Shown here in pieces: positions 1 through 64,000 of a stretch of DNA of 64,000 bases; the stretch's first letter is position 1, and each line of letters begins with the position of its first letter. The position numbers and the translations under genes were made by a program. The notes beneath the pieces were generated by a model. That model saw only the letters and a program-made list of their open reading frames with translations, was not told the DNA's origin and ran no database searches. The DNA comes from Streptomyces sp. NBC_01803 (GTDB taxonomy: Bacteria > Actinomycetota > Actinomycetes > Streptomycetales > Streptomycetaceae), in assembly GCF_035917415.1 (NCBI RefSeq), contig NZ_CP109073.1:5512001-5576000 (forward strand), given 5' to 3'.

Positions 1-57
1 AGGTGAAATTCCTGGACCGACGGTGAAAGTCCGGATGGGAGGCAGTGCGCGGCGGAG
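1..57 (+). promoter_or_regulatory. FMN riboswitch (RFN element), 3' part only
   Basis: The first bases hold the conserved 3' half of an RFN element: a GGTGAAATTCC-like arm followed by the hallmark CGGTGAAAGTCCGGATGGGAG block. The 5' half lies before the window. RFN elements bind flavin mononucleotide and, in GC-rich Gram-positives, usually act on translation or termination of riboflavin genes. Here ribD begins about 130 bases downstream, so the whole rib operon is probably FMN-repressed. The identification rests on the conserved core; the expression platform was not resolved. Confidence 0.9.
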
Positions 58-184
58 CGGGCCCGGTGTGCCGTGGCCGTGAGTTCGTCCCCCGTGGGTG
101 GCTCATGCCGAGGCCGTCGTTCCCGTATGTTCCGCCGTCGTTCCCAGCGCCCCGGAGCCGTGCCTGACCAGGCAGGAGGATCCG

Positions 185-1327
185 GTGGCCGCCCCCGTCG
201 CAGCCCCCCGCGCCGACCGCGAGGCCGACGCCATGCGCCGCGCCGTCGCGCTCGCCGCCCGTGGCCTCGGCACCACCAGCCCCAACCCCGTCGTCGGCTG
301 CGTCGTGCTGGACGCCGCCGGGCAGGTCGCGGGCGAGGGCTGGCACCAGCGGGCCGGCGGCCCGCACGCGGAGATCCACGCGCTGGCCGCCGCGGGCGAC
401 GCCGCCCGCGGCGGCACCGCGCTCGTCACCCTCGAACCCTGCGACCACACGGGCCGCACCGGCCCCTGCGCCCAGGCCCTCGTCGCCGCCGGGATCGCCC
501 GCGTCGTGTACGCCGTCGCCGACCCCAACCCCCAGGCGGCGGGCGGCGCCACCACCCTCGCGGCGGCCGGCGTCGAGGTCGAGGGCGGCCTGCTCGCCGA
601 GGAGGCCACCGCCGTCAACGCGGCCTGGCTGACGTCCGTCCGGCGCGGACGCCCCCACGTGCGCTGGAAGTACGCCGCCACCCTCGACGGCCGTATCGCC
701 GCCGCAGACGGCACCAGCCGCTGGATCACCTCCGCCGCCTCCCGCGCCGACGTCCACCGGCTGCGCGCCCGGTCCGACGCCGTGCTCGTCGGCTCCGGCA
801 CCGCCCGCGCCGACGACCCGCACCTCGCCGTGCGCGGTGTCCCCGTTGTCCCCGGTGCCCGCCCGCCGCTGCGCGTCGTGGCCGACACCGAGGCCACCGC
901 CGTGGTCCCGGGCGCCCGGGTGCTGGACGGCGCCGCGCCCACCCTCGTCGCCGTCGCCGCCGATGTCCCGGCCGACCGCGCCGCCCGCCTGGCCGCCCAC
1001 GCCGAGGTGGTCCGGCTGCCCCGCGCCGCCGACGGCCGCGGCCTCGACATCGCCGCCCTGCTCGCCGCCCTGCACGAACGGCAGGTGCGTTCCGTCCTGC
1101 TGGAGGGCGGCCCCACCCTGGCCGGCGCCTTCGCCGCCGCCGGGGCCATCGACGAAGTCACCGGGTATCTCGCCCCCGCCCTGCTCGGCGGGGGACCGCA
1201 GGCGCTGGCCGACGCCGGAATCACCACCATCGCGGACGTGTTGCGTCTGCGCGTGACCGATGTGACCCGGATCGGTCCCGACCTGCGGATCACCGCCGTC
1301 CCCGCCACCCCCCATGAGGAGCGTTGA
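185..1327 (+). CDS. ribD: bifunctional riboflavin deaminase/reductase RibD
   Basis: RibD performs two steps of riboflavin synthesis: deamination of diaminohydroxy-phosphoribosylaminopyrimidine, then NADPH-dependent reduction of the ribosyl side chain. The N-terminal cytidine-deaminase-like domain shows the zinc motif HAE (residues 61-63) and a PCxxxGxxxPC pair (85-95). The C-terminal reductase domain has the typical KYAATLDGR and LLEGGPTLAGAF segments. I chose GTG at 185 because AGGAGG lies five bases upstream; this gives 380 residues, normal for the family. A longer in-frame reading from 98 would run through the riboswitch leader. It is the first gene of the rib operon, ending directly against ribE. 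Confidence 0.95.
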   Translation: MAAPVAAPRADREADAMRRAVALAARGLGTTSPNPVVGCVVLDAAGQVAGEGWHQRAGGPHAEIHALAAAGDAARGGTALVTLEPCDHTGRTGPCAQALVAAGIARVVYAVADPNPQAAGGATTLAAAGVEVEGGLLAEEATAVNAAWLTSVRRGRPHVRWKYAATLDGRIAAADGTSRWITSAASRADVHRLRARSDAVLVGSGTARADDPHLAVRGVPVVPGARPPLRVVADTEATAVVPGARVLDGAAPTLVAVAADVPADRAARLAAHAEVVRLPRAADGRGLDIAALLAALHERQVRSVLLEGGPTLAGAFAAAGAIDEVTGYLAPALLGGGPQALADAGITTIADVLRLRVTDVTRIGPDLRITAVPATPHEER

Positions 1328-1963
1328 GTGTTCACCGGAATCATCGAAGAGCTGGGTGAGGTCACCTCGGTCGAGCGGGCCGGTGACTCGGCGCGGCTGC
1401 GGCTGCGCGGTCCGCTGGTCACCGAGGGCGCGGCCCACGGCGACTCCATCGCCGTCAACGGCGTCTGCCTCACCGTCGTGGACACCGCCGACGGCGAGTT
1501 CGGCGCCGACGTGATGGCCGAGACCCTCCACCGTTCCAGCCTCGGCGCCCTCGCCCCCGGCTCCCGCGTCAACCTGGAGCGCCCGATGGAGCTCGGCGGA
1601 CGTCTCGGCGGCCACCTCGTCCAGGGCCACGTGGACGGCACCGGCACCATCCTGGACCGCACCCCCGGCGACCAGTGGGAGGTCGTCACCGTCTCGCTGC
1701 CCGCCGGTCTCGCCCGATACGTGGTGGAGAAGGGCTCCATCACCGTGGACGGCGTCAGCCTCACCGTGGTCGAGGCGGCGGACGACCGGTTCACCATCAG
1801 CCTCATCCCCACCACGCTGGCCCTCACCACCCTCGGTCTGAAGCGGCCCGGCGACCCGGTGAACCTCGAAGTGGACGTCCTGGCCAAGTACGTCGAACGG
1901 CTCCTCGCCCACGGCACCGCCCCCCGGGGCGCCGGAGCGGAAGCCGGAGCGGGGCTCCCGTGA
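1328..1963 (+). CDS. ribE: riboflavin synthase alpha subunit
   Basis: It catalyses the last step of riboflavin synthesis, dismutation of two 6,7-dimethyl-8-ribityllumazine molecules. The protein has the invariant start [10 protein letters not shown] and two lumazine-binding repeats, marked by [13 protein letters not shown] (about residues 38-50) and [12 protein letters not shown] (about 137-148). Its 211 residues match the usual trimeric enzyme. The GTG start follows the ribD stop without a gap and has GAGGAG just upstream inside ribD, so the two are probably translationally coupled. The 3' end overlaps ribM by GTGA. Confidence 0.95.
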
Positions 1964-2616
1964 TCCTGATCGACCACCTCGACGCGACGGTCTTCACCGC
2001 CTTCGGCCAGAACGTGATCTGGTCCGACATGCTCGGCAACGTGGCCGGGCTCGCCGCCCTCGCCCTCGGCTGGCGGCGTTCCCTCCTCACCTGGCCCGTG
2101 CAGCTCCTGTCCGGCCTGATCCTGGTGACCGCCTACGCCTCCGCCGACCTCAGCGGGGGAGTGGGCAAGCAGATCCTGGTCGTCACCGTCGCCCTGTGGG
2201 GCTGGTGGCAGTGGGGACGCGGCCGGGGCGGCTCGGCGGACGGCCACGTCGCCGTCCGGTTCGCCACCTGGCGGGAGCGCGGCGCGCTGGCGGTCGGGGC
2301 CGCTGCCGGCACCCTCGCCGTCGGCGGGCTGTTCACCGCCTACCCCGACCTGTCGTGGAACCCCTGGCCCGACGCCTACATCTTCGTCGGCACCCTGGTC
2401 GCCATGGTCGCGCAGGCCCGCGGCCTGGTGGAGTTCTGGTTCGCCTGGCTCCTGGTCGACCTGGTCGGCGTCCCGCTGGCCTTCGACAGCGGCCTCGCCT
2501 TCTCCGCCCTCGTCTACCTCGTCTACCTCGTCCTCGTCCTCTGGGGCATGCGCGACTGGTGGCTGCGATCCCGCAGTGCCGCGCCACAGCCCGCGCTGGA
2601 AGGAGCAGCAGCATGA
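1960..2616 (+). CDS. ribM: PnuC-like riboflavin transporter RibM
   Basis: This 218-residue integral membrane protein has several hydrophobic helices and tryptophan-rich motifs ([22 protein letters not shown]) typical of the PnuC family. PnuC proteins are vitamin uniporters; the RibM branch, known from Corynebacterium and Streptomyces rib operons, carries riboflavin rather than nicotinamide riboside. Assignment to RibM rests on its position inside an FMN-riboswitch operon. The GTG start overlaps the ribE stop (GTGA) and the stop overlaps the ribBA start (ATGA), a tightly coupled arrangement. Substrate is inferred, not visible in the sequence. Confidence 0.85.
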
Positions 2617-3914
2617 CCGTGAGAGAGAACGCCACCGCCACCGCCGGAGCCGGTGAGCCGGCCCTCGACCCCATCGAGCGCGCCATCGCCGACATCGCGC
2701 TCGGCCGCCCGGTCGTGGTCGTCGACCGCGCCGACCGCGAGAACGAGGGCGACCTCGTGGTGGCCGCCGAGCTGATCACCCCCGAGACCGTCGCGTTCAT
2801 GATGAGCGAGTGCCGCGGGCTGATCTGCGTGCCGATGGAGCCGGAGGACATCGAACGGCTCGACCTGCCGCAGATGGTGGAGAAGAACACCGAGTCGATG
2901 AGCACCGCGTTCACCGTCTCGGTCGACGCCACCGCCGCGCACGGCGTCGGCACCGGCATCTCCGCCGCCGACCGGGCCACCACCATCCGGCTGCTCGCCG
3001 ACCCGGCCGCCGTGCCCGCCGACTTCGCCCGCCCCGGACACGTCTTCCCGCTGCGCGCCCGGACCGGCGGCGTCCTGGTGCGCGAGGGTCACACCGAGGC
3101 CGGCGTCGACCTGGCCCGGCTGGCCGGCCTGCGCCCCGCCGCCGTCGTGGTCGAGATCGCCGGCGAGGACGGCACCATGCTGCGCCTGCCGGAGCTGCGC
3201 TCCTTCGCCCGCAGGCACGGCCTGGCGATCATCTCCATCGAGGACCTGATCGCCTACCGCCGCGCGGCCGGCGAGGAGGCCATGCCCGCCGTCCGGCGCG
3301 AGGCCGCCATCACACTGCCCACCGTGCACGGCGAGTTCCGCGCCTACGGCTACCGTTCCACCGCTGACGGCGTCGAGCACATCGCCCTGGTCGCCGGGGA
3401 CCTCGGGGACGGCGACGACGTGCTGGTCCGGGTCCACTCCGAATGCCTCACCGGCGACGTCTTCGGCTCCCAGCGCTGCGACTGCGGCCCCCAGTTGCGG
3501 GCCGCCCTGGACCGGATAAGCACCGAGGGCCGCGGCGTGGTCCTCTATCTGCGCGGGCACGAGGGCCGGGGCATCGGCCTGCTGTCCAAGCTGCGCGCCT
3601 ACGAGCTCCAGGAGCTCGGCCGGGACACCCTGGACGCCAACCTGGAGCTCGGCCTGCCCGCCGACGCCCGCGACTACGCCGCCGGTGCGCGCATCCTGGC
3701 CGATCTCGGCGTACGCTCCCTGCGGCTGATGACGAACAACCCGGAGAAGACCGCCGCGCTCGCCCGGCACGGGATGCTCGTCACCGGCCGCGAGCCGTCC
3801 CCCGTGCCGGCCGGCGAGCACAACATCCGCTATCTGCTGACCAAGCGGGACCGTATGGGCCACGACCTGCCGTGGCTCGACTCCGCGCCGGTCCCGGCCT
3901 GCGGCAACCAGTGA
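2613..3914 (+). CDS. ribBA: bifunctional DHBP synthase / GTP cyclohydrolase II RibBA
   Basis: The protein makes both precursors of riboflavin. The N-terminal 3,4-dihydroxy-2-butanone-4-phosphate synthase domain contains DRENEGDL and [12 protein letters not shown]. The C-terminal GTP cyclohydrolase II domain contains the zinc-binding cysteines in [17 protein letters not shown] and the [12 protein letters not shown] segment. Its 433 residues are normal for an intact fusion, so both activities should be present. The ATG at 2613 overlaps the ribM stop and has GGAAGGAG upstream. A 40-base gap precedes ribH. Confidence 0.95.
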
Positions 3915-3954
3915 CCACCCACACCCCCCTGAACGAGGAACGAGGAGAAGAAGA

Positions 3955-4440
3955 GTGAGCGGCAAGGGCACCCCGGAGCTGACCACGATCGACGGCGCGG
4001 ATCTGCGCGTGGCCGTGGTGGCCGCCCAGTGGCACAAGACGGTGATGGACGGCCTCGTAGCCGGTGCCCTGCGCGCGCTGGAGGAGCTCGGCGTGCCCGG
4101 GCACACCCTGGTGCGCGTCCCCGGCAGCTTCGAACTTCCGGTCGCCGCCCGCTCCCTGGCCGACCGCGGCTACGACGCGGTCGTCGCGCTCGGCGTCGTC
4201 ATCCGCGGCGGCACCCCGCACTTCGACTACGTCTGCCAGGGCGTCACCCAGGGCCTGACCCAGGTCGGCGTGGACACCGGGGTCCCGATCGGCTTCGGCG
4301 TCCTGACCTGCGACACCGAGGAACAGGCCCTGGACCGGGCCGGGCTGGCCGACTCGAAGGAGGACAAGGGGCACGAGGCGGTCACCGCGGCCGTCGCCAC
4401 CGCCGCCGTCCTGCGCGCGGTCCCCGAACCCCGGCGGTGA
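3955..4440 (+). CDS. ribH: 6,7-dimethyl-8-ribityllumazine synthase
   Basis: It condenses the pyrimidine from RibD and dihydroxybutanone phosphate from RibBA into lumazine, the RibE substrate. Family motifs are present: [11 protein letters not shown] for substrate binding and [15 protein letters not shown] containing the catalytic histidine. The length of 161 residues matches subunits that form pentamers or 60-mer icosahedral shells. The GTG start is preceded by the purine-rich GAGGAGAAGAA. It is the last gene of the riboflavin set; a separate promoter for hisE appears to begin at its stop codon. Confidence 0.95.
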
Positions 4441-4466
4441 ACGCGGAGCGGGACACGCCTTAGGCT
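4437..4466 (+). promoter_or_regulatory. putative promoter giving a leaderless hisE transcript
   Basis: A vegetative-type promoter can be read as GTGAAC, an 18-base spacer, then TAGGCT at 4461-4466. The hisE ATG at 4476 lies only nine bases after the -10 box, which would put the transcription start at or within a few bases of the A of ATG. No convincing Shine-Dalgarno stands before hisE. Leaderless mRNAs are common in Streptomyces. The -35 match is modest. Confidence 0.5.
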
Positions 4467-4475
4467 AAGAGCACC

Positions 4476-4748
4476 ATGGCCAACAAGACATTCGACGAGC
4501 TCTTCGCCGAGCTCCAGCACAAGGCGGCGGCCGGCGACCCCCGCACCTCCAGGACCGCCGAGCTCGTGGCGGCGGGGGTCCACAGCATCGGCAAGAAGAT
4601 CGTCGAAGAGGCCGCGGAGGTGTGGATGGCCGCCGAGCACGAGGGCACCGACCGCACCGCCGAGGAGATCTCCCAGCTCCTCTACCATCTGCAGGTGCTC
4701 ATGGTCGCCCGGGGTATCGCCCTGGACGACGTCTACGCTCACCTCTGA
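4476..4748 (+). CDS. hisE: phosphoribosyl-ATP pyrophosphatase
   Basis: HisE hydrolyses phosphoribosyl-ATP to phosphoribosyl-AMP, the second step of histidine synthesis. The 90-residue protein has the all-alpha MazG-like fold signature: [14 protein letters not shown] and [14 protein letters not shown] carry the acidic metal ligands. It begins with the actinobacterial [13 protein letters not shown]. HisG, which makes its substrate, is encoded 69 bases downstream, and the two probably share a transcript starting at the promoter near 4466. Confidence 0.95.
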
Positions 4749-4817
4749 CCGTTTCTCGATCATTCCCCGACCGTTCGGCACGACCGCTCGCGACGTCACG
4801 TAAGGAAGCACCCACTC

Positions 4818-5666
4818 ATGCTGCGCATCGCCGTTCCCAACAAGGGTTCCCTCTCCGAGCCTGCGGCGGCCATGCTCCATGAGGCGGGCTACCGGCAGCG
4901 CAAGGACCACCGCGAGCTGGTCCTCATCGACGGGGAGAACCAGGTCGAGTTCTTCTACCTGCGCCCCCGCGACATCGCCGTGTACGTCGGCTCCGGCCGT
5001 CTGGACATCGGCATCACCGGCCGCGACCTGCTGCTCGACTCCGGCGCCCGCGCCGAGGAGATCATGAAGCTGGGCTTCGCCGCCTCCACCCTGCGCTACG
5101 CCACCCGGCCGGGCACCGTCACCGACGTCCTGGAGTTCGGTGGCCTCACCGTCGCCACCTCCTTCGCCGGGGTCGTCGCCAAGCACCTCGCCGACCACGG
5201 CGTGGACGCCTCCGTCGTCTCCCTCGACGGAGCGGTGGAGACCGCGATCCAGCTCGGCGTGGCCGAGGTCATCGCGGACGTCGTGGAGACCGGCACCACG
5301 CTGCGCAACGCGGGCCTGGAGATCATCGGCGACCCGATCCTGCACTCCGAGGCGGTCGTCATCCGCCGCCCCGGGGACAGCTCGCAGGAGACCAAGGTGG
5401 CGCAGTTCATGCGCCGCCTCCAGGGCGTCCTGGTCGCCCGCAGGTACGTGATGATGGACTACGACATCCGCGCCGAGCTGGTGGAGAAGGCCGTGGCACT
5501 GACCCCGGGGCTGGAATCGCCCACCGTGTCCCCGTTGCACGACCAGGGCTGGGTCGCGGTCCGCTCCATGGTCCCCGTCCAGGACGCCCAGCGCGTCATG
5601 GACGAGCTCTACGACCTCGGCGCCCGCGCCATCCTGACCACCGGCATCCACGCCGCCCGGCTGTGA
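4818..5666 (+). CDS. hisG: ATP phosphoribosyltransferase (long form)
   Basis: HisG commits ATP and PRPP to histidine synthesis and is feedback-inhibited by histidine. At 282 residues it is the long form with a C-terminal ACT-like regulatory domain (from about residue 205), which does not require HisZ. Recognisable features are the start MLRIAVPNKGSLSEPA, the GSGRLDIGITGRDLL segment and the PRPP-binding EVIADVVETGTTLRNAG loop. AAGGA stands before the ATG. The stop overlaps the next gene by GTGA. Confidence 0.95.
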   Translation: MLRIAVPNKGSLSEPAAAMLHEAGYRQRKDHRELVLIDGENQVEFFYLRPRDIAVYVGSGRLDIGITGRDLLLDSGARAEEIMKLGFAASTLRYATRPGTVTDVLEFGGLTVATSFAGVVAKHLADHGVDASVVSLDGAVETAIQLGVAEVIADVVETGTTLRNAGLEIIGDPILHSEAVVIRRPGDSSQETKVAQFMRRLQGVLVARRYVMMDYDIRAELVEKAVALTPGLESPTVSPLHDQGWVAVRSMVPVQDAQRVMDELYDLGARAILTTGIHAARL

Positions 5667-6151
5667 CGACACCGTCGCCCGAGGGGCTCCCGGAGCTGCC
5701 CGTCACGTTCCGGCCGATGGTCACCCGGGTCGTGCTGATGACCATCGGCGCGGCCGTCTTCGGCGTGCTCACGCTCGTCGCCGTCCTGCTCCCGGCGGAC
5801 GGCGCGATGAGCTGGAGCCTCGGGGACCGGCTGGCGTTCGTCGGCAGCGGTCTGCTCGTCTGGGCCGTGCTGGCGCTGCTCAGCCGCCCCCGGGTGACGG
5901 CGGGCCCGGAGGGCGTGACCGTCGTCAACCTCACCACCACCCGGCACCTGACCTGGCCGCAGATCCTGCGGGTCACCCTGCGGCCCGGCGACCCGTGGGT
6001 CACCCTCGACCTCGCGGACGGCACGGTGCAGGCCGTGATGGCGATCCAGCCCGGCGTCGCCCGGCGCCGGGCGCTGGCCGACGCCCGCACCCTGCGCGCC
6101 CTCGCGGAGACCCACGGCACGGCGGGCGCGGCGGACCGGACGTCACGGTAG
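5663..6151 (+). CDS. small membrane protein with bacterial PH-like domain
   Basis: This 162-residue protein has two hydrophobic helices (about residues 20-45 and 58-75) followed by a beta-rich segment (RVTAGPEGVTVVNLTTTRHLTWPQI) typical of the bacterial PH domain found in many short actinobacterial proteins. Its molecular role is unknown. It starts with GTG overlapping the hisG stop, so it is probably co-transcribed with hisEG, and its 3' end overlaps the tail of the convergent AAA+ gene by nine bases. The family call is good; no function can be given. Confidence 0.75.
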   Translation: MTTPSPEGLPELPVTFRPMVTRVVLMTIGAAVFGVLTLVAVLLPADGAMSWSLGDRLAFVGSGLLVWAVLALLSRPRVTAGPEGVTVVNLTTTRHLTWPQILRVTLRPGDPWVTLDLADGTVQAVMAIQPGVARRRALADARTLRALAETHGTAGAADRTSR

Positions 6152-8041
6152 CGGCGGCAGCCCGTCCTCCTCGGTCTCCTGCCTGCTCCCGCCCCGGCTG
6201 GAGAGCACCTCGCCGTACGCCTGCATCAGATCCGGCAGCCGCAGCGTGGACAGCTCCTGCCGGGTCGGCGCGGTGGCCGCCTCCGACAGCCGCATGTCCC
6301 GGAACGCGCAGCTCGACTCGTACAGCGTGCGCGCGAAGCGGCCGTTGCCCAGCTCGTCGATCCAGCCCTCCGCGACCACGTGCTCGCTGATGCTGCGCAG
6401 CTCCTCCAGCGCCTCCGGGTCCCAGGAGTCACCGTGCTCGGCCGCCAGCAGCTCGCCGATCGCGGTCAGCTCGCCCGGCCGGTAGCTGGGGAACTCCACA
6501 CGCGCCGAGAACCGGGAGCCGAGCCCGGGGTTGGCCGCCAGCAGCCGGTCCATGCCCGCCGGATAGCCCGCCAGGATCACCACCAGGTGCTCGCGGCTGT
6601 CCTCGGCCCGCTTCAGCAGCACCTGGAGGGCCTCGTCCCCGTAGGCGTCGCCCTTGCTGTAGCCGGAGTGGACCAGGCTGTACGCCTCGTCGATGAACAG
6701 CACCCCGCCCAGCGCCGAGTCGATCAGCCGGTTCGCCTTCACGGCCGTCTGCCCGAGGAACTCGCCGACCAGATCCGCCCGCTGGGCCTCCACCAGCCGG
6801 TCGTGGCCGAGCACGCCCAGCGCGTGGAAGATCCGGCCCAGGATGCGCGCCACCGTCGTCTTCCCGGTGCCCGAGGGGCCGGAGAAGACGAAGTGCCGCT
6901 TCGGCGGCTGCACCGGCAGCCCCTGCCCGGACCGCAGCCGCGCCATCCGCAGCTGCGCGGACATCGCCCGCACCTGCTCCTTCACCGGCTCCAGGCCCAC
7001 CATCCGGTCCAGCTCCGCCAGCGTCCGCGCCAGCAGCGCCGGATCCGGCGCGGGCGGCAGGTCGCGTGCCCCCGTGGGCGCGGCCGTGTGCCCGGCGGCC
7101 GGGCCGGCCCCGGTCGGCCGCTCACCGCCCGGAGCCGCCGCGGGGAACGGCACCCGCCGCCCCCGGTGCCCGGCGGGCAGCGCCAGCCCCTCCTCGCCCG
7201 CCGTCACCCCGGCCGGCAGCGGCCCGTCCGTGAGCCCGGACATCGAGGCCGGCAGATGAGCCGCCTCCGGGTCCTCGGTGGCCAGCGCCGACAGCCGCAC
7301 CGCCGTGTCCATGAACTCCGGATCGACGTGGTGCACCGCGCGGTACAGCGGGATCGCCGCCGCGCTGCGCCCGCTGCCCTCCCGGGCCCGGGCCAGCCAG
7401 TACCGCAGCTCCTTGCGCTGCGGCTGCTCGCTGCGGCAGCGCATCAGCGCGGCGGTGAGCAACGGCTCGGCCTGGTCGTACATCTCCAGCCTGATCCGGG
7501 CCATCCCGGCGAACAGGCCCGCCTCGACGCCCAGATGGGGATCGTCGGTCAGCGAGGAGGTGAGCCGGTACAGCCCCTCCCAGTCCTTCGACAGATAGCA
7601 CCGGCAGGCGTGCAGGAAGCGCGCGTGCGGATCGGACTCGGGCGGCCGGCACTCGGCCAGCGCGCGGTCCAGCTCCGCCATCCGCCGGCCGTCCAGGAGC
7701 TGCGAGGCGTGTGCCAGCAGCAGGTCCCGCTCGGTCTCCAGCACCGGCTGCACCCACCAGCCCAGCCAATACCACGAGCTCAACGGCCGCTTGTGCCGGG
7801 CCCGTTGCTCGCCGAAACGGGCCCGGTTGCGGTACATCTGGCGGAGCGCGACGGGCACGTCGGTGCGCAGCGCGTGCAGCCCGAGCCAGGCGTCCGCCAT
7901 GCCCGGGTCCTCCCGCACCGCCGCGCGGAACTCCTCCTCCGCCTCGGGGTAGGCCGCGGCCGTGTACGCGTCCACGCCGCGCAACCAGGCCAAGTCGGCC
8001 CCGGTATGCGGAACGTGCGCACCCTGCGTGCCAGAACTCAT
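6143..8041 (-). CDS. TPR-AAA+ ATPase, EccA/CbbX/SpoVK type
   Basis: The N-terminal half (about residues 1-270) is helical and TPR-like, with AYPEAEEEFRAAVREDPGMADAW near the start. A Pro/Ala/Gly-rich linker follows, then a CbbX-type AAA+ module: Walker A GPSGTGKT at 388-395, Walker B LFIDEA near 448, and the SRFSARVEFP segment. This layout is that of EccA ATPases of type VII secretion, yet no other ecc genes or ESX substrates occur here, so the partner is unknown. I chose ATG at 8041; GTG at 8044 is an equal alternative. A related AAA+ domain on a beta-helix scaffold is encoded at 26093-28516. Confidence 0.85.
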   Translation of the reverse strand: MSSGTQGAHVPHTGADLAWLRGVDAYTAAAYPEAEEEFRAAVREDPGMADAWLGLHALRTDVPVALRQMYRNRARFGEQRARHKRPLSSWYWLGWWVQPVLETERDLLLAHASQLLDGRRMAELDRALAECRPPESDPHARFLHACRCYLSKDWEGLYRLTSSLTDDPHLGVEAGLFAGMARIRLEMYDQAEPLLTAALMRCRSEQPQRKELRYWLARAREGSGRSAAAIPLYRAVHHVDPEFMDTAVRLSALATEDPEAAHLPASMSGLTDGPLPAGVTAGEEGLALPAGHRGRRVPFPAAAPGGERPTGAGPAAGHTAAPTGARDLPPAPDPALLARTLAELDRMVGLEPVKEQVRAMSAQLRMARLRSGQGLPVQPPKRHFVFSGPSGTGKTTVARILGRIFHALGVLGHDRLVEAQRADLVGEFLGQTAVKANRLIDSALGGVLFIDEAYSLVHSGYSKGDAYGDEALQVLLKRAEDSREHLVVILAGYPAGMDRLLAANPGLGSRFSARVEFPSYRPGELTAIGELLAAEHGDSWDPEALEELRSISEHVVAEGWIDELGNGRFARTLYESSCAFRDMRLSEAATAPTRQELSTLRLPDLMQAYGEVLSSRGGSRQETEEDGLPPLP

Positions 8042-8091
8042 CACGACCCCCACAACGGGCTCCCGCTGCCTGCCCCCAGCACCCGGAGGGC

Positions 8092-8721
8092 TCACTCGCG
8101 CTCGCGGGCATGGTAGTCACCATCCCCCGGTGTCATCAGGATATCCGCATGGGGCTCTGATGGATCATCAGCGAAGTGCCGGCGCTCGGCGGCCTCCCAC
8201 TCGGCCCAGAACCCCGCCAGTCGGGGGCCGTCCCGGCGGCGCCCGCGCGCCCAGGCGACCTCGGCCGGCACCGACAGCCAGACCAGGAAAGCGAGATGGG
8301 GACGCAGGGCCCGCCGCCCCGCGCCGACGCCTTCGAGCAGCACCACGGGCGCCGGGTCGAGCGTGGCGGTGGTGGCGAACGCCCGCCGCTCCCAGTCGTA
8401 CACCGGATACCGGGCGGTCGTTCCGGCGGCGAGCGGATCCAGCACCCGACGGGTCAGCGGCTCCACCCAGTCGAAGAACGCGCCGTGGCGGGCGAAGTCG
8501 TCCAGATGCGCCACCGGCGCGCCGCCGAGGGCCCGGGAGAGCCGGGCGGCGAGCGTGCTCTTGCCCGAGCCCGCGTGCCCGTCGATCGCCACCAGCCGCA
8601 CCGGGCCGCACGAGGGCGGCAGTGCGGCGAGCCTGGCGGGCAGTCCGGCGAGCCCGTCGTGGACAGCGGAGATCACCCCGCCCAGCGTAGCCGCACGCAC
8701 GTTCACATGGTCGAGACCCAT
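8092..8721 (-). CDS. uridine-kinase-like P-loop protein
   Basis: A P-loop GHAGSGKSTLAARLSRALG lies near residue 50, followed by HLDDFARHGAFFDWVEPLT, the acceptor-binding region of uridine kinase and phosphoribulokinase-like enzymes. VVLLEGVGAGRRALRP resembles the family Walker B region. Actinomycete genomes carry short single-domain versions of this family; the substrate is probably a nucleoside or small sugar but is unproven. The start is uncertain: ATG at 8721 gives 209 residues, while downstream GTG codons are possible and no strong ribosome site decides. It lies 50 bases upstream of the TPR-AAA+ gene in the same direction, so they may be co-transcribed. Confidence 0.8.
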   Translation of the reverse strand: MGLDHVNVRAATLGGVISAVHDGLAGLPARLAALPPSCGPVRLVAIDGHAGSGKSTLAARLSRALGGAPVAHLDDFARHGAFFDWVEPLTRRVLDPLAAGTTARYPVYDWERRAFATTATLDPAPVVLLEGVGAGRRALRPHLAFLVWLSVPAEVAWARGRRRDGPRLAGFWAEWEAAERRHFADDPSEPHADILMTPGDGDYHARERE

Positions 8722-8846
8722 GGTGCCGCGCGGTGTTCCGGGCACTTACTGGTCGTCAGGACCCGTACCGGCGATAGTGGTCACCTGCCGCGCTCGCGCC
8801 GCTCCGTCATGGATACGTCCGGATCTCGACCGGGGAGACCATCACC

Positions 8847-10244
8847 GTGACCATCACGCCACGCCGTACCGTACTCGCCGCCGCCTTCGCCGCCGCCATC
8901 GGCTCCTCCGCCTCCGCCTCCGTCTCCGCCGGAGCCGCCACCGCCGCCACGCGGGGCGGTGCGGCCCCCGGCTCAGCCGTCACCTCCGCCCGCACCACGG
9001 CCACCCCCTCGACCATCGGCTACCGGAGCTGGACCTCGGCCGCGGACTGGCGCGGCGGCAGCGCCGCGGGCACCGGGGTCCGGAGCGGGCAGCGGCCCGG
9101 GGTGACCCTCAGACGCCCGCAGGGCACCGTGGACCACACCGACCCGCACACCGGCACCACCCGCCCCTGGGAGTACGCCACCTGGCTCTCCCCGGTGCAC
9201 GAGGCGCCCACCCCGGCGAGCGAGCTGATCGCCTCGTGGAACGCCGACACCCCGGCCGGGACCTGGCTCCGCGTCGAGATGCTCGGCACCTACACCGACG
9301 GCACCGACACCCCCTGGTACACGCTGGGCGTCTGGGCCTCCGGCGACGAGGACATCCGCCGCACCTCCATCGACGGCCAGACGGACGACAAGAGCACTGT
9401 CTGGACCGACACGTTCGCCATCGACGACCCCGCCGGCGGCCTGCGGCTGGCCTCCTACCGGCTGCGGCTGACGCTCTACCGCGCCCCCGGCTCCGGCGCC
9501 GCGCCGACGGTGTGGCGGCTGGGTGCCATGACGTCCGACATGCCGGACCGGTTCGAGGTGCCCGCGACCGCGCCGGGCCTGGGCGCGGCGGTCGAGATCG
9601 ATGTGCCGAGGTACTCGCAGAACGTCCACGTCGGCCAGTACCCCGAGTACGACAACGGCGGCGAGGCGTGGTGCAGCCCCACCTCCTCGCAGATGATCAT
9701 CGAGTCCTGGGGCCGCCGTCCGACCGCCGAGCAGCTCGCCTGGGTGAACCCCGGGTTCGCCGATCCGCAGGTCTGCCACGCCGCCCGGTACACGTTCGAC
9801 TTCCAGTACAACGGCTGCGGCAACTGGCCGTTCAACGCCGCCTACGCCGGGACCTACCCCGACCTCCAGGGCGTCGTCACCCGCATCGCCGGCCTCACCG
9901 ACGCGGAGCGGCTGGTCGCGGCGGGCATCCCGCTGATCACCTCGCAGTCCTTCTACGAGGCCGAGCTGGACGGCGCCGGCTACGGCACCTCGGGGCACCT
10001 GATGACGGTCATCGGCTTCACGGCCGAGGGCGATGTCATCGCCAACGACCCGGCCAGCAGCGACAACGACGCGGTGCGTCGCGTCTACCCCAGGCGTCAG
10101 TTCGAAAATATCTGGCTGCGGACCAAGCGGTACGACGCGAAGGGCGACGTCCGCAGCGGCACTGGCGGCGTCTGCTACCTCTACTTCCCGACCAGCCTGA
10201 CCACCGCACAGCGCCGCGCGCTGGCGTGGGTCGGGATCCGCTGA
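8847..10244 (+). CDS. secreted peptidase C39-like protein
   Basis: The protein opens with MTITPRRTVL and an alanine-rich hydrophobic stretch; the RR suggests a Tat-type signal peptide. A beta-rich region (about residues 55-235) precedes a C39-like papain fold with Cys276 in EAWCSPTSSQ, His384 in SGHLMTVIGF and Asn400/Asp401 in VIANDPAS. These match the Cys-His-Asp arrangement of C39-like peptidases, so a secreted hydrolase is likely; the substrate is unknown. Length is 465 residues. It starts with GTG. The frameshifted cupin gene begins one base after its stop codon. Confidence 0.85.
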   Translation: MTITPRRTVLAAAFAAAIGSSASASVSAGAATAATRGGAAPGSAVTSARTTATPSTIGYRSWTSAADWRGGSAAGTGVRSGQRPGVTLRRPQGTVDHTDPHTGTTRPWEYATWLSPVHEAPTPASELIASWNADTPAGTWLRVEMLGTYTDGTDTPWYTLGVWASGDEDIRRTSIDGQTDDKSTVWTDTFAIDDPAGGLRLASYRLRLTLYRAPGSGAAPTVWRLGAMTSDMPDRFEVPATAPGLGAAVEIDVPRYSQNVHVGQYPEYDNGGEAWCSPTSSQMIIESWGRRPTAEQLAWVNPGFADPQVCHAARYTFDFQYNGCGNWPFNAAYAGTYPDLQGVVTRIAGLTDAERLVAAGIPLITSQSFYEAELDGAGYGTSGHLMTVIGFTAEGDVIANDPASSDNDAVRRVYPRRQFENIWLRTKRYDAKGDVRSGTGGVCYLYFPTSLTTAQRRALAWVGIR

Positions 10245-10245
10245 C

Positions 10246-10796
10246 ATGGCCGCCCGGCGCGCCCGCGCCGAGGCGGTGGTGCGGGCGGCCCTCGGCGCGG
10301 CCGTTGCCGCTCCCGCTGCCCTCGGCGGGCGCCACGCCGGGCCAGGGCGAGACCGCGAGACCCTCGCGGCGGGCCGCACGGACGAACGGCTGGTCATCGC
10401 GACCGGCACGTCGGCCGATGTGACCACGCGCGTCGTGACCATCGCCCCCGGCGGCTCCACCGGCCGGCCCTGTCACCCCGGCCAGGTGCTGGCCGTCGTC
10501 GCGTCGGGCACCCTCACCCGGACGCTCGACGACTGCTCCCTGGAGGTCTCCGTGCCCGGTGCCACCCTCCTGGAGCCCGCCGGGCCCCGGCCCGTCCACA
10601 TCGGCCGTAACCTCGGCACCGAGCCGGTCGTCTGTACGTGACGTACTTCGTCCCCCGGGACAGCCCGCTCTCGGTCGACGCCGAGGACCCCGGCTGCGAT
10701 CCCTGGCCCCGAACGCCTGAGCCTCGAACGCCTGAGCCCCCGACGCCTGAGCCCTCCCCGCACACACCGTCAGGCCGCCGCGATCCGGCGGCCTGA
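10246..10796 (+). pseudogene. cupin-fold secreted protein, broken by a -1 frameshift
   Basis: The first 131 codons encode an Ala-rich N-terminus, probably a signal peptide, and a cupin barrel (TRVVTIAPGGSTGRPCHPGQVLAVVASGTLT) but stop abruptly at 10641 in GTEPVVCT. Restoring one base at about 10632 changes the reading to PVVLYVTYFVPRDSPLSVDAEDPGC, the usual end of Streptomyces secreted cupins, and continues as a TPEP-repeat tail to a stop at 10794-10796. The frame is therefore interrupted by a one-base deletion, either a true mutation or a sequencing error. It follows the C39-like gene by one base and was probably co-transcribed with it. Confidence 0.75.
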
Positions 10797-10839
10797 CGCA
10801 TGACCCGCGACCTGCCGACACCCCCGCAGGAGGAGCACG

Positions 10840-12009
10840 ATGCAGACCTTCGACCACCCCCGGCCCGTCCCCAGGATCCTGCCGACCCCCAAGGCCCGCG
10901 ATCTGCTGGCCCTGGTCCGTGAGCTGATCCGGCGTGAGATCCGTCCCGCCGCCGCGGCCGAGGAGGCCGCCGGCGTCTTCCCCCGGGCCACCTTCGAACG
11001 GCTCTCCGCCGCCGGGCTGCTGGCCCTGCCCTACCCCGCCGAACACGGCGGCGGCGACCAGCCGTACGAGGTCTACCTCCAGGTCCTGGAGGAGCTCGCG
11101 GTGGCCCGGCTCACCGTGGGGCTCGGGGTCAGCGTCCACACTCTCGCCTGTCACGCGACGGCCGCGTTCGGCACCGGCGAGCAGCGCGCCGAGCACCTGC
11201 CCGGCATGCTCGGCGGCGGGCTGCTGGGCGCCTACTGTCTGTCCGAGCCCGGCTCCGGATCGGACGCCGCCGCCCTGCGCACCCGCGCGGCGCGCGACGG
11301 CGGCGACTGGGTGCTGACCGGCACCAAGGCGTGGATCACGCACGGCGGGATCGCTGACTTCCTCACGGTCTTCGCCCGCACCGGGGCGGCCGGACCGGGC
11401 GGCGTCACCGCGTTCCTCGTCCCGGGCGACGCGGCCGGCCTCACCGCCGCCGCGCCGGAGCGGAAGATGGGGTTGAACGGATCGCCCACCGCCCAGCTCC
11501 ACTTCGACGGCGTGCGGGTCCCGGACGCGCGCCGCGTGGGGGAGGAGGGCCAGGGCTTCGCCATCGCCCTGGCCGCGCTGGACTCGGGCCGCCTCGGCAT
11601 CGCCGCCTGTGCGATCGGGGTGGCGCAGGCGGCGCTGGACGAGGCCGTCGCGTTCACCACCCGGCGCGAGCAGTTCGGCCGCCGGATCGCGGCCTTCCAG
11701 GGCCCGCGATTCATGCTGGCCGACATGGCCACCCAGATCGAGGCGGGCCGCGCGCTCTACCTGGCGGCGGCCCGGCTGCGCGACGCGGGCGAGCCGTTCG
11801 GGCGGCAGGCGGCGATGGCCAAGCTGTTCTGCACGGACACCGCGATGCGGGTCACCGTGGACGCGGTCCAACTGCTCGGCGGCTACGGCTACACGGCCGA
11901 CTTCCCGGCCGAACGCTATCTGCGCGAGGCGAAGGTGCTCCAGATCGTCGAGGGCACCAATCAGATCCAGCGCACGGTCATCGCCCGTCATCTGGTGGGC
12001 GCGGCCTGA
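10840..12009 (+). CDS. acyl-CoA dehydrogenase
   Basis: An FAD-dependent acyl-CoA dehydrogenase of 389 residues, normal for the family. Signatures in order are AYCLSEPGSGSDAAALRTRA (FAD/substrate binding), RREQFGRRIAAFQ, QLLGGYGYTADFPAERYLREAKV and VEGTNQIQR, where the glutamate sits at the usual catalytic-base position. It oxidises an acyl-CoA to the trans-2-enoyl-CoA and passes electrons to ETF; chain-length preference cannot be told. AGGAGG stands seven bases before the ATG. No other beta-oxidation gene lies adjacent. A duplicated GC-rich repeat lies just after its stop. Confidence 0.93.
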   Translation: MQTFDHPRPVPRILPTPKARDLLALVRELIRREIRPAAAAEEAAGVFPRATFERLSAAGLLALPYPAEHGGGDQPYEVYLQVLEELAVARLTVGLGVSVHTLACHATAAFGTGEQRAEHLPGMLGGGLLGAYCLSEPGSGSDAAALRTRAARDGGDWVLTGTKAWITHGGIADFLTVFARTGAAGPGGVTAFLVPGDAAGLTAAAPERKMGLNGSPTAQLHFDGVRVPDARRVGEEGQGFAIALAALDSGRLGIAACAIGVAQAALDEAVAFTTRREQFGRRIAAFQGPRFMLADMATQIEAGRALYLAAARLRDAGEPFGRQAAMAKLFCTDTAMRVTVDAVQLLGGYGYTADFPAERYLREAKVLQIVEGTNQIQRTVIARHLVGAA

Positions 12010-12126
<117 letters not shown>

Positions 12127-12137
12127 GAACGCCCGGC

Positions 12138-12500
12138 TCAGGCCGCCTGGCGCAGCGGAGGCACGCCGACCTGGGCGTGCGAGAAGGGCTGGAGCCGCCA
12201 GTCGAGGCCCTCCGGCAGGGCGACCAGCACGGCGGCGGAGTCGCCGCCGCCGACCGTCACGGGCACGACCGTCCCGCCGTCGCCGTTCACCACGCGGCCG
12301 GAGCCGGGGCACACGGTCAGGCCGAACGGGTTCCACGGCGTCTGGCAGAGCGCGTGCTCGGGCAGGGCCGCGCCCGGCTCCGCCAGCGCGATCGGGCTGG
12401 CGCAGTCGGGGCACTGGACGCGGAACAGATCTCCTTCGGCGTCCTCGTCGAAGAACTCGGCGAAGTCCTCTTCAAAATCCGGTGACTTCACGGTGCGCAT
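12138..12500 (-). CDS. small acidic conserved hypothetical protein with cysteine pairs
   Basis: Not recognised by name. The 120-residue protein has a strongly acidic N-terminus (SPDFEEDFAEFFDEDAEGD), a CPDC pair near residue 30 and two further cysteines in LCQTPWNPFGLTVC, which together could form a zinc ribbon. The C-terminal half looks like a small beta domain. I prefer ATG at 12500 because GAGGGG lies seven bases upstream; ATG at 12506 would be too close to it. The gene is divergent from the Lrp regulator, with 207 bases between them. Confidence 0.65.
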   Translation of the reverse strand: MRTVKSPDFEEDFAEFFDEDAEGDLFRVQCPDCASPIALAEPGAALPEHALCQTPWNPFGLTVCPGSGRVVNGDGGTVVPVTVGGGDSAAVLVALPEGLDWRLQPFSHAQVGVPPLRQAA

Positions 12501-12707
12501 GAGCATCCCCCTCGGATGGCGCGGCGGCGTTGGCCACAGCAAGCATTTCCCGCCGCGCTCGGCGGGTAATCGCGAACGGTAACCGCGTACGGACAGGCGT
12601 TTGTGTCGTTCGTCACACAACCGTTGCGACACCGTTCCCGCTCCCACCGGCTTCGGAAGCCGGGTGGGCGCCACGTCGCACCCGCGTTCCGGGTAGGTTA
12701 CGGAGCC

Positions 12708-13148
12708 GTGGAGGAACTGGACCGGCGCATCGTGGAACTGCTCGTCACGGACGGGCGGATGAGCTACACCGACCTGGGGAAGGCTACAGGGCTCTCCACC
12801 TCGGCGGTCCATCAGCGCGTCCGTCGGCTGGAACAGCGTGGCGTGATCCGCGGCTACGCGGCCATCGTCGACCCCGAGGCGATCGGGCTGCCGCTGACCG
12901 CCTTCGTCTCGGTGAAGCCCTTCGACCCCAGCGCCCCCGACGACATCGCCGACCGGCTGTCCGGCGTGCCGGAGATCGAGGCGTGCCACAGCGTCGCCGG
13001 GGACGAGAACTACATCCTCAAGGTCCGTGTCGCCACCCCCGCCGAGCTGGAGCACCTGCTCGCCCGCCTCCGGACGCTGGCCGGGGTCTCCACCCGGACC
13101 ACGGTGGTGCTCTCCACCCCGTACGAGGCGCGTCCGCCCCGGGTGTAG
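12708..13148 (+). CDS. Lrp/AsnC family transcriptional regulator
   Basis: A 146-residue feast/famine regulator. The N-terminal winged helix-turn-helix is MSYTDLGKATGLSTSAVHQRVRRLEQRGVI preceded by ELDRRIVELL; the C-terminal RAM/ACT-like ligand domain spans about residues 65-140. Family members bind amino acids and form dimers to octamers. A -10-like TAGGTT sits at 12694-12699, eight bases before the GTG start, so the mRNA may be leaderless. Likely targets are its own promoter, the divergent 12138-12500 gene or the amidohydrolase 45 bases downstream, but no operator was identified. Confidence 0.9.
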   Translation: MEELDRRIVELLVTDGRMSYTDLGKATGLSTSAVHQRVRRLEQRGVIRGYAAIVDPEAIGLPLTAFVSVKPFDPSAPDDIADRLSGVPEIEACHSVAGDENYILKVRVATPAELEHLLARLRTLAGVSTRTTVVLSTPYEARPPRV

Positions 13149-13193
13149 ACCCCGCGCGGCGCGGCGGTGCCCCCAGCCGGAAGACTGGGGCCC

Positions 13194-14834
13194 ATGACGA
13201 CACGCACCACCCCCGGCGGGCCGCCGCGCACCGTGCTGCTGCGCCGCGGCGAGGTCCACAGCCCCGCCGATCCGTTCGCCACGGCGATGGCCGTCGAGGG
13301 CGACCGCGTCGCCTGGGTCGGCTCGGAGGCCGCCGCCGACTCGCTGGCCGGCTCCGCCGACGAGGTCGTCGACCTCGACGGGGCACTCGTCACCCCGGCC
13401 TTCACGGACGCGCATGTGCACACCACGGCGACCGGGCTGGCCCTGACCGGCCTCGACCTGGCCGCCGCCCGCTCGCTGCCCGACGCGCTGGAGCGGGTCC
13501 GCGCCCACGCCGCGAGCGGCCCGGCCGACGGCGTCCTGATCGGCCATGGCTGGGACGCCACCCGCTGGCCCGAACGGCGCCCGCCGACCCGTGCCGAGCT
13601 CGACGCCGCGGCCGGCGGTCGGCCGCTCTACCTCGCCCGCGTCGACGCGCACTCCGCGCTGGTCACGACCGCCCTGCTCGACCGGGTGCCCGGCGTCACG
13701 CGGCTGTCCGGCCACCACCCCGACGGGCCGCTCACCGCCGACGCCCACCACGCCGTCCGGCGCGCCGCGGACGCCACCGTCGGTCCCGCCCAGCGCGCCG
13801 CGGCTCAGCGCGCGGCGCTGCGGCGGGCCGCCGCCCTGGGTATCGGCGCCGTCCACGAGTGCGCCGGTCCCGACATCTCCAGCGAGGAGGACCTCACCGC
13901 CCTGCTCGCCCTCGCCGCCGCCGAGCCGGGCCCCCGGGTCACCGGCTACTGGGCCGCCCTCGTCACTGACGCGAAGGAAGCCGAACACGTCCGCGAACTG
14001 GGCGCCGTCGGGGCGGCCGGTGATCTGTTCGCCGACGGCTCCCTCGGCTCGCACACCGCGTGTCTGCGCCACCCGTACGCGGACGCGCCGCACACCGGCA
14101 CGGCCTACCTCGCCGCCGAGGACATCGCCACGCATCTCGTCGCGTGCACCGAGGCCGGGCTCCAGGCCGGGTTCCACGCGATCGGCGACGCGGCGCTGGG
14201 CGCCGTCGTGGCCGGCGCGCGGGCGGCGGCCGAGCGGCTCGGCACGGCCCGGGTGCGAGCCCTCCGGCACCGCGTCGAACACGCCGAGATGCCCGACGCG
14301 GACGCCATCGGCGCCCTCGCCGAGCTGGCCCTGACCGCCTCCGTCCAGCCCGCGTTCGACGCCGCCTGGGGCGGGTCCGACGGCATGTACGCCGAGCGGC
14401 TCGGCGCCGACCGGGCCCGCGCCCTCAACCCGTTCGCCGCCCTGCTGAGGGCGGGCGTCCCGCTCGCCTTCGGCTCCGACGCGCCCGTCACCCCGCTGGA
14501 CCCGTGGGGCACGGTGCGGGCCGCCGCGTTCCACCGCACCGAGGAACACCGGATCTCGGTGCGCGCCGCGTTCACCGCCCACACACGCGGCGGCTGGCGC
14601 GCGATCGGCCGCGACGACGCCGGTGTGCTCGTCCCCGGCGCCCCGGCCGACTACGCGCTGTGGCGCACCGGGGACCTCGTGGTCCAGGCCCCCGACAACC
14701 GCGTCGCGCGGTGGTCGACCGACCCGCGCTCGGGCACCCCTGGGCTGCCCGACCTCACCCCGGGCGGCCCGCTCCCCGAATGCCTGCGGACGGTCGTCGG
14801 CGGGCGGACCGTATACGACCGGCTGAACGAGTGA
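13194..14834 (+). CDS. amidohydrolase, YtcJ-like metal-dependent hydrolase
   Basis: The 546-residue protein has the complete amidohydrolase metal site of the YtcJ branch: FTDAHVHTT after the first beta region, GFHAIGDAAL, RHRVEHAEMPD and FGSDAPVTPLDPW. These supply the His, Asp and Glu ligands of a TIM-barrel hydrolase. The family acts on amides and related bonds in varied small molecules and the substrate here is unknown. ATG at 13194 was chosen over the upstream in-frame 13167 because the family begins near there. It follows the Lrp gene in the same direction and could be its target. Confidence 0.88.
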   Translation: MTTRTTPGGPPRTVLLRRGEVHSPADPFATAMAVEGDRVAWVGSEAAADSLAGSADEVVDLDGALVTPAFTDAHVHTTATGLALTGLDLAAARSLPDALERVRAHAASGPADGVLIGHGWDATRWPERRPPTRAELDAAAGGRPLYLARVDAHSALVTTALLDRVPGVTRLSGHHPDGPLTADAHHAVRRAADATVGPAQRAAAQRAALRRAAALGIGAVHECAGPDISSEEDLTALLALAAAEPGPRVTGYWAALVTDAKEAEHVRELGAVGAAGDLFADGSLGSHTACLRHPYADAPHTGTAYLAAEDIATHLVACTEAGLQAGFHAIGDAALGAVVAGARAAAERLGTARVRALRHRVEHAEMPDADAIGALAELALTASVQPAFDAAWGGSDGMYAERLGADRARALNPFAALLRAGVPLAFGSDAPVTPLDPWGTVRAAAFHRTEEHRISVRAAFTAHTRGGWRAIGRDDAGVLVPGAPADYALWRTGDLVVQAPDNRVARWSTDPRSGTPGLPDLTPGGPLPECLRTVVGGRTVYDRLNE

Positions 14835-15315
14835 TCCCCCCTTCGCGCATACCGCCGAACGATGTGCGCCCCGCCCGCCCGACGGCAGCCACCACGCCGC
14901 ACTGACCAGCCGTTTTGACCGAAAGATCCTGGTCAGACCGCTGTTGACAGGCGGCGGTCGTCGAGGGGTAGGTTCGGCCGGGTCCACCACAGGACGTCCG
15001 GCCGGCGTTCCTCCGCACAGCCGTCGAACGCCGCTGGGCCAGTGGGCGGGGTGCCAAGAGCCGGTGTCCCGCCAGCGGGAGCCAGGTCCAGGGCCTGCGG
15101 CACGGGGGCGGATGGTTCCGCCCGGTCGGCAGGTGAGACCCGGGCGGGGCCCGGACGCTCAGTAGACAACGGCTCTCGGTCGACCCGCAGCCAGCGGGTC
15201 CCAGGTCGGACCGAAGGGCGCCGGGTCCCGATCCGCAGCCCCCGCGTCGCCGCGCCGCGCCCTGTTCGATGTACGGTCGTTCATCATCGCCCGCGCTCCA
15301 GGAAGGCCAGCCACC
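14835..15315. other. intergenic region with a vegetative-type promoter
   Basis: No gene is visible in these 481 bases. At 14944-14949 there is an exact TTGACA, and 19 bases later TAGGTT at 14969-14974, a plausible sigma-HrdB promoter reading rightwards towards lnt. Transcription from it would leave a leader of roughly 330 bases, long enough for a small RNA or leader peptide, though none is obvious. TGACC and GGTCA flanking GAAAGATCCT just upstream form a short inverted repeat. Confidence 0.5.
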
Positions 15316-17127
15316 GTGCCATCGGGCTCCGAGACGACCACGGCCGGCGACACCGCCGACGCGCGCCCCGCCGTGCCCCGGCCGGACGGCGACTCGCCGC
15401 CGCCCGCCGTCGCCGAGGCCCGTCCCGGCCGGCCGTCCGGCCGCCGTCCCGGCCAGCTGCGCCGGCTGGCGGACGGGACGCGCCGGCACTGGCGCTCCGG
15501 CCTGGCCGCCGCCGTCGCCGGGCTGGCCCTGGTGGCGGCGTTCCCGCCCTACGACATCTGGCCGCTGTCGCTCGTCTCGGTCGCCGCGCTCTCCGCGCTC
15601 ACCCGGGGCCGGACCGCGCGGCAGGGCGCCTGGCTGGGCTTCGCGCTCGGGCTGCCGTTCTTCATCGGGCTGCTGAAGTGGCTGAGCGTCATCGGCTGGG
15701 ACGCGGTCGTGGGCCTGTCCCTGGCCGAGGCGCTGTTCTTCGTGCCGCTGGGCGCCGGGCTGGCCGTCACCTCGCGGCTGCGCGGCTGGCCGCTGTGGGC
15801 GGCGTGCCTGTGGGTCGCCCAGGAGTGGGCCAGGGACCGCGTCCCGTTCGGCGGGTTCCCGTGGGGACGCCTGGCCTTCGCCAACACGGACACTCCGTTC
15901 ACCCCGCTGGCCGCCCTGGGCGGCGCGCCGCTGGTCACCTTCGCCGTCGCGCTGACCGGCGCGCTGCTGGCCTGGGCCGCGCTCCGGTCGGCCGCCGCCC
16001 TGCCGCGCGTGGCGGGGCGGGAGGCACCGGCGGGACGGGAGGGACGTTCCGCCGCCGGGGCGCTGCTGCCCGCCGCCGGGGCGCTGCTGCCCGCCGCCGG
16101 CGCCGTCGGGCTCGCCGCCGTCGTCACGGCGGCCGGCTACGCGGTGCCGGTGCCCACCGGGGCGGACAGCCCCGGGGACGTGGTGTCCATCGCCGTGGTC
16201 CAGGGCAACGTGCAGCAGCCCGGCATGGACTTCCTCGGCCGCCCGATGATGATCCTCAACAACCACGTCGACGCGACCCTGGAGCTGGCCGAGGACATCG
16301 ACGCCGACCGCGTCGAGCGCCCCGACATCGTGATCTGGCCGGAGAACTCCTCGGACCTCGACCCCTTCCACGACGACGAGGCGCGCGCCGCGATCGAGCG
16401 CGCGGTGAGCGCCGTCGGCGTGCCGATCCTGGTCGGCGCGGTGGTGGACCACCCCACCAAGGAGGGGTACGTGGAGAACCAGGGCATCGTCTGGGACCCC
16501 GAGACCGGCCCCGGCGACGCCTACACCAAGCAGCACCCGGTGCCGTTCGGTGAGTACGTGCCCTTCCGCGAGCAGCTCGGCAAGGTGATCAGCCGCCTGG
16601 AGCGGGTGCCGCGCGACTTCTCACCGGGCGAGCGGACCGGTGTCCTGGACATCGGCCCGGCCCGGCTCGGCGACGTCATCTGCTTCGAGGTCGCCTACGA
16701 CGGCATCATGCGGGACACCGTCAACGACGGCGCCCGCGCGTTGATCGTCCAGACCAACAACGCCACTTACGGCCGCACCGGACAGCCCGAACAGCAGCTG
16801 GCCATGTCCCGGCTGCGCGCCGTCGAGCACGGGCGGGCCGTGGTCACCGCGGCGACCAGCGGGATCAGCGCCGTCGTCGCGCCGGACGGCGAGATCGAGC
16901 AGCGGACCGAGGAGTTCACCCGGGACGTCCTGATCGCCGACCTGCCGCTGCGGGACGGCCGGACCGTCGCGGACCGGGTGGGCGCCGCGCCCGAGTGGTC
17001 GCTGGCCGGCCTCGGCCTGCTGGCGTGGGCCGGGATCGCCGTCCGGGGCCGCCTGGCGCGGCGGCGCGGGCCCGTGGAATCCGGGGGGCGTGAAGAGCGC
17101 GCGGAGCGCGGAGAGGCCACCGCATGA
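15316..17127 (+). CDS. lnt: apolipoprotein N-acyltransferase
   Basis: Lnt adds the third acyl chain to the N-terminal cysteine of lipoproteins. The 603-residue protein has a disordered Pro-rich N-terminus, multiple membrane helices and a nitrilase-like domain with the catalytic triad in its usual order: Glu in WPENSSDLD, Lys in YTKQHPVPFGEYVPF and Cys in VICFEVAYD. A duplicated SAAGALLPAAGALLPAAG stretch lies in the linker before the nitrilase domain. The GTG start has GGAAGG upstream. The ATGA overlap with ppm1 recalls mycobacteria, where Lnt and Ppm1 activities are fused or adjacent. Confidence 0.93.
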   Translation: MPSGSETTTAGDTADARPAVPRPDGDSPPPAVAEARPGRPSGRRPGQLRRLADGTRRHWRSGLAAAVAGLALVAAFPPYDIWPLSLVSVAALSALTRGRTARQGAWLGFALGLPFFIGLLKWLSVIGWDAVVGLSLAEALFFVPLGAGLAVTSRLRGWPLWAACLWVAQEWARDRVPFGGFPWGRLAFANTDTPFTPLAALGGAPLVTFAVALTGALLAWAALRSAAALPRVAGREAPAGREGRSAAGALLPAAGALLPAAGAVGLAAVVTAAGYAVPVPTGADSPGDVVSIAVVQGNVQQPGMDFLGRPMMILNNHVDATLELAEDIDADRVERPDIVIWPENSSDLDPFHDDEARAAIERAVSAVGVPILVGAVVDHPTKEGYVENQGIVWDPETGPGDAYTKQHPVPFGEYVPFREQLGKVISRLERVPRDFSPGERTGVLDIGPARLGDVICFEVAYDGIMRDTVNDGARALIVQTNNATYGRTGQPEQQLAMSRLRAVEHGRAVVTAATSGISAVVAPDGEIEQRTEEFTRDVLIADLPLRDGRTVADRVGAAPEWSLAGLGLLAWAGIAVRGRLARRRGPVESGGREERAERGEATA

Positions 17128-17855
17128 GAGTCCTGGTGATCGTCCCCACGTTCAACGAGGCCGACAACATCCCGCCGCTCATCGCGCGGCTGCGCGCCGC
17201 CGTCCCCGACTGTCACGTCCTCGTGGCGGACGACAACAGCCCCGACGGCACCGGCAAGGTCGCCGACGAGATCGCCGACGGCGACGACCACGTGCAGGTG
17301 CTGCACCGGCCGGGCAAGGAGGGCCTCGGCGCCGCCTATGCGGCCGGCTTCCGCTGGGGCCTGGACCGGGGCTACGACGTCCTGGTGGAGATGGACGGCG
17401 ACGGCTCGCACCGCCCCGAGGAGCTGCCCCTGCTGCTCGCCGCGCTGGACGACGCCGACCTGGTGCTCGGCTCCCGCTGGGTCCCCGGCGGCCGGATCGT
17501 CAACTGGCCCCGGTACCGTGAGCTGCTCTCGCGCGGCGGCAGCGCGTACTCGCGGCTGCTGCTGGGCCTGCCGGTGCGCGACGTCACCGGCGGGTTCCGG
17601 GCCTTCCGGGGGCACGTGCTGGACAGCGAACTGCTGACGGACGTCGCCTCCAAGGGGTACTGCTTCCAGGTGGACCTGCTGCACCGGGTCGTCCGGGCCG
17701 GCCACCGCGTCGCGGAGGTGCCCATCACCTTCGTGGAGCGGGAGCACGGCGACTCCAAGATGAGCCGAGACATCGTGATCGAGGCGCTGTGGCGGGTCAC
17801 CGCCTGGGGCGTGGCGGCTCGCCTCGGAAAACTCACCGGCACCAGGCACACTTGA
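17124..17855 (+). CDS. ppm1: polyprenol monophosphomannose synthase
   Basis: A GT2-family glycosyltransferase that transfers mannose from GDP-mannose to polyprenyl phosphate, giving the donor for extracytoplasmic mannosylation of proteins. The 243-residue catalytic domain shows VIVPTFNEADNIPPLI at the start, the DDNSPDGT segment and the metal-binding VEMDGDGSH. There is no C-terminal membrane domain, as in Streptomyces Ppm1. In S. coelicolor the ppm1 and rbpA genes also lie very close together. ATG overlaps the lnt stop, so the pair is co-translated; fxsA follows three bases after the stop. Confidence 0.93.
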   Translation: MRVLVIVPTFNEADNIPPLIARLRAAVPDCHVLVADDNSPDGTGKVADEIADGDDHVQVLHRPGKEGLGAAYAAGFRWGLDRGYDVLVEMDGDGSHRPEELPLLLAALDDADLVLGSRWVPGGRIVNWPRYRELLSRGGSAYSRLLLGLPVRDVTGGFRAFRGHVLDSELLTDVASKGYCFQVDLLHRVVRAGHRVAEVPITFVEREHGDSKMSRDIVIEALWRVTAWGVAARLGKLTGTRHT

Positions 17856-17858
17856 GGC

Positions 17859-18419
17859 ATGACGAGCGGTAGTCACCCCCTCCGGCCCCGGCGGCCACGC
17901 CGTGGGCGCGGCCCCCTCGCCCTGCTGCCCCTGGTGCTCGCGGGCTGGGCGCTGCTGGAGATCTGGCTGCTGATCACGGTCGGCGACGCGGTCGGCGGGG
18001 TGACCGTCTTCCTGCTCCTGCTGGCCGCCTTCCTGCTGGGCGGCGCGGTGGTCAAGCGGGCCGGGCGGCGCGCGTGGCAGCGGCTGAGCGAGGGCCTGCG
18101 GGCCGGTGGCGCCGGGGCTCCGGCCGCGCGGGCGCGGGGCGGTGGTGGCGACGGGCTCACCATGCTCGGCGGGCTGCTGCTGATGGTGCCCGGCTTCGCC
18201 TCCGACGCCGTCGGGCTGCTGTGCGTCTTCCCGCCCACGGCGGCGCTGCTGCGCCGGGCGGGCGCCCGTTACGTCAGGCGGCGCGCCGGCCTGTTCGGGG
18301 CCGCGTTCGACGAGGCCAGGGCCACCCGGGAGCGGATGCGGGCGGGCCGCCCGGACGACCGGGTCGTGCGCGGCGAGGTCGTCCGCGAGGACGACGACGA
18401 GCCGCCCGGCGAGCGTTGA
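17859..18419 (+). CDS. fxsA: FxsA family membrane protein
   Basis: A 186-residue membrane protein with the FxsA layout: paired hydrophobic helices (about residues 20-65), a variable Gly/Ala-rich loop, then GLLLMVPGFASDAVGLLCVFPPTAALLRR, the most conserved FxsA stretch. The C-terminus is charged and acidic. In Escherichia coli FxsA affects F-plasmid exclusion of phage T7; its normal function is unknown. It is the last gene of the lnt-ppm1-fxsA operon and faces rbpA across a shared terminator. Confidence 0.88.
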   Translation: MTSGSHPLRPRRPRRGRGPLALLPLVLAGWALLEIWLLITVGDAVGGVTVFLLLLAAFLLGGAVVKRAGRRAWQRLSEGLRAGGAGAPAARARGGGGDGLTMLGGLLLMVPGFASDAVGLLCVFPPTAALLRRAGARYVRRRAGLFGAAFDEARATRERMRAGRPDDRVVRGEVVREDDDEPPGER

Positions 18420-18467
18420 GCCGGACGGCTGAGGCGGACCACGGGCGACCGGGCGACAAAAGACAAA

Positions 18468-18502
18468 GAGGGACCGGGTCACACAAGGTGACCCGAGCCC
18501 TC
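18468..18502. terminator. bidirectional terminator between fxsA and rbpA
   Basis: An inverted repeat CGGGTCAC / GTGACCCG with a five-base loop forms an 8-bp stem, extended by GAGGG pairing with CCCTC outside a small internal loop. It lies between two convergent genes, 49 bases after the fxsA stop and 19 bases from the rbpA stop, so it probably ends both transcripts. Confidence 0.8.
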
Positions 18503-18520
18503 ATTCGTCGTTGATTCCCG

Positions 18521-18895
18521 CTACGCCGTCTTCCGGCTGTCGCGCGGATGCACCGCGATGTTCATGGCCCCGGAGCGCAGGACGGCCAGCCGCTCGGCCA
18601 GCACCTCCTCCAGCTCCTCACGGGTACGGCGCTCCATGAGCATGTCCCAGTGCGTGCGCGCGGGCTTGCCCTTCTTCTCCTCCGGGCCCTCGCCGTCCAC
18701 CAACAGGGCTTGGGAGCCGCATACCTTGCACTCCCACTCCGGCGGGATCTCGGCCTCGACCGAGAACGGCATCTCGAACCGATGTCCGTTCCGGCATGCG
18801 TACTCCACCGCCTGACGCGGCGCGAGGTCGATACCGCGGTCCGTCTCGTAGCTGGTCACCACGAGCCGCGTGCCGCGTAGAGCTCGCTCACTCAT
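18521..18895 (-). CDS. rbpA: RNA polymerase-binding protein RbpA
   Basis: RbpA binds RNA polymerase and the principal sigma factor and stimulates open-complex formation in actinobacteria. The 124-residue protein shows the whole family pattern: N-terminal tail with RGTRLVVTSYETDRGIDLAPRQ, core beta domain with cysteines in YACRNGHRF and WECKVCGSQALL, the basic linker and the C-terminal sigma-interaction domain THWDMLMERRTREELEEVLAERL. It corresponds to S. coelicolor SCO1421. A SigR-type promoter lies 60-90 bases upstream, as known for this gene. Confidence 0.97.
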   Translation of the reverse strand: MSERALRGTRLVVTSYETDRGIDLAPRQAVEYACRNGHRFEMPFSVEAEIPPEWECKVCGSQALLVDGEGPEEKKGKPARTHWDMLMERRTREELEEVLAERLAVLRSGAMNIAVHPRDSRKTA

Positions 18896-18957
18896 GAATC
18901 GTGCCTCCCGGGCTGGTCGCCCACAGGACAGGTGTCGCTGTCATCATCGCTCTGGTC

Positions 18958-18984
18958 AACGTCCGGTCGGCGGTGAAGATTCCC
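18958..18984 (-). promoter_or_regulatory. SigR (thiol-oxidative stress) promoter of rbpA
   Basis: On the minus strand GGGAAT (18984-18979) is followed by exactly 18 bases and then GTT (18960-18958), the SigR consensus GGGAAT-N18-GTT. It is correctly oriented about 60 bases before the rbpA start. In S. coelicolor rbpA is an established SigR target induced by disulfide stress, which supports the reading. Confidence 0.85.
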
Positions 18985-19065
18985 ATTGCAGGTCATGCGT
19001 CGTCCCGTCGTACCGCCCCGATTAGTACCCACCGGCGTCCGGTTTGTCACATCTGGCGTGAGATG

Positions 19066-19755
19066 TCACCCGGCGTCCGCACAGGATGGCTCGGGGTAAC
19101 GGTCCATCCGGCGGGACCAAGGGCGTAGGATACTCCTCCGTCGCCGGTCCTCGAAATCCATTTCTGATTTCGCGTCCCTGATCGCGAACACTCCGAGGAA
19201 CATCTGCGCCAGCGGCCCGATCGCCAGGGCGTACACCGCGGTCCCCACGCCGGCCGTGCCGCCCAGTGCCACACCGATCGCGAGGACCACCACCTCGATC
19301 CCCGTCCGCACCAGACGCAGGGACCGGCCGGTCCGTCGGTGCAGGGCGGTCATCAGCCCGTCGCGCGGCCCGGGGCCGAAGCTGGCCGCGATGTACAGGC
19401 CCGTCGCCGCCCCGTTGAGCACCACCCCGGCGAGCATCAGCGGGATCCGCGCCGCCAGGGCGTCGAGGGTGGGGAAGACGGCGAGGGTGAGATCCATCGC
19501 GAAGCCGATCACCAGCACGTTGGAGATCGTCCCGAGGCCCGGGCGCTGGCGCAGCGGTATCCACAGCAGCAGCACGAGCAGGCCGGTGATGTTCAGCACC
19601 ATCCCCATGGACAGCCCGGTGTGTTCGGCGGCGCCCTGATGGAAGACGTCCCACGGGTCGAGGCCCAGTTCCGCCCGTACCAGCATCGCGCCGCTGATCC
19701 CGTACAGCAGCAGACCTCCGTAGAGCTGGGCGAGACGCCGCGGCAACCGGTTCAT
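19066..19755 (-). CDS. yczE: YczE/YitT-family integral membrane protein
   Basis: The 229-residue protein has six or so membrane helices, and its N-terminal GAMLVRAELGLDPWDVFHQGAAEHTGLSMG and internal ASFGPGPRDGLMTALHRRTG are characteristic of the YczE branch. Function is not established; some relatives are linked to transport or antibiotic production. The gene is divergent from a MocR-type regulator, 98 bases away. That pairing (yczE beside a PLP-dependent GntR/MocR regulator) is conserved in many actinobacteria and bacilli, so the neighbour probably controls it. Confidence 0.85.
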   Translation of the reverse strand: MNRLPRRLAQLYGGLLLYGISGAMLVRAELGLDPWDVFHQGAAEHTGLSMGMVLNITGLLVLLLWIPLRQRPGLGTISNVLVIGFAMDLTLAVFPTLDALAARIPLMLAGVVLNGAATGLYIAASFGPGPRDGLMTALHRRTGRSLRLVRTGIEVVVLAIGVALGGTAGVGTAVYALAIGPLAQMFLGVFAIRDAKSEMDFEDRRRRSILRPWSRRMDRYPEPSCADAG

Positions 19756-19853
19756 GAGGACCTCTCTCTGGCGTAAGTGGCCTGACGCATGTCACCCTGT
19801 GGCCCGGAGACCGAGCCGTGCCACGGCCAATCCGGGAAGGGTGGCCCCGAAAT

Positions 19854-21356
19854 ATGCCTCAGTGGACCTCAACCGTGGGTGCTGGCCAGCTCGCGCGGCT
19901 GCTCGGCTCGCAGGACGGCTACGAACGCGGACCCGGCTCCCGCCGCGCCCCCGCGTACCGTGTGCTCGCCGACGGCGTGCGGCTGCTGGTGCTGGAGGGC
20001 CGCGTCCCGGTCGCCGCCCGGCTGCCCGCCGAACGGGAGCTGGCCGGAGCGCTCTCCGTCAGCCGCACCACCGTCGCCGCCGCGTTCGAGGCGCTGCGCG
20101 CCGACGGCTTCCTGGAGTCGCGGCGCGGCTCGGGGAGCTGGACGGCCGTGCCGCCCGGCCGGCCGTTGCCCGCGCGCGGCCTGGAGCCGCTGTCGCCGGA
20201 GGCCGCGGGCTCGATGCTCGACCTCGGCTGCGCCGCCCTGCCCGCCCCCGAGCCGTGGCTCACCCGCGCGTTCCAGGCCGCCCTGGAGGCCCTGCCGCCC
20301 GCCGCCCGTACCCACGGCGACTTCCCGGCCGGGCTGCTCGCGCTCCGCCAGGCCATCGCCGACCGCTACACCGCGCGCGGCGTGCCCACCATGCCCGAGC
20401 AGATCATGATCACCACGGGCGCGATGGGCGCCGTGGCGGGGATCTGCCGACTCTTCGCCCCGCGCGGCGAACGGGTCGCCGTCGAGCACCCCTCGTACGC
20501 GAACGTCCTCCAGTTGATGCGCGACGCCGGCGCCCGGCTGGTGCCGGTCGCCATGGCCGACGGCCTGACCGGGTGGGACCTGCCCGCCTGGCGCCGCGTG
20601 CTCCAGGAGGCGGCGCCGCGCCTGGCGTACGTGGTGGCCGACTTCCACAACCCGACCGGGGCCCTGGCCGACGAGGAGCAGCGCCGCGCGCTGGTCGCCG
20701 CGGCGCGGGCCGCCGGGACGGTCCTGATCGTGGACGAGACCATGGTCGACCTCGCCCTCGACGTCGAGCCGGGCAAGGAGCCCCGGCCGGTCTGTGCCTT
20801 CGACCACGGCGGCACCAGCGTCGTCACGGTCGGCTCCGCGAGCAAGACGTTCTGGGCCGGGCTGCGGATCGGCTGGGTCAGGGCGGCCCCGGAGGTGATC
20901 CGCAGCCTGATCGCCGCCCGCGCCTACGCCGACCTCGGCAGCCCGGTGCTCGAACAGCTCGCGGTGTCCTGGCTGATGACGACGGGCGGCTGGGAGGAGG
21001 CCATCATCCAGCGCCGGGCGGAGATCCGCGACAGCCGGGAGACGGTCGTCGGGGCGCTGCGGCGGCACCTGCCCGAGTGGGAGTTCGCCGTACCGCGGGG
21101 TGGCCTGACCCTGTGGGTGCGCACCGGCGGCCTGTCGGGCTCCCGGATCGCGGAAGCGGGCGAACGCCTCGGCGTGCGCGTTCCGTCCGGCCCGCGTTTC
21201 GGTCTCGACGGCGCGTTCGAGGGCTACGTCCGGATCCCCTTCACGGTGAGCGGCCCGGTCGCCGAGGAAGCGGCCACCCGCCTGGCGGCGGCGGCCCGAC
21301 ACGTCGCCGACGGATTCGGCCCGGGCGCCGACACCCCGTCCGGCTACATCGCCTAA
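19854..21356 (+). CDS. MocR/YczR-type PLP-dependent transcriptional regulator
   Basis: A GntR-type winged helix (about residues 30-100: RVPVAARLPAERELAGALSV followed by SRTTVAAAFEALRADGFLE) is fused to an aminotransferase fold of class I type. The PLP lysine is visible in GSASKTFWAGLRIGW, and DFHNPTG and DETMVDL are further cofactor-site motifs. MocR proteins use the fold as a sensor of PLP or PLP-amine adducts. ATG at 19854 gives 500 residues. GGAAGG lies 13 bases upstream, rather far. The divergent yczE gene is its probable target; a gene-length aminotransferase annotation would be misleading. Confidence 0.9.
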   Translation: MPQWTSTVGAGQLARLLGSQDGYERGPGSRRAPAYRVLADGVRLLVLEGRVPVAARLPAERELAGALSVSRTTVAAAFEALRADGFLESRRGSGSWTAVPPGRPLPARGLEPLSPEAAGSMLDLGCAALPAPEPWLTRAFQAALEALPPAARTHGDFPAGLLALRQAIADRYTARGVPTMPEQIMITTGAMGAVAGICRLFAPRGERVAVEHPSYANVLQLMRDAGARLVPVAMADGLTGWDLPAWRRVLQEAAPRLAYVVADFHNPTGALADEEQRRALVAAARAAGTVLIVDETMVDLALDVEPGKEPRPVCAFDHGGTSVVTVGSASKTFWAGLRIGWVRAAPEVIRSLIAARAYADLGSPVLEQLAVSWLMTTGGWEEAIIQRRAEIRDSRETVVGALRRHLPEWEFAVPRGGLTLWVRTGGLSGSRIAEAGERLGVRVPSGPRFGLDGAFEGYVRIPFTVSGPVAEEAATRLAAAARHVADGFGPGADTPSGYIA

Positions 21357-21409
21357 GGGGAGCTACCGAGTCGGAGAGTCGCGGTGCCGTGGCAGCCAGC
21401 AGGTGAGCA

Positions 21410-21658
21410 CTATCGCCGCCGGAGCCGTTCGAACTCCGGTGTCAGACCGTGCCCCGCCGGCCGTCCTCGTCCAGCGGGCACACCCGCGTCCGAGCCGTCG
21501 GCGTACGCCGCCAGCGCCCGTCTGCCCATGCGGCCGAGTCCGGCAGCCGCCACTGACAACGCCGGCCCGCCGCGGTACTCCGCGCGGAGCAGCCGGGAAG
21601 CCGCCGCGCGGACGACGACGCGGCGCCCGTCCGGAAGGAGGCTCGACAGGGACAGCAC
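21410..21658 (-). CDS. possible small protein of unknown function
   Basis: In the 332-base gap before the SHOCT gene, the minus strand has an 82-codon frame with reasonable GC bias at third positions and a protein-like sequence (LPDGRRVVVRAAASRLLRAEY near the start). It would begin with GTG at 21658, but no Shine-Dalgarno precedes it; the purine-rich tract there serves the opposite-strand SHOCT gene. I recognise no family. It may be a real small gene, a decayed fragment, or a chance frame. Confidence 0.25.
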   Translation of the reverse strand: MLSLSSLLPDGRRVVVRAAASRLLRAEYRGGPALSVAAAGLGRMGRRALAAYADGSDAGVPAGRGRPAGHGLTPEFERLRRR

Positions 21659-21688
21659 ACGAGAGAGAAAGAAAGGAGTGAGAACGCC

Positions 21689-22012
21689 ATGGAGCCGGCA
21701 CCCGGCTTCCGCGACGACGGACCCGAACCCTGGTTCCTGCTCTTCCCACTGGTCCGGGCGGCCGTCGTCGTCGGCGCCGTCTGGCTGCTGCGCCGCACGG
21801 TCCGGCGCGGCCGGCCCCGGCACTTCCGCCACCGCTTCCCGGGCCACGAGACGCCCGTCGACCTGCTCGGCAAGCGCTTCGCGGCCGGGGAGATCGAGGC
21901 GGACGAGTACCGGGCGCGGCTCGCCGTGCTCAGCGGCACGGACCCCGGCGGCGGCCGGGAGGACGTGCCCTGGCCGACCGGTGCCGTTCAGGCGTGCGCG
22001 GCCCAGGGGTGA
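21689..22012 (+). CDS. SHOCT-domain small membrane protein
   Basis: The 107-residue protein has one hydrophobic helix (WFLLFPLVRAAVVVGAVWLL, about residues 15-34), a basic stretch and a SHOCT motif (DLLGKRFAAGEIEADEYRARLAVL, about 59-82). SHOCT is a short oligomerisation domain common at the ends of actinobacterial proteins; no enzyme function is implied. AAAGGAG lies upstream of the ATG. Its last 25 bases overlap the tail of the convergent ATPase-like gene. Confidence 0.75.
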   Translation: MEPAPGFRDDGPEPWFLLFPLVRAAVVVGAVWLLRRTVRRGRPRHFRHRFPGHETPVDLLGKRFAAGEIEADEYRARLAVLSGTDPGGGREDVPWPTGAVQACAAQG

Positions 22013-22416
22013 CGGACGGCGTGCGCCTCGGGAGGCGTCGGGGGATAGGGCACGGGGAGCGTGAACCACACGGTCCGGCCCCGCTCGTCCTGGTGTGTCC
22101 GCGCTCCGCCGCTGTCAGGGACGGCGGCCACGGCCGGCATGTGGTGGGCCCGGGGCCCCACGGCGCGTACCGATACCGCGAGCCGGTCCCACAGCAGCGT
22201 CACCTCGACCGTGCACGGCTGCTCGGGGCCGGCGTGCCGGTGGACATCCGCGAGGAGTGCCCCCACCCCGTCCGCCACCGCGTCGGCGAGCTGCGGCAGC
22301 CGCCAGCCGGTCAGGTGCGCCGCCACGGCCCGGCGGGCCTCGGCGGCTCCGGCGGGACACGCGGGAAACTCCACCGGGCGGTGCGGGCTGGGGGCTTGAC
22401 GGGGGCTGATCACCAT
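21988..22416 (-). CDS. GHKL/RsbW-like ATP-binding domain protein
   Basis: This 142-residue protein resembles the short anti-sigma-factor-like ATPases of Streptomyces: AAEARRAVAAHLTGWRLPQLADAVADGVGALLADVHRHAGPEQPCTVEVTLLWD corresponds to the helix carrying the N-box and the following strand. The expected Asn of the N-box and a clear DxGxG G1 box are not evident, so nucleotide binding may be weak or lost. Such proteins usually regulate sigma factors by partner switching, but no antagonist or sigma gene lies beside it. Confidence 0.65.
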   Translation of the reverse strand: MVISPRQAPSPHRPVEFPACPAGAAEARRAVAAHLTGWRLPQLADAVADGVGALLADVHRHAGPEQPCTVEVTLLWDRLAVSVRAVGPRAHHMPAVAAVPDSGGARTHQDERGRTVWFTLPVPYPPTPPEAHAVRHPWAAHA

Positions 22417-22496
22417 GAGGGCTCACCGCATTCTGTGCGCGGACCGAGGGGAAAGTGTCCGGATTATGGCACTCCGCCCCGCTTTTGCGGTCCGCG

Positions 22497-23348
22497 TCAC
22501 ATGACGCGCTGGTCCGGCGTGTCGCCGTCGCCCGCGATCACCAGCTCGGGGAGGTGCCGGGCGAGCTCTTCCCGGTCCGGCGCGGGCAGCCCGGCGTCCG
22601 TCACCAGGGCATCCACCTCGTCCAGCGCGGCGAACGAACTCAGGCCCGTCGTCCCCCACTTGGTGTGATCTGCCACGACCACCACGCGCCGGGCGGAGCG
22701 GATGAAACGCCGGTTGGTCTCCGCCTCGGCCAGATTCGGCGTGGACAGGCCGGCCTCCACCGTGATCCCGTGCGCCCCGAGGAAGAGCAGGTCGAAGCGG
22801 AGCGAGCCGATCGCCGCGTCGGCCACCGGCCCCACCAGCGCGTCCGAGGGCGTCCGCACGCCGCCCGTCAGCACCACGGTCGCCGCGTGCCCGGCCCCCG
22901 GGCCGCCGTCGTGCTCCGCCGCCCGCCGGGCGTCGTGGAACACGTCGGCCACCCGCACCGAGTTGGTCACCACCGTCAGGTCCGGCACGTCGAGCAGCCG
23001 GTGGGCGACCGCGAACGTGGTCGTGCCGCCGGACAGCGCCACCGCGCTGCCCGGCACGGCCAGGGCCGCCGCGGCCCGCGCGATGTCGTGCTTGGCGGCC
23101 GGCTCCAGTGCGGACTTCGCCTCGAAACCGGGCTCGTGCGTGCGCCGTTCCCCGACCGGCACCGCGCCGCCGTGGACCTTCTCCAGCGCGCCCTGCCGGG
23201 CCAGCGCGTCGAGGTCGCGGCGGACCGTCATGTCCGACACCTGGAGCATCCGCGTCAGCTCGCTGACCCGGATGCCGCCCCGACGGCGCACCTCGGCCAG
23301 GATCAGCGCACGCCGCTGTCCGGCCAGCAGATTCTGGTTGTCGCTCAC
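22497..23348 (-). CDS. DeoR/GlpR family transcriptional regulator
   Basis: A 283-residue regulator with an N-terminal DeoR helix-turn-helix (RVSELTRMLQVSDMTVRRDL then DALARQGALEKVHGGA) and a C-terminal sugar-phosphate-sensing domain of the phosphosugar-isomerase fold (VALSGGTTTFAVAHRL, VVTNSV, VVVADHTKWG). GlpR-type proteins repress sugar or polyol genes and are released by a phosphorylated intermediate. GTG at 23348 is supported by GGGAGGAGG just upstream. The dha operon lies about 13 kb away, so a link is only a possibility. No sugar genes are adjacent. Confidence 0.9.
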   Translation of the reverse strand: MSDNQNLLAGQRRALILAEVRRRGGIRVSELTRMLQVSDMTVRRDLDALARQGALEKVHGGAVPVGERRTHEPGFEAKSALEPAAKHDIARAAAALAVPGSAVALSGGTTTFAVAHRLLDVPDLTVVTNSVRVADVFHDARRAAEHDGGPGAGHAATVVLTGGVRTPSDALVGPVADAAIGSLRFDLLFLGAHGITVEAGLSTPNLAEAETNRRFIRSARRVVVVADHTKWGTTGLSSFAALDEVDALVTDAGLPAPDREELARHLPELVIAGDGDTPDQRVM

Positions 23349-23505
23349 GAGCCTCCTCCCGACGCCGGGGAGCCATCCTCGCATGCCCCAACAAGCCCCC
23401 GCCGGGCGCGGTTCGGGACCGTTCCGGGCGGAGAAGAGGGGGACACAGGGACGTACGCGGAACAGCGGCGCGGAACAAGGGAACAGCGGACAGGGGGACG
23501 ATCCG

Positions 23506-25893
23506 ATGGCCATCGAGGGCATCGCGCGGCCGGTCGCCGGCCGGGGGGACGACGCCGGGGGGGACCCGGATCCGGAGATCCCGCCCGAGCCCGCGATGGA
23601 GCTGCTGGTGCACGGCGTCGGCGGCACCACGGCCGGGGACATGCTGGCGGATCCGCGCGTCACCCGGGTGACCGGCGACGACACCGCCGACATCCACCGC
23701 CGCACCGAGGACCTGGACGAGCGCCCCTGGGACGACAGGACTCCGCTGCGCGAGGCGTACTGCTGGTGCGACCTCACCTCGGGCGACGCCTCCCGCGTTC
23801 TGTGGCTGCTGCTGCTGCCGTTCATGATCGTCAACCTGGCGCACTGGATGCGCCCCCTCTCACGTGGCGCACGGCGCGCGCACGCCGTCTACGACGTCCT
23901 CGTGCGCCTGCTCGCTCTCTCGTTGACCGTCCTGTTCGTCGCCGGGGTGTGCGCCGTCGCCCTCGACCTGGTCGCCTGGCAGTGCGCGGGGTCGGCCACG
24001 TGCGCCGAGGGAACCTCGTGGATCGAGCCGTTCGGGCCGGGCGAGGGCTGGTGGTCCCAGCCGGGTCGGCGGCTCGCGCTGGCCGCCCTGCTTCCCGTGG
24101 CCCTCGTGGTCCTGCTGTGGTGGCTCTCCTACCGCACCTGGAGCGCCTACGAATCCGCCTCCCCGCCGCCGCGCCCCCGTTCGGACGCCGGGGAGCACGC
24201 CGTGCTGAGCCTGCCCGGCTTCTGGTTCGGCCGGGGTCTGGTCGCCCGGCTGCGCGCCACGCACACCGCCGCCGGGCTGCTGACCGTCGCCACCGCGCTG
24301 CTCGTCGCCACCGGCGAGCACGACCGGGGCCCGGACGGCGGCACCGGGCTGATGGCCGTCGGCTGGCTGCTGACCGCCCTCACGGTGGCGGGCTGGGGTG
24401 TGGTCGCCGTCCAGCAGGGGCGGCACAGCCGCACCGAGGAGGAGCCGGACGAGCGGCCGCAGCCGCCCGCCTCGCGCGCGTTGCCCTGGGGCACCCTGGC
24501 GCTGCTGGTCCTGGTCCTCGCGCACACCGTGTGGGACCGGCCCGGCTGGGTGGCGGCCGGGCGGTTACCGGCCGCGGCGGGCGTCTTCCCCGTGCTGATG
24601 GTCGCCCAGCTCGTGCTGATCGCCGGTGTGGCGCTGACCGCCCATCGGCTGCACCGGCAGGCGCCCAGCGGGGACCGCGGCACGCTGTACGGGCTGGGCG
24701 GGGCCTGCGTCGCCGTGCTGGCGTGCGGCCTCGGCGAGGTCCTGACCGGCGGTGTGGCCCAGCGCGCCGCCGACTGGCTGGACCCGGCCGCCGCGCCCGG
24801 CGAGCCCGGCGCGGTGATCGCCGGCCCGCCGAGCGTGCTGAGCTGGGCCGCCGCCGTCATCCCGCCGCTGCTGTTCGTCGTGCTGGTCCTCGCCGCCGCG
24901 GCGCTGGTCCACGCCGGCCGGGTGGCCCGCCGCCTGTCGCCCACGGTCGTCGAGCGCTACGCGGACGAGGGCTGCGAGCCGCTCCGGGAGCGCAGCGACG
25001 GCATCGCCACCGCGACCGCGCGCGCCGGGCTGACCGACGCCGCGCCCCTGCTGATCGGCGCGCTCACCGGGACGGCGCTCGTCCTCGGCGTGGTCGCGGC
25101 GGCCGGCTCCGCGACGGGCGACACCCCGTCCCGGGCCGCCGACGACGCGCCCGCCGCCGTCGCCGCGGTGGCCAACACGTGCCAGGCACTCGGCTCCTGG
25201 CTGATGGGGGCCGGAGTCCTGCTGCTGCTGGCCCTGGGGCGGCGGGCCTACCGTGACACCTCCGCCCGCCGGACGGTGGGCATCCTGTGGGACATCGGCA
25301 CGTTCTGGCCGCGCGCGGCGCACCCGTTCGCGCCTCCCTGCTACGCCGAGCGGGCCGTTCCCGACCTGTCCTGGCGGATGGGCACCTGGGTGGAGGCGAC
25401 CGGCGGCCGGCTGGTCATCTCCGCGCACTCGCAGGGCAGCGTGCTGGCCGCCGCCGCCGTCTGGCAGCTCGACGCGGCGACCCGTTCCCGGATCGCGCTG
25501 CTCACCCACGGCTCGCCGCTGGCGCGGCTGTACGGGCGGTGGTTCCCGGCGTACTTCGGGCCGCAGGCGCTGGTCGCCCTGCACCGGGACATGCCCCGCT
25601 GGCGGAACCTGTGGCGGGCCACCGACCCGATCGGTGGCCCGGTCGGTGTGGCCGCCGCAGACGTCCCACGGGTGGACCGCGGACCGTTGCCCGACCCGCT
25701 GCACTACGGGCGCACCCTGCGCCGCCCGCTTCCCGAGCCGATCCTCGGCCACAGCGACTACGCGGCGGACCCGGCGTTCGCCGCGGAGCGCGCGAAGCTC
25801 TTCCACCGGGTGGTCCGGGGCGCCCCGGACCTCCCCGCCCAGCCGGGCGCGCCGGGGGCCGAGCGACCTGGGGCCGGGCGACCAGTGTGCTGA
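23506..25893 (+). CDS. large multi-pass membrane protein with serine-hydrolase motif
   Basis: The 795-residue protein begins with a soluble segment containing ELLVHGVGGTTAGDML, an oxyanion-like strand typical of alpha/beta hydrolases. It then has about eight to ten hydrophobic helices in several groups between roughly residues 90 and 590. A soluble C-terminal region carries LVISAHSQGSVLAAAAVWQL, an SxSxGS nucleophile elbow, and THGSPLARLYGRWFP. The hydrolase fold thus seems split by an inserted membrane region. It may act on lipids, but the substrate is unknown. Homologues are annotated only as hypothetical or membrane proteins as far as I recall. The ATG has AGGGGGAC upstream. Confidence 0.75.
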   Translation: MAIEGIARPVAGRGDDAGGDPDPEIPPEPAMELLVHGVGGTTAGDMLADPRVTRVTGDDTADIHRRTEDLDERPWDDRTPLREAYCWCDLTSGDASRVLWLLLLPFMIVNLAHWMRPLSRGARRAHAVYDVLVRLLALSLTVLFVAGVCAVALDLVAWQCAGSATCAEGTSWIEPFGPGEGWWSQPGRRLALAALLPVALVVLLWWLSYRTWSAYESASPPPRPRSDAGEHAVLSLPGFWFGRGLVARLRATHTAAGLLTVATALLVATGEHDRGPDGGTGLMAVGWLLTALTVAGWGVVAVQQGRHSRTEEEPDERPQPPASRALPWGTLALLVLVLAHTVWDRPGWVAAGRLPAAAGVFPVLMVAQLVLIAGVALTAHRLHRQAPSGDRGTLYGLGGACVAVLACGLGEVLTGGVAQRAADWLDPAAAPGEPGAVIAGPPSVLSWAAAVIPPLLFVVLVLAAAALVHAGRVARRLSPTVVERYADEGCEPLRERSDGIATATARAGLTDAAPLLIGALTGTALVLGVVAAAGSATGDTPSRAADDAPAAVAAVANTCQALGSWLMGAGVLLLLALGRRAYRDTSARRTVGILWDIGTFWPRAAHPFAPPCYAERAVPDLSWRMGTWVEATGGRLVISAHSQGSVLAAAAVWQLDAATRSRIALLTHGSPLARLYGRWFPAYFGPQALVALHRDMPRWRNLWRATDPIGGPVGVAAADVPRVDRGPLPDPLHYGRTLRRPLPEPILGHSDYAADPAFAAERAKLFHRVVRGAPDLPAQPGAPGAERPGAGRPVC

Positions 25894-25921
25894 TCACACC
25901 CAGCCGGGCGCGCCGGGGGCC
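25838..25921. repeat. 23-bp direct repeat, 61 bp apart, at a gene end
   Basis: A 23-base sequence at 25838-25860 (encoding the AQPGAPGA tail of the membrane protein) recurs exactly at 25899-25921, beyond the stop codon. The offset of 61 bases equals that of the repeat at 12037/12098, although the sequences differ. Local duplication of the gene end is the simplest explanation. The remaining bases to 26092 hold no gene. Confidence 0.8.
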
Positions 25922-26092
25922 GCGATCACGGGACAGCCTTTCCCCGTGTCGCGGAAGCCGTAGGGCGCCCGATGCGGGCCGTGATCGACAGTCGCGACCA
26001 GGGCCTACGCCCTGACGTGGCGCGGCCTATGAGCTGCCCACGAGGGCGGCCGAGGGTCGGTCGACGGCCGTCCGGCGGTTCCGCGACACGCT

Positions 26093-28516
26093 TCAGGGCA
26101 GCGCCGGCAGGTCCTCCGGGTGGAGGAGCGTCAGCTCCTCCGTGCTCGGGTCGACCACGCGGGCGACCCGGCCCGCGTGGCGCTCCACCATCGCCTCGAA
26201 CGTCTGGCGGGCCGTCCTGCCATTGCCGAACGAGGGGCCGCGGTCCATCCCCGTGAAGTACTTCAGCAGCCCCTCGCGGGTGCCCTCGCCGAGGTCGTAC
26301 TCGTGCTCGCGCGCCTGCTGGTCCACGATGCTCAGCAACTCCTCGGGGGAGTAGTCGCCGAACGTGATGGTGCGCGAGAAACGGGAGGCGACGCCCGGGT
26401 TCACCGCGAGGAAGCGTTCCATCTCGGCGGTGTACCCGGCGACGATCACCACCACCGCGTCGCGGTGGTCCTCCATCAGCTTCACCAGCGTGTCGATCGC
26501 CTCGCGGCCGAAGTCGCGACCCGCGTCCTCGGGGGAGAGGGCGTACGCCTCGTCGATGAACAGCACGCCGCCCCGCGCCCGTTCGAACGCCTCCTGGGTG
26601 CGGATGGCGGTCGAGCCGATGTGCTCGCCCACCAGGTCGACCCGGGAGACCTCGACCAGGTGCCCGCGCTCCAGGACGCCGAGGGAGGCCAGGATCTGGC
26701 CGTAGAGCCGGGCCACCGTCGTCTTGCCGGTGCCGGGGGAGCCGGTGAACACCAGGTGGCGGCGGGCCGAGGCGGCCTTGAGCCCGGCCTGCCGACGGCG
26801 CCGGCCCACCTCGATCATGTCGATGAGCGCCCGCACCTCGCGCTTGACCGTGTGCAGGCCGACCAACTCCTCCAACTCGGCCAGCACCTCGTCGGCCGGC
26901 CGGCTCTCCCCGGCCACCTGAGATGCCGGCTTCCCCGGCGCGGGGGTGGGGGCGGGGGCGGACGCGGGCACCCGCGCGGTCGGGGCGGTGGCCGTGTCGG
27001 TCGCCTTCGGACCGGCCGTCTTCAGCCGGATGTCGGCGCCCGGCGCGCCCGTGTCGTCGCTGTGGCAGTCCGTCAGCACCGGGCTGTCCTCGGCGAACAC
27101 GTACCCGCCCCGGGCGCACCGCTCGGTGCGGCAGCGGTTCAGCTCGCTGCGGCACCCGTCGATGATGTGGAAGCCGTACCCGCCGGAGTCGCTCACCCGG
27201 CAGCGGGTGAACCTGCCGCGCCCGCCCGCCGACACGTAGAACCCCGCCTCGGACGGGGCGGTGACGGTGCAGTCGACCACTTCGGGGTCGGCGTCCTTGG
27301 TGATGATGAAGCCCGTCCTGGCCTGGTCGATAGCGCAGCCGGTCACCGAGCCGCCGCTGCCGGCGTCGCGGAACCACGCCCCGGTGCCCACCCGATGGAT
27401 CCGCGACGCCTCGATACGGGCCGTGGCGCCGTCGCTGACCGAGACCGCCGAGCCGCGCACGTCCTCGATCCGGCTCTCCACCACGTCCGCGCGCGATCCG
27501 GCGTCCAGCACGAACAGCGCGTCGGCCACGTGGTGCACGCGGCAGGACTCCAGCACCGCCGTGGCGCCGTCGCTCACCCAGACCGCCGGATAGTCCCCGG
27601 CGGACTGGTGGATCTCGCAGTCGTGCGCGTCGGCGTGCGTGCCCGGGTCCCACACGGACATGCCGTTGCGGCCGAATCCGCTGACCGTCGTGCGCACCAG
27701 CGTCAGCACCGAACGCGACCGCAGGTCAAGGGCGTTCTCCGGGACGTCCGAGACGGTGCTGTCGGTCAGGGTCAGCACCGCCTCCGAGTCGAGCGTGACG
27801 CCGTCCCCGGTGGTGTCGCTCACCCGGCAGTCGGTGAGATGCGCGGTGGCGCGGTCGGCGAGCCGCACGCCCGTGCCGTTGATGTCCTGGATGGCGCACT
27901 CCACCGCGTCCACGGCGCTGCCGTCCCCGGTCACCGACAGGCCCGCGCCGCCGGACCGGCTCACCCGGCAGCGCTCCAGCCGCAGATGGGCCGGCCCGCG
28001 CACGGTGATACCCGGCTGGCCCGACTCCATCACCCGGCACTCCTCGAACAGCGCGCCGGCGGCGTCCCCGACGCTGATGCCGGTGCCGGTCGCGTTGCTG
28101 ACCGCGCACCCGCGGACGGTCGGCCGGGCGCCGCCGCGCACCTCGATGCCGGCGGCGGAGGCGGTGTGCACCTGGAGGGAGAACAGCTCGGGCGTGCCGC
28201 CCTCGATCAGCACCGCGGGGACACCGGTGTCCTGGCCCTCGACGCGCAGGTGGGCGATGGTGGCCGAGCCCCGGACGGTCAGCGGGACGCCGTCGATGGG
28301 CGCGATCCGGGCCTCGCCGTCCCTGGCCTCGCCGGGGCCGCGCAGGGTGACGGCGTTCTCGACGACGAGGTTCTCGCGGTAGGTTCCGGGGCCGAGGGTC
28401 AGGACATCGCCGTCCTCGGCGGCGGCCAGGGCTTCGGTGACCGTGCCGTAGACGGCCGTCCGGCGCCGCCAGCGCGCCGTTCCGGAGTGCGTCACCTGGA
28501 CCGAGCCCTTAGTCAT
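26093..28516 (-). CDS. parallel beta-helix / AAA+ fusion ATPase
   Basis: Residues from about 20 to 480 form a long right-handed parallel beta-helix of roughly 22-residue rungs (repeated units of the type GxGVxVxDxAxAxLxxCxVxxxxGxG). A Pro/Ala linker follows, then a CbbX/SpoVK-type AAA+ module: EELVGLHTVKREVRALID, Walker A GSPGTGKT at about 592-599, Walker B GVLFIDEAYAL near 651 and the SRFSRTITF segment. There is no signal peptide, so it is cytosolic and not a pectate lyase. Start ATG 28516 follows the family. It is divergent from two encapsulin shell genes, suggesting a remodelling or loading role, but that is inference. Confidence 0.85.
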   Translation of the reverse strand: MTKGSVQVTHSGTARWRRRTAVYGTVTEALAAAEDGDVLTLGPGTYRENLVVENAVTLRGPGEARDGEARIAPIDGVPLTVRGSATIAHLRVEGQDTGVPAVLIEGGTPELFSLQVHTASAAGIEVRGGARPTVRGCAVSNATGTGISVGDAAGALFEECRVMESGQPGITVRGPAHLRLERCRVSRSGGAGLSVTGDGSAVDAVECAIQDINGTGVRLADRATAHLTDCRVSDTTGDGVTLDSEAVLTLTDSTVSDVPENALDLRSRSVLTLVRTTVSGFGRNGMSVWDPGTHADAHDCEIHQSAGDYPAVWVSDGATAVLESCRVHHVADALFVLDAGSRADVVESRIEDVRGSAVSVSDGATARIEASRIHRVGTGAWFRDAGSGGSVTGCAIDQARTGFIITKDADPEVVDCTVTAPSEAGFYVSAGGRGRFTRCRVSDSGGYGFHIIDGCRSELNRCRTERCARGGYVFAEDSPVLTDCHSDDTGAPGADIRLKTAGPKATDTATAPTARVPASAPAPTPAPGKPASQVAGESRPADEVLAELEELVGLHTVKREVRALIDMIEVGRRRRQAGLKAASARRHLVFTGSPGTGKTTVARLYGQILASLGVLERGHLVEVSRVDLVGEHIGSTAIRTQEAFERARGGVLFIDEAYALSPEDAGRDFGREAIDTLVKLMEDHRDAVVVIVAGYTAEMERFLAVNPGVASRFSRTITFGDYSPEELLSIVDQQAREHEYDLGEGTREGLLKYFTGMDRGPSFGNGRTARQTFEAMVERHAGRVARVVDPSTEELTLLHPEDLPALP

Positions 28517-28918
28517 GGAACCGATGTGCCCCAACTTCGTGCGACGACTGACCTGCTGACCTGCGACCTGCCGAACCGCCCGCGCGGTGGCGCGGACGTG
28601 GCCGCTCCACGGTAGCGCGCCGCGGGCTGATGGAATGACTGGATCGATCTTCGTGCGCGTGCGCCGTCCCTGTGCATCCGCGCTCCGCGCGTGCGCCTGG
28701 GTGCTTCCCACCCTACGCGGTCACGTACGGTGCGTGACGGGGCACCGTCGGTCCCCTTCCGCAGGAACGTTCACGCGCAATACCCATGAGCCCGGGGGAG
28801 GAACCCCCAGGATTCCCCCACTTTCGAGTGATTGCCTGTCATCCGCGACAGGGCCTAGCTTCTACCGCGGGGTCCCCCGAATAGCCTATTTCCGACCGCA
28901 GATTGGCGGGTGTCCGGC
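28517..28918. other. divergent intergenic region between AAA+ and shell genes
   Basis: These 402 bases hold no gene. They contain the putative promoter of the shell genes at 28832-28861. The composition is a little richer in A and T near the shell start than in neighbouring coding DNA. No clear operator palindrome was found. Confidence 0.5.
28832..28861 (+). promoter_or_regulatory. putative promoter of the encapsulin operon
   Basis: TTGCCT (28832-28837), an 18-base spacer and TAGCTT (28856-28861) resemble a vegetative sigma-factor promoter. A start near 28868 would give a leader of about 50 bases before the ATG at 28919, leaving room for a ribosome-binding site. The match is moderate. Confidence 0.45.
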
Positions 28919-30331
28919 ATGACGACTTCCACCGAGCCCACTCAGGGAAACGAGACGGCGCACGCCCGGTTGAGCCTCGATACGGCAGCTGCCCGGAATC
29001 TGGCGACGACCACCAAGACTCCGCCGCAGATGCAGGGCATCACCTCCCGGTGGTTGCTCAAGGTGCTGCCGTGGGTACAGGTTTCCGGCGGTACGTTCCG
29101 GGTCAACCGCAGGTTGACCCACACCGTCGGAAACGGACGTGTCGAATTCGTTTCCACCGGTTCCGAAGTGCGGGTCATCCCGGCCGAGCTGGGGGAGCTT
29201 CCCGTCCTGGCCGGATATGCCGGGACCGACGTGCTCCAGGAGCTGGCGGCGGCCTGCGAGCAGCGGGACTTCGCCCCGGGCGAGGTGATCGTCGAGGCCG
29301 GCGCCCCCGCCGACCGCGTCGTGCTGATCGCCCACGGCAAGCTCGCGCGGCGCGGCGCCGGCCGGTACGACGCGGAGACCGACCACGGGGTGCTGGCCGA
29401 CGGCGACTTCTACGGCGCCGGCGTGCTCGGGGAGGAGGACCCCGGCACCTGGGAGCACAGCCTGAGGGCGCTCACCAGCGGCACCGTTCTCACCCTCGGC
29501 CGGGCCGACTTCGAAGCCATCGCGGCCCGTTCGCCGGGTCTGGCCGACCACGTGGCGGCGTTCCGCGGCGCGGCGCCCGGCCGCAGCAACGCGCACGGCG
29601 AGTCCGCGATCGAGCTGGCGTCGGGCCACGTCGGCGAGCCGGTCCTGCCGGGCACCTTCGTGGACTATGAACTCCAGCCGCGCGAGTACGAATTGAGCGT
29701 CGCGCAGACCGTGCTCCGGGTCCACAGCCGGGTCGCCGATCTCTACAGCGAGCCGATGAACCAGGTCGAGGAGCAACTGCGCCTGACCATCGAGGCGCTG
29801 CGCGAGCGGCAGGAGAACGAGCTGGTCAACAACCGGGAGTTCGGCCTGCTGCACAACGCCGACCTCCGCCAGCGTGTCCACACCCGGAGCGGCCCGCCCA
29901 CTCCAGACGACCTGGACGAGCTCCTGGCCACCGTCTGGAAGGAACCCAGCGTCATCCTCGCCCACCCCCGGGCGATCGCCGCGTTCGGTCGCGAGTGCAA
30001 CGCCCGCGGCCTGTACCCGGGCAGCGTGGACCTCGGCGGGAACGCGGTCCCGGCCTGGCGCGGCGTCCCCGTGCTGCCGTGCGACAAGATCCCGGTCACC
30101 GCCGCCGGGACCAGCTCCATCCTGTGCCTGCGCACCGGCGAGAAATCCCAGGGCGTGGTCGGTCTGCACCGCACCGGAATCCCCGACGAATATCAGCCGA
30201 GCCTGTCCGTGCGTTTCATGGGCATCAACGACCAGGCCGTCATCTCCTATCTGGTCAGCGCCTACTATTCGGCCGCCGTCCTCGTCCCCGACGCCCTGGG
30301 CGTTCTGGAGGATGTCGAGATCGGGTACTGA
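28919..30331 (+). CDS. Family 2B encapsulin shell protein, EshA-like (first copy)
   Basis: This 470-residue protein has the Family 2 encapsulin signature: N-arm with [32 protein letters not shown], and HK97-type core segments [34 protein letters not shown] and [20 protein letters not shown] cyclic-nucleotide-binding domain is inserted at about residues 100-215, defining Family 2B, to which Streptomyces EshA belongs. Family members assemble into icosahedral compartments holding, for example, 2-methylisoborneol synthase. The phosphate-binding cassette is atypical, with RALT at 183-186 instead of RAAT. ATG 28919 is preferred to GTG 28910. The second shell gene follows after 34 bases. Confidence 0.9.
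29728..29874 (+). repeat. 147-bp block identical to 31148-31294 (shell copy 1)
   Basis: This stretch, encoding residues 271-319 of the first shell protein, is identical base for base to 31148-31294 in the second shell gene, although sequence on both sides differs, including at synonymous sites. This indicates recent gene conversion or recombination between the two paralogues. Confidence 0.9.
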
Positions 30332-30365
30332 GCCGGAGAATCCACAACGGCAGAAGGCGACCGAC

Positions 30366-31742
30366 ATGAACGCCCCCGTGAATCCCGTCCCGACCAGCCT
30401 CGAAACCGCCGCCGCGAGAAACCTGGCGAGCACTCTCAAAACACCCCCGCAGATGCAGGGCATCTCGCCCCGGTGGCTCCTCAAGGCGCTGCCATGGGTG
30501 GAGGTTTCCGCCGGCACCTACCGGGTGAACCGCAGGCTCACCCACACGCTCGGTGACGGACGTGTGGAGTTCGTCAGCACCGGCACCGAGGTCCGGGTGA
30601 TCCCCGCCGAGCTGACCGAACTCCCCGCCCTCGGCGGCTTCGACGACCCCGGAGTCCTCGACGTCCTCGCCGACCGATGCGTTCAGCGCGAGTACGGCCC
30701 CGGCGACGTCATCGCCGCCGCCGGCGAGCCCGTCGGGGAGGTGGTCCTGATCGCCCACGGCAAGGTCCGCAGATCCGTCCCCGGCCGGTACGGCGGGGAA
30801 GCCGTGCTCGGCGTGCTGGCCGACGGCGACCACGCCGGGGACGAGGCCCTGGCCGGGCCGCCCGGCACCTGGCCGCACACCCTGCGGGCGGCCACCCGCT
30901 GCACCGTCCTCGCGCTGCCGCTGGACGAGGTGCGGACGGTGGCCGGGGAGTCGCCCGCCCTGCGGGCCCACCTCGACGCCGTCGCCGCCCGCCCCGCGCC
31001 CCGCCGCAACAAGCGCGGCGAGGCCGATATCGCGCTGGCCTCCGGGCACACCGGTGAGCCAGCCCTGCCGGGCACCTTCGTTGATTACGAACTTCACCCG
31101 CGCGAGTACGAGTTGAGTGTCGCGCAGACCGTACTGCGGGTGCACACCCGGGTCGCCGATCTCTACAGCGAGCCGATGAACCAGGTCGAGGAGCAACTGC
31201 GCCTGACCATCGAGGCGCTGCGCGAGCGGCAGGAGAACGAGCTGGTCAACAACCGGGAGTTCGGCCTGCTGCACAACGCCGACCTCCGCCAGCGCATCCG
31301 CACCCGCACCGGGCCGCCGACCCCTGACGATCTCGACGACCTGGTCTCCCGGCGCCGCAAGACCCGCTACCTGCTGGCGCACCCCCGCACCATCGCCGCC
31401 ATCGGCCGCGAATGCAGCGCGCGCGGCGTCTACCCCGGCCAGACGGAGCTCGACGGCGTCCGCCTGCACGCCTGGCGCGGTATTCCCATCCTGCCCTGCG
31501 ACAAGATCCCCGTGACCAGGGACAACACCAGCTCCGTGCTCGCCATGCGCACCGGCCAGGAGGACCAGGGCGTCGTCGGCCTGCACCAGACGGGCATCCC
31601 CGAGGAGTACGAGCCCAGCCTCAACGTCCGCTTCATGGGCATCGACGAGCAGGCCGTCATCGCCTACCTCGTCAGCCTCTACTTCTCCGCCGCCGTCCTG
31701 GTCCCCGACGCCCTGGGCATCCTGGAGGACGTGGAGATCTGA
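30366..31742 (+). CDS. Family 2B encapsulin shell protein (second copy)
   Basis: A 458-residue paralogue of the preceding gene with the same parts: N-arm [25 protein letters not shown], a cyclic-nucleotide-binding insert at about residues 90-205, and the HK97-like core ending in [20 protein letters not shown]. Its phosphate-binding cassette keeps RAAT (174-177), closer to the canonical CNB motif than in copy 1. The first ten residues and the insert are the most divergent parts. Tandem shell genes suggest a two-component, mixed shell whose state could depend on a cyclic nucleotide. GGCGACCGACATG gives only a weak ribosome site, so coupling to copy 1 is possible. No typical cargo gene (terpene cyclase, desulfurase) is adjacent. 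Confidence 0.9.
31148..31294 (+). repeat. 147-bp block identical to 29728-29874 (shell copy 2)
   Basis: The second member of the identical pair within the two shell genes. Immediately upstream the codons for [21 protein letters not shown] differ at several third positions between the copies, so the identity is not explained by protein-level constraint alone. Confidence 0.9.
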
Positions 31743-31769
31743 CGGCCCCGACCCGCCGCCGGTCGCCGC

Positions 31770-32360
31770 CTAGTGGCCCGCCCCCTGCTCCTGCCAGTAT
31801 CCCGGGGAGGCGTACGGCTGCTGCTGGGCGGCGGCCGGCGGCTGGGGCTGCGCCTGTGCCGGGTACGGGTGCTGGCCCGGCGCCTGGCTCTGGCCCTGAC
31901 CCTGGTAGGCCCCCGGCATCGGGCGCGGCGGCATGGGCCGCGGCGCGGCCGGGCGCATCTGCTGGGGCGCGGCCGCCTGCGGGGCCTGCGGCGCCTGCGC
32001 CTGATAGGGCCGCGGTGTGTTCGCCTGCTGCGGGAAGTGCGGCGCGGGTCCCGGCGGGCCTCCCGCCGGGAACTGCTGGCGGACCGGCGCCGCCTGGTAC
32101 CCGCCGTAACCCTGCTGCTGCGGCTGCTGGAACGCCGGCTGCGGCTGCGGCTGCGACGGCCCCGAGGGCAGCGCGGGCAGGGCCGGCAGCGCGGGCTGCG
32201 GGGCGGGAGCGGGCTGGTATCCCAGCGAGTCGTAGGCGGCCGGGACCCGGATGGGGGCGATCTGCGGGGTTCCCCGCTCGGCCACCAGCCTGTCGTAGAT
32301 CGGGGTGTCGGCGAACGACGGTGAGGAGTAGGCACCGCCGTAAGGGCGCGGGGAGGTCAT
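31770..32360 (-). CDS. DUF6643-like low-complexity protein
   Basis: The 196-residue protein has a short conserved N-terminus ([35 protein letters not shown], about residues 12-46) followed by about 150 residues rich in Pro, Gln and Ala that are surely disordered. I associate the N-terminal pattern with the Streptomyces-specific DUF6643 family; no function is known. It converges on the second shell gene, with 27 bases between stops. Family 2 encapsulin cargos often carry long disordered Pro/Ala-rich loading segments, so an encapsulin-associated role is worth considering, but nothing here proves it. Confidence 0.7.
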
Positions 32361-32479
32361 GGCCCTTAAGGTAAGCCCACGATGTGGTTGTTGGGGAGTC
32401 CGATCAGAAGGTCATTTGCGCGGTTGCATGGGCCTCGGGTACTCAATTCGAAAGAATTCCGGAAAAAACGTCGATCGGC

Positions 32480-32503
32480 CCCCTGATGATGTTGTATCAG
32501 GGG
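32480..32503. promoter_or_regulatory. inverted repeat upstream of the TerD gene
   Basis: CCCCTGAT and ATCAGGGG flank an eight-base loop, about 93 bases before the TerD start, in a relatively AT-rich gap. A second small palindrome, AATTC-GAAA-GAATT, lies near 32445-32460. Either could be an operator or, less likely, a terminator; there is no T-tract. Confidence 0.5.
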
Positions 32504-32595
32504 CCTGGACCGACCGTCTTCGGTGGGGATGGCATAGTGGGCGATGTCCGCGAAACAGGCGGTGTGACGACGGCCGCCCCACGGAGGAACCCACG

Positions 32596-33987
32596 ATGCT
32601 CAAAGGTGCGAATGTCCCGGTGCCCGCCCGGTCGGTCCGCGTCGAGATCGGCTGGAACACGGCAGCGGGGGTGCCGGACGTGGATGCCTCGGCGCTCCTG
32701 CTCGCGGGAGGCCGGGTCAGGTCCGACGCGGACTTCGTCTTCTACAACCAGCCGCGGCACGCCTCCGGCGCCGTGCGCTACGAGGGCAAGCAGCCGCAGG
32801 GCGGTGCCGTCACCGACCGCCTCGCCGTCGACCTGACGGCCCTGGAGGCCGGCGTCGAGACGGTGGTGCTCGCCGCCTCCGCCGACGGCGGTACGTTCGG
32901 GCAGGTTCCCGGGCTGCACGTGCGCCTGAGTGACGCCGACAGCGGGGCCGAGATCGCCCGCTTCAACAGCGAGGACGCCTCCACCGAGACCGCCTTCGTG
33001 CTGGGCGAGCTGTACCGGCGGCAGGGGGCCTGGAAGTTCCGCGCGGTGGGCCAGGGGTACGACTCGGGGCTGGCCGGCCTCGCCACCGACTTCGGCATCA
33101 GCGTGGACGACGAGCCGGCGCCCGCCCCCGCGCCGTCGGCCCCCCCGGCGGCACCCGCGCCGCCCGCGCCGCCCGCTCCCGCCCCTCCGGCGATGACCCC
33201 GCCCCCGGCCCCGGCGCCGCTGAACGCCCCCTCCTGGCCGCCGCCCGGCCAGTCCGCGCCGCCGCCGGCTCCCCCCGCCCCCCCGGCCCCGGCTCCGGCC
33301 GCTCCGCCCGCCGCACCCCAGCCGCCCGCGCCGAGCGGTCCCGTACGGCTGAGCAAGATCACGCTCACCAAGGAGTCCCCGGCGATCTCCCTGGCGAAGC
33401 AGGGCGCCACCTCGGGCCGCATGCGCGTCAACCTCAACTGGCAGGAGCGCTCCGCCCCCCAGAAGCAGGGCAGCGGCTGGCGCGAGCGGCTGGCCAAGGC
33501 CGTCTCCGGCGGCCTCGACCTCGATCTGTGCGCGCTGTTCGAGCTCAACGACGGCCGCAAGGGCGTCGTCCAGGCCCTGGGCAACGCCTTCGGCTCGCTC
33601 CACCAGCCGCCCTACATCCACCTGGACGGCGACGACCGCACCGGCGCGGTCGCCCAGGGCGAGAACCTCACGGTCAACCTCGACCACACCCGTGACCTGA
33701 AGCGCGTGGTCATCTTCGTGACGATCTACTCGGGCGCCAGCAGCTTCCAGGACATCAGCGCCGTGGTGACCCTCACCCCCGAGCAGGGCGCGCCCATCGA
33801 GTTCTTCCTCGACGAGTGCACCGTGCCCTCCCCGGTCTGCGTCCTGGCGACGCTCACCAACCAGGGCGGCGGGCTGGTCGTCAACCGCGAGGCCCGCTAC
33901 CTGATCCCCGACCGGGGCGTCAGCCCGCAGCGCACCGTCGACTACGCGTACGGGTTCGGCATGCAGTGGACCCCGGGCCGCAAATGA
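32596..33987 (+). CDS. TerD-family protein with two TerD domains
   Basis: The 463-residue protein has an N-terminal TerD domain (about residues 1-170; [26 protein letters not shown] and the Asp-rich calcium-site region), a disordered Pro/Ala linker of about 75 residues (175-250) and a second TerD-like domain with [15 protein letters not shown] and VNLNWQERS. TerD proteins bind calcium and are linked to stress, tellurite and phage responses; in Streptomyces they affect differentiation. GGAGGA precedes the ATG. The racemase gene overlaps its stop by ATGA. Confidence 0.88.
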
Positions 33988-34763
33988 GGATCGCGCTCGT
34001 CGACTCGGGCCTCGGGCTGCTGGCCGCCGCCGCGGCGGTCCGGCGGCTGCGCCCCGACGCCTCGCTCGTCCTGGCCGGCGACCCGGACGGCATGCCCTGG
34101 GGCCCGCGCGCCCCGGAGGAGATCGCCGGCCGGGCGCTGGACTGCGCCCGCGCCGCCGCCGCCGAGCGGCCGGACGCCCTGATCGTCGCCTGCAACACCG
34201 CCTCCGTGCACGCGCTGCCCGCGCTGCGCGCCGAGCTGGAGCCCGCCGTGCCGGTGATCGGCACGGTCCCGGCGGTCAAGCCGGCCGCCGCGTCCGGCGC
34301 GCCGTTCGCCGTCTGGGCCACCCCGGCCACCACCGGCAGCCCCTACCAGCGGCGGCTGATCGAGGACTTCGGCGCGGAGGCGCGGGCCACGCCCGTGCCC
34401 TGCCACGGGCTCGCCGCCGCCGTCGAGCACGCGGACGAGGCGGCCATCGACGCGGCGGTGAAGGCGGCGGCCGATCTCACCCCGCCCGACACCACCGCCG
34501 TGGTGCTCGGCTGCACGCACTACGAGCTGGTCGCCGCCCGTATCCGCGCCCACCTGGTCCAGACGACCGGCGGCCCGGTCACCCTCCACGGCTCGGCCGA
34601 CGCCGTCGCCGCCCAGGCGCTGCGCCGGATCGGCGCGAACGCCGACCCCACGGCCCCCGCCACCGGGAGCCTCACGGTTTTCGCCAGCGGCCGGCCGACC
34701 GGGCTGCCGGACACCGCCCGCGCCTACGCCGAGGGCCGCTTCCTGGCCGCAAGGGCCTCGTAG
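33984..34763 (+). CDS. Asp/Glu racemase family protein (MurI-like)
   Basis: The 259-residue protein has both catalytic cysteines of cofactor-independent glutamate racemases, in [13 protein letters not shown] and [11 protein letters not shown], and the substrate motif [16 protein letters not shown] in place of the usual FDSGVGGL. The size is right for MurI. Because cell-wall MurI normally has a DSGVGG motif and a different neighbourhood, this is probably a second racemase or a related isomerase. It overlaps the TerD gene by four bases and is followed closely by the Nudix gene, so the three are likely one operon. Confidence 0.8.
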
Positions 34764-34775
34764 CCCGCCCGCGCC

Positions 34776-35270
34776 ATGACCATTCCCGACTTCATCCGCG
34801 ACCTGCGCGGCAGCATCGGCCGCGGGCTGCTCTTCCTGCCTGGCGTGAGCGCGGTCGTCCTCGATGACACCGGCCGCGTCCTGCTCAACCGCCGGGTCGA
34901 CGACGGCACGTGGTCGATCATCGGCGGCATCCCCGAGCCGGGGGAGCAGCCCGCCGACACCGCCGTCCGCGAGGTCTACGAGGAGACGGCCGTGCGCTGC
35001 GTCCCCGACCGCCTCCTGCTCGTGCAGACCATGGACCCGGTGCGGTATCCCAACGGCGACGAGTGCCAGTTCCTCGACATCTGCCTGCGCTGCCGCGCGG
35101 TCGGCGGCGAGGCCCGGGTCAACGACGACGAATCGCTGGACGTCGGCTGGTTCCCCCTCGACGCGCTGCCGCCGCTCCCGGAGGCCGCGCTGGCCAGGAT
35201 CGGGCTCGCCACCGCCGACCGGCCCACCGCCTGGTTCCAGCCCGCCCGCGAGGCCCCGGCGGGGGAGTGA
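34776..35270 (+). CDS. Nudix hydrolase
   Basis: The 164-residue protein carries the complete Nudix box GX5EX7REUXEE (GIPEPGEQPADTAVREVYEET, about residues 50-70). Upstream LPGVSAVVLDDTGRVLLNRRVDDGTWSIIGG forms the usual substrate-binding sheet. Family members hydrolyse nucleoside diphosphates linked to another moiety; the substrate cannot be predicted. It lies 12 bases after the racemase gene and converges on dhaM with 15 bases between stops. Confidence 0.9.
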   Translation: MTIPDFIRDLRGSIGRGLLFLPGVSAVVLDDTGRVLLNRRVDDGTWSIIGGIPEPGEQPADTAVREVYEETAVRCVPDRLLLVQTMDPVRYPNGDECQFLDICLRCRAVGGEARVNDDESLDVGWFPLDALPPLPEAALARIGLATADRPTAWFQPAREAPAGE

Positions 35271-35285
35271 TCCCGCCGGGACGGC

Positions 35286-35696
35286 TCACAGCTTGCGGAA
35301 CGTGTACGCCTCCCCGGCCGCCGCCGCGACGGCCGCCAGATCCGCCCCGGCGGACGCGGTGACCACCGCGGCCACCGCGCCCTCCACAAACGGCGCGTCC
35401 ACCAGGCGCGTGTCCGGCGGCAGCTCGTCGCCCTCCGCCAGCATCGCCCGCACGGTGACCACCGCGCTGCCCAGGTCCGCCAGGACCACGACCCCGGCGC
35501 CCCGGTCGGCCCGGCGCGCCGCGTCCGCGATCAGCTCCGAGCTGGTGCCCAGGTCCCCGTCGGGAGTGCCGCCCGCCGCCATCACCGGGGCCAGCTCGCC
35601 GCCGCCGGCCAGCGCCGCCGCCAGGCGGGCCACGGACCGGGCGACCTCGTCGCTGTGCGAGACCAGCACGATCCCCACCAGCGCCCGGTCAGTCAT
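35286..35696 (-). CDS. dhaM: dihydroxyacetone kinase phosphotransfer subunit DhaM
   Basis: A 136-residue EIIA-mannose-like domain. The phosphorylated histidine is in GIVLVSHSDEVA near residue 14. DhaM takes phosphate from the PTS protein HPr and passes it to ADP bound on DhaL, so the kinase uses PEP rather than free ATP. Only the EIIA domain is present, without the HPr and EI extensions seen in E. coli. The ATG lies eight bases inside the dhaL end, indicating coupled translation. Confidence 0.92.
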   Translation of the reverse strand: MTDRALVGIVLVSHSDEVARSVARLAAALAGGGELAPVMAAGGTPDGDLGTSSELIADAARRADRGAGVVVLADLGSAVVTVRAMLAEGDELPPDTRLVDAPFVEGAVAAVVTASAGADLAAVAAAAGEAYTFRKL

Positions 35697-36297
35697 CGGC
35701 CGCCGCCACCTCGGCCAGCGCCCCGAACAGCAGGGCGGCGGACGCCGCCCCCGGATCCATGTGCCCCATGCTCCGCTCGCCGAGATAGCTCGCCCGGCCC
35801 TTGCGGGCCCGGAGCGGCACGGTGTCCTCCGCGCCGCGCGCCGCGGCGGCCCCGGCCGCCGCGTAGTCGGGCAGCGCCTCGATCGCCGGCCGCACCGTGT
35901 CGAGCATCGTCTTGTCGCCCGGCGCGGCACCGCCGAGCTGCGCCACCGCGTCCGCGCCGGCCCCGAGGGCGGTCCGCAGCTCGTCGTCCGTGACCTGTTC
36001 CGCGTCGCCCAGCGCCTTGCCCGCGCGCCGCAGCAGCGTCCCGTACAGCGGCCCCGAGGCGCCGCCCACCGTGGAGACCAGGGTCCGCCCGGCCAGCAGC
36101 AGCACGGCGCCCGGCGTTCCCCCCGGCTCCTTCTCCAGCGCCGCGGCGACCGCCGTCATGCCCCGCCGCATGTTGCTGCCGTGGTCGGCGTCGCCGATGG
36201 CCGAGTCCAGCTCGGTCAGCCGGTCGGCGTCCCGTTCGACGGCCCGCGCCGTCGTGGCGAGCCAGCGCCGGACGAATCCGGCGTCCCTCAGCGCCAC
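35689..36297 (-). CDS. dhaL: dihydroxyacetone kinase subunit DhaL
   Basis: The 202-residue ADP-binding subunit. It has the helical-barrel motifs IGDADHGSNMRRGM, with the aspartates that hold the two Mg ions, and GGASGPLYGTLLRRAG. Tightly bound ADP acts as a cofactor that receives phosphate from DhaM and gives it to dihydroxyacetone on DhaK. GTG start with GAGGAG upstream. It lies 12 bases after dhaK and overlaps dhaM. Confidence 0.93.
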   Translation of the reverse strand: MALRDAGFVRRWLATTARAVERDADRLTELDSAIGDADHGSNMRRGMTAVAAALEKEPGGTPGAVLLLAGRTLVSTVGGASGPLYGTLLRRAGKALGDAEQVTDDELRTALGAGADAVAQLGGAAPGDKTMLDTVRPAIEALPDYAAAGAAAARGAEDTVPLRARKGRASYLGERSMGHMDPGAASAALLFGALAEVAAADD

Positions 36298-36309
36298 CTC
36301 GTGCTCCTC

Positions 36310-37302
36310 TCAGCGGCCCCACCGTAGCCCCGCCGTGCTCACCGGCGCGTCCCACAGCCGCAGCAGCTCCTCGTTCACCTGGCACAGCGTCACCGAAGCG
36401 CCCGCCATGTCGAGCGACGTCACGTAGTTGCCGACGAGCGTACGCGCCACCGCGATCCGCCGCTCGCGCAGCACGCGCTGCACCTCGGCGTTGAAGCCGT
36501 AGAGCTCCAGCAGCGGGGTGGCGCCCATGCCGTTGACGAGAACGAGCAACGGCGCGTCCGGGCGCAGGTCCTCCAGCAGCACGTCCACCGCGTAGTCCGC
36601 GATCTCGCCGGACGTCATGATCCGGCGCCGCTCCCGGCCGGGCTCGCCGTGGATGCCGATGCCCAGCTCCAGCTCGCCGGCCGGCAGATCGAAGGTGGGG
36701 CTGCCCTTGGCCGGGGTGGTCGGTGAGGTCAGGGCGACGCCGAAGCTGCGCGCGGAGTCCGCCGCGCGTCGCGCGACCTCGGTGACCCGCGCCAGCGGCG
36801 CCCCCTCCTCGGCGACGGCCCCGGCGAGCTTCTCCACGAACAGCGTCCCGCCGGTGCCCCGCCGGCCGGCCGTGAACAGGCTGTCGGTGACCGCCACGTC
36901 GTCCCGCACCAGGACCTTGGCGACCTCGATGCCCTCCTCCTCGGCCAGCTCGGCGGCCATGTCGAAGTTGAGCACGTCGCCGGTGTAGTTCTTCACGATG
37001 AACAGCACGCCCGCGCCGCTGTCCACCGCCGCCGCGGCCCGGACCATCTGGTCGGGGACGGGCGAGGTGAACACCTCACCCGGACAGGCGGCGTCGAGCA
37101 TCCCGGGCCCGACGAAGCCGCCGTGCAGCGGCTCGTGCCCGGACCCGCCGCCCGAGACCAGCCCCACCTTTCCCGCGACGGGCGCGTCGCGCCGCACGAT
37201 CACACGGTGCTCGACGTCCACGACGAGCTCGGGATGCGCCTCGGCCATCCCCCGCAGCGCGTCGGCGACGACCCGCTCCGGTACGTTGATCAACATCTTC
37301 AC
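36310..37302 (-). CDS. dhaK: dihydroxyacetone kinase substrate-binding subunit DhaK
   Basis: The 330-residue subunit binds dihydroxyacetone covalently through the histidine in ELGIGIHGEPG. Other family segments are VGLVSGGGSGHEPLHGGFVG and KNYTGDVLNFDMAAELA. I chose GTG at 37302 because AGGAGG lies eight bases upstream and the length matches the family; ATG at 37296 would be 14 bases away. It is first in the dhaKLM operon, which channels glycerol-derived or external dihydroxyacetone into glycolysis. Confidence 0.93.
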   Translation of the reverse strand: MKMLINVPERVVADALRGMAEAHPELVVDVEHRVIVRRDAPVAGKVGLVSGGGSGHEPLHGGFVGPGMLDAACPGEVFTSPVPDQMVRAAAAVDSGAGVLFIVKNYTGDVLNFDMAAELAEEEGIEVAKVLVRDDVAVTDSLFTAGRRGTGGTLFVEKLAGAVAEEGAPLARVTEVARRAADSARSFGVALTSPTTPAKGSPTFDLPAGELELGIGIHGEPGRERRRIMTSGEIADYAVDVLLEDLRPDAPLLVLVNGMGATPLLELYGFNAEVQRVLRERRIAVARTLVGNYVTSLDMAGASVTLCQVNEELLRLWDAPVSTAGLRWGR

Positions 37303-37836
37303 CGGGCTGTCCTCCTGACTCTGGCATCCCTCGTCGGACACGGCGTTCTCCCAGGTGGGAGCCCTGTGGGCGCCTACGGAACGCAGCGCTCCGGCGCGGT
37401 CCACGGCGGGACGGCCACACACACCGGATCCGACCCGTTCCACCTGGATTCAGCGTACGGATCTCGTCGGGTTATGACAGCACGGCGTCGTCGCGGAGGC
37501 GCTTCCCGGCCCGGGGAGCGAGCGGCGAGACAGGTGCCGTGGGCTCTCCTGGGGCGACGCGGGCCTCGCCGTCGCCCTGCTCAGCCCGATGACGCCGCGG
37601 ACGCCGCCCGTCCCGGTGCTGTTCCCGCTCGCCGCCGTGATCGCCCCCGGACCAGCGGGCCGGTCCGCCGCCCGACCGGACATCGGCCACTCGTTCGCGC
37701 ACGCGATCGGGTGACCGGCCCGGCGGACCGCGGCCGGCCTGGTCAGGCCGCGCCGACCGGCGGAGTCGGAGGCGCGGACCTGTCGAACGGGATGGAGACC
37801 GGGTCGGTGCTTACGGCTTGGCGGCGCGGTTCGCGG
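37303..37836. other. gene-poor region upstream of dhaK
   Basis: No intact gene is visible. Between 37544 and 37714 the plus strand has a 56-codon open frame with GC-biased third positions (GLSWGDAGLAVALLSPMTP... ending in FAHAIG) but no start codon or ribosome site, so it may be the tail of a decayed gene. The region also holds the unmapped dhaK promoter. Confidence 0.4.
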
Positions 37837-37990
37837 TCAGTCGGGGGTGCCGGACCGTCGGAAGTCGCGGGTCAGTCCGCGCGGCAGCCAGATCACCTTC
37901 TCCGCCCCGGCCGTCCGCGTCGGCTCGTCCTCGACCCGCTCCCGGGTCCAGTCCGGGTCGCGGTCCGGGGCCGGCGGCGACGCCGCCCCC
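37837..37990 (-). pseudogene. aguA: relic of an agmatine deiminase gene
   Basis: On the minus strand a frame of about 50 codons reads PDRDPDWTRERVEDE, then AGAEKVIWLPRGLTRDF, and stops at 37837 soon after. This matches the internal segment of agmatine deiminases (WTREQVE..., KVIWLPRGLTRDY followed by FGTRGHVD). Here the continuation is altered to RRSGTPD and a stop, and the N-terminal and C-terminal parts are missing. The enzyme would convert agmatine to N-carbamoylputrescine. It lies directly downstream of the aldehyde dehydrogenase gene, in the same orientation, so a polyamine-degradation pair may once have stood here. Confidence 0.65.
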
Positions 37991-38040
37991 GCCGCGCGAC
38001 GAGCGGCGCGGCGGGAACGGCGTCGTGTGGCGCGTCCGGC

Positions 38041-39585
38041 CTACGCGGGCATGAGCTGGTAGTCCGGGAAGTTGCCCGGCTGACGCTCGGCGGACGGGCC
38101 CTGGGTGACGGAGCGCACGAGCAGCTCGCCGCCGACGAAGGCGCCGCGCCAGGAGGCGCCGAAGCCGCCGAACAGCTCGTCACGGTCGCCCCGCGAACGC
38201 GGCTTGCCCAGGCCGATCTTGAAGGCGCGGACCTCCGACGCCAGCCGCCGGGCGGTCTGCTCGTCGTCGCAGGACAGGGTGGCGACGAGGGCGCCGTTGC
38301 TGGCGTTCATGGCGGCCAGCAGCTCGGCCTCGGTGTCGACCAGCACGATGGTGTCGACCGGGCCGAACGGCTCGGCGTGGTGCAGGGGGGAGCTGGGCGG
38401 CGGGGCCAGCAGGGTCACCGGCGGGAGATAGGCGGAGGTGTCCTGCCCGGCGAGGAAGTGGCCGTCGGCGAGGCTGCTCCGGTGCAACGGTATGGCGCCG
38501 CGGTCGACGGCTTCCGCGACCAGATCGCCCAGCTCCTTCGCCTTGGCGGCGTTGATGAGCGGACCGAAGTCCAGCTCCGGCAGCGGGTCACCGGGCGCGG
38601 CCACGGCCAGCGGGTGGCCGACGCGCACGGAGCGCACGGCCGGGAGATAGGCGGCGAGGAAGGAGTCGAAGAGGGAGCGCTGGACGACGAAACGCGGGTA
38701 CGCGGTGCAGCGCTGCTTCCCGTAGTCGAACAGCTTGGGGATGACGGCGGTCAGCGCGTCCCAGTCCGAGTACTCCCAGATGCCCCAGCAGTTGAGGCCC
38801 TCCTGCTCCAGGATGTGCCGCTTGCCGAGGTCGGCGACGGCGGTCGCGACGCGGGCGCCGGTGTCCCGGCCGCCGACGAACGACACACAGCCGATCTCCG
38901 GGGAGCGCACCAGCGGCTCGGACAGCTCGCCGCCGCTGCCGCTGACCAGGGTGACGGGGACGCCCTCGCGGTGGATGAGGGCGCAGGCGAGCGTCAGACA
39001 GGCCAGGCCGCCGCCGGTCGGGGTCTTGGCGATCACCGCGTTCCCGGCGAGGGCCTGCACGAGCATGGCGTGGACCAGGACGCTCATCGGGTAGTTCCAG
39101 CTCGCGATGTTGCTGACCGGGCCGTCCAGCGGGACCCGGTCGCCGAGCATCGGCTCGATGCCGTCGACGTACCAGCGCACGCCGTCGATGGCCCGGTCCA
39201 CGTCGGCGCGGGCCAGCCGCCAGGGCTTGCCGATCTCCCAGACCAGCAACAGGGCGAGCAGGTCGCGGTGTTCGGTCAGCGCGTCCAGGGCCGCGGAGAT
39301 CCGGGCCCCGCGCTCGGCGAGCGGGACGTGGCGCCAGGCGCGGTGCTGGTCGAGACAGGCGCGGACGGCCTGCCGGGCGGTGTCGGCGTCCAGCCGGGGC
39401 GGGCCCACGATGGGACTGCCGTCGATCGGGGAGGTGGCGGGCAGGGTTCTGCCGTCGGCCTGCCAGCCGCCGTTCCAGAGGTTGAGGACATGGTCGTCGC
39501 GGAACGCCTCGGGCGCGACGGCCAGGCAGCGCTGCCAGGCGTCGGCCCAGGCGGTCCCGGGCTTGAGGGCGAGAGTGGGCGGCAT
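38041..39585 (-). CDS. aldehyde dehydrogenase family protein
   Basis: A 514-residue NAD(P)-dependent aldehyde dehydrogenase. The catalytic Cys is in DYGKQRCTAYPRFVV and the cofactor motif region is SNIASWNYPMSVLVHAML...AKTPTGGG, with SFVGGRDTGARVA for the glycine loop. The usual GxxxF glutamate region reads LEQEGLNCWGIW, so the general-base Glu is present. The sequence is rather divergent from betaine- or succinate-type enzymes and no substrate can be named; the adjacent agmatine deiminase relic hints at aldehydes from polyamine breakdown. ATG 39585 has GGAG eight bases upstream. Confidence 0.88.
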   Translation of the reverse strand: MPPTLALKPGTAWADAWQRCLAVAPEAFRDDHVLNLWNGGWQADGRTLPATSPIDGSPIVGPPRLDADTARQAVRACLDQHRAWRHVPLAERGARISAALDALTEHRDLLALLLVWEIGKPWRLARADVDRAIDGVRWYVDGIEPMLGDRVPLDGPVSNIASWNYPMSVLVHAMLVQALAGNAVIAKTPTGGGLACLTLACALIHREGVPVTLVSGSGGELSEPLVRSPEIGCVSFVGGRDTGARVATAVADLGKRHILEQEGLNCWGIWEYSDWDALTAVIPKLFDYGKQRCTAYPRFVVQRSLFDSFLAAYLPAVRSVRVGHPLAVAAPGDPLPELDFGPLINAAKAKELGDLVAEAVDRGAIPLHRSSLADGHFLAGQDTSAYLPPVTLLAPPPSSPLHHAEPFGPVDTIVLVDTEAELLAAMNASNGALVATLSCDDEQTARRLASEVRAFKIGLGKPRSRGDRDELFGGFGASWRGAFVGGELLVRSVTQGPSAERQPGNFPDYQLMPA

Positions 39586-40080
39586 CGGACGGCTCCGTTC
39601 TGGTGGCACGGATGAGCGGAAGGAACGGTGGCGCGGAACACGGGCGGGGCGGCCGGTGCGAACGCCCTGGGCAGGGCGTGCCGACCGGGGAACGGCCCCC
39701 GGACACCGGTCACATCGTCGTGGGCCCCGCACTGCTGCCCCGGCCCGGCCGCGAGGGCGCCGCGCCCGGCCCGGGGTGAACTCGGGGGAGAACTTCCCGC
39801 CCGAGCGCCCCGACTAACGAATTCCGGTCAGTCGGAAGGCCGTTCCGGCACGGGCGGCGCGGAATCCGGAGAACGGCGAACGGCCGTCATCCGCCGATCC
39901 GCCGATCCGCCGATCCGCCGCTCGCCGTCCGCCGCGCCGCGCGCGTCACCCCGGCGGCTTTCCTCACCCGTTCATCCGCGCACCGTCACCTGTGGCTTCC
40001 CCACCCGGACCCTTCGTGGCGAAAGGTCCCCTTGGCGCGGATGAGCCAGCCGGGCGGCGGGGCGCGGGCGGGCACGAGTC
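39586..40080. other. non-coding gap between aldehyde dehydrogenase and DUF4235 genes
   Basis: About 500 bases in which I see no convincing gene. It includes a short run of CGATCCGC-type microrepeats near 39895-39920. The promoter of the leftward aldehyde dehydrogenase gene must lie at its left end. Confidence 0.5.
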
Positions 40081-40124
40081 GGCGGGGTGGCGCCGCCGCG
40101 CCACCCCGCCGACCGAACGGTCGG
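40081..40124. terminator. double hairpin terminator after the DUF4235 gene
   Basis: Bases 40081-40110 form a perfect palindrome: a 12-bp stem (GGCGGGGTGGCG with its complement) around CCGCCG. Directly next to it, CCGACCG-AA-CGGTCGG (40109-40124) forms a second 7-bp inverted repeat abutting the stop codon of the minus-strand gene. The first is a strong terminator. The second resembles TetR-type operators but its place after a stop codon favours termination. Confidence 0.8.
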
Positions 40125-40391
40125 TCAGCCGGGCCAGACGCCGGTCACGCGGTGCGTCGCCACGGCGCCGCCGCGGTCCACGGCGGCCTTCACCACGGCG
40201 AAGATGGCGCCCTGGAGTGCCGCCGCCAGGAGGATCTCCCGCCACGCGCGGTCCTCGTCGGTGGCGTCGGGCGCGTCTTCGTCATGGCCGATCACCTTCC
40301 ACGCCTGCTTGAACGCCGCGCCCGCCACCGCGCCGCCGAGGGCGCCGAGGGCCAGGCCGACCGGCTTGTAGACGATCTTCGAAGCCTTCAT
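40125..40391 (-). CDS. DUF4235 small membrane protein
   Basis: An 88-residue protein with KIVYKPVGLALGALGGAVAGAAFKQAWKVI at the start and ILLAAALQGAIFAVVKAAVDRGGA near the end, which is the DUF4235 pattern: two amphipathic or membrane helices around an acidic loop. Function unknown. It overlaps the DUF3618 gene by four bases, and the pair with the holin-X gene forms a conserved actinobacterial envelope-protein operon. Confidence 0.85.
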   Translation of the reverse strand: MKASKIVYKPVGLALGALGGAVAGAAFKQAWKVIGHDEDAPDATDEDRAWREILLAAALQGAIFAVVKAAVDRGGAVATHRVTGVWPG

Positions 40392-40639
40392 CGGCTCCTC
40401 CAGGCCCGCACGGCGGTCACCGAGACCACGACCGCCGCGGTCGCCGCGGCCGTCCCGGCCACGACCGGCACCGGGTTGCCGCGCACGGCGCGCGTCGCGC
40501 GGTCCGCGCTCTGTCGCACCCGGGCCTTCACATCCGTCCTGGCGGCCAGCCGGGCCACCGTCTCGCCCAGCTCCTCGCGGGTGTCCGCCACCCGCTCACG
40601 CAGCTCGCGCGTGCTCGCCGTCTCGGCCCCGCCGGTCAT
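40388..40639 (-). CDS. DUF3618 protein
   Basis: An 83-residue protein with the DUF3618 core RELRERVADTREELGETVARLAARTDVKARVRQSA, a coiled-coil-like helix, followed by a single membrane helix (VPVVAGTAAATAAVVVSVTAV). Function unknown. It overlaps both neighbours by four bases (ATGA), so the three genes are translated together. Confidence 0.85.
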   Translation of the reverse strand: MTGGAETASTRELRERVADTREELGETVARLAARTDVKARVRQSADRATRAVRGNPVPVVAGTAAATAAVVVSVTAVRAWRSR

Positions 40640-41055
40640 CGGTGCGCCCTTTCCCTGATCTCGGTGACGTCGGCCCGCACGCTGTCGATCGCCCGCTCCG
40701 GCACCGGGGGTGTGGCCTGCCGGACCTTCTTGCGGCCCAGCGCCGCCAGCACCGCGGCCAGGGCCAGCAGCACCCCGGACACGATCAGCGCCGCGGCCCA
40801 CACCGGCAGCGCCAGTGCCAGCGCCGCGATCCCGGTGGCCACCAGCGCCTGGAAAGCGACGATGGCCACGATCGCGGCGCCGCCGTACAGGCCGCCGCCG
40901 ATCCCGAACCGCTTCCCCTTGTCCGCCATCTCTCCCTGCGCCAGTCGCAGTTCGTCGCGCACCAGACGCGAGATCTGCTGCGACGCGCGGGAGACCAGCG
41001 CGCCGACCGAGTCCTCGTGGACGTCCGTCCCGGGCCGGTGGTCGGTGCTCGTCAT
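40636..41055 (-). CDS. holin-X/DUF1469 family membrane protein
   Basis: The 139-residue protein has VGALVSRASQQISRLVRDELRLAQGEMADKGKRFGIGGGLYGGAA followed by two hydrophobic helices, the pattern of the actinobacterial holin-X or phage-holin-family proteins. In this chromosomal operon with DUF3618 and DUF4235 it is a resident envelope protein and not evidence of a prophage. ATG at 41055 and GTG at 41058 are both compatible with the GAGG upstream. Confidence 0.85.
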   Translation of the reverse strand: MTSTDHRPGTDVHEDSVGALVSRASQQISRLVRDELRLAQGEMADKGKRFGIGGGLYGGAAIVAIVAFQALVATGIAALALALPVWAAALIVSGVLLALAAVLAALGRKKVRQATPPVPERAIDSVRADVTEIRERAHR

Positions 41056-41131
41056 CACGTCTCACCTCAACTTCCTTGCTCGCCCGGCCCGAATACCCCG
41101 GCCCGCCGCGCTCATGCCACCGGCCGGCCGT

Positions 41132-43552
41132 TCAGCGCAGGTGGACCCCGATCAGGCAGGTGTCGTCGTCGGTGTCCGCGTTGCTGTGGGTGAGCACATG
41201 GTCGAGCCGGCGTTCGAGGTCGTCGGTGGCGGCCTGAGCTGTGGTCAGCAGTCGCCCCAGGGACTGCTGCACGGAGCGGTCCCGTCGCTCGATCAGCCCG
41301 TCCGTGAACATCAGCAGCGTGTCGCCCGTCCGCAGCTGGACCTGCCCCTCCTCGTAGCCGGTCTCGGCCAGCGCGCCCAGCAGCAGCCCGTTCAGCATGG
41401 GCAGGGTGGTGGTCTCCCGGTCGCGGATCAGCACGGGTGGCAGGTGCCCGGCCCTCGCCCAGCGCAACAGCCGGGTCCGCGAGTCGTACAGCGCGCAGAC
41501 GGCCGTCGCGGTCACGTGGTCGGTGAGGTGGTGGGCGACGAGGTTCAGCCAGGACAGGAGCTGCGCCGGGCCCGCGCCGGTGGTGGCCAGGCCGCGCAGG
41601 GCGTTGCGCAGGACGACCATGTCGGTGGCCGCCCCGATGCCGTGGCCCGCCACGTCGCCCACGCACAGCAGGATCTCCTTGGACGGCAGCACCACCGCGT
41701 CGTACCAGTCGCCGCCCACCAGATGCTCGATCTCGGCGGGCCGGTACCGGACGGCGATCCGCAGCCCGGGGGCGTCGATCGGGCCCCGGGCCGGCGGCAT
41801 GATGGCGTGCTGGAGCTGGAGCGCCAGGCGGCTGTGCTCCGCCGACTCCTGCTCGCTGTGGGCGAGCCGGTCCCGGGTCGCGGCCAGCGCCACCTCGGTC
41901 CAGTGCTGGGCGGAGATGTCCTGGTAGGCGCCCCGCACCGAGCGCACCTGGCCGCGCGCGTCCAGGACCGGCTCGGCCACCACCCGGATGTGCCGCACGA
42001 CGCCGTCCGGACGCTGGAGGCGGAACGCGGTGGACGCGGACCGGCGGTGATGGAGCAGGGTGCGCAGGAAACGGCCGATGGCGACGTCGTCGTCCGGGTG
42101 CGCGTGCGCGGGAAGCTGGTCCAGCGGGATCGGGCCCGCGGTCGGCGGCAGCCCGTAGAGCGCGAAGAGCTGGCTGTTCCAGGTCGTCTCGCCGGTCGTG
42201 ACGTCCTCCTCGAACCCGCCGATGCGCCCCAGGCGCTGGGCGTGCTGGAGGAGCGTGGAAAGCCGGGCGGTCTCGTCCAGCACGCGCCACACCAGCAGCA
42301 CGCCCCGGCCGTGCCGGCTCAGGCCCACGTCGGCGGTCGCGGTCAGCGGCACCTGGCCGACCAGGGCGGTGAGGGCCATCCGCTCGGCGCGGAACGGCTC
42401 ACCCGTGGCGTACACGTGCTCGATCCGCGCGAACAGACCGCTCTCCCCCGCCGTCAGCGGATACGCCTCCAGCAGCAGCCCGCCCACCAGCGCGGCGCGT
42501 GGGCGGCCGGCGGGGTCGAGGAAGCGGCTGTTGACGTGGTGGATGCGGAAGTCGGCCAGCCCGCCGCCGTCGTCCAGGTGCGGCAGGAGGACCAGCGCGG
42601 AGTCGTGCAGGCCGTCGGCCAGGTCCACGAGCTCCGAGACGGCCGGGTCGGGAGCCGGGACGTCCCGCGCGGGCGGCCGTCCGGCGGGCTCCGGGTCCCG
42701 CGCCTCCAGCGCGTACGCGCACAACTCGGCCAGGGACTCCACCTGCCGCCGGATCGCCGGTGGCTGCGGCTCCAGCGTGCCGGGCCAGCAGACCTCCAGC
42801 ACGCCGAGCACGCGCCCGCCCACCCGGGCCGGCACGGCCGCCCGCCCGCCGGGCGACTCCCGGTGGCCGATCGACGGCAGGCCGGACCCGGCCAGCGAGG
42901 GGATCCACACCGCCGTGTGCCCGGCGAGCGCGCGGCCCGCCACCGTGGCCACCCCGGGTGGCACATGGCGCCACCGGGCGGCCTCCTCGGGCACGAACCC
43001 GGCCTGGCCGGCCAGGCGGAGCGACAGGTCAGGACCCGCCGCCCAGACGGCGACGGCGCCGGCGCCGAGCGGCGCCAGCGCGTGGGTCAGGATCGACTCG
43101 GCGACCTGCTGGGCGTCGTCCCCGGCGGCCAGGGCGCCGCTCTCCGCGGTGCGCAGCCGGACGGCGACGGCCGGACCGCCGGCCTCCTGGGCGGTCGCGG
43201 TGAGGGTGTCGGGCGCGGACCGGTTGACGATGTCGGCGGCCAGCTCCAGCGGTGACAGACCCGCCCGCCGGGCGAGGCCGGTGAGCTGCCGGTCCGCCTC
43301 GGCCGGTCCGCATCCCAGCCGTTCGACCAGCACGCCCTTGGCCAGCTCGATCAGCGCGCGGCCGTTCGCCGCGGCCCGCTCCTCCGCCAGCCGCCGGCGC
43401 AGCCGCTCCACCGTGGCGGCGAGCCTGCCGGCATCGGCCGGCGCGGGCCTGGGCGCGGGACCGGTCCCGGTCCCGGTCCCGGTCCCGGTCCCGCGCCCAG
43501 GCTCACCGGGGCGATCCGGTCCGCGCGGGTCTGGCCGCTGGGAGTTGTGCAC
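41132..43552 (-). CDS. ANTAR-GAF-PAS-PP2C (SpoIIE-type) phosphatase
   Basis: The 806-residue protein has a short GT-repeat linker, an ANTAR-like helical region (about residues 35-95; ALIELAKGVLVERLGCGPAEAD), a GAF-like sensor, PAS domains (the second near 430-540, GFEEDVTTGETTWNSQLFALYG) and a SpoIIE/PP2C domain (about 565-806). All predicted metal ligands are present: GGDWYDAVVL, GDVAGHG, FTDGLIE and DDDTCLIG. Such enzymes dephosphorylate anti-anti-sigma factors. GTG 43552 has GAGGAG six bases upstream. It lies 19 bases after the hybrid kinase, so the two are probably co-transcribed. Confidence 0.9.
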   Translation of the reverse strand: MHNSQRPDPRGPDRPGEPGRGTGTGTGTGTGPAPRPAPADAGRLAATVERLRRRLAEERAAANGRALIELAKGVLVERLGCGPAEADRQLTGLARRAGLSPLELAADIVNRSAPDTLTATAQEAGGPAVAVRLRTAESGALAAGDDAQQVAESILTHALAPLGAGAVAVWAAGPDLSLRLAGQAGFVPEEAARWRHVPPGVATVAGRALAGHTAVWIPSLAGSGLPSIGHRESPGGRAAVPARVGGRVLGVLEVCWPGTLEPQPPAIRRQVESLAELCAYALEARDPEPAGRPPARDVPAPDPAVSELVDLADGLHDSALVLLPHLDDGGGLADFRIHHVNSRFLDPAGRPRAALVGGLLLEAYPLTAGESGLFARIEHVYATGEPFRAERMALTALVGQVPLTATADVGLSRHGRGVLLVWRVLDETARLSTLLQHAQRLGRIGGFEEDVTTGETTWNSQLFALYGLPPTAGPIPLDQLPAHAHPDDDVAIGRFLRTLLHHRRSASTAFRLQRPDGVVRHIRVVAEPVLDARGQVRSVRGAYQDISAQHWTEVALAATRDRLAHSEQESAEHSRLALQLQHAIMPPARGPIDAPGLRIAVRYRPAEIEHLVGGDWYDAVVLPSKEILLCVGDVAGHGIGAATDMVVLRNALRGLATTGAGPAQLLSWLNLVAHHLTDHVTATAVCALYDSRTRLLRWARAGHLPPVLIRDRETTTLPMLNGLLLGALAETGYEEGQVQLRTGDTLLMFTDGLIERRDRSVQQSLGRLLTTAQAATDDLERRLDHVLTHSNADTDDDTCLIGVHLR
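43463..43492. repeat. in-frame GGTCCC hexanucleotide repeat (5 copies)
   Basis: Five tandem GGTCCC units within the N-terminal region of the phosphatase gene encode alternating Gly-Thr on the minus strand. Because each unit is six bases, changes in copy number would lengthen or shorten the linker before the ANTAR region without breaking the frame. Confidence 0.85.
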
Positions 43553-43571
43553 GTGCCGCTCCTCGTGAGCC

Positions 43572-47816
<4,245 letters not shown>

Positions 47817-48188
47817 GTCCAACCTCGATCCGCACCATTTCCGACAGGGTCGAACAGATCAAGCGCAGCACCCGCCCGCTCTGGGGGCGAGCCATCGTCG
47901 CACACACCGCGGGCCCGCACTGTTGCCGTAGGACAACGATGCGGTCCGCAGTGAGGCTACCGCACCGGACGACGTGAACGGGCCGCCAACTCCTCCCCTG
48001 TCGCCCCTCCACCGCCGTCCGTTCCGCCGCCCGCGCGGAGGTCAACCGCCGGGCGCCGGGAGAAAGTCACTTTTCCCGCTGGTTGGCATAAGAACGTCCG
48101 TTGCTGGAAGCCATACTTGGGAAGGCTGGAAGGACTGGACAGCCAGTGGGGGCGGTAGGAGCCGGACGACGGGGGCGAGAAATCGGAC
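47817..48188. other. divergent intergenic region between kinase genes
   Basis: These 372 bases separate the hybrid kinase from the Ser/Thr kinase, which are transcribed away from each other. No gene is visible. The half nearest the Ser/Thr kinase is less GC-rich (around 48060-48130), the likely site of its promoter, but no box pair stands out. Confidence 0.5.
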
Positions 48189-50015
48189 ATGGCCGAACGC
48201 ACGCTCAGCCACGGCCGTTACCACCTGCTCGATCTCATCGGGCGCGGTGGCATGGGCGAAGTCTGGCGGGCCCGTGACGAGGCACTGGACCGGCGGGTCG
48301 CCGTCAAGTGCCTGAAGCCGCTGGGCACCCGGCAGGAGGAGCCGTTCCTGCGCGCGCTGCGCGAGCGCTTCCGGCGCGAGGCGCGGATGGCCGCCGCGCT
48401 CCAGCACCGGGGCATCACCGTGGTCCACGACTTCGGCGAGGCCGACGGCGTGCTCTACCTGGTGATGGAGCTGCTCGACGGCCGCAACCTCAGCCAGCTG
48501 CTGCACGAGCGCCGGCCCGAGCCGCTGTCCGTCGCGGAGATCGCGGACATCGCCGACCAGGTCGCGGGCGCCCTCGCCTACACCCACGAACAGGGCATCA
48601 TCCACCGGGACCTGAAGCCGGCCAACGTCATGCGGCTGGCCGACGGCACCGTGAAGATCTGCGACTTCGGCATCGCCAGGCTCGCCCAGGACATCGGGCT
48701 GAGCGCCAAGCTCACCTCGGCGGGAATGGCGATGGGCACCCCGCACTACATGTCCCCCGAGCAGATCGCCGGGCTGGCCGTCGATCACCGCAGCGACCTG
48801 TACTCGCTGGGCTGCGTCCTGTACGAGATCGCCACCGGCGCCCCGCCGTTCGACCTCGGTGACCCCTGGGCCATCCTCGTCGGGCACCGCGACACCCCGC
48901 CCGAGCCGCCCCGCGCCCGCCGCTCCGATCTGCCGGAGGAGCTGGAGGAGTTCATCCTCGCGCTGCTCGCGAAAGACCCCGCCGACCGGCCCGAGGACGC
49001 CGCCGCCCACGCCCACGCCCTGGCCGCCGCCGGCCACACCGGCACCCTCGCCGTCCGCGTCCCGGCGCAGCGCCCGGCCGAGCGGCTGCCCGAGTGGACA
49101 CGCGGGATGCGGGCCGGCTCCCGGGCCAGCGGCTCCTGGTCGCTGCGGCTGCCGCCCCCCGACCGGTCGGCCGGGCTGACCGGGCAGTGGACCACCGGCG
49201 TGCACCGGGCCGCCGTCGCCCAGCTCCCCGCCGAGCGCCGCGGCCCCGCGCCCGAATACCTGGCGGTGCTGGCCAGCCGGCACCGGGCCGGGCTCAGCCT
49301 CGGCCGCCTCGGCCGCTGGGAGGAGGCGTGCGACGTGCACCGCTCGGTCGCCGCCGAGCGGGAGCGGGCGCTCGGCACGGATCACCCGGACACGCTGGAG
49401 AGCCGCTTCGAGGCCGCCTACGCCCTGGGCCGGCTCGGCCACTGGGAGGAGGCCCTCGACGGCTATCTGCGTGTCGCCGAGGCCAGGACCCGCACGCTCG
49501 GCTCCGACCACCCGGCCACCCTCGACGCCCGGTACGACGCGGGCGTCAGCCTCGGTCGGCTGGGTCGGCCCGCCGAGGCCCTGGCGCTCTACACCGACCT
49601 GGTCACGGCCAGGACCCGCGCCCAGGGCCCCGAGCACCCCGAGACGCTCCGCGCCCGGCACGGCCGCGGCGTCAGCCTGGGCCGGCTCGGCCGCTGGGAG
49701 GAGGCGCTGTCCGAGGCCAGGGACGTCTGGGCCGCCCGCGCCCGGCTGCTCGGCCCCGACCACGCCGACACCCTGGTCAGCCGCCGCGAGATCGCCGTCG
49801 CGCTCGGCTGGCTGGACCGGTGGGAGGCCGCCCTGGACGAGCACCGCCAGGTGCGGCGGGCCCGGGAGCGGGCGCTGGGCCCCGGCCACCCGGACGCCCT
49901 GAGCAGCCGCAACGACGAGGCGCACTGCCTGGAGCAGCTCGGCCGTTCCCTGGAGGCCGTCGAGCTCTACCGCCAGGTGGCCACCCTGCGGGACCGTCCA
50001 GCGGCGGAGCGTTGA
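48189..50015 (+). CDS. Ser/Thr protein kinase with C-terminal TPR repeats
   Basis: The 608-residue protein starts with a Hanks-type kinase domain: glycine loop GRGGMGEVW, Lys40, catalytic Asp141 in HRDLKPANVM, DFG at 159-161 and MGTPHYMSPEQ. After a linker come about five to six TPR_10/TPR_12 units of 42 residues marked by LGRLGRWEEA and LG.DHPDTL. No membrane helix separates the parts, so it is a cytosolic, protein-interaction kinase. Substrates are unknown. The small gene at 50040 follows 24 bases later in the same direction. Confidence 0.93.
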   Translation: MAERTLSHGRYHLLDLIGRGGMGEVWRARDEALDRRVAVKCLKPLGTRQEEPFLRALRERFRREARMAAALQHRGITVVHDFGEADGVLYLVMELLDGRNLSQLLHERRPEPLSVAEIADIADQVAGALAYTHEQGIIHRDLKPANVMRLADGTVKICDFGIARLAQDIGLSAKLTSAGMAMGTPHYMSPEQIAGLAVDHRSDLYSLGCVLYEIATGAPPFDLGDPWAILVGHRDTPPEPPRARRSDLPEELEEFILALLAKDPADRPEDAAAHAHALAAAGHTGTLAVRVPAQRPAERLPEWTRGMRAGSRASGSWSLRLPPPDRSAGLTGQWTTGVHRAAVAQLPAERRGPAPEYLAVLASRHRAGLSLGRLGRWEEACDVHRSVAAERERALGTDHPDTLESRFEAAYALGRLGHWEEALDGYLRVAEARTRTLGSDHPATLDARYDAGVSLGRLGRPAEALALYTDLVTARTRAQGPEHPETLRARHGRGVSLGRLGRWEEALSEARDVWAARARLLGPDHADTLVSRREIAVALGWLDRWEAALDEHRQVRRARERALGPGHPDALSSRNDEAHCLEQLGRSLEAVELYRQVATLRDRPAAER

Positions 50016-50039
50016 GACCGCCGCACGTACCATGGCGGC

Positions 50040-50537
50040 ATGTCGTTTCTCCGCCGCCGCAACGCCGCTTCACCCGCCGGCCCCGACTTCGACGTGCTGG
50101 CCATGGACCCGGGCGACTGGCCCGGAGTCCTCGGCGCCGGGTTGCTTCCCGCGCCCGACGGGAGCTGCCAGGGCGTGGTGCTGCGGTACGACCTGTTCGG
50201 CGGACGCGGCCCGGCGATGGTCATCGGCAACCTGCCGGAGGGCTCCCCGGCCCGGGACGTGGCCGACGGCGAGGTGCCGTTCGAGGTGCACCAGCTTCTC
50301 GCGGCCCTGGAGATCGAGGAGGAGATCCAGGTCACCGGCACCGAGGAGACCCCGGTCATGCACGACGGGAGCCTGCTGATCGTGCGTCGCGTGTTGTGCA
50401 CGGAGGGCCGGGTCTCCTGCGTGCAGTTCGACCGCAACGACGGCGTGCTCGTCACGATCGCGAGCTGGAACCGCCCCATCACCGACGAGCTCTACCAGCT
50501 CCTGAAGCCGCTCCCCGCCGAGATGTTCCAACGCTGA
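50040..50537 (+). CDS. conserved hypothetical protein
   Basis: A 165-residue soluble protein that I do not recognise beyond its occurrence as a hypothetical protein in streptomycetes. It has an acidic alpha/beta character (GDWPGVLGAGLLPAPDGSCQG, HQLLAALEIEEEIQVTGTEETP) and ends in SWNRPITDELYQLLKPLPAEM. No signal peptide or membrane helix is visible. It lies directly downstream of the Ser/Thr kinase and may be co-transcribed with it. Confidence 0.75.
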   Translation: MSFLRRRNAASPAGPDFDVLAMDPGDWPGVLGAGLLPAPDGSCQGVVLRYDLFGGRGPAMVIGNLPEGSPARDVADGEVPFEVHQLLAALEIEEEIQVTGTEETPVMHDGSLLIVRRVLCTEGRVSCVQFDRNDGVLVTIASWNRPITDELYQLLKPLPAEMFQR

Positions 50538-50555
50538 CGCGGCCGGGCCGCGTCA
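50535..50555. terminator. hairpin terminator at the stop of the hypothetical gene
   Basis: TGACGCGGC and GCCGCGTCA form a perfect 9-bp stem around CGG, beginning at the stop codon itself. It separates two convergent genes and can serve both. Confidence 0.75.
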
Positions 50556-50582
50556 GCCGCGTCAGCCGCCCGGGCCGTGCGG

Positions 50583-51701
50583 TCAACGGGTCCCCACCGC
50601 CGTGCGGACCGCCCGCCGGGCCAGCGTCCAGTCGTCGTGCAGCCGCCGCAGCCGCAACCGCTGCCGCTCGCCGTACGCCAGCGCACCGCCGGGCCGGTCG
50701 GACCCGGTCGCGCGCGGCGTGCCCGGGACGCGCATCGCCCGCTGCACCGCGTCCTCGCAGCGGCGGATCTCCCGGGTGAGCACCAGCAGCAGATTGACCA
50801 GGAAGGCGTCCCGCCCCGGCACGCCCGTCGCGTGCGCCGCCTGGCTGATCTGGCGCCGGATCAGCGGCGCGTCGCCGACCGCCGCCCACAGCGTGGCCAG
50901 GTCGTACCCCGGCAGGTACCAGCCCGCCGCGTCCCAGCCCAGCAGTACCGGGCCGGTCGGTGACAGCAGCACGTTCGCCTGGGTGGCCGCGCCGTGGCAG
51001 AACTGCCGGGGCGGCCCCGGCCGGCCCCGGCCGGACAGCCCGTGCAGCAGTGTCTTCAGATCGCTCAGGTCCCGGTCGGTGAGCACCCCCAGCGCGTGGT
51101 AGCGGGCCAGCAGCGCCGGGTAGTTCAGCATGTCGGGGAAGGCGCCGACGGGTGGGCGCCACTCGTTGAGCCGGCACACGGCGGTCAGCGCCGCCCGCAT
51201 CTCGGCGGGCGAGGTGCCGGATCCCGGATGCCGGCCCCCGGCCGCCCGGCGGCCCGGGATGAACTCGGTGACCAGCGTGCGGCCGTGCGGGTCGTCGGCG
51301 ATGAGTCCGGGCACCCGCACCGGGGGGCGGCACCGGACGAAGCCGCGGTGTGCGGCTATTTCGCGGCGGAACCGCTCCGCCCCGCCGTCGGCCGGATCCA
51401 GCAGGCGCTTGGCCACGGCCGCGCGCCGGCCGGTGGTGCCGAGGAGCGCCACCGAGTGACCGGCGTCCCGCAGCACCCGCGCCGGGGTGAACTCCGGGCA
51501 GATCTCGTGCACGGCGGTCAGCGCGGCGCGCAGCCGGTCGCCCCGCGCGCCCGAGAAGTCCAGCCGGCCCGCGGCGGGCGGCGGCCCGCTCCGGAGCGGG
51601 CGGCGGGCCCGCTCGTCCGCGCCGGCGACGGCCGTGCCGCCGGGCTGGCCGCCCGGGCGTGGTCGCTGCCGGCTGATCACGGGGGTGAGTGCTGGATACA
51701 T
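50583..51701 (-). CDS. APH-fold phosphotransferase-like protein with altered active site
   Basis: The 372-residue protein has the aminoglycoside/choline-kinase fold: a small N-lobe ([20 protein letters not shown] with a candidate nucleotide Lys), and a C-lobe with [14 protein letters not shown] and [18 protein letters not shown]. In active enzymes the first motif reads HGDxxxxN; here position 238 is Ala, so the catalytic Asp is missing, although the metal-binding Asp257 remains. It may be a pseudokinase or use another mechanism. ATG 51701 fits best. It is divergent from nsdA across 246 bases. Confidence 0.8.
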
Positions 51702-51947
51702 AGGCGGGCATGGTCCCTTCGTGTGCCGGAAGGTGCCGGAAGGTTCATGGCGCCCCCGGGCCGGACAGACCCCTTTGACACCCTGGGGAAATGCCGGTGG
51801 ATGACCGGCCCGGGTGGCGCGATGCCTACACCACTCCCTCGCGCGGGTGGCACACCATCTGGCGTGCCCTGGCGAACCATGGCGAATAGTCATGGGGCCG
51901 TTGCGCGGCGGTTACTGTCAACTCAGCCGAGATCCTGGGGGCTTGAC

Positions 51948-53417
51948 GTGAGCAGGGGACCCAACACCCGACTCGAGGACTTGTTCAGGCTCGCCGGCTG
52001 GTCCAAGGGGGAACTCGCCAGGCTGGTCAACCGCCAGGCGGCAGCCCAGGGCTATCCGCAGCTCGCCACGGACACCTCGCGGGTGCGGCGGTGGATCGAC
52101 GTGGGCGAGACCCCGCGCGATCCGGTGCCCGAGGTGCTGGCGACCCTGTTCACCGAGCGGCTCGGCCGTGTCGTGACCATCGAGGACCTCGGGTTGCGCC
52201 GGTCAGGGGACGCGGGGACAAGACCGTCCGTGCACGGACTGCCTTGGGCGCCCCGGCGGACGGCCGCGGTCCTCACCGAATTCACGGGAATGGACCTCAT
52301 GCTCAACCGACGCGGCATGGTGGGCGCGGGAGTCGCGCTCGCCGCGGGATCCGCACTCAGCGATGCCATGCACGACTGGCTCCGGGCCGCTCCGGCCCGC
52401 GACGCCGCTTCCCCCCACGACCCCACCTCGGCAACGGACCCGGCCGGCTTCGACCGGTACGAGGCCGCCCCCGTCGGCGCGGAGGAGATCGAGGCCCTGG
52501 AGCACTCGGTCGAGATCTTCCGCGCCTGGGACGCCTCCCGGGGCGGCGGACTTCAGCGCAAGGCCGTGGTCGGCCAGCTCAACGAGGTGGGCGGCATACT
52601 CGCCTACCGGCACCCGGACGCCGTGCAGCGCCGGCTGTGGGGCGTGGCCGCCGACCTCTCGGTGCTCGCCGGCTGGATGTCCCACGACATCGGGCTGGAG
52701 CCGACCGCCCAGAAGTACTTCGTGATCGCCGCGCACGCCGCTCGGGAGGGCGGTGACCGCCCCCGCGCGGGCGAGGCGCTGTCGCGCGCCGCCCGGCAGA
52801 TGGTGCACCTGGGGCGGCCCGGTGACGCCCTCGACCTCATGCGGCTGGCCCGGTCGGGCACGGGCGAGGAGGCGCTGCCGCGCACCCGGGCCATGCTCTG
52901 CACCGTCGAGGCGTGGGCGCGCGCCGCGCTGGGCCAGGGACAGGCGACCCGGCGGCTGCTGGGCGAGGCGGAGGAGCTGTTCGTCTCCGACCGGAACAGC
53001 GCCCCGACGCCGGGCTGGATGCGGATGTTCGACGAGGCGGACCTGTACGGCATGCAGGCCCTCGCCTACCGCACCCTGGCCGAGCACGAGCCCACGGCGG
53101 CCCGCCCGGCGCTGCGCCACGCCGAGACGGCGCTGGCCCTGCGGGTGGACGGCCGGCAGCGTTCCCGGATCTTCGACGAGATCACGCTCGCCTCCGCGAG
53201 TTTCATCGCCGACGACCCGGAACGCGCCGACCAGCACGCCCGCCTGGCCCTGTCCGCCGTCGGGGAGAACTCCTCGCACCGCACCTGGGACCGGCTGCGC
53301 GAGATGCACCGTCTCACCGGCCGCTACGCGGGCGTGTCCCGGATCGACGAGCTCCGCCGGGAGCTGGCCCGGTCCCTGCCGTCCCTTCCGGCCACGGCCG
53401 GAGCACAGTCGGCCTGA
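51948..53417 (+). CDS. nsdA: NsdA-like regulator of differentiation
   Basis: The 489-residue protein matches my memory of Streptomyces NsdA, a negative regulator of morphological differentiation and antibiotic production: conserved start NTRLEDLFRLAGWSKGELARLVNRQAAAQG, a helix-turn-helix-like N-terminal region, EFTGMDLMLNRRGMVGAGVALAAGSALSDAMHDWL, and a C-terminal TPR-like helical array (about residues 200-470). It probably binds DNA or acts through protein contacts. The GTG at 51948 has GGGG upstream. A strong terminator follows its stop. Confidence 0.75.
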   Translation: MSRGPNTRLEDLFRLAGWSKGELARLVNRQAAAQGYPQLATDTSRVRRWIDVGETPRDPVPEVLATLFTERLGRVVTIEDLGLRRSGDAGTRPSVHGLPWAPRRTAAVLTEFTGMDLMLNRRGMVGAGVALAAGSALSDAMHDWLRAAPARDAASPHDPTSATDPAGFDRYEAAPVGAEEIEALEHSVEIFRAWDASRGGGLQRKAVVGQLNEVGGILAYRHPDAVQRRLWGVAADLSVLAGWMSHDIGLEPTAQKYFVIAAHAAREGGDRPRAGEALSRAARQMVHLGRPGDALDLMRLARSGTGEEALPRTRAMLCTVEAWARAALGQGQATRRLLGEAEELFVSDRNSAPTPGWMRMFDEADLYGMQALAYRTLAEHEPTAARPALRHAETALALRVDGRQRSRIFDEITLASASFIADDPERADQHARLALSAVGENSSHRTWDRLREMHRLTGRYAGVSRIDELRRELARSLPSLPATAGAQSA

Positions 53418-53421
53418 CGGT

Positions 53422-53461
53422 CCCGCCGGGCGCGCGGTCGGATCGCCGCGCGCCCGGCGGG
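53422..53461. terminator. 16-bp-stem terminator between nsdA and the PP2C gene
   Basis: CCCGCCGGGCGCGCGG and its perfect complement flank the eight-base loop TCGGATCG. Lying between two convergent genes only 50 bases apart, it should end transcription from both sides. Confidence 0.85.
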
Positions 53462-53467
53462 GGCGGC

Positions 53468-54883
53468 TCAGGGCCGTACGCGGGCCACCAGCACGCAGGC
53501 GTCGTCCTCCCGGCCCGTTTCGCCGCACTCGTCGATCACCACGCGCAGCGCTTCGAGCGCGCCGGCCGCCGAGATCAGGCGGGGGGCGAGGTCGATCAGG
53601 CGCCGGTCGCCGCCGTGGCCGCCCCTGCCGTCCGGCGGGATGTCCGAAAACAGCCCATCCGTGTGGAGGACCAGTACGTCGCCCGGCTCCAGCCGGTCGG
53701 CGCGCGCCTCGTAGGCGGCGTCCGTGATGGCGCCCAGCAGCGTGCCGGCCGGGCGCGGCAGGGCCCAGCCCACACCGTCGCGGCACAGCAGCGGCGCCGG
53801 GTGGCCGGCCTGCGCCCACGTCAGCAGGCGGCCGGCCGGCTCGTAACGGCAGCACAGGGCGCTGGCCAACACCGGGTGCGCGCCCCGGTCCAGGAGCTGA
53901 TTGAGGTGGCCGAGCAGCGCTCCCGGCTCGGCGCCGGTCAGTGCGATGCCGCGGATGGCACCCAGCGCCGTCGCCGTGCCCGCCGCCGCGGCGGGGCCGC
54001 GGCCGGACAGGTCGCCCACGGACAGCATCCGGCCGCCGTCCGGCAGTTCCAGCGCGTCGTACCACTTCCCGCTCATCGGGGCCCCCTCCCGCGCGGGCAG
54101 GTAGCGGGCCGCGAGCTCCAGCGAGCCCGGCCGGCCCTCCGGCCGGCCCGGCTCGTGCGAGCCGAGCCACGGCGCGAGCGCCGAGTCCTCCAGCTCGATC
54201 GCCAGCCCGCGCCCGGCCCGCGCGACGCGGCGCCGGCGCCGCAGCTCCTCGTCGGCGCGGTCCGCCTCCGGGCCGGGCCGCGCCGACGCCGTCCCGCTGC
54301 GCCGCACCTCGCTCACGTCGCGGATCACGGCCCACATCGCGACCGTTCCGCCGTGGTCGTCGAGCACCGGCTCACCGGCCATCTGCACCGTGCGCTCCGA
54401 GCCGTCAGGCCGGGTGATGCGGAACTCGCAGTCCATGGGCCGCCCGTCGACCAGGCACCCGGTGACCGCGGCGGTCAGCGCGGGCTGGTCCTCCGGCGGC
54501 AGGAACGACGGGAGCTGGTCGAGGGTGAGCGGGCCCTCCTGCGTGGGCCTGCCGAAGATCGAGAACAGCTCCTCGGACCACACGACGCCGTCCGTCAGCA
54601 GGTTCCACTCGGCGCTGCCGATCCGTTGGCCCAGCCGGGCCCGGCCCTCGCCGCCGGGCGCGGCCCGGAGCTGGTCGAGCTGGTCGCGGAAGTCGTCCAG
54701 GCGGTGGGTGGCGAGCTCCCACACCGCGCTCCGTATCCTGTGTCCGGCGCCGTCCGCGGACTCGCCGAGCCGGATGGCGTCGAGATCGTCGCGCAGCCGG
54801 CGGGTCCGCGCGATCAGGTCGTCGAGGGTCGCCCCCGGGGGAACGTCATTCGTGGGGTGTTCAGGGTTCTGGGAGGAGAGCAT
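53468..54883 (-). CDS. PAS-PP2C (SpoIIE-type) protein with altered metal site
   Basis: The 471-residue protein has a helical N-terminus, a PAS domain (about residues 85-210; EELFSIFGRPTQEG, DCEFRITRPDGSERTVQMAGEPVLDD) and a SpoIIE-type PP2C domain (about 265-471). The motif normally GGDWYD is SGKWYD here, so Lys replaces the Asp equivalent to SpoIIE D610, a manganese ligand. GDLSGRG, LHTDGLFSD and EDDACVLVARV keep the other acidic positions. Activity is therefore doubtful. ATG 54883 was chosen (GGGGA upstream); ATG 54913 is possible. Confidence 0.85.
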   Translation of the reverse strand: MLSSQNPEHPTNDVPPGATLDDLIARTRRLRDDLDAIRLGESADGAGHRIRSAVWELATHRLDDFRDQLDQLRAAPGGEGRARLGQRIGSAEWNLLTDGVVWSEELFSIFGRPTQEGPLTLDQLPSFLPPEDQPALTAAVTGCLVDGRPMDCEFRITRPDGSERTVQMAGEPVLDDHGGTVAMWAVIRDVSEVRRSGTASARPGPEADRADEELRRRRRVARAGRGLAIELEDSALAPWLGSHEPGRPEGRPGSLELAARYLPAREGAPMSGKWYDALELPDGGRMLSVGDLSGRGPAAAAGTATALGAIRGIALTGAEPGALLGHLNQLLDRGAHPVLASALCCRYEPAGRLLTWAQAGHPAPLLCRDGVGWALPRPAGTLLGAITDAAYEARADRLEPGDVLVLHTDGLFSDIPPDGRGGHGGDRRLIDLAPRLISAAGALEALRVVIDECGETGREDDACVLVARVRP

Positions 54884-55127
54884 GGTGGTCCCCGATACGG
54901 CGCGGTCGGGCATGGGGTGATTCCGCCCGGCGGAGCCGGGGGAGCCCGGAGCGGTGGCGCGGGCGACTCCAGACTGTTGCACAGCCTTCCCCACCCGGTG
55001 AGAGATTCAGCCGCCCCGCGCGTGCGGGTTCCGGGGTGGAAGGTGTAGAACCTCTGTCGTCCGGCAAGGAGCCGCCCGAACGGAAATCCCGTTGCCACCT
55101 GATCGCCCGCGCCGGATGCTGACTCAT

Positions 55128-56564
55128 ATGTTCGCCAGCCCTACCGAAACAGACATAGCGCCCAGCGGGAGCCTCCTCGGGCTCCTCCAGCGGGGGCGCG
55201 GCGACGGCTGGCTGCACGCCCTGGCGGCTCCCAGGGCGGCGGCCGTCGCCGCACTGGACCACTGCGTGCTGCACGATCCCCGCCGGGACTGGCAGCTCGA
55301 ACACCGCTCGCTCTACTACGCCAGGCTCTACGCCGAGCTCGGCGCCGGGCTCGACGCGATCGAGGGCCATCTCTTCCACCCCGACGACGCGATCCGCCCC
55401 GAGGAGGAGCGCACCGGCCTCGCCCTGTCCGTGCTCGGCCACCTCACCTCCTACGGGCACCCCGCGGCGCCGCGCCTGCTGCGCCGGTACGCCGCCGAGG
55501 GCGCCAACTGGCGCTGGGCGCTCGACGAACTCGCCGTCCGGGACGACGACGGCGCGCTCCGCGCTCTGGGACCGCGCATTCTGGCCAGGTTCCCGCACAC
55601 CGAGGAAGGCGACACGGCGCTGACCGCCGCCGTCCGTGACTCCTTCGAGCCGCGCCCCTGGCGGCTGTGGGCCGAGGACCCGGCCCGCCCCGAGCAGCGC
55701 GCCCGGCTGGAACGCGCCCTGGAGGACGGCGACTTCGACCGCTGGCAGCGCCAGCTCCGCTCGCCGGGCCCGCAACCCGGCTGGAGCGTGCGGGCCGTCC
55801 TGGACTGGGCGCGCGACGGCTACGAGCAGACGCCGCGGCAGTGGCGCGAGGCGTCCGCCGCCCGGTGCCTGGGCGCCGTGGCCGGTCCCCAGGACCGCCC
55901 CGAGCTGCTCGCCGCCGCCGCGGACGGACAGCCGGCGGCCCGCGCCGCCGCCCTGCGCCATCTCGCCGAGCGCGGCGACCCGGAGGCGTTCCCGCTGATC
56001 CGGGACGCCGCCGCCAGCCGGGATCCGGACGTGGCCCGCGCCGCGGCGACCGCGTTCTCCCGGATGCGCGGCCACGCCGCGCTCGCGCAGGCCAGACGCT
56101 GGGCCGACCGCGAGGACGAGCTGGGCGCGCGCGCCGCCGCCATGCTCGCCGAGCGTGGCGAGGCCCGCGACGCGCCCCGGGTGCTCGCGGCCCTGCTGCG
56201 CGTGGTGCGGGCGCACGGCAGCGACGCCAAGGAGCTGCGCCCGCTGGTCGAGGGCGCGGGCCGGCTCGCCCTCACCACCGCCGCGCCCGTCCTGCGCCAC
56301 ATCTACCGCGAGACCGCCTCCTCCCACCTGCGCGGTCACGCCGCCCGCGCCCTGGCCGCCACCGACCCGTCCTTCGGGTCCGGCTTCGCCATCGAGTGCC
56401 TGTGGGACTGCCAGGAGGACACCCGCGAGGTCGCCGCCCGGTTCGCCACCGTGCTCGACACCCGCGTGGTGGAACGGCTGCGCCGCCTCGCCACCGACCC
56501 GGCCGAGGAGGCGGGGGTCCAGACCGCGGTCCGGGGCAGGCTGGCCAGGCGCGCCGCGGGCTGA
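55128..56564 (+). CDS. HEAT-repeat-like protein
   Basis: A 478-residue helical protein made of repeated amphipathic pairs in its second half, for example RAAALRHLAERGDPEAFPLIRDAA, ARAAATAFSRMRGHAALAQARRW and LRGHAARALAATDPSFG, typical of HEAT or PBS-lyase repeats. The N-terminal part has no family I know. Such proteins are protein-binding scaffolds. ATG 55128 was taken; ATG 55116 is an alternative and neither has a clear ribosome site. It precedes the glycosyltransferase by 83 bases. Confidence 0.75.
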   Translation: MFASPTETDIAPSGSLLGLLQRGRGDGWLHALAAPRAAAVAALDHCVLHDPRRDWQLEHRSLYYARLYAELGAGLDAIEGHLFHPDDAIRPEEERTGLALSVLGHLTSYGHPAAPRLLRRYAAEGANWRWALDELAVRDDDGALRALGPRILARFPHTEEGDTALTAAVRDSFEPRPWRLWAEDPARPEQRARLERALEDGDFDRWQRQLRSPGPQPGWSVRAVLDWARDGYEQTPRQWREASAARCLGAVAGPQDRPELLAAAADGQPAARAAALRHLAERGDPEAFPLIRDAAASRDPDVARAAATAFSRMRGHAALAQARRWADREDELGARAAAMLAERGEARDAPRVLAALLRVVRAHGSDAKELRPLVEGAGRLALTTAAPVLRHIYRETASSHLRGHAARALAATDPSFGSGFAIECLWDCQEDTREVAARFATVLDTRVVERLRRLATDPAEEAGVQTAVRGRLARRAAG

Positions 56565-56647
56565 GAAACGAGGATGCTCATGGGACGTTTCCCGCACGGA
56601 CACACGGATGTGGGCGGGGGAACTCCGGCGGCGGCGACAACAGCCGT

Positions 56648-57814
56648 ATGCGCACCTCCCCGCTGCGAATCGTCCTCATCACCGAGTCCTATCCCCCCGA
56701 CGTCAACGGCGTCGCCCACTGCGCCCTCCAGACCGCCGCCCACCTGACGCGGCGCGGCCACCACCCGCTGGTCGTCGCCCCCGCCCCCGCTCCGGGCGTC
56801 CGCGTTCCCCACGACCTCGCGTCGGCCGGCGGCGGAGTCGACGGCGGGGCTCCGGTCGTGCACATCCCCTCGCTGCCGCTGCCCGGATATCCCCAGGTCC
56901 GGGTCGCGCTCCCCAGCCGCAAGCTCGCCGCCGCCGTCGCCGGGCACCGGCCCGACATCATCCACCTCGCCAGCCCGTTCGTGCTGGGCGCGCGCGGCGC
57001 CGCTCTCGCCGTGCGCTCCGGGGTGCCGGCCGTCGCCGTGTACCAGACGGACCTGGCGGGATACGCGCGCACGTACCTCGGCGCCGGTGAGCTGGCCGCC
57101 TGGCGCCGCATCCGCGCCGTGCACGCCGCCGCCGACCTGACCCTCGCCCCCTCCAGCGCGTCGCTGCGCGCCCTGGAGGAGCACGGCGTGCCCCGGGTGC
57201 GGCTGTGGCCGCGCGGCGTGGACACCCGGCGGTTCCGGCCGGGGCTGCGGGACGACGCGCTGCGCGGCGAACTGGCGCCGGGCGGTGAGCTGCTCGTCGG
57301 CTACGTCGGCCGGCTGGCCCCCGAGAAGCACATCGAACTCCTCGCCGGCGCCGCCGCCCTGCCCGGCGTCCGGCTCGTCGTGGTCGGCGACGGACCCAGC
57401 CAGACCGCGCTGCGCGCCGCGCTGCCCCGGGCCCGCTTCCTGGGCCGTCGCACCGGGGACGACCTGGCGCGGGTCTACGCCTCCCTGGACGTCTTCGCGC
57501 ACACCGGCCCGTTCGAGACGTTCTGCCAGACCGTGCAGGAGGCGCAGGCCAGCGGCGTGGCCACGATCGCCCCCGCCGTCGGCGGGCCGCTGGACCTGGT
57601 CGAGCACGGCCGCACCGGACTGCTCGTCCCGCCGCGCGACCAGGCCGCCCTGCGGGACGCCGTCAGGGTCCTGCGCGACGACCCCGCGCTGCGCGCCGCG
57701 CTCGCCCGCGCGGGGCGGGCCGCCGTCGAGGACCGCACCTGGGAGGCGGTGGGGGACCAGCTCCTGGACCACTACGCCCGGGTCCGGCAGGAACGGGCGG
57801 TGGCGGTCCGGTGA
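56648..57814 (+). CDS. GT4-family glycosyltransferase (MgtA/PimB-like)
   Basis: The 388-residue protein has the GT-B fold. The N-domain begins LRIVLITESYPPDVNGVAHCALQTAAHL, the pattern of GDP-mannose-dependent alpha-mannosyltransferases. The C-domain has VGYVGRLAPEKHIELLAGAA and the nucleotide-sugar motif HTGPFETFCQTVQEAQASGVATIAP with the EX7E glutamates. It probably adds mannose to a glycolipid or polysaccharide at the inner membrane face; the acceptor is unknown. ATG 56648 fits. Its stop overlaps the first GTGAGC of a set of 89-bp repeats. Confidence 0.88.
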   Translation: MRTSPLRIVLITESYPPDVNGVAHCALQTAAHLTRRGHHPLVVAPAPAPGVRVPHDLASAGGGVDGGAPVVHIPSLPLPGYPQVRVALPSRKLAAAVAGHRPDIIHLASPFVLGARGAALAVRSGVPAVAVYQTDLAGYARTYLGAGELAAWRRIRAVHAAADLTLAPSSASLRALEEHGVPRVRLWPRGVDTRRFRPGLRDDALRGELAPGGELLVGYVGRLAPEKHIELLAGAAALPGVRLVVVGDGPSQTALRAALPRARFLGRRTGDDLARVYASLDVFAHTGPFETFCQTVQEAQASGVATIAPAVGGPLDLVEHGRTGLLVPPRDQAALRDAVRVLRDDPALRAALARAGRAAVEDRTWEAVGDQLLDHYARVRQERAVAVR

Positions 57815-58077
57815 GCGTCGTACGCGCGGCTGCCGGGCCGCGGTTGTTCGGGATGTCTGTGCGGTGCCGTGCGGGCGGAGAAGCGAACGGGGAGATGCGG
57901 TGAGCGTCGTACGCGCGGCTGCCGGGCCGCGGTTGTTCGGGAAGTCTGTGCGGTGCCGTGCGGGCGGAGAAGCGAACGGGGAGATGCGGTGAGCGTCGTA
58001 CGCGCGGCTGCCGGGCCGCGGTTGTTCGGGATGTTCGTGCGGTGCCGTGCGGGCGGAGAAGCGAACGGGAGGACACC
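57811..58077 (+). repeat. three tandem 89-bp repeats between two glycosyltransferase genes
   Basis: Units begin at 57811, 57900 and 57989, each opening with GTGAGCGTCGTACGCGC and ending with a purine-rich ribosome-site-like tail (GGGGAG or GGGAGG). Each contains the hairpin CGCGGC-TGCCGG-GCCGCG. A fourth GTGAGC at 58078, in step with the period, is the start codon of the next gene, whose sequence then diverges. Copies differ at only a few positions. Since 89 is not a multiple of three, no single frame is kept; the units look like repeated leader segments with stem-loops. Confidence 0.9.
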
Positions 58078-59316
58078 GTGAGCGCGACCGTCGGCGAGGG
58101 ACTGCGGATCGTTCGCCTCGCCAACTTCGTCACGCCCGCCTCCGGCGGGCTCCGTACCGCGCTGCGCGAGCTGGGCGCCGGCTATCTGGCGGCCGGGCAC
58201 GAGCCGGTGCTGATCGTGCCTGGGGAGACCGAGAGCGACACCCGCACCACGCAGGGCCGGGTGATCACGCTGCCCGGCCGCACGCTGCCCGGCACCGGCG
58301 GTTACCGGGTGCTGACCGACCGGCGGCGGCTGGCCGGGCTGCTCGCCGCGCTCGGCCCCGACCGGCTGGAGGTCTCCGACCGGACCACGCTGCGCTGGAC
58401 GGGGGAGTGGGCCCGGCGTCACCGCGTCCCGGCCGTGATGGTCTCGCACGAGAGCGTGGACGGCGTGCTGGCCACCTGGGGCGTGCCGCAGGGCCTGTGC
58501 CGCCGCGCCGCCGACCGGCTCAACCTCCGCACCGCGCATGCCTACACCCGGGTGGTGTGCACCACGGAGTGGGCGGCCCGCGAGTTCCAGCGGGTCGGGG
58601 CGCGCAATGTCGTCCGCGCGCCGCTCGGCGTGGACCTGCGCCGCTGCCGCCCCGGGCTGCGCGACCCGGAGCTGCGCGGGCGGCTGGGCGGCGACGCCCG
58701 GGTGCTACTCGCCATGTGCTCGCGGCTCTCCCCGGAGAAGCGCCCCGGCCTCGCCCTCGACACGCTGGCCGAGCTGCTGCGGCGCGGCGTGGACGCCGCC
58801 CTGGTGATCGCGGGCCAGGGCCCGCTGGGCGGACGGCTGCGCGAGCGGGCGCGGCACGACGGGCTGCCCGTCCTGTTCGCCGGGCATGTGGGAGATCCGG
58901 CCGACCTGGCCGTTCTCCAGGCCACCGCCGACATCGTGCTGGCCCCCGGGCCGGCGGAGACGTTCGGGCTGGCGGCCATGGAGGCGCTGGCCTGTGGCAC
59001 GCCGGTGGTGGCCAGCGCCCGGTCCGCCGTGCCGGCGCTGCTCGGCGCGGCGGGCACCGCCGCGGACGGCTCCGGCGCGGCGTTCGCCGACGGCGTGCAG
59101 CGGCTGCTCGCCCGTCCCGAGGACGCCCGCCGGGCCGCGGCGCGGGCGCGGGCCGAGCGATTCCCGTGGAGCGTGGCCGTCGACGCGTTCCTCACCGCCC
59201 TGGACGCCGCCCCGGTCGCGGGCGGCGCCACGGGGGCCAGGACCGTCCCGGCACCGGGGGAACGTCCCGGCGCCGGCCGGGGCACGGGCCGCGCGGCCGA
59301 CGGCGGGGAGCGATGA
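58078..59316 (+). CDS. GT4-family glycosyltransferase (second copy)
   Basis: The 412-residue protein is a GT-B glycosyltransferase: N-domain LRIVRLANFVTPASGGLRTALRELG, C-domain LLAMCSRLSPEKRPGLALDTLAELL and the EX7E motif in GPAETFGLAAMEALACGTPVVAS. It is related to but clearly different from the preceding enzyme. GTG 58078 was chosen because GGGAGGA lies just upstream at the end of the third 89-bp repeat; earlier in-frame starts would read through the repeats. Its stop overlaps the GDSL hydrolase start (ATGA). The pair may build a mannose-containing envelope glycan. Confidence 0.88.
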   Translation: MSATVGEGLRIVRLANFVTPASGGLRTALRELGAGYLAAGHEPVLIVPGETESDTRTTQGRVITLPGRTLPGTGGYRVLTDRRRLAGLLAALGPDRLEVSDRTTLRWTGEWARRHRVPAVMVSHESVDGVLATWGVPQGLCRRAADRLNLRTAHAYTRVVCTTEWAAREFQRVGARNVVRAPLGVDLRRCRPGLRDPELRGRLGGDARVLLAMCSRLSPEKRPGLALDTLAELLRRGVDAALVIAGQGPLGGRLRERARHDGLPVLFAGHVGDPADLAVLQATADIVLAPGPAETFGLAAMEALACGTPVVASARSAVPALLGAAGTAADGSGAAFADGVQRLLARPEDARRAAARARAERFPWSVAVDAFLTALDAAPVAGGATGARTVPAPGERPGAGRGTGRAADGGER

Positions 59317-60293
59317 CCGCCCGGCCGCCGGTCCGCTTCGCCGCGCTCGGGGACTCCCTCACCGAGGGACTGGGCGACGCCCTGCCCGGCGGCCGGTGGC
59401 GGGGCTTCGCCCCGCTGCTCGCCACCGGGCTCGGCCCGCCCGTCCGGCCGGTGAGCCTGGTCAACCTCGCCCGCAGCGGCGCCCGCACCGCCGACGCGGC
59501 CGGTGGGCAGCTCGCGGCGGCGCGGGCGCTGCGGCCCCGGTACGCCTCGGTCATCGTCGGCGGCAACGACACGCTGCGCGGCGCGTTCGACATCGCGGAC
59601 GCCGCCCGTGACCTCGACACCGTCATCGGCGCCCTGACGGCCGACGGCGCGGTGGTGCTCACCGCCTGCCTGCCCGACCCGGGGCGCATGCTGCCGCTCC
59701 CGCGCGCCCTCGCCCGCCCGCTCGCGCGACGCATGCGGGCGCTCAACGACGTGGTGCACCACCTGTCGTGGCGCCACGGCGCGGTGCACGCGCATCTCGC
59801 GGACCACCCGTTCGTCGCTGACCGGGCCGCGTGGAGCGTGGACCGGCTGCACCCGAGCGAGCTCGGACACCGCCTGCTGGCCCGGGAGTTCCACGCCGGG
59901 CTGGCCGCGCGCGGCCTCGCCGCGGGCCCGCCGCCGTCCGCGACCCCCGACCGGCCGCCGCCCCGGCGCAGCGCGGGCGCCTGGTGGTTGGCGACGCGGG
60001 GCACGCGCTGGGTCGCCGCCCGCTCCACCGATCTCCTGCCCGGGCTGCTGAGGCTGGCCGCCGCCGAGGCCCGGCACAGGCTGGCCGGCACCGAGGAAGC
60101 GCTGGACCGGGCCGCCCGGCACGCCACCCATGAGGCCCTGACCGCCCTGACCGAACCGACCGCCCTGACCGAACCGACCGCCCTGACCGCACTGACCGAA
60201 CCGACCGCCCCGGCCCCGCCGCGCCCCCCGTCGCCACCCGCGCCGCACCGCACCGGATCGGCGGCGCGCGGCGCCGCGACCGAGCCCGTCTGA
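59313..60293 (+). CDS. SGNH/GDSL hydrolase
   Basis: The 326-residue protein has the SGNH blocks in order: ALGDSLTEGLGD with the nucleophile Ser, the Gly of block II, VGGNDTLRG with the Asn of block III, and DRLHPSELGH with the Asp and His of block V. No signal peptide is apparent, so it acts in the cytosol, perhaps removing acyl groups from a sugar or lipid made by the upstream enzymes. The C-terminus is a low-complexity tail with ALTEPT repeats. Translation is coupled to the glycosyltransferase by ATGA overlap. Confidence 0.9.
   Translation: MTARPPVRFAALGDSLTEGLGDALPGGRWRGFAPLLATGLGPPVRPVSLVNLARSGARTADAAGGQLAAARALRPRYASVIVGGNDTLRGAFDIADAARDLDTVIGALTADGAVVLTACLPDPGRMLPLPRALARPLARRMRALNDVVHHLSWRHGAVHAHLADHPFVADRAAWSVDRLHPSELGHRLLAREFHAGLAARGLAAGPPPSATPDRPPPRRSAGAWWLATRGTRWVAARSTDLLPGLLRLAAAEARHRLAGTEEALDRAARHATHEALTALTEPTALTEPTALTALTEPTAPAPPRPPSPPAPHRTGSAARGAATEPV
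60136..60210. repeat. tandem repeat encoding ALTEPT units
   Basis: Repeated GACCGCCCTGACCGAACC units of 18 bases, with one partly shortened copy, encode ALTEPTALTEPTALTALTEPTA at the end of the hydrolase. In-frame copy variation would only alter the tail length. Confidence 0.8.
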
Positions 60294-60294
60294 C

Positions 60295-60747
60295 CTACGC
60301 CTGCCCGGCGTGCGGCGCGAACAGGTCCAGCAGCCGGGTCCGCTCCGCCCGCACCCGGTGGGCCAGGATCTCGGCGATCACCCGCAGCAGCGCGTAGCCG
60401 AACGCGGCGTCCTCGTCGCACACGGCCTGCACCGCGGCGCCTTCGAACTCATACGCCCGTACCGGGCTCAGCGCCTCCGCGCCGAAGTCCCACTCGTATG
60501 GCGGGAAGAGCCACGACCAGCCCAGCAGATCGCCGGTGTCGAGCGAGGAGACAGCGGTCGGCCGCGGTCCGGCCAGCCGCAGATCCAGCGTGACCGTGCC
60601 CGACCGGATGATCCAGAACCGGTCGGCCCGGCCCTTCTCCTCGAAGATCCGCTCGCCCTGGCCGAAGGAGACCTCCCGGGCGAGCCCCATCAGCCGCTCG
60701 CGGTAGTCGGCCGGCAGAACTCTCAGCAGCCGCCGTGGTGCCGTCAT
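60295..60747 (-). CDS. single-domain cyclic-nucleotide-binding (CRP-like) protein
   Basis: The 150-residue protein is one CNB beta-roll: LPADYRERLMGLAREVSFGQGERIFEEKGRADRFWIIRSGTVTLDLRL, then TGDLLGWSWLFPPYEWDFGAEALSPVRAYEFEG, and a C-terminal helix. There is no DNA-binding domain. The phosphate-binding cassette lacks the usual GELAL..RAAT consensus, so ligand binding is uncertain. It ends one base from the GDSL hydrolase stop and is transcribed leftwards towards it. It might act as a stand-alone sensor, but no partner is evident. Confidence 0.85.
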   Translation of the reverse strand: MTAPRRLLRVLPADYRERLMGLAREVSFGQGERIFEEKGRADRFWIIRSGTVTLDLRLAGPRPTAVSSLDTGDLLGWSWLFPPYEWDFGAEALSPVRAYEFEGAAVQAVCDEDAAFGYALLRVIAEILAHRVRAERTRLLDLFAPHAGQA

Positions 60748-60942
60748 CGCCGAGCCTCCTCATGGCCGGGAACACACGTGATGGCTGGGGACACACGTTT
60801 CCATTCCACCCCCGGCGGCCCTCGCCCGCATCCGGGGGCCGACGGGGGCCCCGTCGGCCCCCGTCGAGTCGCAGCCCGGTGCCGTCTCCGCGACAGTGGG
60901 GGAGGGAGGGCTGCCGCGATCGGCCCGAGCCCGAGGAGGAGC

Positions 60943-63459
60943 GTGAGCACCATGCCGCACCCCGGCGACCTCGAACACCTGCCAGGCGGCCCCGCCGCGG
61001 TCCTGGTGCTCGACGGGCGCGGCGAGGTGGTGGCGTGCACGCGGGGGGTGGAGCGCGTGTTCCACCTGTCCCCCGGCCGGCTCCGCGGCCGGCGGCTGGC
61101 CGACCTGCTCGTCGAGCCCGACTCCTGGCCCGATCTGGCGGAGCTGGCCACGCTCGGCGAGGGGGGCCACGGCGTCGTCGCCCTGCGCCGCCCGGACGGT
61201 GGGACGGAGGAGGTGCGGCTCGACGTCCTGCCGCTGCGGCCGGACGGCGGTCCCGGACAGCTCGTGGCCGTCACCCCGGCCGCCGCCGCCCGGCTCCAGG
61301 AGGAGGACCAGGGGCTGATCCGCGCGCTGTTCTCCCAGAACTTCGTGGGACTGGCCATCCACGACGCCGACCTGCTCCTCACCCGCGTCAGCCTCCCGAG
61401 CGACGAGGCGGCCGGGGAAAACTGGTATGCCGGCGGATCGCGCGAACCGTTCCCGCTGGACCACGTGCTCCTCAGGGAGGACGCCCACGCGTTCCTGGAG
61501 CAGCTGCGGCGCGTCGCCGCCACCGGTGAGCCGGTGGTCAACTGGGAGCATTCGGCCCGCTTCCGCGACGCGCCCACCCGTGAGCGGGTCGTGGCGCTCT
61601 CCGCCTTCCAGCTCCAGGACGCCGACGAGTGCCTCATCGGCGTCGCCGCGCTCTTCACCGACATCACCGAACAGCACATGGGCCGCCGCCGGATCGCCCT
61701 CCTGCACACCGCCGCCCAGCGCATGGGAGGCACCCTCGACGTCACCCGCAACGCCGAGGAGCTGGCCCGGATCCTCGTCCCCGACTTCGCCGACCTGGCC
61801 GCCGTGGACCTGGCCGACGCCGTCTTCTCCGGCGACGACACCGGCCCGGTGCTGCTGGAGGCCCCGGTGCGCCGCATCGCGGCGATCGCGACCGGCGAGG
61901 AGTGGCCGCCCACCGTGCACCCGGCCGGCGCCGTCTTCCGCAACCCCGGATTCGCCGACGACGACCGGATGCACCGGCACGGCGTGCTCACCGACCCCGG
62001 CCTGTTCGACGTGTGGGCCCGCGCGGTCAGGCCGTCTTCCCCCGACGGGAACGGCGAGGACGGACGGGACGGCGAGGACGGCGAGGACGGCGGGGGCGGC
62101 GGCGACGGGCCGGAGTTGCTGCTGCTGCCTTCCGGACACGGCACCCGGATGGTCGTCCCGCTACACGCCAGGGGACAGATCCTCGGTGCCATCGCGCTGT
62201 GGCGCTCCGACGGCCGGCCCCCGTTCAGCCAGAGCGACGCCGGCTTCGCCGAGGAGATCGGCACCCGGGCCGCCCTCAGCGTGGACAACGCCCGCCGCTA
62301 CACCCGCGAGCACCGCACCCTGGAGACGCTCCAGCGCAGCCTGCTGCCGCAGCCCACGTTCGAGGTCAGCGCCGCCCGGACGGCGGGCAGCTACGTCCCG
62401 GCCGCGACCGCGGCGGGCATCGGCGGAAGCTGGTACGACGTCATCCCGCTCTCCTCCGCGCGCGTCGCGTTCGTCATCGGCGACGTCGCCGGGCACGGCC
62501 TGAACGCCACAGCCACCATGGGCAGGCTGCGGACCGCCGTGCAGACCCTCGCCGACCTCGACATCGCCCCCGACGAATTGCTCACCCGCCTGGACGACCT
62601 GGCCATCCGGCTGGCCGACACCGGTCCCGCGCCCGGCCCCAGCCGCGGCGGGGCCGTCGGCGCCACCTGCCTCTACTGCGTCTACGACCCGATCAGCGGC
62701 GAGTGCGCCATGGCCGGGGCCGGCCGCGTGCCGCCCGTGCTGGCCCGGCCGGGCCAACGGGCCGAGGTGGTGGCGCTGAAGCCGGGGCCGCCGCTGGGCG
62801 TCGGCGGCATCCCGTTCGAGACCATCCGGCTCCGGATCGACCCCGGCAGCTTCCTGGCCTTCTTCAGCGACGAACTCGTCGCGCACGCCGACGACCCCGA
62901 GGACGACGGCGGCGAGGCCCGGCGCCGGCGCCTGCGCCTGCTGTCCGAACGGATCGCCGCCGGCGCGGCGGCCGACGGCTCTCCGAGCGCCGTCGGCCAG
63001 GGCGTGCTGGACGCCCTGCTGCCGGGCGAGGCACCGGCCAACGACGTGGCCCTGCTCGTCGCCCGCGTCGGGACGCTCCCGGAGGGGGCCGTCGCCGACT
63101 GGCGCTTCCCCGCCGAGCCCACGATCGTCGGTGAGGCACGCGACCGTGTGCTCGGCCAGCTGAAGGACTGGGACCTGACGGGCAACATGTTCCCCACCGA
63201 GCTGATCGTCAGCGAGCTGGTCACCAACGCCATCCGCTACGCGGGCGGCCCGGTCGGCCTGCGCCTGATCAGGAACGAGACCCTGGTCTGTGAGGTCTCC
63301 GACCCCAGCGAGACCCAGCCGCACCTGCGCCGCGCCCGGCCCACCGACGAGGGCGGCCGGGGCCTGTTCCTCGTCGCCCAGCTCGCCCACCGCTGGGGCA
63401 GCCGGTACACCCCCTCGGGCAAGACCATCTGGACCGAGCAGCTCCTGGACCAGGGGTAG
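60943..63459 (+). CDS. PAS-GAF-PP2C-GHKL regulatory protein
   Basis: The 838-residue protein has two PAS-like regions (about residues 1-110 and 115-245), a GAF domain (about 250-450) with a Gly/Asp-rich loop near 370, a SpoIIE-type PP2C domain (about 460-700) and a C-terminal RsbW-like ATPase with VSELVTNAIRYAGG (N-box) and DEGGRGLFLV (G2). A phosphatase and an anti-sigma kinase are thus joined. In the PP2C part GGDWYD is GGSWYD and TDGL is SDEL, so the first metal ligand is changed. GTG 60943 follows GAGGAGGA closely; ATG 60952 is an alternative. Confidence 0.88.
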   Translation: MSTMPHPGDLEHLPGGPAAVLVLDGRGEVVACTRGVERVFHLSPGRLRGRRLADLLVEPDSWPDLAELATLGEGGHGVVALRRPDGGTEEVRLDVLPLRPDGGPGQLVAVTPAAAARLQEEDQGLIRALFSQNFVGLAIHDADLLLTRVSLPSDEAAGENWYAGGSREPFPLDHVLLREDAHAFLEQLRRVAATGEPVVNWEHSARFRDAPTRERVVALSAFQLQDADECLIGVAALFTDITEQHMGRRRIALLHTAAQRMGGTLDVTRNAEELARILVPDFADLAAVDLADAVFSGDDTGPVLLEAPVRRIAAIATGEEWPPTVHPAGAVFRNPGFADDDRMHRHGVLTDPGLFDVWARAVRPSSPDGNGEDGRDGEDGEDGGGGGDGPELLLLPSGHGTRMVVPLHARGQILGAIALWRSDGRPPFSQSDAGFAEEIGTRAALSVDNARRYTREHRTLETLQRSLLPQPTFEVSAARTAGSYVPAATAAGIGGSWYDVIPLSSARVAFVIGDVAGHGLNATATMGRLRTAVQTLADLDIAPDELLTRLDDLAIRLADTGPAPGPSRGGAVGATCLYCVYDPISGECAMAGAGRVPPVLARPGQRAEVVALKPGPPLGVGGIPFETIRLRIDPGSFLAFFSDELVAHADDPEDDGGEARRRRLRLLSERIAAGAAADGSPSAVGQGVLDALLPGEAPANDVALLVARVGTLPEGAVADWRFPAEPTIVGEARDRVLGQLKDWDLTGNMFPTELIVSELVTNAIRYAGGPVGLRLIRNETLVCEVSDPSETQPHLRRARPTDEGGRGLFLVAQLAHRWGSRYTPSGKTIWTEQLLDQG

Positions 63460-63469
63460 GGCGGCACGC

Positions 63470-64000
63470 ATGGCCGACCACTCCCCGACCGCGGCGACCG
63501 GCCTGCGGGCCACGCCGGGCGGGCTGCTCGACGAGGTGCGGGTCGCCGTCTTCGTCCTCGACGGCGAGGGCGTCACCGTGCTGTGGAGTCAGGAGGCCGA
63601 GGACCTCTTCGGCTACCGCGCCGAGGACATCCTGGGCCGGCCGGCCGCCGCCCTCCTGGTGCCCGACCAGCTGCGGTCCGCCGTGGAACGCTGGTTCGAA
63701 CGGACCTGGGCGGGCGAGGCGTGGGCCGGCATCCTCCCCGTGCGGTGCGCGGACGGCACCCGGCGGCAGGTCGAGTTCCGCAGCCGGCGGCTGCACGACC
63801 CGCACGGCGCGCCCGTGATCCTCGCCCACGCCGCCGACACCCCCACCCTGCGGCGCCTGGAGATCGACCTCGCGATGTCGCTGAGCCTGATCAACCAGTC
63901 CCCGGTCGGGCTCGCGTTCTTCGACACCGACTTGCGCTGGCTGCGCGTCAACCCCGCACTGGAACGCATCAACGGGCTGCCCGCCGAGGCCATGCTCGGC
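63470..64000 (+). CDS. PAS-domain signalling protein, cut by the window end
   Basis: The first 177 codons show two PAS domains: residues about 18-125 (EVRVAVFVLDGEGVTVLWSQ, then EAEDLFGYRAEDILG) and from about 140 (SLSLINQSPVGLAFFDTDLRWLRVNPALERINGLPAEAMLG). In Streptomyces this opening usually belongs to further PAS-GAF-PP2C-ATPase proteins like the preceding one, so a fourth phosphatase is likely, but the effector lies outside the window. It starts ten bases after the previous stop. Confidence 0.8.
   Translation, partial: MADHSPTAATGLRATPGGLLDEVRVAVFVLDGEGVTVLWSQEAEDLFGYRAEDILGRPAAALLVPDQLRSAVERWFERTWAGEAWAGILPVRCADGTRRQVEFRSRRLHDPHGAPVILAHAADTPTLRRLEIDLAMSLSLINQSPVGLAFFDTDLRWLRVNPALERINGLPAEAMLG

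Follow-up and report, generated by a model that had tools for sequence, protein, structure and literature searches.

Tandem Family 2B encapsulin shell genes with recurrent segmental gene conversion and no cis cargo gene found in Streptomyces sp. NBC_01803

EshA is a Family 2B encapsulin shell protein of Streptomyces. The EshA system, i.e., the 2-methylisoborneol encapsulin, is encoded by an eshA-mibA-mibB operon that is switched on by BldC (PMC6428758). A two-component Family 2B encapsulin, Sl-Enc1/Sl-Enc2, was described from Streptomyces lydicus and classed as the xylulose kinase (XK) type, with xylose genes nearby (PMC12407261). Two-component operons with cysteine desulfurase, xylulose kinase, or no obvious cargo ('Other') are published in the same paper.

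The window, i.e., the whole 64,000-nt stretch of DNA analysed, holds two shell genes, Enc1 and Enc2 (Table 1), whereas the EshA system has one shell gene with the 2-methylisoborneol synthase in its operon. The locus shares with Sl-Enc1/Sl-Enc2 the tandem Enc1-Enc2 order, the cyclic-nucleotide-binding-type domain (CBD) in the E-loop, and identical letters of diagnostic motif 1, i.e., TVWK in Enc1 (residues 338-341) and RRRK in Enc2 (residues 329-332). However, the motif 2 letters of both window proteins differ from those of S. lydicus. The S. lydicus pair is near xylose genes, whereas the window pair lies between an ATPase gene and a DUF6643 gene, and no xyl gene was found in the window. In having shells without an adjoining cargo gene, the locus is like the 'Other' operons of PMC12407261.

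Table 1. Features of the encapsulin locus and its neighbours (positions in the window).
Feature	Position	Strand	Remark
Beta-helix/AAA+ gene	26093-28516	-	PF13229, PF05048, PF00004, PF17866; core chromosomal neighbour, outside encapsulin system
Box CACTTTCGAGTGATTGCC, ~100 nt before Enc1	28819-28836	+	Conserved
-10-like TAGCTT, after the box	28856-28861	+	Promoter-like
Enc1, Family 2B encapsulin shell protein	28919-30331	+	470 aa; Pfam and NCBIfam
Gene-conversion tract in Enc1	29728-29874	+	147 nt identical to Enc2; Enc1 residues ~270-318
Enc2, Family 2B encapsulin shell protein	30366-31742	+	458 aa; Pfam and NCBIfam
Matching identical 147-nt stretch in Enc2	31148-31294	+	Gene-conversion tract
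DUF6643 gene	31770-32360	-	PF20348, 80 bits; core chromosomal neighbour, outside encapsulin system
TerD-domain gene	32359-33987	+	Usual next block member, 30/40 regions read

Enc1 and Enc2 lie on the same strand, 34 bases apart. The Enc1 start is the ATG at 28919, with an in-frame GTG at 28910. PF19307 and PF00027 were matched in both proteins by Pfam, and the NCBIfam family 2B model NF041163 scored 753 bits for Enc1 and 752 bits for Enc2 (cut-off 400). Both have the domain arrangement of Family 2B, i.e., an SrpI-type HK97 shell with a cyclic-nucleotide-binding-type domain within the E-loop, and they are the sole SrpI-type matches (n = 2) across the 5.85-Mb genome. The tandem Family 2B shell genes with such inserts, proposed by an earlier note on this DNA, are therefore present. 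Its two-component shell is supported by the tandem genes, which lie within 10 kb of each other, and by the Enc1 and Enc2 forms of motif 1.

The closest solved chains are PDB 9bje and 9bix, and these are the S. lydicus shells because the published motif 2 letters of Sl-Enc1/Sl-Enc2 were found in them. A mixed shell is likely for the window pair because motif 1 is exactly as in the published S. lydicus encapsulin. By analogy with these relatives, Enc1 and Enc2 most likely co-assemble in the host into one mixed HK97-fold shell.

Enc1 and Enc2 of the window genome share an identical run of 147 nt; the shuffle mean was 24 nt, and none of 500 shuffles reached 147. For comparison among loci, a pairing filter retained 72 of 82, the other ten being without one or both full-length shells. 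In group A, which includes the window locus, 28 of 41 pairs had a longer identical run within their own genome than in any Enc1-Enc2 comparison between genomes. When trees were made from residue segments, same-genome paralogues were sisters in 24 of 41 genomes for residues 231-290 and in 19 of 41 for residues 261-320; the remaining 12 segments gave such sisters in 0-1 of 41 genomes. Gene conversion between Enc1 and Enc2 is recurrent and, in group A, confined to residues ~231-335. The signal of group B was weaker, with 6 of 31 pairs having an own run longer than any cross-genome one, and was spread beyond this segment. Codon constraint was ruled out as the cause of the identical runs because long runs were few in the cross-genome Enc1-Enc2 comparison.

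The identical stretches may also be assembly errors in draft genomes, but the window genome is one contig. Five draft contigs terminate within Enc2, three inside the conversion segment (L005, L007, and L032) and two outside it (L012 and L025). The breaks inside the segment are the pattern expected of a repeat.

The conversion segment (Enc1 ~231-335) runs from after the CBD up to diagnostic motif 1, and its position in the fold would follow from this residue order. The AlphaFold models of the two shells are of low quality (mean pLDDT 51.8 and 54.9), with pLDDT mostly <50 within the segment, and mapping onto the fold was rejected as too weak. Segmental conversion agrees with both shells using one common segment.

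The phosphate-binding signature of cyclic-nucleotide-binding domains includes a Glu and an Arg. In columns chosen by eye, the signature Glu column has E in 4/41 Enc1 and 9/41 Enc2 and is mostly D (25 and 28), R is absent from the five commonest residues of the presumed Arg column, and R two columns further (11/41 Enc1, 28/41 Enc2) was taken as the following framework residue. With the signature residues mostly lost in these columns, the nucleotide-gated compartment of the earlier note finds no support. According to PMC12407261, cyclic nucleotides are not bound by the 2B insertion domain. A probable role of the CBD is to shape or gate the two-fold pore, the ligand being neither cAMP nor cGMP.

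A divergent beta-helix/AAA+ ATPase gene with four Pfam domains was found as previously proposed, and so was a DUF6643 gene that is convergent with the shells and ends 27 bases from Enc2. The earlier note joined these genes with the shells into a compartment whose beta-helix/AAA+ protein would load or remodel the shell; DUF6643 would in such a four-gene system be cargo or scaffold. Of 44 group A loci, 43 have the ATPase gene upstream of Enc1 in divergent orientation (the remaining one is cut by its contig end), and a membrane gene lies between the two in 18 of the 44. The Pro/Gln-rich DUF6643 loosely resembles cargo-loading tails. However, both are core genes. Of 101 Streptomyces genomes, 99 have an orthologue of the ATPase, and DUF6643 is present in 196 of 199. 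Among 40 regions read, DUF6643 was on the same side in 39 and shells in three, and in 37 the two genes were 0.6-6.7 kb apart without encapsulins. The block comprises the ATPase and DUF6643 genes and, in most cases, TerD and a racemase. In the stretches compared, none of the 35 other shell loci showed the ATPase, and of 32 loci that could be measured, 19 have DUF6643 >2 kb from Enc2.

On the ATPase tree, from which 4 of 84 proteins were removed by length beforehand, shells at the ATPase site correspond to one change (shuffled mean 26.8, minimum 20, 200 shuffles), i.e., the shells entered (or left) the ATPase-DUF6643 interval once. The ATPase is not co-inherited with the shells, nor missing where they are absent. 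The four-gene compartment is extremely unlikely and already largely refuted. The same distribution and the single gain or loss speak against the ATPase as a dedicated loading or remodelling motor. The earlier note had suggested following the four genes across Streptomyces and would call the two neighbours unrelated if they usually lay elsewhere; by this measure they are not supported as partners, the ATPase/DUF6643 pair being mostly shell-free. The upstream position of the ATPase in group A is explained by descent, and a function for the shells is formally possible. The ATPase was also considered as an anti-phage protein, and this was rejected on weak, AAA-domain-only matches to anti-phage families.

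Pfam gave no match to a terpene cyclase, prenyltransferase, xylulose kinase, or cysteine desulfurase in those window genes that were tested. The genes tested were picked by codon-position GC, with a few by hand; a small or atypical gene could escape, since the picker missed Enc2, and a few short picks were left out of the Pfam test. Within this scope, the locus belongs neither to the terpene cyclase/prenyltransferase type, which has a terpene cyclase or polyprenyl synthase encoded in cis, nor to the XK type, in which xylB adjoins the shells. The missing terpene cyclase or prenyltransferase had been pointed out before. The accompanying statement that known 2B loci carry one of these is incomplete, other classes being published (PMC12407261).

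PF19086 was matched genome-wide only at 0.35, 3.35, and 4.73 Mb. The GPTGLGT motif is reported for cyclases such as the 2-methylisoborneol synthase (PMC8346489). A terpene-cyclase cargo in trans was sought by this motif and rejected: searched for as a DNA pattern, the exact motif does not occur in the window genome. A co-regulated cargo in trans was sought by the Enc1 box, which at <=2 mismatches has one site in the genome, its own. Neither search found a trans cargo. A two-component Family 2B shell without cis cargo is supported, and its cargo, if any, would be encoded in trans.

Xylulose kinase could be this cargo, now in trans after the shells left a xylose locus. Group A Enc1 is placed next to two XK-type Enc1 with support of 0.997, a full xylB (74-76% identical) lies elsewhere in each of three further group A genomes searched, and the window genome itself encodes, at 4.49 Mb, an intact kinase of the FGGY family with 46% identity to the XK query. 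Xylulokinase activity is possible in the window genome because of this kinase. However, its closest xylB orthologue is a fragment (query residues 5-163, 167-aa frame) 5.3 Mb from the shells. In the xylose blocks compared (29 + 4 stretches read), the xylA-xylB-ROK-amidase block occurs without shells in many Streptomyces, and the disordered stretches seen consistently in other 2B cargos are missing from XK (PMC8346489). This origin of the cargo is very unlikely. The XK cargo assignment itself is confounded because the xylose genes behind the label are a conserved block also seen where there are no shells. In the Enc2 tree, group A is weakly joined (0.738) to PT+TC Enc2. Any history of the Enc1-Enc2 pair is tentative, since the two trees place group A differently and deep nodes are weak.

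In sister species, phosphoketolase, aldehyde dehydrogenase, and GAF-regulator genes in the Enc2-DUF6643 gap could be a cargo operon, lost from or never in the window lineage. Of 32 gaps that could be measured, 19 exceed 2 kb; a gene of the phosphoketolase family is in 13 of these 19 and one of the aldehyde dehydrogenase family in 14, one member of each being named by Pfam. However, 90 of 101 genomes have a phosphoketolase, in many different locations, also beside the block without shells (L110), and the window genome's copy is 3.5 Mb away. The protein starts that were inspected have no evident extra tail. We give this operon a small chance. A phosphoketolase/xylulose-5-phosphate link between XK-type and sister loci was dropped because of the same 90 of 101 genomes and shell-free block.

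The lack of cis cargo and the fast-evolving CBD (dN/dS 0.32-0.67, six relatives) would also suit a decaying orphan, i.e., shells that lost their cargo and are on their way out. However, both shell frames are intact, and dN/dS among these relatives was 0.07-0.31 for the HK97 part and 0.14-0.36 for the whole shell; the shells are under purifying selection. The box before Enc1 is conserved, and the pair persists throughout a clade that has 17 members in the tree. Decay is improbable. The box, with the TAGCTT after it, is a probable promoter/operator.

As a whole, the locus is best explained, with good confidence, as a mixed two-shell encapsulin with a segment kept by conversion, unrelated core neighbours, and cargo, if any, in trans. 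Recurrent conversion would keep Enc1 residues ~231-335 interchangeable between Enc1 and Enc2, and the N-arm, CBD, and A-domain motifs would remain distinct. The pore would be shaped or gated by the CBD, its ligand not being cAMP or cGMP, and any cargo would be supplied from elsewhere in the genome.

The tempting four-gene system was removed by the neighbour control. The published xylulose kinase cargo assignment is weakened because the partners in both cases are conserved genes where the shells sit. A wider reading, tentative and at somewhat less than even chance, is that in Streptomyces the genes of two-shell 2B encapsulins travel together as a portable pair, promoter included, which has come to lie in two or more core loci unrelated to each other (the xylose block and ATPase-DUF6643), without true cis cargo at either. 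The XK class would then be an insertion-site effect. Segmental conversion would keep the shells compatible, selection would separate the N-arm, CBD, and A-domain motif, the CBD pair would be adjustable, and the shell would have trans cargo or a small-molecule or signalling role. The conversion map is direct evolutionary evidence on which parts of two co-encoded HK97-fold shell proteins are interchangeable and which are distinct, and it names segments that could be swapped in the S. lydicus pair, for which solved structures exist.

The four genes were present where the earlier note had placed them, with DUF6643 ending 27 bases from Enc2. Its reading of Enc1 and Enc2 as tandem Family 2B encapsulin shell genes, each with an inserted domain of the cNMP-binding type (CBD), was confirmed by Pfam domains and by scores above the 400-bit cut-off of the NCBIfam family 2B encapsulin model. 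No further SrpI-type match was found in the window genome. The AAA part of the ATPase matched the SpoVK, EccA and CbbX models, all under the cut-off.

Genes and frames of the encapsulin locus and its surroundings (window positions)
Feature	Position	Strand	Domains and scores
ATPase gene	26093-28516	divergent	beta-helix + AAA+ domain with lid
Enc1	28919-30331	+	PF19307 + PF00027; 753 bits vs NCBIfam family 2B encapsulin model
Enc2	30366-31742	+	PF19307 + PF00027; 752 bits vs NCBIfam family 2B encapsulin model
DUF6643	31770-32360	-	
1063-aa frame	22702-25893	+	no Pfam, NCBIfam or PADLOC match
Second AAA+ gene	6143-8095	-	EccA1-like N-terminal domain (PF21545)

The solved chains closest to the window shells were 9bix and 9bje. 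These are the S. lydicus two-component shells, because their letters include the motif 2 sequences of Sl-Enc2 and Sl-Enc1 given in section 11 of PMC12407261. The window shells share the exact motif 1 of that encapsulin, i.e., TVWK in Enc1 and RRRK in Enc2, and in the same paper Sl-Enc1 alone forms no shells and mixes with Sl-Enc2. Among six relatives, dN/dS was 0.14-0.36 for whole shells, 0.07-0.31 for the HK97 part and 0.32-0.67 for the CBD; purifying selection acts on both shells. The absence of known cargo at the locus also held, i.e., the window genes tested included none of the known 2B cargo classes. The window genome has terpene synthase (PF19086) matches at three places only, 0.35, 3.35 and 4.73 Mb, the second with two domains in a single frame, and the exact GPTGLGT pattern was not found in it. 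The locus is an additional two-component Family 2B encapsulin for which no cis cargo was found.

The earlier note suggested that the four genes might form one nucleotide-gated compartment with its own ATPase and a new type of cargo. When the AAA part was used as query, matches at E <= 1e-50 were found in 101/101 genomes, and orthologues, i.e., identity >= 80%, in 99/101 (exceptions G031 and G099). Relatives of this part, about 55-60% identical, were seen in other Streptomyces, several as two adjacent matches in one frame of about 1100 aa. DUF6643, for which no paper was found in the open-access literature, and the SrpI family were each present in 196 of the 199 Streptomyces genomes searched, and their matches lay millions of bases apart in the two genomes where positions were compared (G052 and G126). 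Forty ATPase regions were read, picked from the orthologue list mainly for long contigs and irrespective of encapsulins. DUF6643 was on the same side of the ATPase in 39 (outside the stretch examined in L094), a racemase was present in 37, a membrane gene of the 202-aa type at about +0.8 kb in 35 and TerD in 30. Shells were present in just three (L092, L094 and L118), and DUF6643 stood 0.6-6.7 kb from the ATPase start in all 37 shell-free regions. Because these neighbors recur near the ATPase and shells do so in 3/40 only, the ATPase-DUF6643 surroundings are a conserved block, normally without encapsulin. The four genes thus do not stay together across Streptomyces, and the proposed partnership was not sustained: the ATPase and DUF6643, both near-universal and together without shells in 37 of 40 regions, are bystanders of the shells. 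In L094 (genome G086), the starts of the two shell genes are separated by about 3.6 kb (usually about 1.5 kb): relative to the ATPase start, Enc1 begins at +1.2 kb and Enc2 at +4.8 kb, which leaves about 2 kb between the genes.

By a scan of genome contigs, 79 shell loci were kept (80 of 344 matches listed). Shells were at the ATPase site in 44 of these, which form group A and all bear the name Streptomyces or Streptomycetaceae; in the other 35 (group B), the ATPase was not found in the stretches examined. The ATPase was upstream of the shells in 43 of the 44 group A loci (in L037 the contig ends first), with the membrane gene in between in 18. The 1063-aa frame adjoining the ATPase was kept in 41 of the 44, and in most of the 40 regions read. 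An ATPase tree was built from 80 proteins, 43 with shells and 37 without, 4 of 84 having been dropped by length. Shell presence required one change on this tree, whereas 200 shuffles needed 26.8 on average and never fewer than 20, so the ATPase-shell adjacency in group A is one event followed by descent. Among 32 loci with shells and DUF6643 on the contig, the Enc2-DUF6643 gap was <2 kb in 13 and >2 kb in 19; the wide gaps held a phosphoketolase family in 13/19 and an aldehyde dehydrogenase family in 14/19. The insert was absent in all 10 loci measured in the window's clade. Phosphoketolase occurs in 90/101 genomes at many different sites, and no open-access paper on encapsulin and phosphoketolase was found.

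A box about 100 nt 5' of Enc1 matched at 13-18 of 18 letters in the window as well as in each of the 44 group A loci, beating the best of 20 own shuffles in every case; one locus had it at -51 and two past -150. Group B loci L045, L050, L062, L063, L067, L068 and L079 reached 14-16/18, and S. lydicus-type loci 11-13/18, near background. At <=2 mismatches the box has a single site in the window genome, and therefore gave no regulon lead.

The CBD was scored by the Glu/Arg signature for cyclic-nucleotide phosphate binding. In columns placed by eye, the Glu position held E in 4/41 Enc1 and 9/41 Enc2 and D in 25 and 28, R was outside the five commonest residues at the presumed Arg position, and two columns past it R was common (11/41 Enc1, 28/41 Enc2). 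Section 11 of PMC12407261 describes the 2B insertion domain as one without cyclic nucleotide binding and suggests another ligand.

Gene conversion between the two shells is localized and recurrent. A stretch of 147 nt is the same in Enc1 (29728-29874) and Enc2 (31148-31294), within genes that are 75% identical overall; codon shuffles gave a mean longest identical run of 24, and >=147 nt in 0/500. Two full-length shells were taken from 72 of 82 loci, i.e., 41 of group A including the window and 31 of group B. The own longest Enc1-Enc2 run exceeded all cross-genome runs in 28/41 and 6/31, respectively, and in 6/9 XK-type genomes in a separate comparison. Identical runs >=40 nt covered Enc1 residues 231-335 in 23-50% of group A genomes versus <=1.7% of cross-genome pairs; they were at 1% at residues 336-350 (motif 1 site), 2-6% at 21-80 and none at 81-215. 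In trees of 60 codons, Enc1 and Enc2 of the same genome were sisters in 24/41 (residues 231-290) and 19/41 (261-320), in 1/41 at both 201-260 and 351-410, and in 0/41 in the remaining ten windows. With fixed segments, group A sisters numbered 21/41 in the conversion segment (17 with support >=0.8) and 0/41 in the N-terminus, CBD and A-domain. Group B had 7/31 in the segment, 5/31 in the N-terminus and 4/31 in the CBD; hence only group A shows the sharp limits. In group B, identical Enc1-Enc2 runs measure 503 nt in L065 and 319 nt in L071, and that of 503 nt lies in the N-terminal and CBD part; this is either conversion or a recent duplication, beyond the limits seen in group A.

As PMC12407261 places the CBD within the E-loop and motif 1 within the A-domain, the segment would correspond to what remains of the E-loop plus the P-domain; structure models of the shells are too weak over it to confirm this place in the fold. 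For encapsulin and gene conversion, the open-access literature gave only a giant-virus paper, and neither 'gene conversion' nor 'recombination' occurs in PMC12407261. In a shell tree built without the conversion segment, group A Enc1 adjoins XK-type Enc1 of L050 and L067 (support 0.997), and group A Enc2 groups with PT+TC Enc2 (0.738). These placements differ, and the deep nodes of the tree are weak.

The XK type is the published class with xylulose kinase (xylB) as cargo. In PMC8346489, cargo was assigned among proteins encoded <=20 reading frames from the shell, and the paper itself remarks that consistent disordered stretches are missing from XK; PMC12407261 calls the native cargo of XK systems so far undetermined. 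A xylB orthologue (E <= 1e-200) was found in 57/101 genomes, at least 10 of which had a SrpI match within about 10 kb of it among the matches listed. From the other 47, 23 were read, i.e., 20 chosen for long contigs and no listed shell near, and three group A genomes. Among the 20 chosen stretches, xylA and xylB were divergent in 19, a downstream ROK regulator was present in 19 (5 kb off in L153) and a downstream amidase in 18; shells were absent in all 20, which was one of the selection criteria, the block being the result. Nine of the 10 shell-bearing xylB genomes were read, and in these Enc1-Enc2 lay on the downstream side of xylB; xylA and ROK were there in 6 of the 9, whereas the stretches of L165, L170 and L171 lacked them. 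The group A loci showed xylA-xylB-ROK-amidase without shells (L141), xylA-xylB-ROK (L142) and xylB alone (L140). In the window genome, xylB is cut to its first third (about query residues 7-162) and directly followed by the ROK regulator and an incomplete amidase match (L143 10983-13509, G000:C1 ~232980-235510), and an intact FGGY-family kinase elsewhere is 46% identical to the xylB query. The XK class is confounded in that the synteny of the xylose block is weakened as cargo evidence; XK as cargo is not thereby disproved. Two points of interest came from the controls: one is the localized, recurrent conversion between shells, and the other is that the published XK cargo class is now doubtful.
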